Below are positions 1-64,000 of a DNA stretch of 64,000 nt, in pieces. Source of the DNA: Methanocaldococcus vulcanius M7 (lineage in GTDB: Archaea > AGJL01 > Methanococci > Methanococcales > Methanocaldococcaceae). A program made the translations under genes and the position numbers. Positions within the stretch are counted from its first letter, which is position 1. Each line of letters begins with the position of its first letter. The notes under the pieces are model-generated. The model saw only the letters and a program-made list of their open reading frames with translations, had not been told where the DNA came from and searched no databases. Location of the stretch: contig NC_013407.1 of NCBI RefSeq assembly GCF_000024625.1, positions 1 through 64,000 on the forward strand, written 5' to 3'.

Positions 1-2
1 CT

Positions 3-636
3 ATTAAAATCAGCACGGATCGTGATGGAAACTATTGAGATAACAGTTTTAAAATCAATTTATCTTTAATTAAAATCAGCACGGATCGTGATGGAAACAT
101 ATACTCCCTTGTGTTATTCAAATTAAAAGGTTTAATTAAAATCAGCACGGATCGTGATGGAAACGTATTCTAATATCTTATTTATTATCTCTTTATTACA
201 TTAAATTAAAATCAGCACGGATCGTGATGGAAACGCATTTAACGCAAAAGGAGTGCAGCTATATTGCAAATTAAAATCAGCACGGATCGTGATGGAAACA
301 TGCTATCATCTAAAAATGTTTCTAATATTTCTCTAATTAAAATCAGCACGGATCGTGATGGAAACTTAATGAGATTATCAATATTAATCTCTGATTTTTT
401 AATTAAAATCAGCACGGGTCGTGATGGAAACAGTGTTGATATCCAATTTAAGTTTAAGCCTCCAAAATATTAAAATCAGCACGGGTCGTGATGGAAACCT
501 AACTGGCTTCAAAACCAAAATATTCTCTTTATTAGCTAATTAAAATCAGCACGGGTCGTGATGGAAACTGAATAACTTCTGCTGTTTCATACAAATTTTA
601 TAATAATTAAAATCAGACATCTTCGAGGATGGAAAC
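3..636 (+). CRISPR. CRISPR array, trailer end (10 repeats visible)
   Basis: Ten repeats start at 3, 69, 135, 205, 270, 336, 402, 469, 539 and 606 and are separated by nine spacers of 35-40 bp. Repeats 1-9 are 30 bp, begin ATTAAAATCAG and end GGAAAC, and contain a CACG-loop-CGTG hairpin. Repeats 1-6 have loop GAT and repeats 7-9 have GGT. The tenth (606-636) is 31 bp and has a different but still paired stem (CATC...GATG). Ending in GAAAC implies transcription rightwards, because that end becomes the crRNA 5' handle. The leader and newer spacers would therefore lie left of the window and 606-636 is the old trailer end. Cas6 (10613-9861) is the likely processing enzyme. Confidence 0.97.
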
Positions 637-689
637 AATATATCTCTTAAATTATTTACAGACGTTCTATTTTTTCCACAAGAAACAGA

Positions 690-702
690 ATAAATATATA
701 TT
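690..702 (+). promoter_or_regulatory. Possible TATA box of cas2
   Basis: A TAAATATATATT stretch lies about 45 bp before the cas2 start at the end of the array. It fits an archaeal TATA element. The region is AT-rich throughout, so this is only suggestive. Confidence 0.35.
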
Positions 703-746
703 CAATTACTACAAATTAAGTTTTTAGAAATTCATCAGATGGGACT

Positions 747-1010
747 ATGTATGTTATTATCGTTTATGATGTGAATGTTGCGAGAGTGAATAAAGTAAAA
801 AGCTTTTTGAGGAAGCATTTAAATTGGGTTCAAAATAGCGTTTTCGAAGGGGAAATAACAAAAGCAGAGTTTGAAAGAATAAAAGATGGAATCTTGAGAA
901 TTATTGATGAAGATGAGGACTCAGTGATTATCTATAAATTTCCATTGGATTTTATGCCAAAAAGAGAGATTTTGGGTTTAGAAAAGAACCCAATTGATGA
1001 TATTATCTAA
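747..1010 (+). CDS. cas2: CRISPR-associated endoribonuclease/integrase subunit Cas2
   Basis: An 87-residue Cas2. It begins with the ferredoxin-like beta strand YVIIVYDV, whose Asp is the conserved family residue, and carries the helix around VNKVKSFLRKHLNWVQNSVFEGE. Length is normal for Cas2. It forms the Cas1-Cas2 integrase that inserts new spacers. It is transcribed rightwards, immediately beyond the trailer end of the array, and converges on cas1 with a 34-bp gap. It is thus separated from the other cas genes, which run leftwards. Another ATG lies at 751 in a different frame, so the start at 747 is clear. Confidence 0.95.
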   Translation: MYVIIVYDVNVARVNKVKSFLRKHLNWVQNSVFEGEITKAEFERIKDGILRIIDEDEDSVIIYKFPLDFMPKREILGLEKNPIDDII

Positions 1011-1044
1011 AATTAACTAAAATAAATTAAAATAAAAATAATTA

Positions 1045-2022
<978 letters not shown>

Positions 2023-2258
2023 TTAAATAAAACATAATTCATAATAAGCACAATTTTTGCAAATTTTCTGATACCATAGGGCTTCGCCCTATTGGCACAG
2101 GGTTTTCACAGCTTTTATATTATATTGTAAGGAATTTTGATGCCAAAGGCATCCTTATAACCATAAAAAGTTTTATTCCTGTGAAAGCCCTGTGATACTC
2201 AGGATGCACTGCCTCGCTTTGCTCGGCAGTGCCTCTTAGATTACTTCATAACAATCGC
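2023..2258 (-). repeat. Palindromic insert with duplicated cas4 tail between cas4 and cas1
   Basis: Positions 2023-2073 repeat the last 51 nt of cas4 (2259-2309), offset by 236 bp. Both encode the same 16 residues plus stop ([16 protein letters not shown]), and all four differences are synonymous. Between the copies lie inverted repeats: 2096-2111 with 2179-2194 (one mismatch), a GATGCC/GGCATC hairpin at 2139-2153, and GCACTGCC/GGCAGTGC at 2206-2232. The outer copy still abuts the AGGTGA site of cas1, so it looks like the original cas4 end. No ORF of its own is visible. Confidence 0.85.
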
Positions 2259-2786
<528 letters not shown>

Positions 2787-2796
2787 TTAAAAAACT

Positions 2797-4785
2797 TTAA
2801 AGAATGTCATCACACCAAACTTCACCATAATCTACAACTAAATCAAAGATTTCAATTCTCTTTTTTGAGTATATTGGAGCAAGTAATTCAATATCTTTAA
2901 CAAGCTCTTCAAAGAGAGTTTCATCTTCAAAGTATTTTTCTTTGTATATCTTCCAACTCTCAAATTTTTGCAGAAATATGTCTCCAATGTAATCAGAATA
3001 TAAAAATTTGAACCATTCTCCTTTGTCGATTCCTCCAATGGTTGAAGGGTAATCTTTATCGAGTAAAGAAAACGTTATAATCCCCCTAACAACACATTCT
3101 CTCTTCTCCCTAAAATCCCTAATAATAACAGTTCTATTCTCTTTATTAACTTCAACAAAGGCATTATCTAAAATCCACAATAAGTCATATTCTGTTTCTT
3201 TTCCATCTTCATAGATAACTTTCCAAATAACGCTATCTCCTCTAAACCTTATAAATGAATTTTTAAAACTTCTCCACCACTTTAGCAGTTCTTCCCTAAC
3301 ATCCTCATCAACAATTTCTTCATCCTCATCTTCTTCAATTCTCTTTATTTTTTCGTTTAGATGGTAGAAAACCCAATAATATGGAAATTTATCTCTCAAA
3401 GTTTCGAGTTTTTCTTTTCTCTGATATGTTAATTTTTTATCGTATTCTTCCATTGAGTTAAGAACACTCCAAAGAACTGCACCGCAAAATTTAGGAACTT
3501 TATCTTTTTTGAATTCTCTATCCTCAAATGCCTTTTTCATTAAATCTACAAATTCGTAATAGTTTAATTTTTCTTTTTTGATTTTGTTAAAATGTTTCTC
3601 CAAGTTATTGAAGATTTTTGTTATTACTGTGCAGTATATTTTGCATTTTTCCATTCCCCTTCCAACTCTTCCAATTCTTTGCATAAAATTCCTCAAATAC
3701 AATCCTGAATCCATAAAACATAAAGAAACCGGATAATTAACCCCCACTTCTGCTTTTGATGTTGTTATTATGATATCTGTTTTGCTTAGAATTTCATCTA
3801 AATTGTTGTTATTTTCTTCTCGTGTCTGCAACCCTGTATTAACCCAAACCTCTGCATCAATCTCATTCTCAATAATATATTTCATTCTCATAGCATCTCT
3901 CAAAGAATTAAAAATAATTAAAATCTTCTCATTGTTAGAGATTGCTTTCTCTATAATATCCTTAATATTTTCCTTTAATCTTCCATCCTCAATCAAATGA
4001 CCAAATAAACTCCTTTCTATACGTTTTGAGATTTTTATAAACTCAATTTCCATTTCTCCTTGAATAACCCTTCCTTCATTACTTAATGGTTGCTCAATGA
4101 TTTCTGGAGTAATTCCATTCTCATTTAAGAACTCAATTAAATTCTCTTCTGGTGTTGCAGAAACAAAAAACCATTTTATCTTCCCAAATAACTCTTTTGT
4201 CATTAAAAACCAAATTAAAATGTTTGCTATTTGCTCTTCATCATACAAATGATATTCATCGAAAATAACATAATCCAACGCATTAAAGAAGGCAGACCAA
4301 TCTGGAAAACCTTTTAAATGTCTAAATTTCTCATTTTTTCTTGGTAAATGATAACCGCTGTTTATCATATAATTTAGAATATCTGGATTTGTTACTGCAA
4401 TTTCACAGTTTTTTAATTTTTCTATTAGCTCTTCTCCTCTTTCTTTTCCCTTTTTTGTTAATGTTTTTCCAGTTATTGTCTCAACCTTAATTCCCTGCTC
4501 TTTTAATGTTTTTTCAATATCTTCTGCTAATGCATTTGTTGGAACTACAATCAACCCTCTTCTGGAAGTTAGATAATTGTTATCTTTTGCATATAGGATA
4601 GGAAATGCAAAAGAAAATGTCTTCCCTGCACCAGTTGGAGCGACAATAAAATAAACATCCTTCTCCAACTCAGCAACATCTGAATAAAATATCTCTTGAA
4701 ATTTATGCAACCTAAATCCTTGTTTAATAACCTTATCTCCAAAAGGTAAACATTTCTTTGAAACCCTAAATTTTAAAGATTCCAT
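2797..4785 (-). CDS. cas3: Type I-D CRISPR helicase Cas3' (no HD domain)
   Basis: A superfamily 2 helicase of 662 residues that unwinds target DNA after Cascade binding. Walker A is APTGAGKT at residues 49-56. Motif II is DEYH in VIFDEYHLYDEEQ near residue 175, motif III is SAT in FVSATPEEN, and motif VI is QRIGRVGRG. No HD nuclease domain is visible, which fits type I-D, where the HD nuclease sits on Cas10d. It is fourth in the operon after csc1, with RBS GGGG upstream of ATG. Confidence 0.92.
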   Translation of the reverse strand: MESLKFRVSKKCLPFGDKVIKQGFRLHKFQEIFYSDVAELEKDVYFIVAPTGAGKTFSFAFPILYAKDNNYLTSRRGLIVVPTNALAEDIEKTLKEQGIKVETITGKTLTKKGKERGEELIEKLKNCEIAVTNPDILNYMINSGYHLPRKNEKFRHLKGFPDWSAFFNALDYVIFDEYHLYDEEQIANILIWFLMTKELFGKIKWFFVSATPEENLIEFLNENGITPEIIEQPLSNEGRVIQGEMEIEFIKISKRIERSLFGHLIEDGRLKENIKDIIEKAISNNEKILIIFNSLRDAMRMKYIIENEIDAEVWVNTGLQTREENNNNLDEILSKTDIIITTSKAEVGVNYPVSLCFMDSGLYLRNFMQRIGRVGRGMEKCKIYCTVITKIFNNLEKHFNKIKKEKLNYYEFVDLMKKAFEDREFKKDKVPKFCGAVLWSVLNSMEEYDKKLTYQRKEKLETLRDKFPYYWVFYHLNEKIKRIEEDEDEEIVDEDVREELLKWWRSFKNSFIRFRGDSVIWKVIYEDGKETEYDLLWILDNAFVEVNKENRTVIIRDFREKRECVVRGIITFSLLDKDYPSTIGGIDKGEWFKFLYSDYIGDIFLQKFESWKIYKEKYFEDETLFEELVKDIELLAPIYSKKRIEIFDLVVDYGEVWCDDIL

Positions 4786-4809
4786 AAGAATCCCCTCAAA
4801 AAAAAAGAA

Positions 4810-5442
4810 TTAGTTAGAGAAAATCTTTTCCAAATCCTCAACTTTGAATCCCGTTCCAATAATGTAGTGAGATAGAACAAATCTTAACATCTGAGATTCC
4901 TTTAACTTCACATCTTTACCAAATATCTTCTTAATTGTGTAGAGATTTAGCCAGATTTCCTCTGGTTTTTCCTCTTTTTCTTCAAATAATAAGAGGCACT
5001 CCCTACCAACTCCTATCCTCAAAGTAAATGTTTTTGGAAGCTTGATGTCTTCAAATGTCAATAAAGATGCCTCAAAAACCGAACCTTCCTTTATTCCCTG
5101 AATGTGGAAATAATTTTTAAACAGCCCTTTTCCCATTTGCTCAATTATATCTCTTCTAACCATATAATCAGAAATTTCCGATGTTTTTCTCGCAAATATT
5201 GGAGTTTTTTCATAGTATATTGGTCTTCCAATAGTCCAAACAAATCCAAACTCCTTAATCTCTTCATAGTTAGGTTTATCTTTTATTTGATAAGTGTATT
5301 CTCTCTTCTTTGCCAATACAAAATTTAATGCATAATCCAATGCAATATCACCAATAAATGGCTCTGTTGATGCAACCCCTCCCTCTGTTTTATTATAACA
5401 AAATAAAGGAGAGAGAAGAGTTATTTTATAATACCTGAGCAT
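4810..5442 (-). CDS. csc1: Type I-D Cas5-like subunit Csc1
   Basis: A 210-residue protein matching the Csc1 (Cas5d-type) pattern: a RAMP-like start (RYYKITLLSPLFCYNKTEGG), an internal GRPIYYEKTPIFARKTS segment and a C-terminal SHYIIGTG. It should bind the 5' handle of the crRNA in the type I-D effector. The track start at 5451 is a GTG overlapping csc2. The ATG at 5442 follows GGGTGT with good spacing, so I prefer it. The gene sits 1 bp beyond the csc2 stop, suggesting translational coupling. Confidence 0.88.
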   Translation of the reverse strand: MLRYYKITLLSPLFCYNKTEGGVASTEPFIGDIALDYALNFVLAKKREYTYQIKDKPNYEEIKEFGFVWTIGRPIYYEKTPIFARKTSEISDYMVRRDIIEQMGKGLFKNYFHIQGIKEGSVFEASLLTFEDIKLPKTFTLRIGVGRECLLLFEEKEEKPEEIWLNLYTIKKIFGKDVKLKESQMLRFVLSHYIIGTGFKVEDLEKIFSN

Positions 5443-5443
5443 A

Positions 5444-6490
5444 TTAGACACCCATTTCTTCTAATAATTTTTTAATAACATCTTCTTTTTTGATGATTTT
5501 ACATTCAACTAAGTAATTTATACAATCATTTAAATGCTTCAAATAAAGTTGTCTCAATTTTTCTTCATCTTTCAGATATTCATCAATTAACTTTAAGAGT
5601 CCCTTTAACTCTTCATTTTCAATTAATTTGGATGAATTTTCTCTTAGTTTATTTTTAACAAACTCTTTTACGTTCTCAAAATTTACTTCTTCATTAAACT
5701 CTTTTGAAATTAGATAGGATGACACTGGTGGTTCAAAGGTATCCAATGCTATTGCTATAATCTCATTTTTCATATTTGCATCCATAACATTTGATTGAGA
5801 TCCATATCTTGTTGTTTTTAAATGAGATATTAGAGCATGGATAAACCCTTCTGGTGTTATGTCATAGAACGTTATAAACTGTGGGAAATAAACTCCTGGT
5901 TTGATATATTGAATTCCATACAAACTCTGCCTTTGGGAACCTTCTTCTTTATCCCACATTGTTCCTTCTTCACTTAATGCGTTATGAGTTAGTTCCTCTG
6001 TTATCTCATCTTTATCTCTAATTGAATATGCCCATTCATAAATAACTCTTGAAGGCAATCCAATAGCATCATTTGATTGTGTTACACTATCTCCAAACAC
6101 TATGGAGTTTGGATTTGCTAAATGTTCTTGCTTATCAATAAAGTTATATTCAATCTCTGGATGAACTACTTTAAATTTTCTACATAAAACTAATCCTGTT
6201 AATTTTTCCCTTGATTTCAATTTTCTTGATGGGATGACAACCACATCTTTATTACCAATTGTTGTGCTTATAACTTCATCTGGCTCTGTTGAACGATTAA
6301 TTAAATAACCAGTTGTAGTTCTTATTGTTGCTACTTTTATCACATTTGGAGTTCTTTTTGTGTATGTCTCTTGGAAATATTCTTTTGGGATTATTGAATA
6401 GAGTTTTTCTCTAAACTCCTTAACAACATTCTCATCATACTCAACATATTTTTTGTATCCAGTTTCAACTAACTTCTTTTGCTTTGCCAT
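5444..6490 (-). CDS. csc2: Type I-D Cas7-like backbone subunit Csc2
   Basis: A 348-residue Csc2/Cas7d, the repeated backbone subunit that lines the crRNA. Recognisable segments are RTTTGYLINRSTEPDEV, PSRKLKSREKLTGLVLCRKFKV, NPDSIVFGDS-like NPNSIVFGDSVTQSND and the late GFIHALISHLKTTRYGSQSN. Upstream in-frame starts at 6499 and 6496 overlap the Shine-Dalgarno GAGGTGAT, so the ATG at 6490 is the likely start. It is second in the operon, with a gap of about 14 bp from cas10d. Confidence 0.92.
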   Translation of the reverse strand: MAKQKKLVETGYKKYVEYDENVVKEFREKLYSIIPKEYFQETYTKRTPNVIKVATIRTTTGYLINRSTEPDEVISTTIGNKDVVVIPSRKLKSREKLTGLVLCRKFKVVHPEIEYNFIDKQEHLANPNSIVFGDSVTQSNDAIGLPSRVIYEWAYSIRDKDEITEELTHNALSEEGTMWDKEEGSQRQSLYGIQYIKPGVYFPQFITFYDITPEGFIHALISHLKTTRYGSQSNVMDANMKNEIIAIALDTFEPPVSSYLISKEFNEEVNFENVKEFVKNKLRENSSKLIENEELKGLLKLIDEYLKDEEKLRQLYLKHLNDCINYLVECKIIKKEDVIKKLLEEMGV

Positions 6491-6504
6491 TGTCATCACC
6501 TCAT

Positions 6505-6879
6505 TTATTGAGTTTCTTCTTGATTAGTTCTTGCACTTCTTTTTTCTCTTGATTTTGCATCATAATGGAATGCAAATGCGTATATCCAATATCTAAGCTC
6601 TTTTTTTGATGGTAATTTGTCGTTCCACAACCCTTTAAACAATTCATCATACACTACTTTACAAAATTCCTCGATTTTCTCTTTCTTGCTTGGATATGGA
6701 TACTTCCTATAAAGCATTCCAGCCATCATGGATTTTATCTCTTCATCACCATATCCCCTCTTTACCCCAGTTTTTAAAACCTCCAAAGATTCTCTAATCA
6801 TTGATGTCTTTGATGATGCACTACCCTTAGCCCACTCTATATCTGAAGCAATATCTGCCAATTTTTCAATAATGTTCAT
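6505..6879 (-). CDS. cas11d: Putative Cas11d small subunit translated from inside cas10d
   Basis: Within cas10d, Met736 (ATG at 6879) is preceded by GGGGTGG with a 5-base spacer (6880-6884), a stronger ribosome binding site than that of cas10d itself. Initiation there would give a 124-residue helical protein identical to the Cas10d C-terminus. Type I-D systems are known to make Cas11 by independent translation from the 3' end of the large-subunit gene. Position and length fit this. The inference rests on the start signal and the family precedent. Confidence 0.7.
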   Translation of the reverse strand: MNIIEKLADIASDIEWAKGSASSKTSMIRESLEVLKTGVKRGYGDEEIKSMMAGMLYRKYPYPSKKEKIEEFCKVVYDELFKGLWNDKLPSKKELRYWIYAFAFHYDAKSREKRSARTNQEETQ

Positions 6880-9084
6880 TTTTTCCACCCCAATTCTTTG
6901 ATTTATAAGATTTAAGTTGTATTTTTCAGCAAATGAGTGTGGGTAGTCCAATTTAAACAAATAGAAGTAAAATGCCATAGGATTATCAGCATAATCATTG
7001 AATAATGAAATCATATAATTGTCTGATTTTGAACCTCCTTTTAATGTATAACCCAATCTCCAAAGCAATTCAAACTCATCTCTAATTTTTTCAATTTCAT
7101 CTATCCTAACTTTATCCCATTCTAATTTTTTGAATGATTTTGGAGCATAATCAAATATTATTGTCTCTCTTTTTGCCTTGTCTGGATTAAATGGATATGT
7201 TAGATAAATCTTAAAACCTGTTTCATAGACAAAATCCAAAATTCTCTTATAGAATCGTATAAACTCGATTTGTTTAGATATATCCACAAAACCCATTAGG
7301 AATGGGGATAATTGTTCTTCTTTTTTCACATTAAACCCATAAACTGCACTTATAAACGATTTAGCATCATTCATTAGATTCCCTAATTTTTCTCCAACAC
7401 TTTCAACATATTTTGTTAAATTTTCTTCCATCAATGGGACAAAGTAGTCATAAGCATCAATATAAACTGCCTGAACATTTTCTTTTTTACCAAAAATTAG
7501 TTTTCTAAATGTTATTTCAGTTAAACATACTGAGCAGATATTCTTTTGAGTATTACCTAAAGATACAACGGTTCTATTTGTGAATCCTCTTGGTTTAAAT
7601 CCAAAGCATAAGTTTGCTATTGCAACTGTTTTTGTTTCCCTCCCGCACAATGAACACATATTCTTTTTTGAACCAATATCCTCAAATTTTATATCTTTAA
7701 TCTTTTTTCCGTTTAAATAGGCATATCCAAGTAATTCATTAATAATTTCTTTCAAATTAGCCCTCTCAGAACCGCCATAATTCTCATTTAACAATGTTAT
7801 TAAATCAGCCAGCATTTCTTTTTCATCAAATCCTTTTTTTGTAGCAATGTAAAGATGTAAATACTTTTTTAATGCGTTATCTTTGCTACTGTTTATTTTT
7901 TCAACTATTTTCCTGTCTAAACCAAATGTTTCATCGTTTGTTTTGAAGTATTTATCGTTAAACTTTGATTTTAGTTTATTAACTTCCTTTTTTCTACTTT
8001 CATTTCCTGTAAGTTTGTATAGAAAGGTTAATATTGCAAATCTTTTCTTCTCTTCATCATCAAAACCTTCAAACTCTTTGGTTAAAGCATCTCTTATTTC
8101 CTCATCAGAACTAATTCCTCTATAAAAATATTCAAATCCAAAATTACTGATAATCTTTTCAATTAACTTTAAAACATTTTCTTCACTAATGTCGATAAAC
8201 CTAAATATATCCAGTTGTGCTTTGTCCCTATTAACTTCGACCATTTTTTCAATGTTTCTGTATAAGAACTCTTCAAATGATTTTATCAAATAATCTTCAT
8301 CTATTTCCAAATTTCCTTCGTAAATAAATCCTCTTGGAGAAATAACATGGCAATCTACACTTTCTCTTAATCTTTCAACAATAAACCTTGCTAAAACCTC
8401 ATAAGGAATTTCATCAAAGTAGAATACATTTACATCCACATAATTTCTCAATTTTCTCCAAATTTTTAATAAATCATTATACTCTCCAATCGGAATAGAA
8501 ATACTATCAGCTAAATGAATAATTTCAATTAAATCATCTTTTATTAATCTGTTAAGCCCTCTCCTTGTTGGTAATTTGTCATCTGGAATAATAAATCTTG
8601 TTCTCTCCTCTGTTGCCAATACAAGATACTTCACAATCTCTTTTTCTTCTTCATTTAGTTCAATTTCTAAATCTTTCAAATCTTCCTCAAAATATTTTTC
8701 AACAGATGTTTTTAAATCAATTTCATTGTGCAGTTTATTTATATCATGAAATGTAAATGCGATTAATAGACATTTTAAGAGCATTTTTATGTCTTCATCT
8801 TCGTTATTTTCATTTATTAAACCTTTATTTAGCCATTTGTTCTCTAAAACTTTTAAAGAAGGAATTATTCCATTTAAAATATGCATTGGATAACTCATGT
8901 CTGGTAAATCCTCCCCTCTAATTTCCCCGCTTCTAACCTTTTCTTCAAATATTCTGCCCCCTTTTGCTGGCTTTAATCGATATTTTTTAAATAAATTAAT
9001 AAATGCTTTACTAAAATATACTTTTGTTTCATTTTGAAATAGTTTAGTTTTAAATATCTTTTTTGGTTTCACTTTTATTTCCAT
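6505..9084 (-). CDS. cas10d: Type I-D large subunit Cas10d (Csc3) with HD nuclease
   Basis: An 859-residue large subunit of the type I-D effector. The N-terminal HD nuclease motif is FTFHDINKLH, with His113-Asp114. A zinc-binding pair of CxxC motifs (MCSLCGRE near 475 and NICSVCLTE near 517) lies in the centre. The C-terminal ~124 residues are helical and correspond to Cas11d. It supplies DNA cleavage in place of a Cas3 HD domain. It is the first gene of a six-gene minus-strand operon, with GGTGG upstream of the start, and is transcribed divergently from the CARF regulator. Confidence 0.93.
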   Translation of the reverse strand: MEIKVKPKKIFKTKLFQNETKVYFSKAFINLFKKYRLKPAKGGRIFEEKVRSGEIRGEDLPDMSYPMHILNGIIPSLKVLENKWLNKGLINENNEDEDIKMLLKCLLIAFTFHDINKLHNEIDLKTSVEKYFEEDLKDLEIELNEEEKEIVKYLVLATEERTRFIIPDDKLPTRRGLNRLIKDDLIEIIHLADSISIPIGEYNDLLKIWRKLRNYVDVNVFYFDEIPYEVLARFIVERLRESVDCHVISPRGFIYEGNLEIDEDYLIKSFEEFLYRNIEKMVEVNRDKAQLDIFRFIDISEENVLKLIEKIISNFGFEYFYRGISSDEEIRDALTKEFEGFDDEEKKRFAILTFLYKLTGNESRKKEVNKLKSKFNDKYFKTNDETFGLDRKIVEKINSSKDNALKKYLHLYIATKKGFDEKEMLADLITLLNENYGGSERANLKEIINELLGYAYLNGKKIKDIKFEDIGSKKNMCSLCGRETKTVAIANLCFGFKPRGFTNRTVVSLGNTQKNICSVCLTEITFRKLIFGKKENVQAVYIDAYDYFVPLMEENLTKYVESVGEKLGNLMNDAKSFISAVYGFNVKKEEQLSPFLMGFVDISKQIEFIRFYKRILDFVYETGFKIYLTYPFNPDKAKRETIIFDYAPKSFKKLEWDKVRIDEIEKIRDEFELLWRLGYTLKGGSKSDNYMISLFNDYADNPMAFYFYLFKLDYPHSFAEKYNLNLINQRIGVEKMNIIEKLADIASDIEWAKGSASSKTSMIRESLEVLKTGVKRGYGDEEIKSMMAGMLYRKYPYPSKKEKIEEFCKVVYDELFKGLWNDKLPSKKELRYWIYAFAFHYDAKSREKRSARTNQEETQ

Positions 9085-9119
9085 AATGCCACCATTTTTT
9101 GCATCCTCAGTGGTTTAAA

Positions 9120-9180
9120 ATATAAAGTTTGAGATATATAAGTTTAACTATTAACTTTTTTGGTTAAGTTTTTATACGCA
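9120..9180. promoter_or_regulatory. Divergent promoter region, cas operon and CARF regulator
   Basis: The 152 bp between cas10d and the regulator contains a leftward TATA-like ATATATAAG (about 9134-9142) and a rightward TTTTTATACG (about 9169-9178). AAGTT/AACTT half-sites occur at 9125, 9140, 9153, 9166 and 9196, partly as inverted pairs. They could be operator sites for the adjacent CARF-HTH protein. This is inferred from position. Confidence 0.5.
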
Positions 9181-9236
9181 ACTATAATAAGACATAACTT
9201 AACAGGCACTATTAGAACAGATATTTTGGGATACCC

Positions 9237-9839
9237 ATGAAAACACATATAATAAACATAGGATTCCATATAGAGCATATTTACAAACCAATAGCAGAGT
9301 ATGGAGCGAAAAAAGTAATTCTTGTATATTCAAAGGATAAAGAAGAATATGTAAAAGAAGACGACTTAAAAAAAGTTGATGAATCATTAAAAAAGGCAGA
9401 AGAGTTATGTAGTATGTTGGGAATTGAATGTGAGAAAGTTAAAATAAAAGGTATTGAGTTTGAAAAAAATGTTGAAGTTTTGAGAGAAATTATAAAAAAA
9501 GAAGATAAAGTAATTGTAAATATCACTGGTGGAAGGAAAATTACATCTCTTGCTCTTCTATATGCTTCACTCTACGAATTTGATAAAGTTTATAAAATTG
9601 TTTATGTACATAAAAAGAGAATTATTGAGTTTCCGAAAATAGCTCATCCATTTAAATTAACAAATTTTGAAAGAAAAATTTTAGTATCATTAAATGAAAG
9701 AGAAAAAACAATCTCTGAATTGGCAGAAGAATTTAATGTTTCTTTACCAGCAATAATTAAATATGTAAATTCTTTAGAAAATAAAAATCTAATAAAAACG
9801 GAAAAAATTGGCAGAAAGCGAATAGTAAGGTTAAATTAA
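9237..9839 (+). CDS. csa3: CARF-domain winged-helix regulator (Csa3-like)
   Basis: A 200-residue protein. The N-terminal Rossmann-like CARF domain starts THIINIGFHIEHIYKPIAEYG and contains the ligand-binding motif NITGGRKI near residue 98. The C-terminal winged helix (about 140-200) includes TISELAEEFNVSLPAIIKYVNSLE. This architecture matches Csa3-type regulators, which respond to cyclic oligoadenylates or other ligands and control cas genes. It is divergent from the cas operon and convergent with cas6. I see no CRISPR polymerase domain in the window that would make a cyclic nucleotide, so its ligand is unknown. Confidence 0.88.
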   Translation: MKTHIINIGFHIEHIYKPIAEYGAKKVILVYSKDKEEYVKEDDLKKVDESLKKAEELCSMLGIECEKVKIKGIEFEKNVEVLREIIKKEDKVIVNITGGRKITSLALLYASLYEFDKVYKIVYVHKKRIIEFPKIAHPFKLTNFERKILVSLNEREKTISELAEEFNVSLPAIIKYVNSLENKNLIKTEKIGRKRIVRLN

Positions 9840-9860
9840 TTAGAATGTATTTTAAGCCAA

Positions 9861-10613
9861 CTAAATTTTTGTTTTGAGTTTTTTGTTTTTTAAATTTTTA
9901 TCTTCAATATTTACAACCATTCCAAATCCCATACTGTTTTTTTCTCCGAAACCGCACTCATAACCGAATTTTATTAAATCATAGTCCCCCCAGATCTTAA
10001 ATACCATTTCAGAGCACCTACAATAGACCCCCTCTTTAAGCTTCATTCTTTTTGGCTTGTATTTCAAAATTTCGAATTCGAAATCAAGATCACATTTATT
10101 GTTGTGGAATAACTCATATTTCTTTTTTAGATTGTTCTTTAAGTTTTCATAAAATTTAGAGTTGTTGGGTAATAAATCATAAGTTTTTAGACCCTCTTCT
10201 GTTTCTAACATTGTTTTTAAGTAAATGGGAGATATGGTCTTTAATATATCAAATTTTTTAGGGGGAGAGAGTATTTTTGCTTTGTTTATCAAAAATTCGA
10301 TAGTTCCGACTCTTAATTTTCCATCTTCCAATAAACCCTCAACAAAATTTTCGATAAACTCACTATTTGGAGATGAAACATATAAATAAGCTTTTCCATC
10401 GATGGTCTCTATACCCTCAGGTCTTATAACTCTCCTTTTAACTTGTAATAAAGAGAATGTAAAAAATTTGAAGTTTTGGAAATTGTGTAATCGGTTTGCA
10501 TAGGTTGGATTTACTGATCTGATTTTATCATATATTGCCGAAGCTAAATAATACTGGTGGTTGTAGGGAATTACTTTAAAGTTTTCAGTTTTTAATTCCA
10601 ATTCAATCCTCAT
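9861..10613 (-). CDS. cas6: CRISPR RNA endoribonuclease Cas6
   Basis: A 250-residue Cas6, which cuts the repeat RNA to make crRNAs with an 8-nt handle. It has two ferredoxin-like halves and ends with the glycine-rich loop GYECGFGEKNSMGFGMV typical of the family, about residues 219-235. An N-terminal histidine (YNHQYY near residue 19) is at the place of the Cas6 catalytic His. The start ATG follows GAGGGG. It is minus strand, convergent with the CARF regulator and transcribed apart from the main cas operon. Confidence 0.93.
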   Translation of the reverse strand: MRIELELKTENFKVIPYNHQYYLASAIYDKIRSVNPTYANRLHNFQNFKFFTFSLLQVKRRVIRPEGIETIDGKAYLYVSSPNSEFIENFVEGLLEDGKLRVGTIEFLINKAKILSPPKKFDILKTISPIYLKTMLETEEGLKTYDLLPNNSKFYENLKNNLKKKYELFHNNKCDLDFEFEILKYKPKRMKLKEGVYCRCSEMVFKIWGDYDLIKFGYECGFGEKNSMGFGMVVNIEDKNLKNKKLKTKI

Positions 10614-12368
<1,755 letters not shown>

Positions 12369-12415
12369 AAAACTTGGGATTAAATTTGTTTTGATTAATT
12401 AACAGGGTGAAGATA

Positions 12416-12682
12416 TTGAACAACAAAGAAAAGGCAAGAGAGATCTACAAGAAAGGCGTAGAAATTGGAAACGCTGGAGATGTCGAAAAGGCCTTGGAGT
12501 ATTTTAGCAAAGCAATTGAGTTAGATCCTCTCTACAAAGATGCATACTTTAACAAGGCATTAGCACTTAGAATGTTAGGTAGGTTGGATGAAGCAAGGGA
12601 CTGGTTTCTTAAAGGATTAGCAATTCAAGAAAAATTAGATTTAAAAAGTTTAAAAAAAGAAAAAAGTAATCATCTTAAATGA
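12416..12682 (+). CDS. Small TPR-repeat protein
   Basis: About 88 residues with two tetratricopeptide repeats: AREIYKKGVEIGNAGDVEKALEYFSKAIELDP-like and AYFNKALALRMLGRLDEARDWFLKGLAI. Such helical repeats mediate protein contacts. The partner is unknown. Start choice: TTG at 12416 is preceded by GGGTGA (12405-12410) at 5 bases, while the GTG at 12407 lies inside that site. It ends overlapping the convergent birA 3' end by 13 bp. Confidence 0.8.
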   Translation: MNNKEKAREIYKKGVEIGNAGDVEKALEYFSKAIELDPLYKDAYFNKALALRMLGRLDEARDWFLKGLAIQEKLDLKSLKKEKSNHLK

Positions 12683-13395
12683 AAACAAATTCCAGAAGGA
12701 ATTTTTTCAACACCTCTTTCAGTTCCCAAGATTATTCCATCAAGATCTATATCATAAACTTTTCCAGACACGTATCTGTTATTTGGGAGCATTATCTTAA
12801 CAAATTTTCCAATTGTTAAAGAATAACGCCTATAAATAGAAAGAATTTCATTTTCATCTAAATCTCTATTTTTAATTTTTGAGATATAATCTTCTAAAAG
12901 TTTTAAAATTTCATTGAGAAGTTCCATTTTGTCAATTTCTTTACCACAAATATCCTTTAAAGAAACTGCAATTTCTTCGATCTCCTTTCTTATTGTGTTG
13001 TTGACATCTACGCCAACTCCAACGATCACTCTATCTCCACATCTTTCAGTTAGAATTCCACAGATCTTTTTATATTTTCCATTTACACAAACCATTATAT
13101 CGTTTGGAAATTTTATTCCGATCTTATCTTTGTTATTATTTGGAAGATATTTTTTTAGAGTTTCTAATACACAAATTGGTGCTAAAATGTTAATAATCTT
13201 TGGATCGCAGGTTTTTACATCCAATATTAAAGAAAAATACAGCCCCCCTTCGTCAGAATACCAAACTCTACCCCATCTCCCTCTACCGCTACTCTGCCTC
13301 TCGGCCACTATAACTACTCCACTTTCCCCTTCTTTTGCAAGTTTTTTAGCATAATTGTTTGTTGAGTCAAGTTCTTTAAATGAAACAACCTTCAT
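12670..13395 (-). CDS. birA: Biotin-protein ligase BirA
   Basis: Catalyses ATP-dependent attachment of biotin to its carrier protein through biotinyl-AMP. The 241-residue protein has the N-terminal FKELDSTNNYAKKLA, the biotin/ATP loop VIVAERQSSGRGRWGRVW and IGIKFPNDIMV, and the VGVGVDVNN segment. It lacks the N-terminal HTH of bifunctional BirA, so it is a ligase only. ATG at 13395 is preferred over the GTG at 13404, which overlaps the trpC stop. The two genes overlap or abut, so they are likely co-transcribed. Confidence 0.94.
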   Translation of the reverse strand: MKVVSFKELDSTNNYAKKLAKEGESGVVIVAERQSSGRGRWGRVWYSDEGGLYFSLILDVKTCDPKIINILAPICVLETLKKYLPNNNKDKIGIKFPNDIMVCVNGKYKKICGILTERCGDRVIVGVGVDVNNTIRKEIEEIAVSLKDICGKEIDKMELLNEILKLLEDYISKIKNRDLDENEILSIYRRYSLTIGKFVKIMLPNNRYVSGKVYDIDLDGIILGTERGVEKIPSGICFHLR

Positions 13396-13400
13396 ATCTC

Positions 13401-14201
13401 TCACTTGATTGATAATTCTTTTACTTTGTTTTTTATATCTTCACTTTCCATTATTGAAGATCCTATTAAAACGGCATCAGTAAATTTTAGAATGTAATTT
13501 AATTGATCTTTTGTGTAAACTCCACTTTCCCCAATTTTTAATTTATTTTTTGGGATAAGAGGGGAGAGTTTTTCAGTTGTCGAGAGATCTATCTTTAATG
13601 TTTTTAAATTTCTATTATTTATCCCTATAATCTCAGCTCCTGCTTCCAAGGCAGTATCTAATTCCTCCTCATTGTGTATCTCAACCAAGCATTCAAGGTC
13701 ATTTTCTTTTGCATAATCTAAAAACTCTCCAAGTCGATCTTTTAGTGTAGAAACAATTAACAAAACCGCATTTGCCCCTATCTCTCTCGCTACTTCTATC
13801 TGGTAGAAATCAATAATAAAATCCTTCATTAAAATTGGCACATTAACCTTTCTTGCAATAATTAAATTCTTATAACTTCCTTTAAAGTATTTTGGCTCAG
13901 TAAGAACTGAAAGGGCTGTTGCTCCTCCTTCTACCATCTCATTGGCTATTTTTTCAACATCTTCATGTGATATTTCTCTAATATCTCCCTTAGATGGAGA
14001 TGATGGTTTTATTTCGGTAATTAATGGGTTTTTATATTTTTTTGCATTTTTTATTTCCTTTGACAATTTCAATTTACGCTTTTCTTCCAACTCTAAATTT
14101 AATTCATTAATAAAATCTTTTAAAATCCTGATTGTGTTATTTCTCTTCTCAATTTCGACTATTTTTTTTCTATTTTCTACGATTTCATCCAATACTGACA
14201 T
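13401..14201 (-). CDS. trpC: Indole-3-glycerol-phosphate synthase TrpC
   Basis: Converts 1-(2-carboxyphenylamino)-deoxyribulose 5-phosphate to indole-3-glycerol phosphate in tryptophan synthesis. The TIM-barrel signatures are LITEIKPSSPSKGDI near residue 57 (catalytic Lys), ALSVLTEPKYFKGS, PILMKDFIID (catalytic Lys) and GINNRNLKTLKIDLSTTEKL. The phosphate-binding end is KIGESGVYTKDQL...VLIGSSIM. About 266 residues is a normal length. The ATG at 14201 follows GGTTGAG. It is not in a trp operon here but upstream of birA. Confidence 0.96.
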   Translation of the reverse strand: MSVLDEIVENRKKIVEIEKRNNTIRILKDFINELNLELEEKRKLKLSKEIKNAKKYKNPLITEIKPSSPSKGDIREISHEDVEKIANEMVEGGATALSVLTEPKYFKGSYKNLIIARKVNVPILMKDFIIDFYQIEVAREIGANAVLLIVSTLKDRLGEFLDYAKENDLECLVEIHNEEELDTALEAGAEIIGINNRNLKTLKIDLSTTEKLSPLIPKNKLKIGESGVYTKDQLNYILKFTDAVLIGSSIMESEDIKNKVKELSIK

Positions 14202-14309
14202 AACTCTCAACCACTTTTATTATTTAAGTCAATAAGGTAAAAAATAGCAAAATCGGGAATACCAAATTTAGAATCGAAAAATTAATAAAAAATAAATAAA
14301 TAAAACAAA

Positions 14310-14771
14310 TTATTCCTCTGGTTTTTCTTCTTTTTCTTCCTCTTTTTCTGTCAACATGCTTTTAAGTGGAGGAGTTTTAGTTTCTTTCTTCTCCTTTATA
14401 AGTTTCTCAATAATAACATTTTTTGGAGTTATTAAAAGATGCTCATCTCCCAAAGCCAAAAGCATTCCTCCAAACTTAGCGACTTCATTTCTCATCTTTC
14501 TTATTATTTCCACAAATTCATCGTCTATCTCTTTTTCTAAGTTTGGAGTTTTAGCTATAACAATGTAGCCAGCTTCTGCTAAAACTATCGCGTTTATTGC
14601 ATCTTTTTCATCCTCTATACTACATACCTTTATCGTGATTTTTTCCTCTTCCACAGTAGATATTGGAATCTCTTCTATCTCTTCTAAATAGTCATCTATT
14701 GATACAGGGCTTGGTGTTGATATATTTTCTCCTCTTCCCTTATTTAATAACTGCTTTAATTTTTTTAACAT
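14310..14771 (-). CDS. sepF: Cell division protein SepF
   Basis: A 153-residue SepF homologue, the membrane anchor of FtsZ in archaea. It has a short amphipathic N-terminal helix (MLKKLKQLLNKGRG), a linker, and the SepF core ITIKVCSIEDEKDAINAIVLAEAGYIVIAKTP ... VAKFGGMLLALGDEHLLITPKNVII. The tail after residue 130 is Glu/Lys-rich and likely disordered. RBS AGGTGA precedes it. It is encoded 6 bp after the Era-like GTPase, forming a two-gene operon. Confidence 0.9.
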   Translation of the reverse strand: MLKKLKQLLNKGRGENISTPSPVSIDDYLEEIEEIPISTVEEEKITIKVCSIEDEKDAINAIVLAEAGYIVIAKTPNLEKEIDDEFVEIIRKMRNEVAKFGGMLLALGDEHLLITPKNVIIEKLIKEKKETKTPPLKSMLTEKEEEKEEKPEE

Positions 14772-14777
14772 TGATCC

Positions 14778-15329
14778 TCACCTTTTTAAGTATTTAACTA
14801 TTGCATTTATGAGATCTGGAATTCCTTCGAGAGTTTTTGCAGATACAAATATTGGCGAGTTGTTTAATCTCCTCTCAACATACTCTCTCAACTGTTCTTT
14901 CTCCTCTGCATTTAATAAATCACATTTATTAATTACAACTATAATAGGTTTTTGGTATCTGAATTTTAAGATGTGGTGTAATTTCTCAGAACTTCTCAGC
15001 AACCCAACCGTACCATCAATTATATGCAAGATCATATCTGCTTCATTTATCTCTTTAAAGGTCTTTTCTAATATTTTAGGAGTCATAATTGGAGATTGGC
15101 TATCACTTTTTGCATAGAGCCCTCCAAGATCTACAAAAATTAATTTCGCGAATTCTGGCTCTTCCTTTACTCTACCAATTTTAAACTTTCCCCAATATTT
15201 TTTTATAGGCATTTTAGTAGTCCCTGCAACTTCGGAAACCATAGAAACATGTTTTCCAAACAGAGCATTCATTATGGATGATTTTCCTACATTTTCCGCC
15301 CCTACAATTGCTATTTTAAACTCTTGCAT
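14778..15329 (-). CDS. Era/Obg-type small GTPase
   Basis: A 183-residue single-domain GTPase. Motifs are G1 GAENVGKSS at residues 10-18, a G2 threonine in EVAGTTKMP, G3 as DLGG near 68, G4 NKCD near 136 and G5 SAK near 161. There is no extra C-terminal RNA-binding domain. It is immediately upstream of sepF, which hints at a role in division or membrane events. The true target cannot be told from sequence. Confidence 0.88.
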   Translation of the reverse strand: MQEFKIAIVGAENVGKSSIMNALFGKHVSMVSEVAGTTKMPIKKYWGKFKIGRVKEEPEFAKLIFVDLGGLYAKSDSQSPIMTPKILEKTFKEINEADMILHIIDGTVGLLRSSEKLHHILKFRYQKPIIVVINKCDLLNAEEKEQLREYVERRLNNSPIFVSAKTLEGIPDLINAIVKYLKR

Positions 15330-15486
15330 AGTCCCACAAGATTTTTATACCTATTAATTAACCTAATTAATTAATATCAATATTCTCTAATTTTTCATAA
15401 TTTTTTACATAATTTAAGATATTTTCCAACTTTAAGCTTTTTAATAATAAGTATTTGATACGTTAGGTAAAAACCCAAAACAAAAT

Positions 15487-16392
15487 TTAAAGAATATCAA
15501 TGTCCTCACACAATTTTGGAGCCAATGAATGATGCTCTGCCAACCCCAATGCCGAAACTGCACCGATAATTCCCCCTTCTCCCTTAACTGGGACTATTTT
15601 AATATTATTTCTTAGAGCTATTGATTTTGCCTCTTCCAATTTTACCATTTCCTTTTTTGCCTTTAACGCAAAGAGTTTCATGCTCTTAGATGGAAATAAT
15701 CCATAATAAACTGCCATTGCTGTTTCATCAGATAAACTCTTTTTTTCCAATATTTTTTTAATAAACCTATCTAACTTATATTTGTATTCCGGATAAACAG
15801 CAAAACTTAAAGCAATAGAGACACAATTTTGTGTTTTATTTGGATTTCCAGGATATAATTGGACGATAGTATGATCTAAATAGTATCCGAGATTTTTTCT
15901 CTCAACCTCCAGCCCAATTTCATGAGCCAAAACCCAGGTTGCTCCTTCTTCTTTTGTATCAGTATCATCAATTCCAACAATGACCTTTTCCATCTTTGGC
16001 GTTATTACCTCAGCCCTTCCTAATTTTGATCCTCCACCCCTTTCAAGCACTTTAACTTCAAGAACATTTTCAGCCCCTTTTCTCAGTTCAGTGCCAACAC
16101 CGCCCCCTGCCAACCCAGCATAAACAATATGAACCTTATTATCTTCAACATACACCTCCTCTATTCCAGCCGCTGACAGTGAAGGGACTAAATTTAACTT
16201 TTCTTTTCCTATCTTACTTACAAAATGATGCTTATTCCCCTCTCTCCAAGCTGATAAAATTAGTGGAGAGGTTCTTTTATATTGATAAATAACCCATTCG
16301 CTTCCATTGGGACAAGGATGTTCTTCAACCAACTCCACGAGATTTAAGGCATCATCTACCATTGCAATGATCCTTTTATAGTGTATTGACAT
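15487..16392 (-). CDS. Methanogenesis marker protein 11
   Basis: A 301-residue protein of the methanogen-restricted marker 11 family. The C-terminal half contains a GIDDTDTKEEGATWVLAHEI segment resembling the ATP-binding/kinase-like domain of TiaS-type tRNA enzymes, and LYPGNPNKTQNCVSIAL. The N-terminal half has SGLAGGGVGTELRKGAENV-like glycine-rich sequence. Its biochemical role is not established. It starts at an ATG after GGTGATCAT and is transcribed divergently from argH. Confidence 0.87.
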   Translation of the reverse strand: MSIHYKRIIAMVDDALNLVELVEEHPCPNGSEWVIYQYKRTSPLILSAWREGNKHHFVSKIGKEKLNLVPSLSAAGIEEVYVEDNKVHIVYAGLAGGGVGTELRKGAENVLEVKVLERGGGSKLGRAEVITPKMEKVIVGIDDTDTKEEGATWVLAHEIGLEVERKNLGYYLDHTIVQLYPGNPNKTQNCVSIALSFAVYPEYKYKLDRFIKKILEKKSLSDETAMAVYYGLFPSKSMKLFALKAKKEMVKLEEAKSIALRNNIKIVPVKGEGGIIGAVSALGLAEHHSLAPKLCEDIDIL

Positions 16393-16531
16393 ATGATCAC
16401 CAAAAAGTTTTTTATTAACTCTCTTAAATAACTAATTTGGCCTATAAACAAAATTATGACAGAATCCACATTATTACAACAATAATTTTATAATCTTTAT
16501 CAAATTATTTCATAAAACTAATTATGTAAGC

Positions 16532-16543
16532 AGTATATATAAC
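16532..16543 (+). promoter_or_regulatory. Probable TATA box of argH
   Basis: AGTATATATAAC lies about 60 bp before the preferred argH start in the divergent 211-bp region shared with marker 11. A start site about 25 bp downstream would leave a leader of roughly 40 nt. Confidence 0.5.
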
Positions 16544-16603
16544 TTAAGGATAATTAAACTTTTCACAATAAACAAAATCAAAATCATGAAAAAGTGTGGA
16601 AAT

Positions 16604-18058
16604 ATGAACATTCTAAGACGAGGAAGATTAGGAAATTCAATAAAAGAAGATGTAGCAAGATATACAACAAGTTTAAGCTTTGATAAAGAAATTTTTGAGG
16701 CAGACATTTTGTGTGATATAGCCCACGTGATAATGCTCTATGAACAGGGGATAATAAAAAAAGAAGACGCAAAAAAGATTATTGATGGTTTAAAAGAAAT
16801 CTATAAAAAAGGAATGGAAAATCTAAACTTAGATCCCTCTCTGGACGATATACACATGGTTATTGAAAGTGAGTTAATTAAAAAACTTGGAGAAGATGTA
16901 GCTGGAAGAATGCATACTGGAAGAAGTAGGAACGATGAAGTAGCAACAGATCTACGGCTTGCTTTGAGAGAGAAGGTTCTAATAATTACTAAATCATTAA
17001 TAGATATGTTAAAGAATATTTTAAATTTAGCTGAGGAACATAAAGAGACATTAACAATTGGATACACACATTTACAGCACGCTCAGCCAACAACTTTCGC
17101 TCATCATCTATTAAGCTATATTTCAGCAATTGAAAGGGATATTTTAAGGTTGTTAGATACCTACAAAAGAATAAATATCTCTCCATTAGGTTGTGGGGCA
17201 ATGGCAACGACTGGATTTAAAATAGATAGAGAGAGAACTAAGGACTTGTTGGGCTTTGATGCTTTAATAGAAAACTCAATGGACGGTGTTTCAGCAAGGG
17301 ACTTTATATTGGAAGTTATGGCTGACTTATCAATATTAGGAACAAACTTATCAAAAATTTGTGAGGAGTTAGTTCTCTTCTCAACTTACGAGTTTGGAAC
17401 TATTGAAATTGCTAATGAGTTCTGTTCAACCTCTTCCATAATGCCTCAAAAGAAAAACCCTGATGTGGCAGAGATAGCAAGGGCTAAGCTATCCACGTTA
17501 AATGGGAATTTGATAACTGCTCTGACCATTTTAAAAGCCCTTCCTAACACTTACAACAGAGATCTGCAAGAGATAAGTCCACATTTATGGAATAGTGTTT
17601 ATACAACAATAGACACAATAAAAATGATAAACGGGATGATAAAAACAATAAAAGTTAATGAGGAGAGAATGAAAGAATTATCTAACGCAAATTACTCAAC
17701 AGCAACAGAGTTAGCTGATACATTAGTTAGAGAAACAGGAATTCCATTTAGAACAGCACACGGCATCGTTGGAGAAGTTGTTAGAAGAAGTATAGAAGAA
17801 AAAAAGGATATGATTGAAGTTATCTATGATGTTTTAGAGAAATATAATTTAAAAGTTGATGAGGAAAAAATAAGAAAGGCATTAGATCCTTATGAAAACG
17901 TTAAAATGAGGGATGTTGTTGGAGGACCTGCTCCGAAGGAAGTAGAGAAAAGGATAAAGGCATTTAAAGAGAGGTTAGACAGATATGAAAAAGAGGTTGA
18001 TGAGAAATTGCAGAAAATAAATAAGGTTAAAGAAACACTCTTAAATTATGAGATCTAA
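16604..18058 (+). CDS. argH: Argininosuccinate lyase
   Basis: Splits argininosuccinate into arginine and fumarate. The 484-residue member of the fumarase/aspartase family has HTGRSRNDEVATDLRLALRE, GYTHLQHAQPTTFAHHLL and the signature SSIMPQKKNPDVAEIARAK. The C-terminal segment is GPAPKEVEKRIK. The track start (16586) adds MKKCGN. The ATG at 16604 follows GTGTGG and matches the usual MNILRRGRLG start. It is monocistronic, with its own promoter. Confidence 0.96.
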   Translation: MNILRRGRLGNSIKEDVARYTTSLSFDKEIFEADILCDIAHVIMLYEQGIIKKEDAKKIIDGLKEIYKKGMENLNLDPSLDDIHMVIESELIKKLGEDVAGRMHTGRSRNDEVATDLRLALREKVLIITKSLIDMLKNILNLAEEHKETLTIGYTHLQHAQPTTFAHHLLSYISAIERDILRLLDTYKRINISPLGCGAMATTGFKIDRERTKDLLGFDALIENSMDGVSARDFILEVMADLSILGTNLSKICEELVLFSTYEFGTIEIANEFCSTSSIMPQKKNPDVAEIARAKLSTLNGNLITALTILKALPNTYNRDLQEISPHLWNSVYTTIDTIKMINGMIKTIKVNEERMKELSNANYSTATELADTLVRETGIPFRTAHGIVGEVVRRSIEEKKDMIEVIYDVLEKYNLKVDEEKIRKALDPYENVKMRDVVGGPAPKEVEKRIKAFKERLDRYEKEVDEKLQKINKVKETLLNYEI

Positions 18059-18075
18059 TTTAACTAACCTAATTT

Positions 18076-19305
18076 TTATTTTCTGCCCATTGAATATACA
18101 ACAATAATCAATATTGTTAACAACACTGCAATCACAATCCCCCCATATTCTATAACAATCTTTTCTTCTCCATTATCTCGCATTTCAGGAGAGAAATTTT
18201 CTATACATTTTTGATTATCAAATAGATAGAGCTTTTTATAAGATAAAGCAACAACATACCTTCCATCAGAAGATATTTCTACCTCCCCACTAAAATATTT
18301 AGATGGATACTCCCATAAAACCTTTCCATTGCTACCATTTATCATATAAAGTCCTACTTTTTCAGATATGTAGGAACAACTCGTATCGTCATCATAAAAA
18401 GCAATATACTTGCCATCAGGAGTTATTGCAATATCCATTCCTTCGTATGCATCAATTTCATATCTCCACAGAGGAGTTAAATTTTTATTCAAACAAAGCA
18501 AAATCTCCCCACATTCAACGATTACATTACCACTATTCGTTAATTTCACATATAGGGGGATATATTTTAAATGTTTCTTTTTTATTAAATTTCCTGAGTA
18601 ATTTAATAAATATAATTCCCAATCATCCCCTCCAGCACATATAAATCCCATGTTTGAGTTTATCGACACCGATTCAACACATCCATCTGTTTGATACTTC
18701 CACAGCAAACCAGATCTATTGAAAAAGTAAATATTTCCATCTCTACTACCAACAACAAAATATCTTCCATTTTTTGCAGTATCAACAGAACTTATAGTGT
18801 CCTCTGCTTCATAGTTCCATAAAACGCCTTTATTTCTATCTAATAAACATGCATGCCTTCCAACGCCAACAAGGATGTATTTTCCACCAGAAGATATAGA
18901 GAGTTTTGCATTTCCTATATCAATTCTATATTTTTTCAAAAGATCTCCTTTATTATTGAAAACACAAACATATTCTCTCCTTATCCCAAATTTATATGTG
19001 GATTTAACTGCTGTAATGATATATTTTCCATCACTCGATATTTTTAGATCGTCAATATGTCCAAAATTGGAAAAATTATAATACCCCATCAATGTTCCAT
19101 TTCTGTTATAAAAGTAGATTCCCCAACAATCAGAAATCCCCTCATTTGAACCGACAACAATACAACTCAAATCAGGAGTTGCAGATAAAACTCCTCCATA
19201 GTAATTACAATCAACCAACCATTCAGGCGTTATTTTTGCAGAAACAACCAACAATACTAACAAAATTAAAAAAATTTTTATAGAATTCTTGAAAATAAAC
19301 TCCAT
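18076..19305 (-). CDS. Secreted, membrane-anchored beta-propeller protein
   Basis: A 409-residue protein with an N-terminal hydrophobic signal (residues 8-23) and a C-terminal transmembrane helix (about 385-405) ending in SMGRK, so most of it faces outside. Between them are about eight WD40/PQQ-like blades with SSDGKYI-type turns, for example LKISSDGKYIITAV, LSISSGGKYILVGV, IAITPDGKYIAF and VEISSDGRYVVAL. Several N-x-S/T sites suggest glycosylation. It is a surface-protein candidate of unknown binding partner. It lies downstream of the membrane hydrolase at 19355-20044. Confidence 0.8.
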   Translation of the reverse strand: MEFIFKNSIKIFLILLVLLVVSAKITPEWLVDCNYYGGVLSATPDLSCIVVGSNEGISDCWGIYFYNRNGTLMGYYNFSNFGHIDDLKISSDGKYIITAVKSTYKFGIRREYVCVFNNKGDLLKKYRIDIGNAKLSISSGGKYILVGVGRHACLLDRNKGVLWNYEAEDTISSVDTAKNGRYFVVGSRDGNIYFFNRSGLLWKYQTDGCVESVSINSNMGFICAGGDDWELYLLNYSGNLIKKKHLKYIPLYVKLTNSGNVIVECGEILLCLNKNLTPLWRYEIDAYEGMDIAITPDGKYIAFYDDDTSCSYISEKVGLYMINGSNGKVLWEYPSKYFSGEVEISSDGRYVVALSYKKLYLFDNQKCIENFSPEMRDNGEEKIVIEYGGIVIAVLLTILIIVVYSMGRK

Positions 19306-19354
19306 GATCTCACATATTGCTTTATTAACAAAATATTTAAGTTATTTAACAAAT

Positions 19355-20044
19355 TTAAATAATAGATAAAATCATCCCCCTCCAAAAATACAACACAGCC
19401 AAAATCCAAAGGATTAAAATTAAATAACCCTCTTTCTTTTTCATTTTGTAATTCGATACTGGATAAAAAGCCCTGACTCCTGCAGGTGTCATGGTATCTC
19501 CAAATATATGAGATAAATATCCAAAAGCAACAGGTAAAATATAGTGATAAAGTCCAGAAACTCCAAGTTTTAAGTTTAAAATATCTAAAACAGCCCAAGC
19601 AAAAATTGCATACATCATAATCCTTCCAAGAAGTGCTTCATTTGTAACCATCAATAAAGAAATAAGTCCAGCAAAAACTGATGAGATAAATGAGAGTTTG
19701 TAAGATAAATATCCTAAAATAGATGATACAAATATCAGAGACCAAAACGTATGAGTTAAACCCCTATGCTCCGAAAAATATGGAATTAGATATATCAAAA
19801 AAACTGAAACTCCTAAAATAAACAATTCTATATTAAACAACTTTTTATCAAAAAAATAAAGTAAAATGTTTATAAAAACAATTCCTCCAGATATTAAAAG
19901 CCCTCTTTTAACAATATCCTCTTTAACATCATGATCTAAATCAGGATACAAAGCTCCAGCTAAAACTAAAAATATCTGTTCTGGAGAAGAGATGAACGGC
20001 AATCCGAATATTATCCCTAAGATTGTATGTCCCTTCCAATTCAT
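19355..20044 (-). CDS. YdjM-type (DUF457) membrane-bound putative metal-dependent hydrolase
   Basis: A 229-residue polytopic membrane protein. The family's metal-binding positions are visible: WKGHTILGI (His6), [19 protein letters not shown] and [17 protein letters not shown]. The pattern fits the LexA-binding/YdjM hydrolase family. The substrate is unknown. It is followed by the beta-propeller gene 49 bp downstream. Confidence 0.85.
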
Positions 20045-20102
20045 AAAAATCCCTTATAATTTTATCCTATTACAACCTCTCCCTCTTTTAATCCAATGGT
20101 AT

Positions 20103-20391
20103 TTAATCCTTAATAACTGATTCTCTAATAATTTCTTTTTTCTTTCTCAATAGACATAGTTTTATGTTTAAAGTTATCAAATCCTTAGTAATTTTAACAA
20201 CTGCCTCAAATTTAATAAGATTTTTAAGCAAATCATACTTATCAACGTTAAATAGTTTCGAAGCATTAAGAATTTCAATTCCTACAACATCTTCATTTTC
20301 ATCAAAATCAATTAAAATATCATCCAAATCCAAATTCCTTATAAACTAACATATTATCATTTTCATAATCGTAATCTATTTTAACTTTCAT
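20103..20391 (-). pseudogene. Frameshifted DUF2283 protein
   Basis: The ATG at 20391 gives MKVKIDYDYENDNMLVYKE then stops after GFG at about 20323. The DUF2283 continuation, LIDFDENEDVVGIEILNASKLF, lies in the -1 frame and runs on to 20103. Joined, they make a normal DUF2283 start (MKVKxDxExDxLxV) and core. The break is in a TTTGGATTTGGA tandem repeat, so a one-base loss or a programmed slip are both possible. The 76-residue downstream ORF could only start at TTG (20333). Confidence 0.75.
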
Positions 20392-20430
20392 ATTTTCATT
20401 CCTTTCAACCAAACTTTTAAAAATAAAATT

Positions 20431-21945
20431 TTAAATTAAAAGCTCAACCTTACCATCTCTAAGCTTATTTAATATTTTCAAAGCAATGTTTGGAATAAAG
20501 GTTGTTATATAAGCCTTATCTGCTTCTAATGCCTTTCTATCATCTCCGTTGCATGGATATGCATTGATATCAGCATCATTTAAAATCTTAATAGTGGCTT
20601 TTTCTACCCAGCTATCAGCATCTGAAATATAAACCTCCTCCGCCTTTTCAGCAATTGCCCAACTTATATACCTTCCTCCAATCAATCCAACCTTTTCAGC
20701 TGAAATATCATCAATTGTCTTATTTACTTTTAATTTTCTACATAGATTACTCTCCTTTATAGCTGCCCAGTGTGCATCTCCCAAATAAAACCCTCCAACG
20801 TTATGAGGATAAATATTTCCTTTTAAAAACTTGTTTCCTAAGGCAATTGCTTTAATTATATCCTTATCTACAAAACTTGCATTAACATTTCCTGCTCTTA
20901 TTTCCTCTTTAATTATTCTCATAACTCTTCTTAAACCAAAGTTTCCCCTCTTTGCAGTTTTTGGAGAGTAGCCACACATATACCCATGATGATTCAATGG
21001 AAAGCCCGTTAGTATTGTATTTAGCCCACTCCTTAAACCAACTCTACATTCATCCTCATAAGCTCCGTTTGTTGCCACAACCCCTCCATTAACTAAAATC
21101 CTTGAGACAGCTATTGATTTAGCAAATGCCTTCAACCTATCCTTAGCCCTATTAAATGGAGCCCCTTCAACAACGAACACATCAACATCTAAGTCAATGC
21201 ATGCTTTAATGCCTGATATTAAGTCATCATGTCCATCTCCAATATGAAAAATTCCTTCTAAACCCTTGCCATATTTTTTGGCTGTCTCTGCAACAATCTT
21301 CATCTCCTCTAATGGAGCTGCATGCTCCTCTCCACCCTGCTCTTCAACAACATTTACACAGACAGTTGAAGCCAATTTTATCCAGTCCTCAAATTCATCT
21401 TCATGTTCTTTCTCCTTCTCTATCAACCTTTTATGAATCCTATCTCTTGGACAGCCCTTAAACGGTGGTCCTTTAAAATAACAATCCCCATAGCAGTGAG
21501 TTATTTCCTTTGGAAACCTCATAGCCCCATACATACCAAAGTGGTCTATATCTATCGGAACATCTACCTCATTTAAAACCATCTTTAAAACTTCTATTGG
21601 CTTTAATCCCTCTCTTTCAGCAATATCTGCCACTGCATAACTGCATATATGAATTGGAAATCCCATATAATCGGTTAATATACAGTTTTCAATAAACTGA
21701 GTTAAAGTTAAAGATGATGAACACGGCCCCACAGCAATCTCAACCAAATCACAGCCCATTGGGAATGTTCTTAAATTACTTCCCAACTTTTGAATTTCTT
21801 CCAAGGGTAAATCATCAACTGCATCAACAACCTCGATTATATCGCTCTCTTTTAATTTCCCTTCATTTAATTTTTTTATAATCAGTTTTCTTAATTCTAA
21901 TGCTGAATCTAAGCTATTAACCGCCTCTTTTATCAAATCCCTCAT
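20431..21945 (-). CDS. Probable FeGP-cofactor biosynthesis protein (HcgG-like), tentative
   Basis: A 504-residue conserved methanogen protein. Visible features are a cysteine- and histidine-rich first half (CSYAVADIAEREG, DHFGMYGAMRFP, HCYGDCYFKGPPFKGCPRD, EEQGGEEHAAPLEEM). A Rossmann-type glycine motif GLIGGRYISWAIAEKAEEVYISDAD sits near the C-terminus, followed by CNGDDRKALEADKAYITTF. It is near hcgA and hmd on the same strand, which is why I suggest HcgG. The assignment rests on context plus memory of the cluster, not on a diagnostic motif. RBS GGTGA precedes the ATG. Confidence 0.5.
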   Translation of the reverse strand: MRDLIKEAVNSLDSALELRKLIIKKLNEGKLKESDIIEVVDAVDDLPLEEIQKLGSNLRTFPMGCDLVEIAVGPCSSSLTLTQFIENCILTDYMGFPIHICSYAVADIAEREGLKPIEVLKMVLNEVDVPIDIDHFGMYGAMRFPKEITHCYGDCYFKGPPFKGCPRDRIHKRLIEKEKEHEDEFEDWIKLASTVCVNVVEEQGGEEHAAPLEEMKIVAETAKKYGKGLEGIFHIGDGHDDLISGIKACIDLDVDVFVVEGAPFNRAKDRLKAFAKSIAVSRILVNGGVVATNGAYEDECRVGLRSGLNTILTGFPLNHHGYMCGYSPKTAKRGNFGLRRVMRIIKEEIRAGNVNASFVDKDIIKAIALGNKFLKGNIYPHNVGGFYLGDAHWAAIKESNLCRKLKVNKTIDDISAEKVGLIGGRYISWAIAEKAEEVYISDADSWVEKATIKILNDADINAYPCNGDDRKALEADKAYITTFIPNIALKILNKLRDGKVELLI

Positions 21946-21958
21946 AATTTCACCAAAT

Positions 21959-22271
21959 TTAAATTATGGCAATTCCCTCCCTAATTCCCTTTCCAACTAT
22001 ACTTATCTCATCCTTTCTTCTCCCATATTCTTCTTTTGTTAGGGGAATTATATCAACATTAACATCCAAATCATATAGCTCATAAATCTCCTTAGACCTT
22101 TAAAAATGGCATACCTTTGAAGTAATCACTAACTATAATCAAATCATAATCACTTTCTTCTAAATAATCTCCTCTTGCTCTTGAACCAAATAAAATTATT
22201 TTATATGGTTTAAATTTCTCTTTTAATCTATTGATGAACTCTCTAATTTTTTCATCTCCTCTAAAATCCAA
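21959..22271 (-). pseudogene. Frameshifted minimal nucleotidyltransferase (MNT family)
   Basis: From a TTG at 22271 (GGTGAT upstream) the frame reads an MNT domain with KIILFGSRARGDYLEESDYDLIIVSD, the GSxxRG...SDxD catalytic signature. It then hits a stop at 22092-22094. The next frame continues SKEIYELYDLDVNVDIIPLTKEEYGRRKDEI to a stop at 21959. One extra or two missing bases near 22095-22100 explain this. MNT proteins are usually antitoxins paired with HEPN toxins. No HEPN partner is evident beside it. Confidence 0.82.
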
Positions 22272-22275
22272 TTTA

Positions 22276-22827
22276 TCACCTTTTTTGCATTTCCAATTTA
22301 TTTATAATCTGTAAATACCTATCCTCAATCCTCTCAACCAATCCTAAATCATAGTTGTGTGTTTTTAGGATTATAACGTTTTCTATATTTTTCCCATCAA
22401 ATAAATAATCTGGAATTATTAAAATGCCATCCTTTGAGATTTTTAAGCCCAAATCTTCAACAACTTTTTTAATAAATTCGGTCTTTGGATTAATCTTTAT
22501 ATTTAACTTTTTAATATTTTCAGATAATTTTTTTATCTCTATCCCTTTATGTTTTAAAAATTCAATTGAGTTATTTATTTTTTCTTCATCTCCAATGCCT
22601 AATTTTTTTAATTCTTCTAAACTCTTAATTAAGTCAGTAAAAGTTGCTGATTTAACTTCAAAAATCTCTGCCTCTGGATTTAACTTTTTTACTCTCTCTT
22701 TATATCCCTTAGATATAATTAAAAAATCACAATCAACCTTGCTGTTGTAAGGATCAACTATTTTAAAATCCTTTAAACCAATTAAATCAGCAATCTCCTT
22801 ATACATCTTTGTTATTCCAATCTTCAT
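22276..22827 (-). CDS. Conserved protein of unknown function (hydrogenase region)
   Basis: 183 residues. I do not recognise a family with confidence. It starts MKIGITKMYKEIADLIG, has an alternating beta/alpha pattern (FLIISKG, IEIKKLSENIKKLNIKI, GILIIPDYLF, NVIILKTHNYDLG) suggestive of a Rossmann-like fold, and lacks cysteines that could bind a cluster. It overlaps the membrane protein upstream by 28 bp and the broken MNT gene follows at 5 bp. Because hcgA and an HcgG-like gene flank the region, a role linked to the FeGP cofactor is conceivable but unsupported. Confidence 0.6.
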   Translation of the reverse strand: MKIGITKMYKEIADLIGLKDFKIVDPYNSKVDCDFLIISKGYKERVKKLNPEAEIFEVKSATFTDLIKSLEELKKLGIGDEEKINNSIEFLKHKGIEIKKLSENIKKLNIKINPKTEFIKKVVEDLGLKISKDGILIIPDYLFDGKNIENVIILKTHNYDLGLVERIEDRYLQIINKLEMQKR

Positions 22828-23371
22828 AGTTCCACTTATTAGATGTTTTATCTAAAACTATCTCTTTTGGAATGCCTTTTATTTTTAATATTGGTTTGTT
22901 ATCTGTCTCCTCTTTCTTAACATCTCTCCAATCATAAAATGCAAATCCATCAACAACAACAACTCCATTCTCATAAACAGAGATGTTGTGAGTTTGTTTA
23001 AGATTTGAAATTATAAAACCTAAGAATAGTATAAAAGATGTCAAAATATGAATTAAAATAAAATCATTAATAAAATAACAAACATAATAATAAACAATAT
23101 ACGCCCCTACGGCTATAAAAACCAATCCTGAAAGTGTATAAATCCAACTACCTATCTTTGCTTTTGTTCTGAAAATAAATCTTCCTTTATCTATTTTTTT
23201 GGTTTTTTTATAGGAGTAATATACAGGAACGGTATAAAGTATAAAAATCCCAGTAATAATTCCCAATAAACAGGCAAAATTTAACTTCTCAATAAATCCT
23301 AAAAGACAGTATATAACCGCAAATATTATGCTATTTCCAAGTATGTATGCATAATAGGGATTCAACTTCAT
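22799..23371 (-). CDS. Membrane protein with C-terminal PH-like domain, unknown function
   Basis: About 190 residues with four or five hydrophobic helices (YAYILGNSIIFAVIYCLLGF, FACLLGIITGIFILYTV, WIYTLSGLVFIAVGAYIVYYYV, ILTSFILFLGFII). These are followed by a soluble tail containing VYENGVVVVDGFAFYDWRDVKK, a strand pattern seen in small membrane-linked PH-like domains. I choose the ATG at 23371 (AGTGAT upstream). The longer reading to 23422 runs into the dead ATPase gene. Confidence 0.6.
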   Translation of the reverse strand: MKLNPYYAYILGNSIIFAVIYCLLGFIEKLNFACLLGIITGIFILYTVPVYYSYKKTKKIDKGRFIFRTKAKIGSWIYTLSGLVFIAVGAYIVYYYVCYFINDFILIHILTSFILFLGFIISNLKQTHNISVYENGVVVVDGFAFYDWRDVKKEETDNKPILKIKGIPKEIVLDKTSNKWNYEDWNNKDV

Positions 23372-23712
23372 AAAAATCACTAAAATGACTTTTACTCTAT
23401 AACGTCCCTTATGGCATACCACTTCTTTATAGAAGTTGGTTTAATAATCCCATTAACAACATCATAAAACAGTATCTCATTTTTTATCAAAAACTTAACC
23501 TCTTCAAAAATCTCATCTTCAAAATCATCAATACCTACTCTTATCTTATCTTCAAATTTGCTTAAAACTTTTAATAAACTCTCTTTCCTATCTTTATTTG
23601 ATTTTAATAGATAAATTAACCTATCTTTCTCAATATTTATCCACTGTCTTATAGTTTGTTCGACAGACAAGCCAAGTTTTTTATTATTTATTAATTGAGA
23701 AATTTCATAAGA

Positions 23713-23826
23713 TGACGGCTCTCCGCCCTAAAGGGCGGAGTTTCGGGAGAGCAGAGGTTTAAACCTCACCCTCCCTGGCTCCGCCAAAGCCACTACCCCT
23801 ATCCCTTAACGGGACTCGGGGCTACC
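23713..23826 (-). ncRNA. Solitary TnpB omega-RNA-like 3' element
   Basis: This 114-bp segment aligns almost end to end with the 3' end of the TnpB element at 47070-47184, and the differences keep base pairing. The RNA (minus strand) has a CTCCGCCC-TTTA-GGGCGGAG terminal hairpin, an AGGTTTAAACCT stem (AGCTTTAAAGCT in the other copy), a TGGCT/AGCCA stem and a CCCC/GGGG outer stem. There is no TnpB frame here, because stops break the sense reading. The flank that would serve as guide is the ATPase remnant immediately left of 23713. Confidence 0.75.
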
Positions 23827-23841
23827 TCCTCTCAACCGTTA

Positions 23842-23939
23842 GCCCCCAGCGGTGGGATTTTCGATACCGAAGCGAAGCTTCGGGTAGCAAAATCGAAGAT
23901 TTTGCCTGAATCCCACCCATAATAACGTGGACTGGGGGC
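23842..23939. repeat. Large palindrome with nested two-hairpin module
   Basis: GCCCCCAG (23842-23849) and GGTGGGATT (23851-23859) pair with AATCCCACC (23909-23917) and CTGGGGGC (23932-23939). Inside the loop sits a module made of CCGAAGCGAAGCTTCGG (23867-23883) and GCAAAATCGAAGATTTTGC (23887-23905). The GC content is far above the surroundings. It is part of the insertion in the ATPase gene. Confidence 0.85.
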
Positions 23940-23993
23940 AATAATTATTATATCAAATCGGATATATAAGATTTCCCCGCCCGCCTCCCCTAT

Positions 23994-24040
23994 CTCCGAG
24001 CGTAGCGAGGAGAGTAATGAAATCCGAAGGATTTCATCTG
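23994..24040. repeat. Two-hairpin palindromic module
   Basis: CTCCGAGCGTAGCGAGGAG (23994-24012) is followed by TGAAATCCGAAGGATTTCA (24018-24036). On the minus strand the order is CAGA, first hairpin, TTACTC, second hairpin. The same order occurs at 23864-23908 and in the gmhB coding sequence at 56791-56836. Confidence 0.8.
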
Positions 24041-24192
24041 AATTCATCACCGCCCTAAGCAGAGTTTCTTAGCGACAACTAATGGTAAATATTTTTCAAC
24101 TTTTGCAACTCATCTATAATCAAAATTGGTTTCTTCCCATCTTTTATAACCTCACCAAAATGATTATACTCTATAACTTCCTTTATAGCCCA

Positions 24193-25278
24193 TTATTTCT
24201 TTAATTTATAAACCTCTAAATATCTTTTATACCTTTCCCAGTCCAACTTTGGATTTAAGCCCAAATCAGTAATCATCTTAACAACTTCCTCTAAATTTCC
24301 TGTCTTTGGATTTCCTACTCCTTTTATATTCAAAGGATGATTTTTAGGAATAACCGTTGCTACATTACTCGCTCCTCCCAACAAAGCAAACTGCATCAAC
24401 TCAGCTCCAATCGTTGGTGTTGGTGATGTAATCCGTATATTTGGAAATATTAGTCGAGTTATAGCGATTGTTTTTGCCTGCTCTAAGGCAGAGCATTTTG
24501 GATGATCTCCCATTGGTGTTCCTTTGTAAGGATTAAATCCCATTATTGGAATTTCCCCAACATTTAGCTCATTTTTTAAATAAAATAGGTGATTAACTCT
24601 ATCCTCATAACTCTCTCCAATACCAATCAATAAGCCAGTAGATAACTCAATATCATATTTATTAACCAACTTACAGACATTTATTCTATCTTCCAACTCC
24701 TCTCCCGGCTTAACTTTTTTAAAAAGATTTTCATTTATTGTTTCTAAATTACAGCATATTGTATCAATTCCATATTTTTTAAGCTCTTTTATTGAGTCCT
24801 CTGTTAAATCAGCCCCGGCATTAACTAAAACTTCCAAGTTTGTGTATTTTTTAACTATCTTTAAAGCTCTTATCACTTCTTTTCCTTGATAACCATGTGC
24901 AGAAGAGCAACTAACTCTTTTTATCCCACTCTCTTCAATGGCTATTGCTGATTTTTTTATCGCTTCATCTGTTAATCTAAACGGCTCATAATAACCTTCT
25001 TTTGAAGTTCCAGCAGCAAAACCACAATATAAGCATTTAGGATTTACATGGCAGATGTTGGTTATGTGAATTGTTGATGTGATCTCAATCTCTCTTTTAA
25101 AATAATCCCTAACTTTTGAGGCAATGTCAAATAATTTTAAATAGTCCCTCCAATTATCTATTTTAAATAATCTTAATGCTTCATCCTCATCTATAAGTCC
25201 ATTTTTTATAAATTCATTATATTTTCTTCTATTTTCTAAAAATTCTTTAAACTCTTCTTCAATTTTTCCAAATACCAT
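24193..25278 (-). CDS. hcgA: FeGP cofactor biosynthesis radical SAM protein HcgA
   Basis: A 361-residue BioB/ThiH-like radical SAM enzyme for the [Fe]-hydrogenase cofactor. The cluster motif is the unusual CX5CX2C: Cys76, Cys82 and Cys85 in NICHVNPKCLYCGF. This is the known HcgA hallmark instead of CX3CX2C. Further signatures are ESGIKRVSCSSAHGYQG, EVLVNAGADLTEDS, NLETINENLF and GLLIGIGESYEDR. It is the gene after hmd on the same strand, 250 bp downstream. RBS GGTGAT. Confidence 0.93.
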   Translation of the reverse strand: MVFGKIEEEFKEFLENRRKYNEFIKNGLIDEDEALRLFKIDNWRDYLKLFDIASKVRDYFKREIEITSTIHITNICHVNPKCLYCGFAAGTSKEGYYEPFRLTDEAIKKSAIAIEESGIKRVSCSSAHGYQGKEVIRALKIVKKYTNLEVLVNAGADLTEDSIKELKKYGIDTICCNLETINENLFKKVKPGEELEDRINVCKLVNKYDIELSTGLLIGIGESYEDRVNHLFYLKNELNVGEIPIMGFNPYKGTPMGDHPKCSALEQAKTIAITRLIFPNIRITSPTPTIGAELMQFALLGGASNVATVIPKNHPLNIKGVGNPKTGNLEEVVKMITDLGLNPKLDWERYKRYLEVYKLKK

Positions 25279-25531
25279 TAAATCACCAAATATTTTTATT
25301 TCCTTATTTTATAAACATGTTTCACACTTTTATATTTTTATTTCACATTGACATTAATAATCTTTAATATTTTTCTCGACTTTAATATTTGTGATGTATT
25401 TTTTGCAAAAAAGAAGCAATTTTCCTGTAAATTTTTAATGAATCTTTTAATAGAAAAAATGAAAAATTACCCTATAAAAAATAAAACTAAAAAATTAGAA
25501 ATAAATTGAATGGGTTATGATTTACTTTGAT

Positions 25532-26608
25532 TTATTCCTTTTGAGACATTACTTCACATTTTGTTTTTCCTTCTTCTTCAACTACTTTGTGTTTTTCTAA
25601 GACCTTTAAAGCGGTTGGTAAGATCTCTGCCAATGGACCGAAGCACATACTATCAGCAGTTCCTAATAAAGCAGCTGGATCTAATGCTTCTTCCATATTT
25701 GCAATTCCTTTCTCCTTCATTAAGTTGTGTATCTGAGTTAATGCCTCATCAGCCATCATTTGAGCGAAGTCAGCTGGAGCTCCTAAGATCTTTGTAACTG
25801 CATCTCTGTAAGCTAATAAACCAGCATAGACAGTTGCTGTAACAGCTGAACACATATCACAGACAGGACCAATCAAGTTAGCTGGCATTTTAAATGCTTT
25901 TCCTCTTGCCATTTTTCCAATTTCATATAATTTATTAACTGCCTCTTCACTTGCATAACCTTCTGCAATATAAACCTGCCCCTTCATCTCTGGAACGCAT
26001 CCTGGGTGGTAGGAGGTTATGTTTAAGTCATCTCTTCCTAAGTCCTTAAAGATCTTAGCGAATTTTGTTGTTGGAATTGTGCATGCGTGTGTAACAATAG
26101 CCCCTTCTGGAATTGCATCTGCAAATTTCTTAATAATGTCTGGCTGTTTGTTTCCTTTTGGTAACCATGTTATAACAATATCTGCCCCCTCAACTGCCTC
26201 TTTATCGTCAGCAGTTATCTTTAATCCAACATCTTCTGGATGAACTAAGTGTATGTTTGCTTTTGGTGGTTTTGGCAACTCTTTTGCTTTTGCTTTAACA
26301 ACTTCTCTGATTTTTGGCATTATACTTTCTGGGTTTCCACTTAAATGAGCTTCCATAACTTCTTTTGGATCAAATTCATCGATAACAACTAATCCCGGCT
26401 CCTCAGCAAAGCATGGATCTGCAACTACAACCTCTTTAACTTCTGGAACTAAGTGTAAAAGCTCTGCTCCATAGGTTATGGAGGAGTGTGTTAAAGCAAT
26501 TTCTGGCTTTCCTACTTCTTTAGCAACTTCACATGCTCTCATAAAGTTGGTTATTCCTGCTGCTGCGTGAGTTCTATAACATCCTGCACCTAATATTGCT
26601 ATTTTCAC
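25532..26608 (-). CDS. hmd: [Fe]-hydrogenase Hmd (H2-forming methylene-H4MPT dehydrogenase)
   Basis: Reduces methenyl-tetrahydromethanopterin with H2 in the cytoplasm, a step of CO2 methanogenesis that needs no nickel. It is 358 residues, the standard length. The N-terminal Rossmann motif is ILGAGCYRTHAAAGIT with His14, the catalytic base. Cys176 (IVTHACTIPTTKF) is the iron ligand of the FeGP cofactor. The C-terminal helical dimer domain is NLIGPVCDMCSAVTATVYAGLLAYRDAVT. It starts with GTG after GGTGAT and is followed by hcgA. Confidence 0.98.
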   Translation of the reverse strand: MKIAILGAGCYRTHAAAGITNFMRACEVAKEVGKPEIALTHSSITYGAELLHLVPEVKEVVVADPCFAEEPGLVVIDEFDPKEVMEAHLSGNPESIMPKIREVVKAKAKELPKPPKANIHLVHPEDVGLKITADDKEAVEGADIVITWLPKGNKQPDIIKKFADAIPEGAIVTHACTIPTTKFAKIFKDLGRDDLNITSYHPGCVPEMKGQVYIAEGYASEEAVNKLYEIGKMARGKAFKMPANLIGPVCDMCSAVTATVYAGLLAYRDAVTKILGAPADFAQMMADEALTQIHNLMKEKGIANMEEALDPAALLGTADSMCFGPLAEILPTALKVLEKHKVVEEEGKTKCEVMSQKE

Positions 26609-26662
26609 TCTATCACCTTTTTAATTTTGAGAACGATATGTAATATTATTGTTATCTTTGGT

Positions 26663-26675
26663 AATATATAAAATT
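26663..26675 (-). promoter_or_regulatory. Probable TATA box of hmd
   Basis: On the minus strand TTTTATATATTAC lies about 57 bp before the hmd GTG, giving a leader near 30 nt. The remaining sequence to the cyclase gene (26609-26905, 297 bp) is AT-rich and shows no ORF or repeat that I can support. Confidence 0.5.
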
Positions 26676-26905
26676 ATCTATTTGACTTCAAATCTTAAAT
26701 AGCCATAAAAAAGTATTATTGACGGTATTAATTTTTCTAATGATAAATATAAAAAATCAAGATTAAGATTAAAAACAAAAATATGCTAATCAAAACACTT
26801 AAATCAGGTTTATATGTGTTAGAAACGTAATAAAAAAACTAAATAAAAAACTAAGTTTAAATTCGATTATTTCATTACCTCTTATATTCCCTATCTTCTT
26901 AATTT

Positions 26906-27487
26906 TTATAGAATAGCAACACACCTTATTGGAGATGCATCAATATCATAAATTTTTAAAGGCAATCCTAAAAAATAAAACCTCTTTCCAACTAAATTTT
27001 CCAAATTTTCATTTAGATTTTCGATGATCAAAATATTATTCGATAAAAGTTTTTTATGCTCCTCAAATCCACCAATTGTGCATGCATCTATGCCAACACA
27101 TTTTATATTACTTTTTATAATGTTATTTAAAAATGGTATCTCTGGAATCTTTTTGAAATATTCCTCTTTTCCCCAGTATTTAGAAGCTCCCGTATATATA
27201 AGTAAAATATCGCAATTTTTTGGAATTTTTTCTTCAAAGTTGTTTAAAGATATACAACAACAACTTCCTTTAATAATTCCATCTTTAAAAATATTGAGAA
27301 TATTCTTATTTTCCAATCCTACGTGTTTTGGATAGTCCACATGAGTAGAGAGATGAGATCCTATCCTTATTTCAGATACGATAAATCCATTCATCTCCTT
27401 TTCATTAATTCTCAGTTCTGGATCTCCAGGATACGGAAAATTTGTTAGAGTTTGAGTTAGATCTAAAATCTTCACGATCTCACGCAT
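26906..27487 (-). CDS. Cyclase/kynurenine-formamidase family protein
   Basis: 193 residues of the metal-dependent cyclase (PF04199) family. The metal motif is GSHLSTHVDYPKH near residue 43 (HxxTHxDxPxH type), with IDACTIGGFEEHKKLL supplying the later Glu/His and the IENLNENLENLVG end. Substrate unknown in methanogens. The ATG at 27487 is used. An in-frame GTG at 27475 after GTGAGATC is an alternative. It is divergent from gar1. Confidence 0.85.
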   Translation of the reverse strand: MREIVKILDLTQTLTNFPYPGDPELRINEKEMNGFIVSEIRIGSHLSTHVDYPKHVGLENKNILNIFKDGIIKGSCCCISLNNFEEKIPKNCDILLIYTGASKYWGKEEYFKKIPEIPFLNNIIKSNIKCVGIDACTIGGFEEHKKLLSNNILIIENLNENLENLVGKRFYFLGLPLKIYDIDASPIRCVAIL

Positions 27488-27612
27488 GGTTATTTTTAAT
27501 TTTGATTTTTTATATATTTTTATGTTTAATCACTTTTAAACATAGCATTCGTAGTATTATTTATGAGAATATATATGTCTATGACGATTAATTATAAATA
27601 ACCCAAATAACC

Positions 27613-27625
27613 ACATATATATAAA
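27613..27625 (+). promoter_or_regulatory. Probable TATA box of gar1/tfb
   Basis: ACATATATATAAA lies about 70 bp upstream of the gar1 TTG start in the divergent region with the cyclase gene. Other TATATA tracts are nearby, so the exact element is uncertain. Confidence 0.4.
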
Positions 27626-27689
27626 GTTTTCGAAAATTATATATAGAAGTTATAGGTAAAGGTATATCAGCATATATAGAGGGAGTAAT

Positions 27690-27965
27690 TTGAAAGCAAA
27701 GATTCTACACAAAACTCCAAAAGGATTCCTTATAGGAAGAGGATGTAGAGACGTAAAAATTGGATCAGTTGTTGTTTTTAAAAATAAAGATATTGGGAAA
27801 GTTATTGACATTTTTGGACCTGTCAATTCACCATATATAAAGATCTTGCCATTCAGAAAGAACGATGAAATATATGGAACAGTTGAAATCCAATATCGTC
27901 CTCAGAAAAATAGGAAAAATAAAATTAAAAAACATCTAAAAGCAAAAAAAGAAAGTAAAAGATAA
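27690..27965 (+). CDS. gar1: H/ACA RNP protein Gar1
   Basis: 91 residues. Gar1 joins Cbf5, Nop10 and L7Ae in the pseudouridine-guide RNP. The core beta-barrel reads IGSVVVFKNKDIGKVIDIFGPVNSPYIKILPF, and the C-terminal tail is very basic (PQKNRKNKIKKHLKAKKESKR). It starts with TTG at 27690, preceded by GGGAG. It is just upstream of the TFB gene, an order common in methanogens. Confidence 0.9.
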   Translation: MKAKILHKTPKGFLIGRGCRDVKIGSVVVFKNKDIGKVIDIFGPVNSPYIKILPFRKNDEIYGTVEIQYRPQKNRKNKIKKHLKAKKESKR

Positions 27966-28101
27966 AAATTGATTACATTATTTGTCATTAACAACTTTAA
28001 CAACAAAACAACCTAATACTTATCTAATTAATATTTCTACTTATATTTCTAATTGATTTACCTCTCATTGCATTAAAATCAACCTCAAAATGGTGTGATA
28101 C

Positions 28102-30102
28102 ATGGAAGCTCTCAAAACAAAAGAAGTTGATAAAAAAGAGAAAAAAATTATAACCAAAGAGCCGGAAAAAAAAGATGAAAATATAAAAGATGAAGAAATC
28201 GTTTGTCCAATCTGTGGAAGTAGAGAAGTTGTTAAAGATTATGAAAGGGCTGAAATTGTTTGTGCAAAATGTGGATGTGTTATTAAAGAAAAATTATTTG
28301 ATATTGGGCCAGAGTGGAGAGCATTTGACCATGAGCAGAAGATTAAAAGGTGTAGAGTCGGAGCCCCAATGACTTACAGTGTTGATTATAGCGAACCCAT
28401 CATTATTAAAGAAAAAGGAGAAATAAAGGTTGTTAAAATTGGAGAACTTATAGATGAAATTATTAAAAACTCAAAAAACGTTAGGAAAGATGGTATTTTA
28501 GAGATAGCAAGATGTAAAGACGTTGAAGTTATTGCCTTTGATAGTAATTATAAATTTAAATTTATGCCTGTTTCAGAGGTCTCAAGGCATCCAGTCAGTG
28601 AGATGTTTGAGATCGTTGTTGAGGGAAATAAGAAGGTTAGAGTTACTGGAAGCCATAGCGTTTTCACTGTAAAAGATAATGAAGTAGTTCCAATAAGAGT
28701 CGATGATCTAAGGGTTGGAGATATACTGGTTTTAGCAAAAGAATTGCCGAATATTGAAGAAGAGAATGCAATAGATAAAAAATTCGCTAAAATACTGGCT
28801 TATATAGTTTCTGAGGGTTATTATAATGAAGAAAAACTTATATTTTCATTTAATTGCAATAAAAGAGAGGTTATAGATGAAGTAATCTCCTATTTTAAAT
28901 CATTAAAGTCCGAAATAAGTATCTATAATAAAAACTCAGATATACAAATTGAAGTGAAAGATAAAGAAATTATCAATATATTGAAAAAATTAGGAATTGA
29001 GAATAAAAGAGTTCCTTCTATAATCTTTAAATCTCCTTATGGGATAAAAAAATCATTCATAGATGGATTATTCAACGGTAAGGATACGAAAATATTTACA
29101 TCAAAAGAGTTAGCCGAAGATGCAATATTTTTACTTTTACAGATAAAAGAAAACGCCATCCTTAATAAAAAAATCATAAAAGGCATTAGCGTTTATGAAG
29201 TAAAGAGAATACCCAATATATATAACAATAGAAAACTCGAAAAACTTATCAACTCTGATTTCATATTCTTAAAAATTAAAAAAATTAATAAGGTAGAGCC
29301 AACCAATGGATATGCTTATGATTTAACCGTTCCAAATGCAGAAAACTTCATTGCTGGATTTGGAGGATTTGTTTTACACAACACCATCCACGATAAAGGT
29401 TTATCAACAGTTATTGATTGGAGAAACAAAGATAGTTATGGAAAAGATCTGTCTGCAAATAAAAGAGCTCAACTCTATCGACTAAGAAAATGGCAGAGGA
29501 GAATTAGAGTTAGTGATGCTGCTGAGAGGAATTTGGCATTTGCTTTATCAGAATTGGATAGAATCACATCAAAACTCGGACTCCCAAGACATGTTAGGGA
29601 AAATGCAGCAATAATTTACAGAAATGCAGTGGAAAAAGGATTGATAAGGGGAAGAAGTATTGAAGGTGTTGTTGCAGCTGCTATTTACGCCGCTTGTAGA
29701 AGATGTAGAGTTCCGAGAACATTAGATGAGATTGCAGAGGCATCAAGAGTTGATAGGAAAGAAATCGGTAGAACTTACAGATTTTTAGCAAGAGAGTTAA
29801 ATATTAAATTAACTCCAACAAATCCAATTGATTACGTGCCAAGATTTGCTTCGGAACTTGGATTGCCCGGAGAGGTTGAATCAAAGGCAATACAGATATT
29901 ACAACAAGCCACTGAAAAAGGGTTAACAAGTGGAAGAGGCCCTACAGGAGTAGCTGCTGCTGCAATATATATTGCAAGTGTTCTTTTAGGTTGCAGAAGA
30001 ACCCAACGAGAGGTTGCAGAAGTTGCTGGAGTAACTGAGGTAACGATAAGAAACAGATACAAAGAGTTGACAGAACACTTAGATATTGACGTAACCTTAT
30101 AA
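28102..30102 (+). CDS. tfb: Transcription initiation factor B with intein
   Basis: TFB bridges TBP-TATA and RNA polymerase. The 666-residue precursor contains the zinc ribbon ([10 protein letters not shown]...CAKCGCV, Cys35-Cys58) and B-finger region. It is interrupted after APMTY by a 335-residue intein, then two cyclin folds ([23 protein letters not shown] and [21 protein letters not shown]). The mature TFB would be 331 residues. RBS GGTGTGAT precedes the ATG. The TFB gene follows gar1 and precedes klbA, all on the plus strand. Confidence 0.97.
28378..29382 (+). mobile_element. Intein in TFB (335 residues)
   Basis: It starts at Ser (codon 28378) and ends LHN (codon 29380), followed by Thr. 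Splicing blocks are [10 protein letters not shown] at the start, TGSHSVF (block B), and [23 protein letters not shown] at the end. The LAGLIDADG-type endonuclease domain is present as [10 protein letters not shown] and [10 protein letters not shown]. The second lacks the acidic residue at the usual place (GKD instead of GDG), so the nuclease may be dead while splicing is intact. Confidence 0.92.
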
Positions 30103-30384
30103 TCAAATCTATCAAATTTTTTAACAATAAATCTTTTTAATAATTTTAAGATCAGCACATATAAATGAGATAAAAACATAATATTAATTACATAGGTAAA
30201 TAACTTTACATCATCACTTAATTTACAATTTTGTCTATTTGGATTTATAAATCATACTATAAAATATAAAAACCCATAAATAAAACTTTTAAGAATATTA
30301 ATTAAATAATGTAATGAAAAAACAGCAATATAAAAATAAAAAATTAAAAGGTTCTGAACAATATTTCCAGCAAGGTGGTATGTT

Positions 30385-32499
30385 GTGGGACTATTTGACA
30401 AAATTCAGAAAAAAAGTGAAAGAAGCATAAAAGAAACAACCACTCTTCCAAAAAAAGAAAACTTTGCAAGTGTAATATCTTCAAAAGAAACATCTCCTTC
30501 TCTAATTCCAAAAACCGAGACATCATATAGTGGAGGAATATTAGACAGATATTCAGTTAACGTTGATGAAATAAGTTTGGAAGTTGTAATAAAAAAAGAT
30601 GAAGGGTATACTTACTATCTAATTCCAGAAATAGAGAAGATAAATACTGCATTATCTAAATTATCTAAAGAAAATATAAATCTTATAAAAATGCAAATAG
30701 GAGACCTTGGAATAATGGAATATGACCAAATAAAAAACTACTTAGTTGATTTTTCTACAAGGTATAATTTAAACATCCCATATATTGACTCTCTTGCTAA
30801 ATTCTTTTACCTAATTTCTGGACGACTTGGACTATTAGAAGTGCCGATAAACGACGATAGGTTAGAAGAAGTGATGGTAAACGGATACAACCTTCCTGCT
30901 TTTGTGTTTCATCGAAAGTATCAAATGTGTGAAACAAATATTGTTTTAGATAGAAATGAAGTTGACAGAATCATCGAGAGTATTGCAAACTTAGTTAACA
31001 GGCCGATCGATTCCAGGGTTCCAATGCTTGATGCCTTCCTCCCAGATGGAAGTAGAGTTAACGCAACAACGGCAGATATAACTATGAATGGAGCCACTTT
31101 AACAATAAGAAAATTCTCAAAAAATCCTCTAACTGTTATCGATTTAATACACTTCGGAACATTAGACATAGATACTGCATCATTTTTATGGCAGGCAGTT
31201 GAGGGCTATTTTGGAGCTAAGCCAGCAAACACGCTTATTGTTGGAGGAACAGGATCTGGAAAAACAACCTTGCTGAATGTTCTATCACTATTCTCTATGT
31301 ATAATGAAAGAATAATAACAATAGAAGATACGCCAGAACTACAAATTCCACATAAACATGTTATAAAAATGGTTACAAGGCCTGCAAGGCCGGGAATGCC
31401 CGACTATGAAGTTACCATGGATGATCTAATTAAAAACGCTCTAAGAATGAGACCTGATAGAATCTTTGTAGGAGAGGTTAGAGGGGAAGAGGCACACTCT
31501 CTATTAGTGGCTATGAACACAGGACACGATGGAGCTTTAACTTATGATGAACCAATATACCTATCCAGTGAAGATAATATAGAGATTGGAAAATTTGTAG
31601 ATGAAGTTTTTAAAAACTTTAAAGAAGATGTTGTTGTAGAAAGAAACGGATTTTTTAGAATTGACATATCCAATAAGGATAACTATAATGACATCTTTAT
31701 AAAAAGTTTTAATAAAAATACTCTAAAAATAGAAAATAAAAGAATCTCAATGGTTTGGAGGAAAGAATATATTGGAAAATTAATAAAAATAGAGACAGAA
31801 GAGGGAAGAGAGATAACATTAACTCATGACCATCCTATTTATATATGTAAAGGCAAAAATATATTTGAGATCAATGCAGAACTCGCACAGCAAGGAGACA
31901 ACATCTATGTTCCAAAAAACTCAAATATATGTTTAGATAAAATAACAAAAATAGACATAGTTGAATATAAAGGATACATATACGATCTTACCGTTGAAGA
32001 TAATCACACATATCTTGCTGGAAAGAACGGTGGCTTTGCTGTTTCTAACTGCTCAGGAACCTTACACGCAAACAGTGCGGATGAAGCAATACTCAGATTA
32101 ACAAGCCCTCCAATGAACGTGCCGAAGATCATGTTAACTGCACTGGACTTTATTATAAACCAGCAAAGGATAAGAAGAGGAGGAAAAACTTTAAGAAGAA
32201 TATTGGGAATCGTAGAACTGGTAAAAGGAGGAGGTGAAGGCCACGAATTTGCAAAAACTACACTTTATGAATATAACGGTTTAAAAGATCAACTTGAAAG
32301 AAGAGGAATCTGCATGTGGGAAGAAGAGGTCTGCGAAATCGCTGGAATAACCAGAGAAGAGTTGATAAGGGACAGAGAAAATAGAAAAAAGGTATTAACA
32401 TACCTCTATAACAAAAACATAAGAAAATTAGAAGATGTCGCAAAATATATAATGTCATATCAAACAAATCCTGAAAAACTTCTGAAAAACATCTCATAA
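30385..32499 (+). CDS. klbA: KlbA-type secretion/pilus ATPase with mini-intein
   Basis: A VirB11/PilT-GspE superfamily ATPase that powers assembly of type IV-like surface filaments. The 704-residue precursor has an N-terminal domain, Walker A IVGGTGSGKTTLL, the Asp box TIEDTPELQI, Walker B region DRIFVGEVRGEEA and a His box interrupted by the intein (MNTGHDG / CSGTLHANSADEA). Mature length is about 532. It starts with GTG at 30385 after AAGGTGG. It is followed by two platform membrane proteins, so it is an operon of ATPase plus membrane core. Confidence 0.94.
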   Translation: MGLFDKIQKKSERSIKETTTLPKKENFASVISSKETSPSLIPKTETSYSGGILDRYSVNVDEISLEVVIKKDEGYTYYLIPEIEKINTALSKLSKENINLIKMQIGDLGIMEYDQIKNYLVDFSTRYNLNIPYIDSLAKFFYLISGRLGLLEVPINDDRLEEVMVNGYNLPAFVFHRKYQMCETNIVLDRNEVDRIIESIANLVNRPIDSRVPMLDAFLPDGSRVNATTADITMNGATLTIRKFSKNPLTVIDLIHFGTLDIDTASFLWQAVEGYFGAKPANTLIVGGTGSGKTTLLNVLSLFSMYNERIITIEDTPELQIPHKHVIKMVTRPARPGMPDYEVTMDDLIKNALRMRPDRIFVGEVRGEEAHSLLVAMNTGHDGALTYDEPIYLSSEDNIEIGKFVDEVFKNFKEDVVVERNGFFRIDISNKDNYNDIFIKSFNKNTLKIENKRISMVWRKEYIGKLIKIETEEGREITLTHDHPIYICKGKNIFEINAELAQQGDNIYVPKNSNICLDKITKIDIVEYKGYIYDLTVEDNHTYLAGKNGGFAVSNCSGTLHANSADEAILRLTSPPMNVPKIMLTALDFIINQQRIRRGGKTLRRILGIVELVKGGGEGHEFAKTTLYEYNGLKDQLERRGICMWEEEVCEIAGITREELIRDRENRKKVLTYLYNKNIRKLEDVAKYIMSYQTNPEKLLKNIS
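31534..32049 (+). mobile_element. Mini-intein in KlbA (172 residues, starts with Ala)
   Basis: It begins ALTYDEPIYL, directly after NTGHDG, and ends AGKNGGFAVSN before Cys. An intein starting with Ala belongs to the KlbA class that splices by direct attack of Cys+1. The penultimate residue is Ser rather than His. Block B is LTHDHPIYI. There is no endonuclease domain. Confidence 0.93.
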
Positions 32500-32559
32500 A
32501 ACAAATATCACGAAGTTTACATTTTTATATTTTAAACAAACTCCTATTCGGGGATTTAA

Positions 32560-33594
32560 ATGAGCGAAGATTTCAAAGAAAAACTGAAAAAACTAAAAAT
32601 AAAAATAGACATCCTCCTTTACAAATGGGGTCTAAAAGCATTTGATGCTAAACTGATGGTAGAACTCAGAAAAATGGGAGAAGACCTTGGAATGAAGCCA
32701 TCTGAGTTTTATGATGTATATATTGAGCCAGAACTTATAATGGGGCTTGAAAAATACAAACAATATGAATTTCTACTATATGAAGAAGAGTTCATTAAAA
32801 AACCAGCTGAATCTTTATTCAATCTCTTAAAAAACGTAAAAATACTATCAAAAAACCAACTAAAATATTTAGGATTTGAAAACGAAATTGACTACTTCAA
32901 AAAAGTAGTAATTTATATGTTTATTGCATTTATCGCACTGTTCTTCTTTAACGTGCTTAGTGGAGACGTAATCGGTGGAATAATAAACGGAATAATAGGA
33001 TCTATCGTTATTCTTATACTCTCTATCTTTTATCCAAAAATAAAATTAGTTCTGTTTAGAGGAGAAGTAAAACTGCAAGTTTTGTTTGCACTGTTGTATA
33101 TGGTATCGATATTAAGAGCGGGAGCATCTCTCCCCGAAGTTCTCGAGAGTATTTCAAAAAGCGAAGAGTATGGAATCGTATCTTTTGAAGTAAGATCTAT
33201 CATTAGAGATGTAAATATAGCGGGGTATAGTTTAGTGGAGGCATTGGAAAGAGCAAAACTAAGAACCGAAATTCCTTTACTAAAAAAACTTTACGATCAG
33301 ATGATAATCGGATACAACAAAGGAAATCTCCCAATGTTATTGGAAAAACTCTATGAAGATATTGTTAGGCAATCAATGATGAAATTAGACACCTCAAAAT
33401 TCCTAATACAAAACTTAGGAAACTTAGCGTTTGGAGTAGGGTTGATACTACCATTCAGCGGAATGATCCTCTCAACAATGATTGCAAATCAGGGTTTTCC
33501 TGGAATCTTAAATACATTAAATTTATTACTAACAAAAATAGGCCCATTGCTAACCCTCATCTTTGGAATATTTGTTAAAATGAAGATAGAATAA
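32560..33594 (+). CDS. Type II/IV secretion platform protein (GspF/TadC-like) 1
   Basis: 344 residues. It has a cytoplasmic T2SF domain with SILRAGASLPEVLESISKSEEYGI and hydrophobic clusters at about 125-165 and 280-340 (GVGLILPFSGMILSTMIA). It would form the inner-membrane platform turned by the KlbA ATPase. RBS GGGG before ATG. It is the second gene after klbA, with 60 bp between. Confidence 0.87.
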   Translation: MSEDFKEKLKKLKIKIDILLYKWGLKAFDAKLMVELRKMGEDLGMKPSEFYDVYIEPELIMGLEKYKQYEFLLYEEEFIKKPAESLFNLLKNVKILSKNQLKYLGFENEIDYFKKVVIYMFIAFIALFFFNVLSGDVIGGIINGIIGSIVILILSIFYPKIKLVLFRGEVKLQVLFALLYMVSILRAGASLPEVLESISKSEEYGIVSFEVRSIIRDVNIAGYSLVEALERAKLRTEIPLLKKLYDQMIIGYNKGNLPMLLEKLYEDIVRQSMMKLDTSKFLIQNLGNLAFGVGLILPFSGMILSTMIANQGFPGILNTLNLLLTKIGPLLTLIFGIFVKMKIE

Positions 33595-33641
33595 AAAAAT
33601 TTTAGAATAAAACATGCACAAACCAGTCAGATGTGATGGTT

Positions 33642-34541
33642 ATGAACAGATATTTGGAGTTAATATACTACCACACGATAAAGAAAAATGTCATAGTTCT
33701 AAAAAAACTCGGACGAAATATTGACGAAAAAAAATTTCTTGCATTTATAGGTGTGTTAATTATACTATCTATGATAATATTCCACGTAATAAACTTAACA
33801 ATAAAAGGAATGATCATTGCAATTGCTCTATATGTTGGAGCTTTAATATCTCTTCCCTCAATTCTCTATGAAAATAAAATGGAAACACTCGAAAATAACA
33901 TTCCTCAAGCCCTATACATTATGATACTAACATTAGAATCTGGAAGATCGATAAACGAAGCCCTCGAAGAAGTTGTTAAAAATAACATAAAAGAGGTTAG
34001 TAATGTATTTAAGAAAGTTCTCTACTTAATGGAAAAGCAAAAGATAAGTTTTGAAGAAGCGATGACGATAGTTTCAAATCTATACGATTCAAAAGTTCTA
34101 AAAATGCTTGCAAGGATAATGATCGAAAACAGAAAATACGGAGGAAACTTAGCAGATTCCCTCAGAGTTTTAGCAAAAACTTTGGAGGACTTTCGTCTAT
34201 ACAAAAGACAGTTATTGAGTGTTACTGCAAGTGGATTGGCTGTTGGATTTATCATATTATGTGGAGTTATTCCCGCTGTTGCTGCACTTTTAGGGGCTTA
34301 TCTTATAACAATATCCAAAATGATGGGAGGAGTAGCTCCTGTTCCTCCTGTAAAACCATCAGAAATATCAAAAGGTCTGGAGATAATTCAAATAGGAACT
34401 GCAATGGTTGGAGCTTTGTTTTCTATTCCAATATTTGGAATAAAAATAGGTAGAATGTTTCTTATCTCATCGATAACAATGACAGTAGGTGTCTTTGCAT
34501 ATTATGTAATCCTAAAAATCGCTCCAACAATGTTTACATAA
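33642..34541 (+). CDS. Type II/IV secretion platform protein (GspF/TadC-like) 2
   Basis: About 299 residues. N-terminal membrane helices (FLAIGVLIILSMIIFHVINL-like and GMIIAIALYVGALISL), a T2SF domain (IMILTLESGRSINEALEEVV ... LADSLRVLAKTLEDFRLYKRQ) and C-terminal helices. The GTG at 33633 is part of a GTGAT ribosome site, so I use the ATG at 33642. It pairs with the preceding gene as the two-protein platform often found with TadA/KlbA ATPases. No pilin gene is visible nearby. Confidence 0.87.
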   Translation: MNRYLELIYYHTIKKNVIVLKKLGRNIDEKKFLAFIGVLIILSMIIFHVINLTIKGMIIAIALYVGALISLPSILYENKMETLENNIPQALYIMILTLESGRSINEALEEVVKNNIKEVSNVFKKVLYLMEKQKISFEEAMTIVSNLYDSKVLKMLARIMIENRKYGGNLADSLRVLAKTLEDFRLYKRQLLSVTASGLAVGFIILCGVIPAVAALLGAYLITISKMMGGVAPVPPVKPSEISKGLEIIQIGTAMVGALFSIPIFGIKIGRMFLISSITMTVGVFAYYVILKIAPTMFT

Positions 34542-34652
34542 GACATTCCTAAAAATAAAAACCCAAAAATAAAAAACGCCAAAGACAATAAGAAATTATT
34601 TCCTTCATCCATTTCTTTTATTTTTATCGTTTATTTTTAATATTTTAAATTT

Positions 34653-35165
34653 TTATCTTTTTAAAAGAGCATTTATCTCATCATTTAACTGCAAAATCCT
34701 TATAACAGAAGGATGACCTCTACCCAACCTTCTCTCAAACTTTTTTATAACATCATCTATCTCAACCCTCTTAGTTCCAAATATCAAATTGTCAGCATGA
34801 GCCACGATCTTCTCCTCCAATGATACCGGAAGATAATCCTTTGGAGGTAGGCCAAGTTCAATCGCCTCCTCTTTTGTTATCCCCGCTCCAATGTGCCTCT
34901 CAGCAATTAAAGCAAGTTTTTCATCAAATCCCAGTGTTCTTAAGATCTCAGCCCCTACAACACCATGCTCTATTCCATGTGTTTTACTCCTTCCAATATC
35001 GTGTAGTAATCCACCCAACTTCACAAGTTCTACATCGACATCATAACCTCTATTTTTTATAGCCAAAGATAACTCATAAGCATACCTTGAAACTGCTAAA
35101 CAATGTTCTACAACATCAGGAGAGCAGATCCTCTTTAAAAGAGTTAAACCCGTCTCGTAGTCCAT
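34653..35165 (-). CDS. HD-domain phosphohydrolase
   Basis: 170 residues. HD motif: an early His in [29 protein letters not shown], and later HADNLIFG. It fits the archaeal HD family annotated as uncharacterised nucleotide or RNA phosphohydrolases. GTGAT precedes the ATG. It follows the TFE gene by 17 bp, suggesting co-transcription. Confidence 0.85.
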
Positions 35166-35182
35166 GATATCACTTAAAAAAG

Positions 35183-35737
35183 TTATTTTAAAAAGGGATT
35201 GTTTTTTAATTCTTCTTTTAAAAATTTCAACTGCTCTTCCAGATCCTTAATTAGTTCAGAGTTGTCAAACTCTTTTAACATACCTCCACAACCAGGACAT
35301 GCGAACCCATAATCCATCGCCTCTTCAAACGTAAACCTTACATTACATCTTGGACAGAAGAAAAACATATTATTTTTTTCAAATTCCAACTTTTCCTCAA
35401 GATCTTTAACAAGTTCTTTTATCTTCTTTTTTACAACATATGGAAGTTTTTCAAGAGTTGGTAGCCAAGTATAGGAATACCAATTTGTTTCCTCATCTTT
35501 CCATCTCTTATAATCAACTAATCTTGCATCATATAACTTATACAATAATTTTCTGACTACATTAAGCTTCAATCCCAATTCTTTGGCAATTTCTTCCTCT
35601 GTCGTTTCTCCTTTCTCTAAAAGCACTTCTATAACTTCAAAGCCCTTTTCATCTCCCTCAAATATATTAAAAAGGACTTCTTGAACCAACGGATCGTTCA
35701 ACATCTCATATATCATCTCTACGTTCTTTTCTCCCAT
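35183..35737 (-). CDS. tfe: Transcription factor E (TFIIE-alpha homologue)
   Basis: TFE stabilises the open promoter complex. A winged helix is visible as [46 protein letters not shown]-type sequence. A zinc ribbon is [24 protein letters not shown] near residue 130-155, and a coiled C-terminus follows. Start uncertain: ATG at 35737 or 35716. Both overlap the upstream ATP-grasp gene. Confidence 0.93.
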
Positions 35738-36788
35738 ACTCTGCACACTCCTTATAAACACTGTTTATTATTGATCTAATGTTTTTCTTTGCAATTACTG
35801 TGGCAATTGGTTCTCCTTTTTCAATTATTGCATTCTTTCTTGGAATGTCGTATAAAAAGCTTCTTTTTGAAATATTAGCGATTATTTTATTTTTTGCAAA
35901 GATTATTCTTTTTATATATCTTTCTTTTAGCTTAAACTCAATATTTTTTGTTAATAAAGCACGAGCCAAATTTTTAGACGCACTCATCTCTATGGTCTCA
36001 TAAGTCCCTAAAATACGAGGATTTATATCGACAATATATTCCTTTCCATCTTTAACTAAAAAATCAATACCATTCATTCCTTCCAATTCAAAAACTTCGA
36101 TAACTTCACTAAAAACTTTAATAAACTTATCTGGTAAATTGTTATAGGGAGTTAGATTTCCAGCATATGTTCCCTTAACTATAATTTGTTTGTTAAAGGT
36201 TATAAAAGTATTGCCTACGAAGTTAGCACTAAAACTCTTCCCACCAATATATTCCTGTGCAAGAACTGGAAATTTAAGATTTTTGATATTATCATTCTTT
36301 TTTATTTTTAAAATACGTCCTCCACTTCCATAATTAGATTTTAAAACGCAAACCTTAAATTCATCTAAAAATTTAATTAGTTGATTTTTGTTTTTTATTT
36401 TTTTTGATTCAGGAATATTAAATCCTAAATTTTTTAATTTTTTATATGTTTTATACTTATTACTCATCTCATTTATCTTTTTTGGAGGGTTTCCTACAAC
36501 GTTATCCCACTTAGGGATTTTCGAATTTTCGGATTCAAAAACCCCTGAAGTTATAAATATATGATCAACATCATCAACCAACTCCTCAGCCCTCTCAACC
36601 AACTTTTTTTCATCATAGTTGTCTCTTAACCTACCATGATTAAGAGGATCTATTTGGCAATATTTTTCATCTGCTTTCAGATCCTCAGGAGCATAATAAG
36701 AGACAGAATAAACATAAAATCCTAAATTTTTAAGAGAATTTACTACTGGACGGGTATTAACTCCTAAAACTAAGGCCCTCAAACTCAT
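35706..36788 (-). CDS. ATP-grasp family ligase of unknown substrate
   Basis: About 360 residues. N-terminal Rossmann-like start LRALVLGVNTRPVVNSLKNLGFYVYSVSYY. The ATP-grasp core follows (VCVLKSNYGSGGRILKI, PVLAQEYIGGKSFSANFV), ending with GMNGIDFLVKDGKEYIVDINPRILGTYE, where the DxNPR metal motif is intact. ATP-grasp enzymes join carboxylates to amines or thiols. ATG at 36788 directly follows GGGAGGG. A TTG at 36782 gives better spacing. It lies between mptA and the TFE gene, so a cofactor role is possible. Confidence 0.85.
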   Translation of the reverse strand: MSLRALVLGVNTRPVVNSLKNLGFYVYSVSYYAPEDLKADEKYCQIDPLNHGRLRDNYDEKKLVERAEELVDDVDHIFITSGVFESENSKIPKWDNVVGNPPKKINEMSNKYKTYKKLKNLGFNIPESKKIKNKNQLIKFLDEFKVCVLKSNYGSGGRILKIKKNDNIKNLKFPVLAQEYIGGKSFSANFVGNTFITFNKQIIVKGTYAGNLTPYNNLPDKFIKVFSEVIEVFELEGMNGIDFLVKDGKEYIVDINPRILGTYETIEMSASKNLARALLTKNIEFKLKERYIKRIIFAKNKIIANISKRSFLYDIPRKNAIIEKGEPIATVIAKKNIRSIINSVYKECAEYGRKERRDDI

Positions 36789-36881
36789 CCCTCCCTGATC
36801 TCTTAACAAAAATAGACAGACAATTGAAAAATGAAAATCAACATTTCCAAATAAAAAAATAATTCTACAATTCTTCAAGTT

Positions 36882-37823
36882 TTATTTTAACATTAAAAGC
36901 TCTTCTCTCAACTCTCCCAAAGTAGCAACCTTCTCAGCATACGCATCATGCCTATGAATACTCTCCATATTTATCTGTCTAATTAAAACTCTCGTTTCAT
37001 CTGGAAGATGTTTAAACTTCTCTACGATATTTTTAGCCATCTCTCTAACACAGTCCTCAACAAACATCGGTTTTTTGTGGCTCTGCTCAACAACATACGC
37101 CTCATCTGCCCTCTTCAAAATACCATAGATCTCTGCACTCATCGACTTTTTAATGATCTCTATAATATCCATTATCTCAATCTCATACCCAGTAGGAACT
37201 TCTAATATAATTCTACCAATCCCTCTCTGATTGTGTGTTGCAAAAATTACCGATCTTGTTATTTTTTCTATTTCTTCATCTGAAAAACCTTCTTCCTTTA
37301 ATTTTTTTATAGACATCTCTTTTATTAAGTTTTGAGCACATGGGCATGCAGTAATACCAACAACCTCAGCCCCAACGATCTTGGTTATCTCTACCTTATT
37401 ATCCTTTTTAACACCCTTCGCTCCTCCCATAATCTTATGTATCTCCTGAGAGTACTTTCCAGATATTGGACTCTTTTCCTTTGTCATAAAATCACTAACC
37501 ATAAAAACCTCTGCCTCTGTTGCATATTCATGCTTTTTAAATAATCTCTTCACGATCTCTTCACATATCGTCTCCATTTCATAACTCTCAATTTCTAACG
37601 CCTCATCTATAATTCCCTCAATAACCTCAGGATTTCTTGACATGTGAATTCCTTTCTGTGAGCTTGGCAGATTAACAAAGACCTCAAATGTAGAAAGCAA
37701 TATAATAGGACGCTTATTTGCTCTTTTTAATCGAACAAGTTTTTTTAAATTCGTAACTCCAACTCTTGTTAGTGAAATCTTAACATCTGGCTCAAAATTT
37801 TGAACATCACATCTCCAATTCAT
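36882..37823 (-). CDS. mptA: Fe(II)-dependent GTP cyclohydrolase MptA
   Basis: First enzyme of methanopterin synthesis, turning GTP to 7,8-dihydroneopterin 2',3'-cyclic phosphate. It is of the FolE2/IB fold. About 313 residues. Key segments: LPSSQKGIHMSRNPEVI, VGITACPCAQNL (catalytic Cys), THNQRGIGRIILEVP and ESIHRHDAYAE (metal-binding His). The GTG at 37832 lies in GGTGA, so the ATG at 37823 is chosen. The start overlaps the orc1 3' end, so the two are coupled. Confidence 0.95.
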   Translation of the reverse strand: MNWRCDVQNFEPDVKISLTRVGVTNLKKLVRLKRANKRPIILLSTFEVFVNLPSSQKGIHMSRNPEVIEGIIDEALEIESYEMETICEEIVKRLFKKHEYATEAEVFMVSDFMTKEKSPISGKYSQEIHKIMGGAKGVKKDNKVEITKIVGAEVVGITACPCAQNLIKEMSIKKLKEEGFSDEEIEKITRSVIFATHNQRGIGRIILEVPTGYEIEIMDIIEIIKKSMSAEIYGILKRADEAYVVEQSHKKPMFVEDCVREMAKNIVEKFKHLPDETRVLIRQINMESIHRHDAYAEKVATLGELREELLMLK

Positions 37824-39036
37824 CTTCTTCACCTATCAAAACATCTCTAAGTTCTTTTGATAAACGGTAGTATACATTATTACCATCTCTCTCCTTATTA
37901 ATATACCCCATCTCGTAAATATCTGAAAGATGTGTTCCGATCGTGCTTGGTGATTTTTTTAAATATTCTGCCAACTGTGTTACAGTTGCAGATCCTCCAA
38001 GTTCTGACATTGCTCTAACGATCTCCGACTGAGCGGGCGTTAGGTGGTTTAAAATCTGATGCCCTACACTAATACCAAGAGAATGCATTGCCTCTTTTAC
38101 AACTTTTTCATCGATCTTTGTTAAACCATTTCTTATAGCAATTGATATTGACTCAGAGCATGTCATTATTATCTTCCTTGGAATTCCATCACACTCCTCA
38201 ACGATCTTATGTATAGCAGTTTCAGTAAATGGCTCAAACTCCTCAGCTCCATCAATGTGAGCATCTTCAAGCCGTCTTCTAATCAGATCGTAGGATTCAT
38301 CCTTTGACAAAGGAGGCATGTTTATTATTTTTGGTATTCTATCCTTTATTGGTGGAGATATTTTTGTTAAATCATCCATTAAGGTTGGAGAACCTGCCAT
38401 AAAGGTTAATATTCCTTCTTCATATAAGAAAGAGTGGAAAAATTGTAATAAAGATAAACAACTCTTTTTTGCAAACTGATCGGCTTCATCAATCAATATT
38501 ATGCAAAGTTTATCATGACTTTTAACCTCATTTATAAGATACTCTAAATCCCTCTCGATCCTCTCTCTTGGATAATGAATAGGAACTTTATCTCCGTAGT
38601 TGTTTAATTTTCTATACATATCCAAGATTCTGTTAGAATGTTCCATATAATCAGATTTTATAGTTCCACTTACTGTGATAAGATTCTCAGTTAAGATGTT
38701 ATATAGTAGTTGAATTAGAAACTGTCTCGGCGTTACTTGAGAGGCAGTCATCTCAACAACCCAATGTCCCTGCTTTTTTGTTGCATAATAAATGATATTT
38801 AACATTGAACTTTTTCCAATACCTTTAGTTCCAACGATTGCGGCGTTAACCACACTACCATGTTGTGCAGATCCTAATATTTCCCCAATCTCCCTTAACT
38901 CACTAACCCTTCCAACAAAAAATTTTGTATTTCCCCTTATTGGTTTTTCAGAGAATGGATTATATTTTAGTTTTAATTTGTGCATTGTGCTTGCTATTGA
39001 GTTGGCAGATTTTTGAATAAACTCTATGGGATCCAT
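37807..39036 (-). CDS. Divergent Orc1/Cdc6 replication initiator
   Basis: A 409-residue AAA+ ATPase. Walker A GTKGIGKS at residues 69-76, Walker B LIDEAD at 181-186, and sensor-1-like FMAGSPTLMDD. A C-terminal winged helix begins about residue 335 (SATVTQLAEYLKKSPSTIGTHLSDIYEMGYI). It differs clearly from standard archaeal Orc1 but keeps the plan. The homologous gene of M. jannaschii was, as I remember, proposed as its missing Cdc6. It faces a gene-poor stretch with the 32-bp box at 39121-39152, 85 bp before its start. Confidence 0.82.
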   Translation of the reverse strand: MDPIEFIQKSANSIASTMHKLKLKYNPFSEKPIRGNTKFFVGRVSELREIGEILGSAQHGSVVNAAIVGTKGIGKSSMLNIIYYATKKQGHWVVEMTASQVTPRQFLIQLLYNILTENLITVSGTIKSDYMEHSNRILDMYRKLNNYGDKVPIHYPRERIERDLEYLINEVKSHDKLCIILIDEADQFAKKSCLSLLQFFHSFLYEEGILTFMAGSPTLMDDLTKISPPIKDRIPKIINMPPLSKDESYDLIRRRLEDAHIDGAEEFEPFTETAIHKIVEECDGIPRKIIMTCSESISIAIRNGLTKIDEKVVKEAMHSLGISVGHQILNHLTPAQSEIVRAMSELGGSATVTQLAEYLKKSPSTIGTHLSDIYEMGYINKERDGNNVYYRLSKELRDVLIGEEDELEM

Positions 39037-39710
39037 GTTTCCACCTGCATATAATATCTATTCCTATTATTAATTTGAATTTATTATCACCAATTGATCT
39101 CTATTCGAAGTTTGTTTTTTATACATATATAGATTTCGAAAGATCGAAAGTGAGTTTTCTAATCGATTAACTTAAATAAATCGTTAATAAAAAAATAAAT
39201 TAAAAAAACGTGAATTTAATATTATTTCTTACAAAATATCATGAACCTAAGTATATTTATGATTAAAGAAGGCACCAAGATCCCCAGAAACAAACTTTAA
39301 TAAAAATTAAAATTATATATATACTATTTCTATGAAATAAAGTTAATTTTAATTCTTCTCTTGAGAATACTCAAAAACTCCCAAAATCAAAAAACCGTGA
39401 ATTTAAAGAAAAAAGATATAAAAAACTATGAATCAAAAGATATTATATATTTAACAAAAACACACAGTAGAAACATATATATAGAAAAAACATAAAATTA
39501 ACCCAATATTGAAAAAATCATAATACATACTCGCTCTTAGAAAATAAACATTAAATAATGCTTAAAATATTAGTAATACTTTCACGTAGAATCGAGGCGA
39601 AAATCCGAGTCGTGAATCATAAAATATATAAATGTAAAATAACATAACAATTGAGTAATTATAGTCAACTGAATACAAAATCAACATACACTATTAAAAA
39701 GGTGAAAATC
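39037..39710. other. Gene-free AT-rich region upstream of orc1 (origin locus, left)
   Basis: 674 bp between two divergent genes, with no credible ORF. It holds one 32-bp box (39121-39152), a TTCGAAGTTTG half-site (39104-39114), two CGTGAATTTAA copies (39209 and 39396), and a TTCACG/CGTGAA inverted repeat (39591-39617) just before the small HTH gene. TATATA tracts are frequent. Confidence 0.7.
39121..39152 (+). repeat. Candidate origin recognition box, copy 1
   Basis: A 32-bp box reading ATACATATAT then two TCGAAA cores 8 bp apart. It aligns without gaps with copies 2 and 3. It lies 85 bp in front of the Orc1/Cdc6 start. Confidence 0.65.
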
Positions 39711-40238
39711 ATGGAAAAACTTCCATATGAAATCACATCAACGATTTTCAGAAAAGCAATTTTACATTATGTGTTAATACGTGGCACAACCTATCCTCAA
39801 TCACTGGCAAAAAATTTAAATATATCGAAAGGTCTTGCTTGCTCTTTTTTGAGGTTATGCTCAGCTCTCAACGTAATGAAGAGGGAAAGGGCAGGTCATA
39901 AGGTTATATACTCGTTTACCTCCAAGGGTCTTGCAGTTTTAAAAAGATTGGCACCAGAAATATTCGATTTGAGTTTTTCGAGTGTTTTCGAAAAATTACC
40001 AAAAAAGAAAATATCTACTAAGCACTACCCACTTACAAAGATCGGGTTTGAAATCAAGTGGAAGGAGGATAAATTCGGAGGAATCGTGTTTTCGTTCTTT
40101 GATGCTGATGGGGAGCATTTAGGAGACGTTTTTAGAAGTAATATTGGCAGATGGTGGTGCGTTATCTGTCAGAGTGATTCATGTAAACATATCGATTACT
40201 TGAAACGGCTTTACAAGACATTGAAAAATCAAGATTAA
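39711..40238 (+). CDS. HTH protein with SWIM-like Cys/His motif, at the origin
   Basis: 175 residues. The N-terminal winged helix (about 10-85) has TYPQSLAKNLNISKGLACSFLRLC and the wing HKVIYSFTSKGLAVLKRL. The C-terminal part ends in WWCVICQSDSCKHIDYLKRLY, with Cys150, Cys153, Cys158 and His160. This C-x2-C-x4-C-x-H arrangement resembles a SWIM zinc motif. ATG at 39711 follows GGTGAAAATC. The longer track start at 39651 lacks support. It sits between two copies of the 32-bp box. A role as origin-binding protein or regulator is inferred from place. Confidence 0.8.
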   Translation: MEKLPYEITSTIFRKAILHYVLIRGTTYPQSLAKNLNISKGLACSFLRLCSALNVMKRERAGHKVIYSFTSKGLAVLKRLAPEIFDLSFSSVFEKLPKKKISTKHYPLTKIGFEIKWKEDKFGGIVFSFFDADGEHLGDVFRSNIGRWWCVICQSDSCKHIDYLKRLYKTLKNQD

Positions 40239-40239
40239 T

Positions 40240-40271
40240 AAATTTCGAACTTTCGAGTCGCATGTATGTAT
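40240..40271 (-). repeat. Candidate origin recognition box, copy 2
   Basis: On the minus strand it reads ATACATACATGC, a base pair, then ACTCGAAA and TTCGAAA. It matches copy 3 at about 27 of 32 positions and is in the opposite orientation. It begins 1-2 bp after the stop of the HTH gene. Confidence 0.7.
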
Positions 40272-40590
40272 ATGACCTAAAGGGTGAGCAATTTTTTTGA
40301 CATAATGAATTATCGCAAAATATTGTTAGAGTGGGATCTATCTTTTTTTAATGAACAAATCAGTTAAATGTAGTGTTTTTCAGTAATAGTAAATCTCCAA
40401 CAATGTTTTTTTATAATATTAACATTTTAATGATATTTTTTTGTTATATAGTATATTATATTTATAGTAGATACAATAATAAAATATATTTTTGTTTTTT
40501 CTTTATATAGTGAAAAAAAGTATAATAATATAATAGTTGTGTTTGTGATAATCACAACCATTTTTTTAGGGGTATACCCTTCTTTTCCCT

Positions 40591-40622
40591 ATACATACAT
40601 GCAACTCGAAAACTCGAAAATC
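40591..40622 (+). repeat. Candidate origin recognition box, copy 3
   Basis: ATACATACATGCA followed by ACTCGAAA and ACTCGAAAA. It is inverted relative to copy 2 across a 319-bp AT-rich spacer. It is in the same orientation as copy 1. Confidence 0.7.
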
Positions 40623-40775
40623 TTTTAAGAAATGTATTTTTAAATTTGATTTCTTATTTTATAATTTCGAAGTCAAAAAAGATAAAATGTTAGTGTTTAT
40701 TTATGACCTAACATATCACAACCAAAGATTTGATATAGTTTTTCATGTTTTGAATTTTTAATTTTTAAAAGAAGA

Positions 40776-41837
40776 TTATCCTCCATCGAAATTACGTTTT
40801 AATAGTATAGATGCTGGGATATTGTCTACTAAAAATATTGTTATCCAATGTTTATAATTCTCTCGGTAGTTTTTTAATAAATGTAGTAAGTTATTTCTGT
40901 TAAGTTTTATTTTAAACCTTATTTTATTTCTATGCTTTATTTTTACAAGTATTCCAAGGTCTACTAATTCATCTAAGTATCTATACAGCGTTGGGAGTTT
41001 GTAGTTGACTTTATATTCTATGTCTTCGATTTTAAATTTTTTTAGTTCAATGATCTTTTCAACTAACTTTCGATATTTCGAGTTAACTATGTAGGGAAGG
41101 ATTTTGAGCCATGGGATTTTAAGTTCCCTTAGGGTTTTTATCTCTCTTTTTGAGTGTTTTAGGATGAGATATATCGTTTCTAAGTTTCCGTTGGTTAATT
41201 TTAGTAGATGTTCTGCAACTTTATCACTTAATAGATAGTTGTGAACTTTTGCAAAGTATTTTATGGATGCTTTTACATTTAAGATTCCTTCTGGAAAGAG
41301 GAGTTTCATTTCATCGTAGCATTCATGTGGAAATCTGATTACAACACTTATTTTATTTTTTCTTAGTTCTTTAATAAATCTAACAAAGCTTTTTTTGTAA
41401 TGCCATTTTCTAATATCGTGAATATCAAAAACAATTATTGGATTTAATATTTTTAGTAGGGTTATGGTTTTCCCAATTGCTTTTTCGAAATTCCATGTTT
41501 TTATGTCGTAAAATAGGTCTTTTATTCCCCTATACCATGCTTTTTTTGCTCGATAGTATTTATCAAAGTATATTTTTTCATTTATATATTTTAATAAGTT
41601 TTTTAACCATTTGGCATTTTCGTAATTTTTAAAGAGGACATATTTATCTTTTATAAGGTAGATTATTCTTCCAATTGTTTTTTTTAGATTTGGGGTAGCT
41701 AGTACTCTGATTATTGGTATTTTATTGACTATTTCAAACTCTCCTTTTTCATCTAATTCTAAGATGTTTCCTCTAAATGTGGGGATAAAATACAATCCGT
41801 TGAGGAAATCCTCTGGAGTTGTTTTTATTAGGTTCAT
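40776..41837 (-). CDS. AAA-like protein with degenerate P-loop and C-terminal winged helix
   Basis: 353 residues. Residues 43-60 (IIRVLATPNLKKTIGRII) occupy the place of a Walker A, but the GxxxxGK glycines are gone. NPIIVFDIHDIRKW at 132-145 resembles Walker B. AEHLLKLTNGNLETIYLIL (209-226) resembles the lid of Arch_ATPase/Orc-like proteins. Residues 265-310 form a winged helix (YKLPTLYRYLDELVDLGILVKI). This suggests an inactive ATPase relative. Its ATG overlaps the cbiL stop (ATGA), and its 3' end borders the candidate origin. Function unknown. Confidence 0.65.
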   Translation of the reverse strand: MNLIKTTPEDFLNGLYFIPTFRGNILELDEKGEFEIVNKIPIIRVLATPNLKKTIGRIIYLIKDKYVLFKNYENAKWLKNLLKYINEKIYFDKYYRAKKAWYRGIKDLFYDIKTWNFEKAIGKTITLLKILNPIIVFDIHDIRKWHYKKSFVRFIKELRKNKISVVIRFPHECYDEMKLLFPEGILNVKASIKYFAKVHNYLLSDKVAEHLLKLTNGNLETIYLILKHSKREIKTLRELKIPWLKILPYIVNSKYRKLVEKIIELKKFKIEDIEYKVNYKLPTLYRYLDELVDLGILVKIKHRNKIRFKIKLNRNNLLHLLKNYRENYKHWITIFLVDNIPASILLKRNFDGG

Positions 41838-42514
41838 TTTATCCTCTTAATTATTGCTAATGAGAGATAATCGCTGAATTCATCGAAATTTATCTCTTCA
41901 AATCTTCCAAATGCTGTTTTTTCATCTTTAAATGTGGCTTTTTTTACTAATCCGATCATATAGTTATCTTTATCTTTTATTTTTTCAAGTTTTTCTTTTA
42001 AATTTTTGGTTTTCATAATTATTATGGTGTCAAATTCATTTATATATTTTTCAATGTCTTTTCCTTGTGGTAGTATGCAAAGTTTTTCGTCCCCTTCTAC
42101 TAATGGAATGCCAAGGGCTGATGCTGATGCGAATATTGAGGATATTCCATTGACTATTTCTACATCTATATTTTTTTCTTTTAAAATTTTCCAAAGATAG
42201 GAGAATGTGCTATATAGCGTTGGATCTCCGATTGTTATTACTGCCACTTCTCCTTTTTCGTTTATTACTTTATTTACAGCGGTCTCCCAGTATTTTTTTA
42301 GTTTTTCTTTGTCTTTTATCATTGGAAACAACAACTCTTCAACATCTTTCTCGTCTATATGGTTTTTGATAATTTCATAAGCAATGGATCTTTTTCCTTT
42401 TTTCGATATTGGAATGAAAATTTTATCAACTTTTTTTAAAACTTCTAACGCTTTTAGTGTAATCAGTTTTTCATCACCAACTCCAACTCCTACTCCGTAA
42501 ACCTTTTTTACCAA
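41834..42514 (-). CDS. cbiL: Cobalt-factor II / precorrin-2 C20-methyltransferase CbiL
   Basis: SAM-dependent methyltransferase of anaerobic cobamide synthesis. About 226 residues of the tetrapyrrole methylase fold: KKVYGVGVGVGDEKLITLKALEVL at the start, VAVITIGDPTLYSTFSYL, and VNGISSIFASASALGIPLVEG (SAM loop). The GTG at 42523 is possible, but the TTG at 42514 is spaced 4 bases after GGTGTC. It is upstream of and coupled to the degenerate AAA-like gene. Confidence 0.93.
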   Translation of the reverse strand: MVKKVYGVGVGVGDEKLITLKALEVLKKVDKIFIPISKKGKRSIAYEIIKNHIDEKDVEELLFPMIKDKEKLKKYWETAVNKVINEKGEVAVITIGDPTLYSTFSYLWKILKEKNIDVEIVNGISSIFASASALGIPLVEGDEKLCILPQGKDIEKYINEFDTIIIMKTKNLKEKLEKIKDKDNYMIGLVKKATFKDEKTAFGRFEEINFDEFSDYLSLAIIKRIK

Positions 42515-42591
42515 GGTTGACACCTTTTATATTTTTTATTTCTTTTTCCTTTTTTCTTTATTTATTTTTATATTTATTTATATTTTGTTCA

Positions 42592-44202
42592 TTATTTGTT
42601 TACTACTTTTTCTACGTATTGATATGCTTCCTCTATTATTTTATCAACGTCATCTTTTGATAATCCATAAGTTTCTTGGATATATCTTGCTCTCTCTTTT
42701 AGTGAGGGATGAGTCATTAAAACATTTAAGATACCTTCTTTTGGCATGTAGGATGAGAAGTGTATTTTTGCAAGGGCTTTTATGTAGGTTTTTGGATCTA
42801 TGATTTTTGTAGCGAGGAGATCTGCATCTTTTTCGATCTTTCGAGATATATATCTACACAATAAATAATCGATTATGTATGCTGTGAAGAATACTGCTGT
42901 AAACACCCACTCTCCCTCAATATTTATATATTTCAGTATATATATTGCTATCGAATATATGATTGCACCAATAATTATAAAACTTATAAATCCTAATTTT
43001 ATGTGTAGTTTTTTTCTATGTGCTAATTCGTGAGCAATAATTGCTTTTAATTCTTCTTCAGATAAAATATCTAATAGTTTAGACGTTATTACTAATTTTT
43101 CTTTGAATAATCCTTCTACCATTGCGTTTGCTACATCACTTTTTATGATTTCTATTTTTTTAAATGGTTTAACGTTTAATTTTTTAGAAATATCGTTTAC
43201 AATGTTTTTTATCTTGTTTATCGTTTCCTCGTCGTTTATTCTCTTCATAATCTTTGTGTATTTTAAAAGTTGTGTTGAGGTTTTTGAAAATAAAACTGCA
43301 ATGGAGTAATAGAATGTGATCCAGAATGCAGTTCGCAATGGGAGGGGGAGGTCATAAAATTGTGTTTTTATTGGGGAGATGAGCATGTTCGGAATGCCAT
43401 ATATGATGATAAGAAACATAATCCCGAGTGGTGCAAATAATAATATAAATGAAAGAGCAACCATTAGGGGAGATTTTTTTATTTCATTTTCATTTCTATC
43501 TTTGGATTTTTGAGATGAGAAACATCTAACCATGTCTTTTGCTGCAAGAACTGGGGGTAGGAGCATAAATACAAATAGCATTAGCATCCAGATGATTATT
43601 GCTGTATCTAATCCAACATTGAAGGTGTATGATATGAGATCTGGTAGATCGAAGATGAGTAATTGGGTTATTAAGATCACAGTTATAGATATGGCATATA
43701 ATGTAAAATGAATAGTATATTTTTTCAATACTTCTGATTTTTCTCTTATTGTGGCGGATTTTTTTCTAAACAACTTTTTTAAGTGATGAGTGAAGTATAG
43801 TGTAAGGATGAATATAAATAAGTATTCGAGGAGAAGTATTGCAATAGTGGTAAAGTTATAGGAGTAATTTACGATTATTTCTCCGTTTTCTACTTTATAA
43901 TCATTTATTTTAAAGAATTTCTCAGTGCTAACTTTGTTTATATGGAATTTTCCTATAGGTGAGAGGTTATATATAAGTTGAGATTTATTTTTATTTAGTG
44001 GAACTTTTAATTGGAAAATATATATGTTTCCATTTTTAGAGCTCCATAATTGAAGATATTTTAAATTTTCAAGATTTTTTGAAATGTTTTTCTCAGATGT
44101 GATCGTGATCCATCCATAACTGTCTATATCAACACTTACATTTACTCCAAATGACAGTTGAAAAAGTGTGAGGAGGATAAGGATTATAACAAATTTTTTC
44201 AT
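42592..44202 (-). CDS. M48-family membrane metallopeptidase
   Basis: 536 residues. A signal peptide (FVIILILLTLFQLSFG), then an extracellular beta domain, several membrane helices (about 125-290), and the M48 protease core with IIAHELAHRKKLH near residue 390 (HExxH zinc site) and the later EKDADLLATKI (third ligand). It resembles HtpX/Ste24-like proteases with an extra N-terminal exported domain. RBS AGGTGA. It may act in membrane-protein quality control. Confidence 0.87.
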   Translation of the reverse strand: MKKFVIILILLTLFQLSFGVNVSVDIDSYGWITITSEKNISKNLENLKYLQLWSSKNGNIYIFQLKVPLNKNKSQLIYNLSPIGKFHINKVSTEKFFKINDYKVENGEIIVNYSYNFTTIAILLLEYLFIFILTLYFTHHLKKLFRKKSATIREKSEVLKKYTIHFTLYAISITVILITQLLIFDLPDLISYTFNVGLDTAIIIWMLMLFVFMLLPPVLAAKDMVRCFSSQKSKDRNENEIKKSPLMVALSFILLFAPLGIMFLIIIYGIPNMLISPIKTQFYDLPLPLRTAFWITFYYSIAVLFSKTSTQLLKYTKIMKRINDEETINKIKNIVNDISKKLNVKPFKKIEIIKSDVANAMVEGLFKEKLVITSKLLDILSEEELKAIIAHELAHRKKLHIKLGFISFIIIGAIIYSIAIYILKYINIEGEWVFTAVFFTAYIIDYLLCRYISRKIEKDADLLATKIIDPKTYIKALAKIHFSSYMPKEGILNVLMTHPSLKERARYIQETYGLSKDDVDKIIEEAYQYVEKVVNK

Positions 44203-44579
44203 AATAACTCACCTTTGGGTATTTTAAGGATTCCTTCAATATTTAATTTTATATTAACTGGTATTAGATAAATTAAAATTAAATGGATGGGTTATTTATA
44301 GGTTATGCAAATATTGGAAACGGTAATAATTAATAAAATAAAAAATAGAAAGTAAAAGATTATACATTAAAAACAAAAAATAAAGGGGGAAAAGGGTTAA
44401 AAACGCTAAAAAGAGTTGATGTTATTTTTGTTGAGTAAGTGGTTATAATGTATTACTTATAAATGTATTTGAAAACTATAAAGAAAAATTAGACATAATT
44501 TAGATATAATTAAACAAATTCTCTAAAAATAAAATAAAAACAACAAATTTAATGACAAATTTTTAGCATTTGTGGGATA
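44203..44579. other. Divergent intergenic region
   Basis: 377 bp between the M48 protease gene and the radical SAM gene. It has no ORF. A TATA-like ACTTATAAATG is at about 44455-44465. A purine-rich AAAGGGGGAAAAGGG run lies near 44382. I see nothing else. Confidence 0.6.
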
Positions 44580-46076
44580 ATGAGGGCGTTAATTGTTGAC
44601 TGTTTAGCATATGGAGATGGTAAAAAACTGTTAACGAGGGATGTGATCGGAGCGGGACCAAGAACTGTTAAGGGTATTTTACAGAACGAGGGTGTTGATG
44701 CTAAAATAATTCCAGTGGAGAATTTTTCTAAAATAGGAGATTATGATGTAATATTTATAAGTGGAATGTCATCTGACTTTAAGTGTGTTAAACGTTTAGT
44801 GGAGAGGGTAAAATTAAAGTGTGATAGCAAAATAGTGATAGGTGGGCCAATATCTAACGATCTCTACTTACTTGAAAAGATAGAGGCGGATATAAGTGTT
44901 GTTGGAGAAGGGGAGATAACGATAAGAGAACTGCTAAAAAAGGACTTTAATGCTGAAAATGTTAAAGGAACGACATATTGGGATTATGATAATGATAAGT
45001 TGGTTATAAATCCTTTGAGAGAGATTTTAACTAATCTAAAATTAATAACGCCCTCAACTGAAATAAAGGACTATAAAAACTACTTCTCTGCAAGGGTTTA
45101 TGTTGAGGTTGTTAGGGGTTGTAGTAATTTTAAAAGACCTCTTCTCTTATGCTCTAATAAAAAATGCAACTTATGTAAAAATGGAACATTAAAATGTCCT
45201 TTAAATATAAATCCGGGTTGTGGTTTCTGCTCTGTCCCTTCTGTCTTTGGATATGCGAGGAGTAGGAATGAAGAAGATGTATTAAAAGAGATTGAGGCAT
45301 TATTAGAGGAGGGTGTTAAAAGGATTGTTCTATCTGCTCCGGACTTTTTAGATTATAAAAGAGGAGAGAAATTAATAAATCCTTATTTTCCAGAACCAAA
45401 TTATGAAGTAATAGAGACGTTATTGTCAAATTGCAGAGATTTAGCTGATAAATATAACGCAAACATATTGATTGAAAATATAAAGGCAAATTTGTTTAAT
45501 GAGAAAGTGGCAGAGATTTTTAGTAAATATTTAAGGACGCCGATATATATTGGTTGTGAGAGTGGAGATGAAAATCACTGTAAACTTTTAGGTAGGCCCA
45601 CATCTCCAAGTGATGTTTTAAGAGCGGTTAAGATAGCAAAAAAATACAATTTAAAAGCACAGGTTTATTTTATCTATGGACTGCCAGGAGAAACTGAGGA
45701 AACAGCAAAAAATACGGTAAGATTTATGCATAAAATTAAAAATTATATTGATAAAATAACTGTTTATAAATTTAGGCCTCTCCCAATGTCCGCATTTCAA
45801 AACTTTAAACCGAATATTACCAAATATTCTTTATTAATTAGAGAAACAGCCAATAAGATAAATTTGGAGATAAAAAAGAGGTATATTGGGAGAGTTTTAG
45901 AGGTTATAATATCTGAGAGGCATTTTAGAAATAGGAGAGATGCTATTGGTTATCTTCCGGATAGTGGGTTGATGATTGTTGTCAAGGATGGAGCCAAATT
46001 TATTGGAAAAACAAAGAAAGTTAAAATAGTTAAGGCATATGAAAAGTATTTGGAAGGAAAACTTTTGGAGAATTAA
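44580..46076 (+). CDS. Cobalamin-binding radical SAM protein with Cys-rich insertion
   Basis: 498 residues. The N-terminal B12-binding-like domain (about 1-125) has VIFISGMSSDF and VIGGPISND...SVVGEGEITIRELL. The radical SAM domain starts VEVVRGC (Cys181), but the second and third cluster cysteines (Cys214 and Cys217, GCGFCSVP) come only after a 32-residue insert holding Cys191, Cys196, Cys199 and Cys206. The C-terminus has a TRAM-like beta segment (YIGRVLEVIISERHF ... KFIGKTKKVKIVKAYEKY), hinting at an RNA substrate. Substrate unknown. Confidence 0.83.
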   Translation: MRALIVDCLAYGDGKKLLTRDVIGAGPRTVKGILQNEGVDAKIIPVENFSKIGDYDVIFISGMSSDFKCVKRLVERVKLKCDSKIVIGGPISNDLYLLEKIEADISVVGEGEITIRELLKKDFNAENVKGTTYWDYDNDKLVINPLREILTNLKLITPSTEIKDYKNYFSARVYVEVVRGCSNFKRPLLLCSNKKCNLCKNGTLKCPLNINPGCGFCSVPSVFGYARSRNEEDVLKEIEALLEEGVKRIVLSAPDFLDYKRGEKLINPYFPEPNYEVIETLLSNCRDLADKYNANILIENIKANLFNEKVAEIFSKYLRTPIYIGCESGDENHCKLLGRPTSPSDVLRAVKIAKKYNLKAQVYFIYGLPGETEETAKNTVRFMHKIKNYIDKITVYKFRPLPMSAFQNFKPNITKYSLLIRETANKINLEIKKRYIGRVLEVIISERHFRNRRDAIGYLPDSGLMIVVKDGAKFIGKTKKVKIVKAYEKYLEGKLLEN

Positions 46077-46079
46077 CAT

Positions 46080-46428
46080 TATCATTATTTCTTTAAGTAT
46101 ATTTTCTAAAATAATTTTCTTATCTGGGAGTTGTTTAAAAATAGAATGGGAAAGATCTAAAACCTTCCAAAATGCTACAAATTCGGTTATTGTATCTTAT
46201 CTGTTGTTGTGATAATATTGAATATCTCATCCAATATTTTTGATGCAATCGTTTTATCTTTTTCAATAATAACGCAATAACTTATTATCAATTCTCTTAA
46301 ACGTTCAACTTTTTTATTAAATTCTCATCATTAGCAATTACTTTATCCAATATGTAGTATTTATCCACAACTGGCTCAGGATGTTTTAGAGAGATATTCC
46401 AGTAATATAAGTTGTCTTTTAGAGCCAT
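46080..46428 (-). pseudogene. Truncated, frameshifted gene after the methyltransferase
   Basis: ATG at 46428 overlaps the end of the methyltransferase fragment and reads MALKDNLYYWNISLKHPEP then VVDKYYILDKVIANDEN, stopping after KKLNV. Other frames continue VERLRELIISYCVIIEKDKTIASKILDEIF and then ITEFVAFWKVLDLSHSIFKQLPDKKI before running into the radical SAM gene. Place and coupling suggest the partner of the modification enzyme, perhaps part of a restriction enzyme, but no family is recognisable. Confidence 0.6.
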
Positions 46429-47069
46429 TGTTCCAAACCTCTACTATTCTTCTTTTTTACAAATTCAATTAGGTCATCGACTTTTTTGCTATTAACTAAC
46501 TCTTTTAATTTTTGAAGGTCTTCGTTTTTTAGATCTAATAATGGAAAAGTATGGATTAGTTTTTTTACTTGTGTTAATCCCAAATATTTCCTTACATATT
46601 CACTATTTGAATACTTATAAGTAGTTAGAAATTCACTATCGGTTATTTCTCTAAAATGCTCAAGGATTAAATTAAAATAATCTTTTAATAAAGTTTGATC
46701 TTCTTCTGAGAGTTTTGGCTCTATAAATATTTGAATTGGGTGTGTTCTGTATTTTTTATTAGTAACTAAGATTCCATCAACTCCAAAAACATCTTTTATA
46801 GTATATAAACCTACCCTTCCTTCCATTTTTCCAGTATCTACTGTTCTAACAAATAGTATGTTTGATTTGATTTTGTTATACATTTTCTCATTTACATAAA
46901 TTTTCTTTTTTTCATATTCTTTTCCATTAAAAGCATTTGCATCTATCACCGTTATTTCAAAATTTCCTGAATTCTTTTTAACATCATCAATAGTTAGATA
47001 AAACTTTATATTTAATGGATTTTTCGCTTTAGAGTTATCTACGAATTCGTCAAACTCGCTACCTGCTCT
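46419..47069 (-). pseudogene. C-terminal part of interrupted DNA methyltransferase
   Basis: An open frame from the IS border reads AGSEFDEFVDNSKAKNPLNIKF, VIDANAFNGKEYEKK, PIQIFIEPKLSEEDQTLLKDYF, EFLTTYKYSNSEYVRKYLGL and TFPLLDLKN. It shares no homology with the transposon and matches the tail of type II adenine methyltransferases. The N-terminal part is at 48667-49015, beyond the IS element. The longest ATG-started piece is 46949-46419 (176 residues). Confidence 0.75.
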
Positions 47070-47184
47070 ATGACACTCTCCGCCCTAAAGGGTGGAGTTT
47101 CTTTAGGAGAGCAGAGCTTTAAAGCTCACCCTCCTTGGGTTGCCAAGCCCACTATCCCTACCCCTTTCGGGGTTCGGGACTACC
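47070..47184 (-). ncRNA. TnpB omega-RNA (reRNA) scaffold, element right end
   Basis: The 3' end of tnpB and the following bases fold into hairpins on the minus strand: CCCC-GAAA-GGGG, a CTTGG/CCAAG stem, AGCTTTAAAGCT and a terminal CTCCACCC-TTTA-GGGCGGAG. The solitary copy at 23713-23826 conserves these stems with compensating changes. In IS605-type elements such an RNA guides TnpB, and the guide is the flank just beyond the element, here the methyltransferase sequence below 47070. Confidence 0.72.
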
Positions 47185-48329
47185 TTAAACAAAATATTCC
47201 TTGCACCATTAACGTCAGCATTAATTACAGCTCCACAATTTGAACAAATATAAAGCCCTCTATACTTCCTATTCGACTTCTTTATCACTCCACAAACACT
47301 ACACTTCTGAGAAGTATAACTCTCATCGATTTGCTCTACTTTAATTCCCAATTCTTCTGCTTTATACTCTATCATTTTTACTAACTTTCCATAAGGAATC
47401 CTATGCAATTGCTGATTAACCCTATCCCCAATATCGATTTTAGTTATATTCTTGTTTAACTCTCCGATAATAATCCTCGAAACTCCCTTTCTCTTTGCTA
47501 AATCGATAATCCAACTGCTAATCTTATGAACATAGTCCTTAACATAATTCCTTTCTTTAACCGTTAATCTTGCCAATCGCTTACAGGTTTTTAAGCCCTG
47601 CTCTGCAATTATCGATTTAATTCTCGCTGTCTCCTTAGCAAACCATCTCAACTTAGAAACTAATATTTTCCCATCGAATATTAACGGCTGTTTTTCTCCC
47701 TCGATAACAACAGTTGCTAAATTCCTTACTCCTAAATCGATTGCCATTATTACTTTATCTTCCTTTGACATCTCTGGATTAACTTCTTTTTTATAAATCA
47801 AATGCAGAACATAAAACCTCTCTCCATAAATATCGTGTGGAACTATTTCAACCTCTTTAACCTGCATGGCATCGAGCGGTAGAGCTTTCGATAACTCTAC
47901 CCATAGGAACTTGGACTCGATGCCATGCCTCTCTTTTAAATACTGTCTCGTCTGCTTTGATAAAGATAATCTCAACTTATTGGCGATGATTTTGAAACCG
48001 TCCTTCTTCCATTTAACTGGAAAGTGTCCATCTTTTGGTTGGAATCTTGGACGTTTAGTGTGTTGTTTGAAAAAATTATCCCATGCGACTTTTAGCTTTT
48101 GTAGAACTGCTTGTGCTGATTGCGAATGAAGATTTTTATACCAGAAGTTGTCCTTTAACTTCTTTTCTAATTCGGATAATTTGATATTATCTTGTATAAT
48201 TTCGTAGTTAGCAACATTCCATAATTTCGATGCGGAGTAGGTTAAATGGTTGAGGATAATCCTTTGTTCGTCAGTTAATTTCCTCGTTAGGTTTATTGTT
48301 AGGACTCTCGTTACCTCCAACTTAGACAC
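47103..48329 (-). CDS. tnpB: RNA-guided nuclease TnpB (IS605 OrfB)
   Basis: 408 residues, ancestor-type relative of Cas12. RuvC residues are visible: MAIDLGVRNLATVV (Asp near 195), RIIIGELNKNI (Glu near 289) and NADVNGARNIL (Asp near 372). The zinc finger is CSVCGVIKKSNRKYRGLYICSNCG. All catalytic residues are present, so it may be active. Start is GTG 48329, or TTG 48320, which is better placed after GGTGTC. The last codons (GNPRRVSFKALLS) overlap the omega-RNA scaffold. Confidence 0.93.
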   Translation of the reverse strand: MSKLEVTRVLTINLTRKLTDEQRIILNHLTYSASKLWNVANYEIIQDNIKLSELEKKLKDNFWYKNLHSQSAQAVLQKLKVAWDNFFKQHTKRPRFQPKDGHFPVKWKKDGFKIIANKLRLSLSKQTRQYLKERHGIESKFLWVELSKALPLDAMQVKEVEIVPHDIYGERFYVLHLIYKKEVNPEMSKEDKVIMAIDLGVRNLATVVIEGEKQPLIFDGKILVSKLRWFAKETARIKSIIAEQGLKTCKRLARLTVKERNYVKDYVHKISSWIIDLAKRKGVSRIIIGELNKNITKIDIGDRVNQQLHRIPYGKLVKMIEYKAEELGIKVEQIDESYTSQKCSVCGVIKKSNRKYRGLYICSNCGAVINADVNGARNILFKVVPNPERGRDSGLGNPRRVSFKALLS

Positions 48330-48675
48330 CTTTTTGACTGTCTATGTATTGTCTAATAACATCGAGAGTTACTGTTCCGACAGTTGATATAAATCTACCC
48401 CGAGTCCATAACGTTAGAAGCTTTCTTCTAAGCTCTGGGAATTCTTTTCTTAACCTATTTGAAGTGTATCCTTTTAATCTGTACAACGATTTTGTTAATT
48501 CCAATTGTGGGGTCTGCATCTAACAACAAATGAACGTGGTCTGGAGCTATAACCATGTCTAAAACTTCGGTATAAGTTCTTTGCATTTTTCGATGATTAA
48601 TTCTTCCAGCCGTTCTTTTATTTTTCCTGTTAAAACTGGTCTTCGATATTTCGGGCAGAATACTACTGGGAGGTT
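48322..48675 (-). pseudogene. IS200-type transposase TnpA, decayed
   Basis: Three frames must be joined: VVFCPKYRRPVLTGKIKERL EELIIEKCKEL, then TEVLDMVIAPDHVHLLLDADP with the HUH-type HVH motif, then GYTSNRLRKEFPELRRKLL and STVGTVTLDVIRQYIDSQ with the catalytic Tyr. Two single-base shifts (near 48570 and 48480) and a missing N-terminus mean it is not functional. The stop overlaps the tnpB start. Confidence 0.88.
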
Positions 48676-49015
48676 TGATTCCAATAAAAATTTTGGATAG
48701 TTTTTTTAGGGTATCTCTTTTTATAATATTATTTTTTGCAATATTTTTGGGAATTCCGTATTTCTCAGCGTTTTTTATTGCTTCATATATCATTTTTTCC
48801 TGAATATCAAAAAGGAATATGTGTTCTTTAAAAAAATCTATTCTTTCTTCTTGTGGAATTAATTCTAAAATAGGCAGTATTAAATTCCCTTTGCCAGCAA
48901 ATAAGTCCACCCAGATAAAATTATATAATTTATCTTTAATTTCGGGTAGTATAAATTCTTTAAATATTTCAGTTGATGTTAAATGCTCTCCATATACTCG
49001 TGTTTTATTTATCAT
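48667..49015 (-). pseudogene. N-terminal part of interrupted DNA methyltransferase
   Basis: MINKTRVYGEHLTSTEIFKEF, then YNFIWVDLFAGKGNLILPILELIP (motif I, SAM binding), HIFLFDIQEKMIYEAIKNAEKYGIP and KRDTLKKLSKIFIGIKPP. It then fuses with transposase sequence. This is the start of a type II adenine-specific methyltransferase whose catalytic NPPY region is no longer recognisable at the junction. Confidence 0.78.
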
Positions 49016-49329
49016 GTTTTTTCACCATCCTATCAAAAATCATTAATTTTTTACGTCTTTTGAGTATCTTTATCAACGATTTTAAAATAGGATATTGTCA
49101 ATTTATGTGTATATAATTATTTCTAAGTATGATTATAACTTAATATAAAAAATAAATCGAAAAGTATATATATTAGAAGTGTGGATATTTGTTCATAGAT
49201 AAAACACAACCACGAAGTTCTGATCACAATTCAACTAATCTTGTCTAAGTGGCCCTTTATCTTTAAGATCTTGCAAGTTTATAAAATTTTATGTGCACGT
49301 TTGTGTATAAAAATGACACAGGTGGTAAT
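49016..49329. other. Intergenic region before the TusA-DsrE gene
   Basis: 314 bp, AT-rich. A TATA-like AGTTTATAAAATT at about 49275-49287 lies 45 bp before the next start and AAGTATATATATTAG near 49158 is another candidate. I see no ORF or RNA gene. Confidence 0.5.
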
Positions 49330-50148
49330 ATGGTAAGAAAGTTTTCTGTAAAGGGATTGAGAAGTCCGTCTTTACTTATAGATATGATATTAAGCGATGC
49401 AAAAGATGATATTTTGATAGTGGAGACAGATGGAGAAGAGCAGATAAAAGATATTGAAAATTTATTGAAAAAATACAATCTAAAATATGAAGTTGAAGGA
49501 AATGTGGTGAAAATACACGTTGGAGAGATAAAAGCAGACAAGAGTATAAATGTTGTTGGTGCCACATGTCCTGGGCCGATAATGATGGTTTCTGACATGC
49601 TTTCAAAAATGAAAAATGGAGAGATTTTAGAGATAATTTGTGGAAAAAATGCTCTAACTGATTTAACTGAAGGATTAAAAGGGATGGGTAATGAAATTAT
49701 AAGTGTAGAAGAAAAGGAAGATGGAACTTATAGGATACTGGTTAAAAAGGGAGAGAAAAAAGAGGAAGAAAAAGCAACTGTTAAGATAGATGAGTTATTT
49801 ATTATAAATACCACTGGAACTGGAAATGCTGAAAAGGCCTATTCAACGTTTATGATGGCAGATGTTGCTTTAAAGATGAATTTAAAGCCAACGATATTTT
49901 TAATGATGGACGGAGCAAGTTTGGCTTTAAAAGGAGAGTGTGATAAGGTTAAACATCCTGCATTTCCAAAGTTGGGAGATCTTGTTAGGGATATTCTAAA
50001 AAAAGGTGTTAAGGTTTATGTGTGTGAGTTAAGTGCAGAATTTAGGGGAATAAATGAGAAAAACTTAGAAGAGGGGTTTGAGATTGCAGGAGCACCAACA
50101 TTTTTAAATTACCTTTCAAAACCCAATGTTAGACCAGTATGGCTTTAA
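49330..50148 (+). CDS. Sulfur-carrier fusion: degenerate TusA, TusA, DsrE-like
   Basis: About 272 residues. The first TusA-like domain (KFSVKGLRSPSLLIDMILSDAK) has lost the CPxP cysteine. The second is intact (INVVGATCPGPIMMVSDMLSKMKNGE). The C-terminal part is DsrE-like (ELFIINTTGTGNAEKAYSTFMMADVALKM ... VYVCELSAEFRGI). It likely relays persulfide sulfur in the cytoplasm. ATG at 49330 after GGTGG. The membrane protein gene follows at 15 bp. Confidence 0.88.
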   Translation: MVRKFSVKGLRSPSLLIDMILSDAKDDILIVETDGEEQIKDIENLLKKYNLKYEVEGNVVKIHVGEIKADKSINVVGATCPGPIMMVSDMLSKMKNGEILEIICGKNALTDLTEGLKGMGNEIISVEEKEDGTYRILVKKGEKKEEEKATVKIDELFIINTTGTGNAEKAYSTFMMADVALKMNLKPTIFLMMDGASLALKGECDKVKHPAFPKLGDLVRDILKKGVKVYVCELSAEFRGINEKNLEEGFEIAGAPTFLNYLSKPNVRPVWL

Positions 50149-50163
50149 ATAGGAGGTGAAAAA

Positions 50164-50499
50164 ATGGGACAAGTAATTACATTAGTATCTCTCTCAGTTA
50201 TATTTGGAGCAATGCTTTCCGGCTTTGCTACATTTAGATTGACTGGAATGAGATTAATGCCTCATTTTATTTCTTTAATATTGGCATTTTTATTAACTCT
50301 TGCGTCTTTAATCATTCCTAATAGTATAGTTTTCTATTTGGCAGTAATTTTCCAAATATTAAGTGCATTAACTATTTGTCCGACGATATGCAACATTTTA
50401 AAAACCCAATTTCAAAATACAGGGATTTATTCTGCACACTTGGCTTTAATGGGAATGTTGCTTGTTCTTGCCATTGGAAACGCTTTGGGAATTAGGTAA
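50164..50499 (+). CDS. Small membrane protein coupled to the sulfur carrier
   Basis: 111 residues with about four membrane helices and two cysteines in ALTICPTICNILK. RBS AGGAGGTGA is near perfect. Because it is in an operon with the TusA-DsrE fusion, it may take part in sulfur movement at the membrane. I do not recognise its family. Confidence 0.65.
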   Translation: MGQVITLVSLSVIFGAMLSGFATFRLTGMRLMPHFISLILAFLLTLASLIIPNSIVFYLAVIFQILSALTICPTICNILKTQFQNTGIYSAHLALMGMLLVLAIGNALGIR

Positions 50500-50628
50500 A
50501 TTTCTAATTATTTAATTTTTTCATTTATTTTGGTTTTAAGCTTTTTTAGATTTATTATAATTAATCTTATTTTAATTTAATTTTTAATTTAATCTTAATT
50601 ATAACTGAAATATATTTTCTGTTAATTT

Positions 50629-52071
50629 TTAACTTGCCTTTTCTTCTTGGATCTTATGTTTCCATCTCCATAATCCTTTTTTTATCCAATCTTCTCCCAA
50701 TCCATGTTTTTCTGCATATTCTCTTAAAACACTTTCCCACTTATCCCATAAATCCTTAAATTCTTTTTTTATTTTATTTATCTCCCCCATCTCCATAGCT
50801 GGACATATAAAACATCCTATCCTATCAAAGCCCTTCTCATAGAGTTTGTTGTAGGGAGCTTTTTCTCTAAGTAGATAGATCCAAACGTGTAGCGAACTCC
50901 AATGGAATATCGGGAGAGCATTTATCTGCCTCTTTATGTACGTGTTTCTATAAACAACTTTTTTATGTGCTCGGTTAAAGCTTTCATACTTTCTAATTCC
51001 AACAAACGATAGAACATCTTCTTTATATTTTTCTTCAATAAATGTTTTTAAGGGATTTAACTTGCACACATCAGAACACCACCTGTAATCTCTTGCTGGA
51101 ATTCCATATTCTTTAATTTTTTCCCAGAAGTTTTCTCCTTTTAATCTTGTTATTTTTATACCATACTCCTTTTCCACTTCTTCAACATTTTTTAATGTTT
51201 CTTCAAATTCTAAGCCAGTATCAACAAATACTACGTCAAAATTTTTTTCTAACGCTTTAATAGCTAATATTAATGTTGTTAAACTATCTTTTCCTCCGGA
51301 GAATGCTACTATGACGGGTTTATTTAACTTTTGAGAAATATTTCTTATAAATCCAATGGAATTCCTCTCATATGTTGAAATAACACCCTCATTGGCCTCT
51401 ACCATTACTTTAAATGCTTCATTTAAACTTTTGTATGATCTTTTTGGAGAAAATATTTTATTATCTTTTCCAATAAATGATCTTACTTTAATCACTTTCC
51501 CTTTACTGATTTCATCGATTTTTTTAGAAGAAATTATTGCTAATCCAACTCCAACAACATTTTCGTTTTCATCAACTATTATCACATCGTCTTTTTCATT
51601 TATATCGTCAGTATACTCTATAATACCTGGTCTTAATATACATCCTTTCTTATTTTTTAAAATATCTACAACATCTTGTTTTATTTTTATAATTTTTTTT
51701 CTTGCTCCTTTTTCCATTAGATCAAATGCTCCACTTAATTTTAGTTTTGGTTTCCATTTTTCTTCGTTTTCATCAAAGTATATTATGTATTTAACTTCTC
51801 CATCTAAAATAACCTCATAACTCTCTTCATTTCCTGGAAGTTTATTAAGTAGGATGATTTTTCCGCCAATAATGTTTTTTACTCCAAAGGTCTCTTCTAA
51901 TATGCTGTTTACAAATTTTATGTCATATTCAAATCCCAATCTCGGATCTCCGGGGGGTGTTATTTTCACTTTCTCTGCCTTTGAACCACAAACTTCGCAT
52001 TTATTTCCCAATAATGGAACATTGCAATTTTTGCACCATTTTAAGTGGATCTTTCCTAAGTATGTTTTCAT
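50629..52071 (-). CDS. Zinc-ribbon/PUA/PAPS-reductase-family protein
   Basis: 480 residues. N-terminal zinc ribbon (WCKNCNVPLLGNKCEVCG), then a PUA-like domain (DVVDILKNKKGCILRPGI ... NVVGVGLAII), and an N-type ATP pyrophosphatase domain with IVAFSGGKDSLTTLIL (PP-loop) near 255. Later cysteines are CSDVCKLNP and IGCFICPAMEMGE. Archaeal members of this fusion are annotated as PAPS reductase family, but the PUA domain points to an RNA substrate. True substrate unsettled. Confidence 0.85.
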   Translation of the reverse strand: MKTYLGKIHLKWCKNCNVPLLGNKCEVCGSKAEKVKITPPGDPRLGFEYDIKFVNSILEETFGVKNIIGGKIILLNKLPGNEESYEVILDGEVKYIIYFDENEEKWKPKLKLSGAFDLMEKGARKKIIKIKQDVVDILKNKKGCILRPGIIEYTDDINEKDDVIIVDENENVVGVGLAIISSKKIDEISKGKVIKVRSFIGKDNKIFSPKRSYKSLNEAFKVMVEANEGVISTYERNSIGFIRNISQKLNKPVIVAFSGGKDSLTTLILAIKALEKNFDVVFVDTGLEFEETLKNVEEVEKEYGIKITRLKGENFWEKIKEYGIPARDYRWCSDVCKLNPLKTFIEEKYKEDVLSFVGIRKYESFNRAHKKVVYRNTYIKRQINALPIFHWSSLHVWIYLLREKAPYNKLYEKGFDRIGCFICPAMEMGEINKIKKEFKDLWDKWESVLREYAEKHGLGEDWIKKGLWRWKHKIQEEKAS

Positions 52072-52312
52072 AATCTCCCTTAGAAAGTTTTATATATAAT
52101 AATTAAGGAAAATAATATTAACTTTTGCCTAAAATTTGTTTAAAAAACCAAGGTTATTTAAATTATTTAAAACTTTTTAGTAAATTAATATGATAATTGA
52201 TATGATTAATAGAATTTCAAAAATAAAATAAACTTAAAAATTAAAAACTCTTGATTAAAGATGGTGATAAATATCCTAATAATGCATGAAATTTACTTTT
52301 GAGGTGATTTTT

Positions 52313-52615
52313 ATGGATTTTACACAGTTTATACCTGACATTGGTAGTGGATTTGTTATAGGGTTTGTTATTGGGTGGGCTGCAAAAAAAGCCATTAAAA
52401 TAGTTGCCTTTTTGATAGGAATCTATATATTGTCCTTGCTATATTTGGCTAAAATAGGAGTTATTAGTATAAATAAAGAGGCATTTTCAGCATTACTTGG
52501 AAATCTTGAGAACTCACTATTGGTTTTTGGAGATAAAATTGTTGGACTTGTCCATTCGCTTTCATTTGGAACATCTTTCCTTGTTGGTTTTGGGTTGGGA
52601 TTCAAAAAAGGATAG
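52313..52615 (+). CDS. FUN14-family small membrane protein
   Basis: About 100 residues with FUN14 features: a glycine-rich helix [21 protein letters not shown], a second helix and a final [15 protein letters not shown]. The ATG at 52313 follows GAGGTGATTTTT. The earlier ATG at 52286 lacks support. Function in archaea is unknown. Confidence 0.78.
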
Positions 52616-52708
52616 TTTTGTTAAAATATGGTCTTTTACTATTAAAAAAATTTATTTTGATAATTTATTCTTTTTATTAATTGTAATATTAATAAACTTC
52701 TTGGTAGT

Positions 52709-53059
52709 TTATTCTTCTTCTAATTCAACGACATCTACGGGTTCTAATGGAATGTTTCTTAGGACTTTTCCAACAGTGGCTTTTGCTATTCTAATGGCAT
52801 GTTCTGGACTTTCTGCATTAAACACCTTCATAGATAGTAGAACACCAACCAAGGCCGTTCTTGCCACAACTAAAACGCAATCTACAAGTTCTCCACATTT
52901 CGGACATATCGTAAGCCCTATATCAATGTCAACGTAATTTAACCCCTCTTTATTAAGCATTTTTCCAATTTGAGAGATCGTTACGCTTATTGCATCTTCT
53001 ACATCGTCAACATTTCTCACAATATATGCTGCTTGCAATGTCACATGATAATTTGGCAT
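52709..53059 (-). CDS. DUF555 (UPF0212) protein
   Basis: 116 residues. Conserved archaeal family with a CPKCG zinc-knuckle half ([31 protein letters not shown]) and [20 protein letters not shown]. Function unknown. GGTGA precedes the ATG. Confidence 0.87.
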
Positions 53060-53465
53060 TTCTTCTCACCAACAACTAAAATCTCGTTATTTTTATATAA
53101 TTTTGCTTTAAGATTATTTTAAATTAATGATTTTTTATTTACTTTACTTTTAACTATTTAGTTTTTTATTTAATTGTTTATTTAATTTTTGCTCATTTAT
53201 TGGATTATCCTCTTTTTTATGCTTTTTTAATATTATTTCTGCTTTATTATCTTATGGGCTATTACCAAATGTATAAATTCTTTTCTTAATATTATTTAAA
53301 CTTATTGTTTAAAGTTTTATTACTTTATGGATTATAAATAATTTTTGAGATAACCTGATTAGGAATATAAGAAACAAAAAAATAAACTGACTATAAAAGT
53401 ATAATAATTTTCTATTAAATATTTTTATAACATTTAACGATATAATCTTAATGGAGGAGATTTAC
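53060..53465. other. AT-rich region before argB
   Basis: 406 bp without an ORF. A TATA-like ATTTTTATAAC at about 53420-53430 lies 35-45 bp before argB and would give a very short leader. The rest is poly-A/T with no clear repeat. Confidence 0.55.
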
Positions 53466-54356
53466 ATGATTAAAAGAATAGAAAAAGCGGAAGTTTTGAT
53501 GGAGGCCTTGCCATTTATTCAAAAATTCCATGGAAAAGTATTTGTAGTAAAGTATGGTGGACATGCAATGATAGATGAAAAAGCGAAGAATTGGACAGCT
53601 CAGGATGTGGTTCTCTTAAAGTATGTTGGTATAAACCCAGTGGTAGTTCATGGAGGAGGACCTGAGATAAATAAAGCAATGGAAAAAATGGGAAAAAAAC
53701 CAGAGTTTGTTCATGGGTTAAGGATCACTGATGAGGAGACATTGGATATTGTTGAAATGGTATTAGCCGGGAAAATAAATGGAGATATTGTATCAAAACT
53801 ATCCAAATTCGGAGGAAAAGCAGTTGGGTTATCTGGAAAATCTGGAAGAATAATTTTGGCTAAGAAAAAACTAAAAAAAATAAAAACTGATAAAGGGGAG
53901 GAGATAGAAGTTGATCTTGGAAGAGTGGGAGAGACAGTTGAAGTAAATACAGATCTACTTGAAATATTGATAAATAATAACTACATCCCTGTTGTTTCTC
54001 CAATAGGGCTGGATGAAAGGGGGGAGGCATATAATTTAAATGCCGATACAGTGGCAGGAGATATAGCTGGAGCTTTGAAGGCGGAAAAATTGATATTGAT
54101 AACCGATGTTGATGGAATAATGGATGATATAAACGATCCAAATACAATTCATAAAAGATTAACCGTATCAGAAGTAAAAAAGATGATTGAGGATGGAAGA
54201 ATAAAGGGAGGTATGATCCCAAAAGTAGAAAGTGCGTTATATGCGTTAGATCATGGAGTTAAAAGTGTCCATATTATAAATGGAAAGATACCTCATGCCT
54301 TGTTGTTGGAGATATTTACAGAAGAGGGAATTGGGACTATGATAACAAAGGATTAA
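53466..54356 (+). CDS. argB: Acetylglutamate kinase
   Basis: Phosphorylates N-acetylglutamate in arginine synthesis. About 296 residues. VFVVKYGGHAMID (ATP), PVVVHGGGPEINKAMEKMG (substrate), SPIGLDERGEAYNLNADTVAGDIAGAL and LILITDVDGIMDD. The start ATG at 53466 follows GGAGGAG. The track ATG at 53451 lies within that site. Confidence 0.96.
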   Translation: MIKRIEKAEVLMEALPFIQKFHGKVFVVKYGGHAMIDEKAKNWTAQDVVLLKYVGINPVVVHGGGPEINKAMEKMGKKPEFVHGLRITDEETLDIVEMVLAGKINGDIVSKLSKFGGKAVGLSGKSGRIILAKKKLKKIKTDKGEEIEVDLGRVGETVEVNTDLLEILINNNYIPVVSPIGLDERGEAYNLNADTVAGDIAGALKAEKLILITDVDGIMDDINDPNTIHKRLTVSEVKKMIEDGRIKGGMIPKVESALYALDHGVKSVHIINGKIPHALLLEIFTEEGIGTMITKD

Positions 54357-54446
54357 AAAATGTAATATTAATGACATGCAAAGTTTATTATAATATGATA
54401 TATTTAATATCAAAAATAATGCAATAATTCTAAAGAGGGATCAGCA

Positions 54447-55004
54447 ATGAAAAAGTATTTCGAGGAAAGTGCAAATGTGAAACTAAAATTCATCGAAGAA
54501 AATGAGGAAAAGTTAAAAAAAGCTATTGAAGTTATATATAATGCATTAAAAAATGGAAATAAAATTTTAATTTGTGGAAATGGGGGGAGTGCAGCTGACT
54601 CTCAGCATTTTGCCGCTGAGATTGTAGGAAGGTTTAAGTTAGAAAGGAAGGGGCTACCTGCAATTGCATTAACAACTGATACCTCGATTTTAACAGCTAT
54701 AGGAAATGATTATGGTTTTGATAAGATTTTTGAGAGGCAAGTTGAGGCATTAGGAAAAGAAGGAGATGTTTTGGTCGGTATATCAACAAGTGGGAACTCA
54801 GAGAATGTTATAAAGGCAGTTAATAAAGCAAAGGAAATGGGGATTTATACAATTGGCTTATTAGGGAAAGGTGGAGGAAAGTTAAAGGATATTGTTGATT
54901 TGGCCTTAATAGTTCCTTCTAATAACACAGCAAGGATACAAGAGTGTCATCTAACAATTTATCATGTAATATGTGAGGAGGTTGAGAAGAGGTTATTTGG
55001 TTAA
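54447..55004 (+). CDS. gmhA: Sedoheptulose-7-phosphate isomerase GmhA
   Basis: Converts sedoheptulose 7-phosphate to D-glycero-D-manno-heptose 7-phosphate. 185-residue SIS-domain protein. [39 protein letters not shown]-type active-site region, [14 protein letters not shown] and the final [16 protein letters not shown] with conserved Glu/His. RBS GAGGGATC. First gene of a heptose cluster running to 57345. Confidence 0.94.
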
Positions 55005-55095
55005 TATATGGTGAGATTATATACATATGCTACTGAAATCGTTGGAAAACTTGCTATTTAAATAAAACATAACATTTTTAGAAATATGGGGAACT

Positions 55096-55569
55096 ATGAT
55101 AATTGAGGATAGAAAATTATTGGAAAATATAGTTAAAGAACTAAAAAACCAGAATTTAAAGATTGTCTTTACTAACGGATGTTTTGATATAATCCATAGA
55201 GGGCATGTAGAGTATTTAAATAAGGCAAAAAAGCTGGGGGATATTTTAATAGTTGGGATAAATTCAGATAAATCCATAAAAAAGATAAAAGGGAATAAAA
55301 GACCTATAATTCCTCTATATTCAAGGGTTTATGTTTTAGATAACTTAAAGGCAGTTGATTTTGTAGTTCCTTTTGATGAAGAGACACCAATAAACTTGAT
55401 AAAAATTATCAAACCAGATGTTCATGTAAAAGGAGGGGATTATAGAGAGGAGGATTTACCAGAAGCAGAGATTGTTAAAAGTTATGGTGGAGAAATAAAA
55501 ATAATTCCTTTAATTGAAGGGTTCTCAACAACAAAAATAATTAACTGGATTTTAGAAAAATACAAATAA
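55096..55569 (+). CDS. Heptose 1-phosphate nucleotidyltransferase (HldE C-domain type)
   Basis: 157 residues. Cytidylyltransferase-fold motif FTNGCFDIIHRGHVEYL (GxFDxxHxGH), GINSDKSIKKIKG and EGFSTTKIINWI (the ISSxxxR-like end). It should couple D-glycero-D-manno-heptose 1-phosphate to a nucleotide. Whether ATP, GTP or CTP is used cannot be read directly. In E. coli it is fused to the kinase. Here the two are separate, adjacent genes. Confidence 0.9.
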   Translation: MIIEDRKLLENIVKELKNQNLKIVFTNGCFDIIHRGHVEYLNKAKKLGDILIVGINSDKSIKKIKGNKRPIIPLYSRVYVLDNLKAVDFVVPFDEETPINLIKIIKPDVHVKGGDYREEDLPEAEIVKSYGGEIKIIPLIEGFSTTKIINWILEKYK

Positions 55570-55580
55570 GAGGGGGAAGA

Positions 55581-56489
55581 ATGATAATTGTTTTAGGAGA
55601 AGTTATGCTTGACAAATACACATATGGAAAAGTTGAGAGGATAAATCCTGAAGCTCCAGTTCCGATATTAAACGTGGTTGAGGAAAGATATACATTAGGA
55701 GGAGCTGGAAACGTTGCAAACAATATTGCCTCTTTAAAGCATGATGTATTTTTGATAAGTATTTCTAACAACGATGAATTTGGAAAATGTATTGAAGAGT
55801 TATGCAATGAAAATAATATCAGATACTGCTTTGTTTCTGATGGAAGACCAACGATAGTAAAGCATAGATTTGTTGCTATGGGTTATAATCAGCAATTGCT
55901 CAGGGTTGATTATGAAAAAATTTGTCCAATAGATAATAACTTAGCTAAAAAAATTTTGGAAGTTGTTAAAAATCTCAATGGAAAATCAGATATATTAATA
56001 ATCTCTGATTATGCGAAAGGATTAATTACAAAAGAGCTTATTGATGGCATAAAAAAAGAATTTAATGGAAAAATATTGGTTGATCCAAAACCAAAAAACA
56101 TCGGCTTTTATAAGGATGTTTATTTAATAAAACCAAATCTAAAAGAGGCATCTCAAATTTTAGGAAGGGAAATAGAAAATAGAGACGATGAGTTGGAAAA
56201 AGCTGGATTGGAATTGGTCGATAAATACAATTCAAACTTTGTTATAACAAGGAGTGAAAAAGGAGCTACCTTAATAACTCTTAATGGAGAAATCTTCCAT
56301 ATTCCGACAGAAGTCAAAGAGGTTCATGATGTTTCTGGAGCTGGGGATACATTTATTGCTGTCTTGGGATATGCATTAGAGAAGGGTTATGATTTAGTTG
56401 ATGCGGTTAAATTGGCAAATAAGGCAAGTTCAATTGTTGTTGGAAAAGTTGGAACTGCAACAGTTAGTTTGGAAGAGTTGTTTGATTAA
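55581..56489 (+). CDS. Heptose 7-phosphate kinase (HldE N-domain type, PfkB family)
   Basis: 302 residues. PfkB signatures: ILGEVMLDKYTYG-like start, RYTLGGAGNVANNIASL, and the catalytic motif VHDVSGAGDTFIAVLGYALEKG. NPEAPVPILNV is typical of RfaE1. Phosphorylates heptose 7-phosphate at C1. RBS AGGGGGAAG. It follows the nucleotidyltransferase by 11 bp. Confidence 0.92.
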   Translation: MIIVLGEVMLDKYTYGKVERINPEAPVPILNVVEERYTLGGAGNVANNIASLKHDVFLISISNNDEFGKCIEELCNENNIRYCFVSDGRPTIVKHRFVAMGYNQQLLRVDYEKICPIDNNLAKKILEVVKNLNGKSDILIISDYAKGLITKELIDGIKKEFNGKILVDPKPKNIGFYKDVYLIKPNLKEASQILGREIENRDDELEKAGLELVDKYNSNFVITRSEKGATLITLNGEIFHIPTEVKEVHDVSGAGDTFIAVLGYALEKGYDLVDAVKLANKASSIVVGKVGTATVSLEELFD

Positions 56490-56514
56490 ATTTAAAATTT
56501 TTAGAGGGAGATAA

Positions 56515-56784
56515 ATGTTAAATGACCATATACTAAGAGAAGAGATTAAATATCAAATTCCCATTATGAAAAATGAAGTTAGAGATGAATTAAGGAAAGA
56601 ATTGGCTACAAAAGAAGATATTTTATTAGTAGAAGAAAGATTAGAAAAAAATTGAATTATTAAATCAAAAAATTGATTTTTGGATAAAGATTTTATATAA
56701 TATTAATCATAATATCTCCGTTCATACCAGAAGTGTTAAGGAGTATTGGATTAATATTAAAATAATTTTTGTTGGGATATTATG
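56515..56784 (+). pseudogene. Frameshifted coiled-coil/membrane small protein (DUF1640-like)
   Basis: ATG 56515 opens MLNDHILREEIKYQIP ... ELATKEDILLVEERLEKN and stops at 56655. Adding one A to the run of seven A before it gives the continuation KKIELLNQKIDFWIKILYNIN and ends at the gmhB start (ATTATGA). The ATKEDIxxVEERLEKKIE pattern is typical of coiled-coil DUF1640-like proteins with a C-terminal helix. A homopolymer slip is the simplest explanation. Confidence 0.65.
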
Positions 56785-57345
56785 AATATCAGACAAAATC
56801 CTTCGGATTTTGTAACTCAAAGCTCCGCTTCGAGAGCAATTTTTTTGGATAGAGATGGAGTTATCAATAAACGACTAATTGATGACTATGTTAAAAAAAT
56901 AGAGGAATTTGAATTACTGCCAAAAGTTAGAGAGGCGTTAATTGAATTTAAAAAAATGGGTTATTTATTGATAGTTGTAACCAATCAGCAGGGAATTGCC
57001 AAAGGAATTATGACAGAAGAAGATTTAAAGGTTATTCATGACTATATGCTTAAATTATTGCCTGAGATTGACGATATTTTTTACTGCCCACATTTGGAGG
57101 GAACATGTAATTGTAGAAAGCCAAGAAATGGTATGCTTTTAAAAGCAAAGGAAAAGTGGAATATCGATTTTAAAAAAAGTTGGATGATTGGAGATAGTGA
57201 GAGAGATATAATTTGTGGAAAGAGTGTTGGTTGTAAGACAATAAGAATTCTCTATGATGATGAAGAAACAACAGAAGCAGATTTTATTGCTAAAAGTTTA
57301 TATGATTGTGTTGAAATTATAAAAAAGAAGATTTCAAGACTTTAG
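56782..57345 (+). CDS. gmhB: Heptose-bisphosphate phosphatase GmhB with palindromic N-terminal insert
   Basis: 187-residue HAD phosphatase that removes the C7 phosphate of D-glycero-D-manno-heptose 1,7-bisphosphate. Motif I AIFLDRDGVINKR, motif II VTNQQGIAKG, the GmhB zinc loop CPHLEGTCNCRKP, and motif IV IGDSERDI. Normal family members start M(x)AIFLDRDG. Here 16-17 extra residues (NIRQNPSDFVTQSSASR) are encoded by the palindromic module 56791-56836. Confidence 0.92.
   Translation: MNIRQNPSDFVTQSSASRAIFLDRDGVINKRLIDDYVKKIEEFELLPKVREALIEFKKMGYLLIVVTNQQGIAKGIMTEEDLKVIHDYMLKLLPEIDDIFYCPHLEGTCNCRKPRNGMLLKAKEKWNIDFKKSWMIGDSERDIICGKSVGCKTIRILYDDEETTEADFIAKSLYDCVEIIKKKISRL
56791..56836 (+). repeat. 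In-frame two-hairpin palindromic module in gmhB
   Basis: AGA, then the perfect palindrome ACAAAATCC-TTC-GGATTTTGT (56793-56813), AACTC, and a second hairpin GCTC...GAGC. Same order and length as the module at 23994-24040, with compensating stem changes (CAAAATCC/GGATTTTG versus TGAAATCC/GGATTTCA). It keeps the gmhB frame open. Confidence 0.8.
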
Positions 57346-57700
57346 AAATTTATAAAAGAGATTAAATTATCTGAAGAAGAATTATCTTCTGCATATCTAC
57401 TTTTTGAAAACAGAGATATAGTTGTTGATGCTTCAACAAAGATATGGAAAATATTTATTGAAGGCATATGAATTAAGAACTTTTGTCTAATTTTGTCTAA
57501 TGATGTATTTTATTCTCCAAAAAAGAAAACATTATAAATGCTTTAAAATTGTTTAAAGATAATTATAAGGTTAGTAAAAAAGAGATTTCGGTATCAGTTT
57601 ATCTCTATTTAGTTAGGAAGAATATTTTATTTATATCAGCAAAGTATGATTTTAAAACCACAATCATTTTTAGTTTGTAAGGATATAAAGAGAGTGTTAT
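57346..57700 (+). pseudogene. Small gene remnants (one PaREP1/HEPN-like)
   Basis: Directly after gmhB, one frame reads KFIKEIKLSEEELSSAYLLF then ENRDIVVDASTKIWKIFIEGI and stops at about 57473. This resembles the start of PaREP1/HEPN-type proteins (DASxKxWK). A second open piece (about 57538-57680) reads NALKLFKDNYKVSKKEISVS then VYLYLVRKNILFISAKYDF. Neither has a proper start. I see decayed genes and nothing functional. Confidence 0.5.
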
Positions 57701-57720
57701 AAAATAAATGGTGAATAAAG

Positions 57721-59256
57721 TTGAGTTATAAAGAGAGGGCAATAAAAGGAATTGGCTGGAATTTTTTACTTTTAATCTTAGCAGCTCCAATTGGATATTT
57801 GGTTAGAATGCTCTATGCCAACGAAATTCCAAAGTTAGAGGTTGGTCTATTCTATGCTGTTTTGGACTTTTGTTGTATGGTTGCTATTTTTAAGGATTTG
57901 GGGCTAAGTGCTGCATTAGTGAGGTTTATTCCAAAATTTTTACATGAGAATAAGAGAAATTTAGTTAAATCAGCAATAATTAGCGTAGGGATTTTACAAA
58001 GTTCTGTTTCTTTAATTATAACAATTTTAATAGTTTTATTAGCTCCGTTTATTGCCGAATTTTATATAAATAATAAAGGGCAATTTACTGGACATCTGAG
58101 CTTAGTTATTGATGTTTTGATTATTTTGAGTATTGGATATTGGTTTCAGAGTATTATGGACGTTATCTCCAATTCTATACAAGGTTTTCAAAATCAAAAG
58201 TATTATGGAACAATAAATTTTGTTAGAATTTTTTTAATTTTGATATTATCACTCATATTTATTTACGTTTTTGGAATGCATAGTGTTTTTGCTCCAACTT
58301 ATGCTTATACATTAGTTCCAATTTTAATGATTTTTATATATGGCTACATATTTATTAAAAAGATTTTTCCAGAATTTTTTAAAGAGGAATTTTTATTTTC
58401 AAAGAAATTAATTAAGGAGTTATTTTCCTATGGGTTGCCTGTTATGATAGGCGGTGCTGGAAGTTTAGTTTTAGGGTATGTTGATGGAATTTGTTTAACT
58501 TATTTTACTGGCTTAAATGCTGTTGCTGATTATAGAAATGTTGCTATGCCGACTGTCTCTATATTAGGTTATTTTGCCTCTGCTGTTGGTGCTGTTCTAT
58601 TTCCTATGAGTTCTGAGTTGTGGGAGAAGGGCTATAAAGAGGCGTTAGGTTATGGAGTTGAGAGAATTTGTCTATATTCTTTTGTTTTAGTTCTACCAAT
58701 GGCAATATTGATGGCTTACTTTCCAGAGGTTATTATAAATTTGTTCTTTAATCCGCAATATTTATCAGCTGTTCCAGCTATAAGAATTTTAAGTTTGGGA
58801 ACAATTTTTATGACACTAAATAGGATTGGATTCACAGTTTTGAATGGTATTGGAAAGCCAAATTTTTCAACTAAGATTTTATATTTTGGAGCTACTTTTA
58901 ATTTAATATTTAATATTTTATTGATCCCCAAGTTAGGAATTGTTGGGGCGTCCATAACTACTGTTTTTGGATATTTTTTAATGTGGATTTTACAGACGTG
59001 GTATTTAAGTAAATTTTTAAATTATTCATTTTTAACTAAAAAGTGGATTTTGGTCGTTTTAGTTGGGATTTTTAGTTTGATTCCTTTGGTGTTAATGACG
59101 AAAATTATAAATAATGTTGTTTTACAATTGATTGTTGGTAGTGTTGTGTATTTTGGAATTTATTTAATTGGGATTTTAGGGTTAAGAATAATTGATTTGA
59201 AAGAAATCTATAATATAATATACAAAATAATAAATAAACTTAGGGGATTTAAATGA
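57721..59256 (+). CDS. Polysaccharide flippase (Wzx/MATE-like)
   Basis: 511 residues, about 14 membrane helices. It starts SYKERAIKGIGWNFLLLILAAPIGYLVRMLYA and has the usual PMSSELWEKG and NRIGFTVLNGIGKPNFSTK regions of the oligosaccharide exporters. It would move lipid-linked glycan across the membrane. TTG start after GGTGAATAAAG. Its stop overlaps the next start (ATGA). Confidence 0.9.
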   Translation: MSYKERAIKGIGWNFLLLILAAPIGYLVRMLYANEIPKLEVGLFYAVLDFCCMVAIFKDLGLSAALVRFIPKFLHENKRNLVKSAIISVGILQSSVSLIITILIVLLAPFIAEFYINNKGQFTGHLSLVIDVLIILSIGYWFQSIMDVISNSIQGFQNQKYYGTINFVRIFLILILSLIFIYVFGMHSVFAPTYAYTLVPILMIFIYGYIFIKKIFPEFFKEEFLFSKKLIKELFSYGLPVMIGGAGSLVLGYVDGICLTYFTGLNAVADYRNVAMPTVSILGYFASAVGAVLFPMSSELWEKGYKEALGYGVERICLYSFVLVLPMAILMAYFPEVIINLFFNPQYLSAVPAIRILSLGTIFMTLNRIGFTVLNGIGKPNFSTKILYFGATFNLIFNILLIPKLGIVGASITTVFGYFLMWILQTWYLSKFLNYSFLTKKWILVVLVGIFSLIPLVLMTKIINNVVLQLIVGSVVYFGIYLIGILGLRIIDLKEIYNIIYKIINKLRGFK

Positions 59257-61952
59257 AAAAGATTTCAGTTATTGGAACGGGTTATGTGGGTTTAATACAG
59301 GCGGTTGGTTTGGCTGAGTTTGGTTTTGATGTTGTTGGAATTGATATTGATGAATCAAAAGTTAGAGCGTTAAATAGGGGAGAGTGTCCGTTATTTGAAG
59401 AGGGCTTAGAAGAGTTATTAAAAAAGCATGTAAATAAAAAATTAACTTTTACCACTTCCTATGAACCGATAAAAGATTCAGATGTTATTTTTTTGTGTGT
59501 TGGAACTCCGCAAGATAAAGATGGAAATGCCGATTTAAGGTTTTTATTTTCAGCAGTAGAAAAAATAAAAGAAACAATTGATAAAGATGACTATAAAGTT
59601 ATTGTTATAAAATCAACTGTTCCAGTGGGGACAAATAGGAAAGTTAAAGAGCTTTTAAAGGAGTATAATGTTGATGTTGTCTCAAATCCTGAATTTTTGA
59701 GAGAGGGGATTGCTGTCTATGATTTCTTTAATCCAGAAAGGATTGTTTTAGGATTTGAAAATTTAGAGAATAAAAAGCCAATAAGGACTATGGAGGATGT
59801 TTATAAATACTTTAAAGAGAAAAATATTCCATTTGTTATAACCAATTGGGAAACAGCAGAGTTGATAAAATATGCTTCAAACGCTTTCTTAGCCACAAAA
59901 ATATCATTTGTTAATGAGTTGGCAAAGTTAGCTGATAAGGTTAAAGCTAATATAAAAACAATAAGCTATGCTATGGGATTAGATCCAAGAATTGGGAATA
60001 AGTTCTTAAATGCTGGAATTGGTTATGGAGGGAGTTGCTTCCACCCAGATGAAGTTTTATTTATAGATAGAGGTAGAGGTTTAGAATGCATAACATTCAA
60101 AGAATTATTTGAATTAGAGGATAAAGATGATATAAAGGTTCTATCCTTTGATGGAGAAAAATTATCTTTAAAAAAGCTAAAATTAGCATCAAAAAGATAT
60201 TATAACGATGATTTAATTACTTTGAGATTCAATTTAGGTAGAGAAATAAAGATAACAAAAGATCATCCAGTTGTGATTTTAGAAGATAGAAACTTAAAAG
60301 TTAAATTAGCAGAGGATGTTAAAGAAGGGGATAAGGTAATTTTACCTTATGGAAACTTTGGAGAAGAACAGGAAATAGAGATAGATATCTTAGAAGAACT
60401 CAGTAAGACAGACCTTATTGAAAAAGTTTGGATACACAATAAGGATTTGGTAATTAATGAATTTAACATTATAAAACTATACTTATCAAACAAATATCCT
60501 CATGATGTTAAAAGAAATGGAACAATAAGATCTAAGGATATACTACTAATAAAAGAAATCTTAGATAAATATGGTTCAAAAAATAGGTTATTCACTGCAA
60601 GAAGCAAATCAACAACAATTCCATATAAAATAAAAATAGATAAAGATTTTGCACGACTGATGGGTTATTATCTATCAGAAGGTTGGATATCTAAGGATTA
60701 TGGAAGAAATGGAGTCGTAAGGAAGAGAATTGGATTATGTTTTGGTATTCATGAAGAGGAATATATCAACGATGTTAAAAACATATTAAACAAATTAGGT
60801 ATAAAATACATAGAAAAAATAAAAGACGGTTCTCATTCAATCATCATCTCCTCAAAAATATTGGCTTATGTGTTTGAAAATATCTTAAACTGCGGAATTA
60901 ACTGTTATAATAAAAATATTCCTCCACAGATATTTAATTCAAAGGAAGAAATAAAATGGGAGTTCTTAAAAGGTCTTTTTAGAGGAGATGGCGGAATTGT
61001 AAGGTTAAATAATGACAAAAATCTAAATATTGAATTTGCAACTGTCAGTAAAAAAATGGCTCATTCCTTGTTGATATTACTGCAATCGTTGGGTATTGTA
61101 GCATCCGTGAAAAAATGCTATAACAACAAATCAACAACTATGGCTTATATTATAAGAATTAATGGATTAGAACAAGTCAAGAAAATCGGAGAGTTATTTG
61201 GTAGAAAATGGGAGAATTATAAAGATATCGTAGAGAACTACAAAAGAAACATAAAACCATTAGGTTATAGTAAATCAGATAACTTCGCTATATTAGAGGT
61301 TAAAGAAATTATAAAAGAGCATTATAGCGGTTATGTGTATAGCGTAGAAACAGAAAATTCTCTACTCATAACATCTTATGGAATATTAATCCATAATTGC
61401 TTCCCAAAAGATGTCAAAGCATTGATAAAACAATTTGAAAATAACAACATAGAGCCGATATTAATAAAAGCTACCGATATAGTTAATGAAGAGCAAATAA
61501 AATGGTTCTTTGAAAAGATTAAGAATTATTATGGAAATTTAAATGGAAAAACCTTTGCTGTATTGGGCTTGGCATTTAAACCAAATACTGATGATTTGAG
61601 GGAAAGTAGAGCAATAAAATTGATTGATATGCTTTTAGAGAGTGGGGCTATTGTTAAGGGCTTTGATTATGTTGAAAAGGCAAGAGAAAACACTGCTAAC
61701 ATGTATAAGTTAGATAAATCAAAAGGATTTTATGGCTACAACTTGTATGTATTGGATGATTTATATGAGACAGTTAAAGATGTGGATGGAATAATAATAA
61801 CTGTTGAATATAACAAGTTCAATGAAGAGGATTGGAAAAAGATTGGAAATTTAGTTAAAGAAAAAATCATATTTGATGGAAGAAATATCTTAGATGTTGA
61901 AAAAGTTAAAAAACTTGGATTTAAATATTATGGAGTTGGTTATGATATTTAA
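59253..61952 (+). CDS. UDP-glucose/GDP-mannose dehydrogenase family enzyme with intein
   Basis: Oxidises a nucleotide sugar to the uronic acid with NAD. N-terminal Rossmann GTGYVGLIQAVGLAEFG, SNPEFLREGIAVYDF and the active-site loop GIGYGGS / CFPKDVKAL. The intein sits exactly before the catalytic Cys. The C-terminal domain includes LGLAFKPNTDDLRESRAI. The precursor is 899 residues, mature 445. Translationally coupled to the flippase, so it belongs to the surface-glycan locus. Substrate sugar not determined. Confidence 0.95.
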   Translation: MKKISVIGTGYVGLIQAVGLAEFGFDVVGIDIDESKVRALNRGECPLFEEGLEELLKKHVNKKLTFTTSYEPIKDSDVIFLCVGTPQDKDGNADLRFLFSAVEKIKETIDKDDYKVIVIKSTVPVGTNRKVKELLKEYNVDVVSNPEFLREGIAVYDFFNPERIVLGFENLENKKPIRTMEDVYKYFKEKNIPFVITNWETAELIKYASNAFLATKISFVNELAKLADKVKANIKTISYAMGLDPRIGNKFLNAGIGYGGSCFHPDEVLFIDRGRGLECITFKELFELEDKDDIKVLSFDGEKLSLKKLKLASKRYYNDDLITLRFNLGREIKITKDHPVVILEDRNLKVKLAEDVKEGDKVILPYGNFGEEQEIEIDILEELSKTDLIEKVWIHNKDLVINEFNIIKLYLSNKYPHDVKRNGTIRSKDILLIKEILDKYGSKNRLFTARSKSTTIPYKIKIDKDFARLMGYYLSEGWISKDYGRNGVVRKRIGLCFGIHEEEYINDVKNILNKLGIKYIEKIKDGSHSIIISSKILAYVFENILNCGINCYNKNIPPQIFNSKEEIKWEFLKGLFRGDGGIVRLNNDKNLNIEFATVSKKMAHSLLILLQSLGIVASVKKCYNNKSTTMAYIIRINGLEQVKKIGELFGRKWENYKDIVENYKRNIKPLGYSKSDNFAILEVKEIIKEHYSGYVYSVETENSLLITSYGILIHNCFPKDVKALIKQFENNNIEPILIKATDIVNEEQIKWFFEKIKNYYGNLNGKTFAVLGLAFKPNTDDLRESRAIKLIDMLLESGAIVKGFDYVEKARENTANMYKLDKSKGFYGYNLYVLDDLYETVKDVDGIIITVEYNKFNEEDWKKIGNLVKEKIIFDGRNILDVEKVKKLGFKYYGVGYDI
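60036..61397 (+). mobile_element. Intein in nucleotide-sugar dehydrogenase (454 residues)
   Basis: Starts with Cys (CFHPDEVLFIDRGRG), block B ITKDHPVVIL, ends YGILIHN before the catalytic Cys. The endonuclease domain has two LAGLIDADG helices: LMGYYLSEGW and FLKGLFRGDGG, both with acidic residues, so it may be an active homing nuclease. Length equals the intein known at the same site in M. jannaschii. Confidence 0.94.
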
Positions 61953-62029
61953 CAATTTTTATTTATTTTGATTTTTAAAATTCAATAGGTATCTAACAAT
62001 TTAAACAAAAAAGATATGGGGTAAAGATT

Positions 62030-63178
62030 ATGGTATCAAAACCGCATGGAGGGAAATTAATAAAGAGATTGTTATCTGAAAGAGATAAAAAAAGAATTTT
62101 AGAAGAAAAGGAGGAATATCCAAAAGTTCGAATTAGAGAAGGGCTGGCAGTAGATTTAGAAAATATCGCTCATGGAGTTTATTCTCCTCTTGAAGGATTT
62201 TTGATCGAAGAAGAATTTCAGTCAGTTTTAAATAATATGAGATTGCTGAATGATTTACCGTGGAGTGTTCCTATTGTTTTAGATGTTAATAAAAAAGAGC
62301 TTAATTTCGGAGTGGATGATACGATTTTACTCTTTTACAAAGATATGCCAATAGCAGAAATGCATGTTGATGACATCTACAAATACGATAAAAAAGAATT
62401 TGCTCAAAAGGTTTTTAAAACAACTGATTTAAACCATCCTGGTGTTGCTAAACTTATGAATATGGGGGAATATTTAATCGGAGGAGAGATTTATCTTTTA
62501 AATGAACTACCAAATCCCTTTAAAAAATATACTTTAAGACCAACAGAAACAAGGTCTTTATTTAAAGAAAGAAAATTTGAGACCATTGTTGCATTTCAAA
62601 CAAGAAATGTCCCTCATTTGGGGCATGAGTATTTACAAAAATTTGCTTTAACTTTTGTTGATGGGCTGTTTATAAATCCAGTTCTTGGAAAGAAAAAGAA
62701 AGGTGACTATAAAGATGAAGTTATTTTAAAAGCTTATGAGACATTATTTGAACATTACTACCCAAAAGATTCAGCAGTTTTAGCAACAGTTAGGTATGAA
62801 ATGAGATACGCAGGGCCAAGAGAAGCTATTCATCACGCAATCATGAGGAAGAATTTTGGATGCACACACTTCATTGTTGGAAGAGACCATGCTGGAGTTG
62901 GGAATTATTATGGACCTTATGAGGCACAAGAAATATTCAAAAACTTCCCTGATTTGGGAATAACTCCAATGTTCTTTAAAGAATTTTTCTATTGCAGAAA
63001 ATGTAAGGGTATTGTTAATGAAAAGATCTGTCCTCATCCATTAGAAGATAGAAAATATTTCAGTGGAACAAAAATCAGGAATATGATTGTTAAGGGTGAA
63101 GTTCCTCCTGAATATTTTATGAGAAAAGAGGTCTATGAGGTTATAAAAAGTTTTGAAAATCCTTTTGTAGGTGATTAA
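62030..63178 (+). CDS. sat: ATP sulfurylase (sulfate adenylyltransferase)
   Basis: Makes adenosine 5'-phosphosulfate from ATP and sulfate. 382 residues, a usual length for single-domain Sat. Active-site motifs FQTRNVPHLGHEYLQ (QxRNxxHxGH) and FIVGRDHAGVGNYYGPYEAQ (GRDHAG) are intact. A Cys/His cluster YCRKCKGIVNEKICPH near the C-terminus can hold zinc. The next gene, a DHH phosphoesterase, starts at once. Rare in methanogens. Confidence 0.95.
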   Translation: MVSKPHGGKLIKRLLSERDKKRILEEKEEYPKVRIREGLAVDLENIAHGVYSPLEGFLIEEEFQSVLNNMRLLNDLPWSVPIVLDVNKKELNFGVDDTILLFYKDMPIAEMHVDDIYKYDKKEFAQKVFKTTDLNHPGVAKLMNMGEYLIGGEIYLLNELPNPFKKYTLRPTETRSLFKERKFETIVAFQTRNVPHLGHEYLQKFALTFVDGLFINPVLGKKKKGDYKDEVILKAYETLFEHYYPKDSAVLATVRYEMRYAGPREAIHHAIMRKNFGCTHFIVGRDHAGVGNYYGPYEAQEIFKNFPDLGITPMFFKEFFYCRKCKGIVNEKICPHPLEDRKYFSGTKIRNMIVKGEVPPEYFMRKEVYEVIKSFENPFVGD

Positions 63179-64000
63179 ATGCTAATTATTCATCACTGGG
63201 ACACTGATGGGATTGTCTCAGCAGTTTTAGCTATTAAAGCTTTAAATTTGGAGGATTTTATAAATATTACTCCACCAATTGGAGAGTTTAGATTTGATAA
63301 TAGGATTTGGAAAGAGATTGAAAAAGCAGAAAAAATTTATGTTTTGGATTTAAATCTTCCTCAGGAAGTCGAAAATATAGAGAAAGAAACAATATTTATC
63401 GATCATCACATACAAAAAAGGATTAAAAACCCTTATGTTAAGCAGATAAATCCAGTTTTAGATGGGAGAGATTTTCCTTCAGCATCTTTTGTAGTTTCAG
63501 AATACTTTTCCTTATGGAATTATTTATCAGCACTTGGAGCAGTTGGAGATATTGGAGAAAGAGCATTTAGCATTAAAAAAGTTTTAGAGCTTTTAAATGA
63601 AAAAGATATTAGCAAAGAGGAAGCTTTAAAATTAGTTCAGTTAATTGATTCCAACTACATTGTTATGGAAAGAGAGTCAGTAGAGAAATCTGTAAATGTT
63701 ATTTTAGAATTAGAACCAAAAGAACTCTTAGAATATGAAAAATGGAATAAAAACGTGGAAATGATAAATAATGCAATTGAAGATGCAATATCAAATATTA
63801 AAGTAAAAGATAACATTGCCTTTATTGAATTTGAGAGTAAATTTAACATTATCTCAAAAGTTGCAAGGAAGGTTGTCTGGGAAATGAGTTATGATGGAGC
63901 AATAGTTGTAAATAAAAACTTTAATGGAAAAGGTCAGATATACTTTAGAATTTCATCTAATTTAGTGGATAAAATAAAAATGAATGAGATCATCAACACA
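63179..64000 (+). CDS. DHH-family phosphoesterase, possible PAP phosphatase (runs off window)
   Basis: ATG at 63179, with GGTGAT just before it, overlaps nothing and directly follows the sat stop. The 274 residues seen have IIHHWDTDGIVSAVLAIKAL (motif I), KIYVLDLNL (motif II) and IFIDHHI (DHH motif III). It lacks its C-terminus. In M. thermolithotrophicus a DHH enzyme degrades 3'-phosphoadenosine 5'-phosphate in sulfate assimilation. Coupling to sat suggests the same job here. Alternatives are an oligoribonuclease or another DHH phosphodiesterase. Confidence 0.8.
   Translation, partial: MLIIHHWDTDGIVSAVLAIKALNLEDFINITPPIGEFRFDNRIWKEIEKAEKIYVLDLNLPQEVENIEKETIFIDHHIQKRIKNPYVKQINPVLDGRDFPSASFVVSEYFSLWNYLSALGAVGDIGERAFSIKKVLELLNEKDISKEEALKLVQLIDSNYIVMERESVEKSVNVILELEPKELLEYEKWNKNVEMINNAIEDAISNIKVKDNIAFIEFESKFNIISKVARKVVWEMSYDGAIVVNKNFNGKGQIYFRISSNLVDKIKMNEIINT

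Follow-up and report, generated by a model that had tools for sequence, protein, structure and literature searches.

A candidate chromosomal replication origin with inverted, lineage-specific boxes beside an orc1-like gene in Methanocaldococcus vulcanius

We identified a probable chromosomal replication origin within 39.0-40.8 kb of a 64,000-bp window, the whole stretch of DNA analysed here, which comprises bases 1-64000 of the 1,746,329-bp chromosome (genome 1,761,737 bp, three contigs). The putative initiation module is an inverted pair of boxes at 40243-40619 together with the 317-bp AT-rich core that they enclose. It lies between a gene for a winged-helix/zinc protein (the wHTH gene) and a convergent gene for another winged-helix protein (the flanking gene), with an orc1-like gene on the far side of the wHTH gene. 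The reading that fits these data best, and that we consider likely, is an Orc1-dependent origin with recognition boxes specific to the lineage; firing of the site is inferred, without binding or copy-number data. The first-pass annotation had proposed a candidate origin at 39037-40775, and that proposal is supported by the uniqueness of the boxes, a GC3 skew switch and order-wide conservation at the same locus.

There are three boxes, all of which match TATACATAYATNNNNNTCGAAANNTCGAAA exactly: a left origin box (40243-40272, minus strand), a right origin box (40590-40619, plus strand) and a third box (39120-39149, plus strand) located 83 bp upstream of the orc1-like start codon, in keeping with the earlier description of one copy beside orc1. 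The conserved unit is 30 bp long, not 32 bp as first described, and consists of TATACATAYAT, five variable bases and TCGAAANNTCGAAA. In the two facing boxes the TCGAAA tandem is directed outward and the TATACATACAT side points to the core. The gap between them had been given as 319 bp of extreme AT content; the AT richness is borne out (22% GC) and the length is corrected to 317 bp. The motif ATACATAYAT occurs 3 times in the window as compared to 0.59 expected, and 100 dinucleotide shuffles of the window yielded no box match. All three boxes fall within 39120-40619, and no fourth was found in the whole genome at up to 3 mismatches, a search in which the reversed control pattern had zero matches. 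Thus the three copies are unique to the locus, as had been claimed, and a box spread over the genome, the outcome that would have refuted an origin here, is not what we observed. A search of viral contigs for the box also found none.

The AT-rich core (40273-40589) is the candidate unwinding region. By nearest-neighbour energy the least stable 100 bp of the 64 kb starts at 40409, within the core, and in 18 of the 26 box-bearing loci the core likewise has the lowest stability within the surrounding 6-7 kb. One criterion for an archaeal Orc1/Cdc6-dependent origin, an AT-rich unwinding region between inverted recognition boxes, is therefore met at 40243-40619. Inside the box pair we found a second mirror-image element, ATTATCRCAAA, positioned 36 bp inside the left box (ATTATCGCAAA, 40309-40319, plus strand) and 37 bp inside the right box (ATTATCACAAA, 40542-40552, minus strand), the right copy being part of a palindrome at 40543-40557. 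No further exact copy occurs in the window. With up to 2 changes the element occurs 36-38 bp inside each box in all 13 Methanocaldococcus genomes, most of which keep offsets of exactly 36 and 37 bp, and it is also present 35-39 bp inside the boxes of two Methanotorris-like genomes (G034, G035). Two palindromes had been said to adjoin the right box. One of them, TTGTGATAATCACAA, is confirmed and is of interest for the conserved inner element within it; the other, GGGTATACCC, is within chance expectation and intact in only a few relatives, and was dropped as an origin component. An RNA family search of the region returned a single sub-threshold match.

Gene direction dominates raw GC skew genome-wide, so the raw cumulative curve (window minimum at 39804) was set aside and skew was computed at third codon positions corrected for gene direction (GC3), using a 47% sample of the chromosome taken as stretches. 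The best replichore switch among 350 grid points is at 40,000 (contrast 0.135), and 0 of 1000 block permutations gave one as strong. On a gene-by-gene basis, the GC3 curve declines as far as orc1 (38.4 kb), levels off at the wHTH gene and climbs from the flanking gene (41.3 kb) onward. A GC-skew inflection, which the first-pass annotation had named as a check, is thus observed at the boxes in this genome, and with it a second criterion for an origin, a strand-composition switch, is met. No clear GC3 switch was seen in the sampled G001, G003 and G004 genomes, which are more rearranged or more thinly sampled.

The skew switch cannot separate the box pair from the orc1-wHTH intergenic region ∼0.6 kb away, and it is equally compatible with initiation there. 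Perhaps the origin is at this locus and initiation occurs within 39037-39710, with the Orc1-like protein binding TTNNATTCAY and the box pair as an accessory, an arrangement that we regard as unlikely. The intergenic region is also 22% GC and contains two pairs of TTNNATTCAY repeats on the minus strand (starting at 39202, 39233, 39389 and 39420; 39202-39437 overall), with 31 bp within pairs and 187 bp between them. Their registers are kept in distant members of the order, in genomes that we take to be M. jannaschii, Methanotorris and M. maripaludis, and the repeats resemble the published Methanococcaceae ORB motif of Ori-Finder 2. The same gap was the basis of an earlier origin prediction: Zhang and Zhang in 2004 reportedly placed the M. 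jannaschii oriC at 694540-695226. This reported interval is exactly the orc1-wHTH intergenic region of G004, presumably M. jannaschii, where the wHTH gene ends at 694539 and the orc1-like gene, which we take to be MJ0774, begins at 695227; the box pair of that genome is at 693632-694007. However, the gap lies between two divergent promoters, so the repeats may be operators, and genome-wide TTNNATTCAY is no commoner than its reversed control (213 versus 231). The gap is also more stable than the box core in the window (−1.02 versus −0.94 per step), and in G003, which we take to be M. infernus, it no longer adjoins orc1 whereas the box pair is intact.

The order-wide scan identified the inverted box pair in 26 of 36 Methanococcales genomes, with almost no matches to the reversed pattern, while a phylum-wide search found no box-bearing genomes outside the order. 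The box had been predicted to recur at the same locus in other Methanocaldococcus, and it is conserved both there and across the order. Core length is 315-319 bp in 12 of the 13 Methanocaldococcus genomes and 307 bp in the remaining one; other genera with boxes have cores of 300-329 bp, with one exception. Between Methanocaldococcus species the boxes are 94% identical and the adjoining 36-37 bp spacers 43%. The intervening sequence therefore drifts under preserved distance and symmetry, the pattern that a protein-DNA assembly would be expected to produce. Left and right boxes within one genome are more alike than shuffled partners (0/20000 shuffles), a test that overstates significance because the genomes are related and shared ancestry inflates the figure; all of the family-wide comparisons count related genomes. 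The sole large departure from the spacing rule is a 581-bp core in G017.

Oriented by the wHTH gene, all 26 loci exhibit a common layout: the orc1-like gene leftwards (except in G003), the wHTH gene rightwards, the box pair beginning 1 to ∼75 bp past the wHTH stop, and the convergent winged-helix gene. In G030 the left box is displaced by a few bases. Most of the seven genomes of genus g2 have a degenerate left box, and inner elements are unrecognisable in that genus. The box pair resides between the 3′ ends of two convergent genes in 26/26 genomes and is therefore not a promoter.

Half-boxes, tandems of the form [TC]CGAAANN[TC]CGAAA, also occur outside the pair. Eight were found in 824 kb sampled, six of them between 36.5 and 42.9 kb, including TCGAAATATCGAAA at 41068-41081 on the minus strand inside the flanking gene. 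In 12 of 26 genomes the sequence 800-1075 bp beyond the wHTH stop contains a half-box, and a TCGAAA tandem is positioned upstream of orc1, at about the position of the third box, in 16 of the 25 genomes with an adjacent orc1. The four half-boxes in 800 kb of G003 are confined to the box locus, leaving orc1 without any. We also observed an extra half-box to the right of the pair, ∼490-535 bp past the wHTH stop, at 14 of 26 loci; it is absent from this window. The tandem upstream of orc1, together with the winged helices found in all three neighbouring proteins, would suit boxes that act as operators of a local transcription circuit or as part of a two-way terminator between the convergent genes, but we find this very hard to credit. 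Between two gene ends there is no promoter to control in any of the 26 genomes, a terminator would not be expected to keep a fixed distance and mirror symmetry among four elements, and the skew switch is located at the boxes.

The orc1-like gene (37807-39036, minus strand) encodes a predicted AAA+ ATPase with a C-terminal ArsR-like winged helix (Pfam ATPase_2/AAA_16/HTH_5). Its match to TIGR02928 (E = 4.5e-10) scores 38.9 bits against a cut-off of 181, which was exceeded in none of the 36 Methanococcales, and by sequence the product is a distant Orc1/Cdc6 homologue only. The neighbours had earlier been said to match archaeal origins; an initiator-like gene is present, but it is only distantly Orc1-like and in G003 it lies elsewhere. 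Homologues 69-100% identical are found in 27 of 36 Methanococcales, and the winged helix is strongly conserved across the order. The wHTH gene (39711-40238, plus strand) encodes 175 aa with an N-terminal ArsR-like winged helix and a C-terminal C-x2-C-x4-C-x-H zinc-finger-like domain. It adjoins the boxes in all 26 box-bearing genomes, and its product has 20-36% identity in genus g2. An imperfect inverted repeat, TTTCACG ... CGTGAA, is located just upstream of this gene at 39579-39616 and is possibly an operator. The flanking gene (40776-41837, minus strand), which borders the boxes in 26/26 genomes, encodes 353 aa with a C-terminal winged helix and no Pfam family above cut-off. The AlphaFold models (pLDDT 46 for the orc1-like protein and 58 for the wHTH protein) were of insufficient quality for use, and in a fold search nothing reached E≤0.001; domain assignments for the wHTH and flanking proteins consequently rest on profile matches. 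Kinship between the flanking gene and orc1 was considered and rejected, as the supported likeness is confined to the C-terminal winged helix and hints of an AAA+ lid are weak.

Without binding data, the pairing of proteins with DNA elements can only be inferred. The conserved winged helix of the Orc1-like protein, the half-box upstream of its gene and the persistence of the outer boxes wherever the protein is present suggest that it is most likely the reader of the TCGAAA tandems. The divergence of the wHTH protein in genus g2 coincides with the loss of a recognisable inner element, suggesting that this protein most likely reads ATTATCRCAAA, although kinship alone could explain the pattern. 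The box pair, the wHTH gene and the flanking gene of G003 are together at 104.4-106.5 kb and orc1 is 192 kb away at 297.3-298.5 kb, a separation unique among the genomes. In this genome it is the wHTH gene and not orc1 that accompanies the boxes, so it is also possible that the wHTH protein acts directly at the outer boxes. Skew gave no usable signal in G003 for choosing between the boxes and the distant orc1.

The orc1-like, wHTH and flanking genes and the boxes exhibit one shared pattern of presence and absence. All four are absent from eight genomes of one genus (G021, G024-G028, G031 and G032) and from one incomplete genome; G021 (5 contigs) and G028 (1 contig) are each 99% complete. Profile searches of the module-less genomes confirmed the absence of the orc1-like gene and returned only marginal winged-helix matches for the wHTH gene. 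This genus may replicate without such an origin. In G029 orc1 is at a contig end and the box region is out of view. Partition sites are often placed near origins, and relocation of orc1 has not parted the boxes from the wHTH gene; the winged-helix domain of the wHTH protein has a weak profile match to AspA chains (E ∼0.009). The pair might accordingly be a centromere-like chromosome partition site near the origin, bound by the wHTH protein. We consider this improbable: the immediate neighbours examined included no recognisable ParA-type gene, boxes and wHTH gene are missing wherever the orc1-like gene is missing, and the strongest melting site is between the boxes.

If the box pair is the initiation site of an Orc1-dependent origin, the Orc1-like AAA+ protein would most likely bind the TCGAAA tandems of the outer boxes in two face-to-face assemblies, and the winged-helix/zinc protein from the adjacent gene would most likely bind the inner ATTATCRCAAA or support assembly. 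Both proteins together would melt the AT-rich core and load MCM in opposite directions, two steps that are inferred. Half-boxes outside the pair and upstream of orc1 would provide extra initiator sites and an autoregulatory operator. More tentatively, and with more doubt than belief, we propose an origin type of the Methanococcales' own: a symmetric four-element module of near-fixed length, in which an outer box and an inner element stand on each side of the core. A divergent Orc1-like ATPase would read it together with a dedicated winged-helix/zinc co-initiator that moves with the origin, the convergent winged-helix gene would be a third component, and the module would have been lost as a whole in one group of relatives. 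If this is true, relatives without the module must initiate replication in some other way. These relatives offer a natural experiment on origin loss that may be compared with the origin-independent replication reported in Thermococcus kodakarensis (PMC5663688).

Initiation in the Methanococcales is treated as an open question in reviews (PMC3984812, PMC5333045). The box geometry yields candidate origins at base resolution for the order, among them those of species with genetic systems (M. maripaludis; M. jannaschii, PMC6616113). It moves the predicted core out of the gap between orc1 and the wHTH gene to the latter's other side, and it points to two little-studied proteins that may act in initiation. 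Several features described here were not part of the first-pass annotation: the inner mirror-image element, the position between convergent genes, the co-occurrence of the wHTH and flanking genes with the boxes, the half-boxes beyond the pair, and another set of conserved repeats, located between orc1 and the wHTH gene. Earlier work on Methanococcales origins was in silico only, with Orc1 divergent or unrecognised and the M. maripaludis origin inconclusive (PMC3984812, PMC5333045). The genes have been termed highly divergent orc genes (PMC5333045), a Cdc6-like homologue was reported in M. maripaludis (PMC2643942), and a single predicted oriC of M. jannaschii (Zhang and Zhang 2004) is cited in PMC5333045 and PMC4164010. 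We found no description of the box pair in the literature searched, which excluded most subscription papers.

The locus resembles Orc1/Cdc6-adjacent ORB origins (Sulfolobus oriC1, Pyrococcus oriC and those of haloarchaea) in that a skew switch coincides with an AT-rich region bounded by inverted recognition boxes, next to which lies a gene for an AAA+/winged-helix initiator-like protein. It differs in the box itself, a TCGAAA tandem plus TATACATACAT without the G-rich ORB end, in the near-fixed box spacing, and in having the wHTH and convergent winged-helix genes as constant partners. Even with up to 3 mismatches allowed, the canonical ORB/mini-ORB TCCASTKGAAAYRAAGGGGT with its G-rich end is not found in the window, in agreement with the earlier remark that the box departs from standard ORB elements, and the Methanobacteriaceae ORB form matches only elsewhere, at chance level. 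Nor does the box match the Ori-Finder 2 Methanococcaceae ORB motif TT[TA][GT]ATTCA[TC][GA]AT.... The predicted M. jannaschii oriC is at the same locus, beside the same orc1-like gene, but the box pair falls outside the predicted interval and the published motif differs in sequence. Finally, as at Sulfolobus oriC3, where WhiP is a winged-helix initiator that is not an Orc1, a winged-helix protein gene is located at the origin. Homology to WhiP is not implied, and the protein here is ArsR-like with a zinc-finger-like end, encoded at a locus where an Orc1-like gene is usually adjacent.
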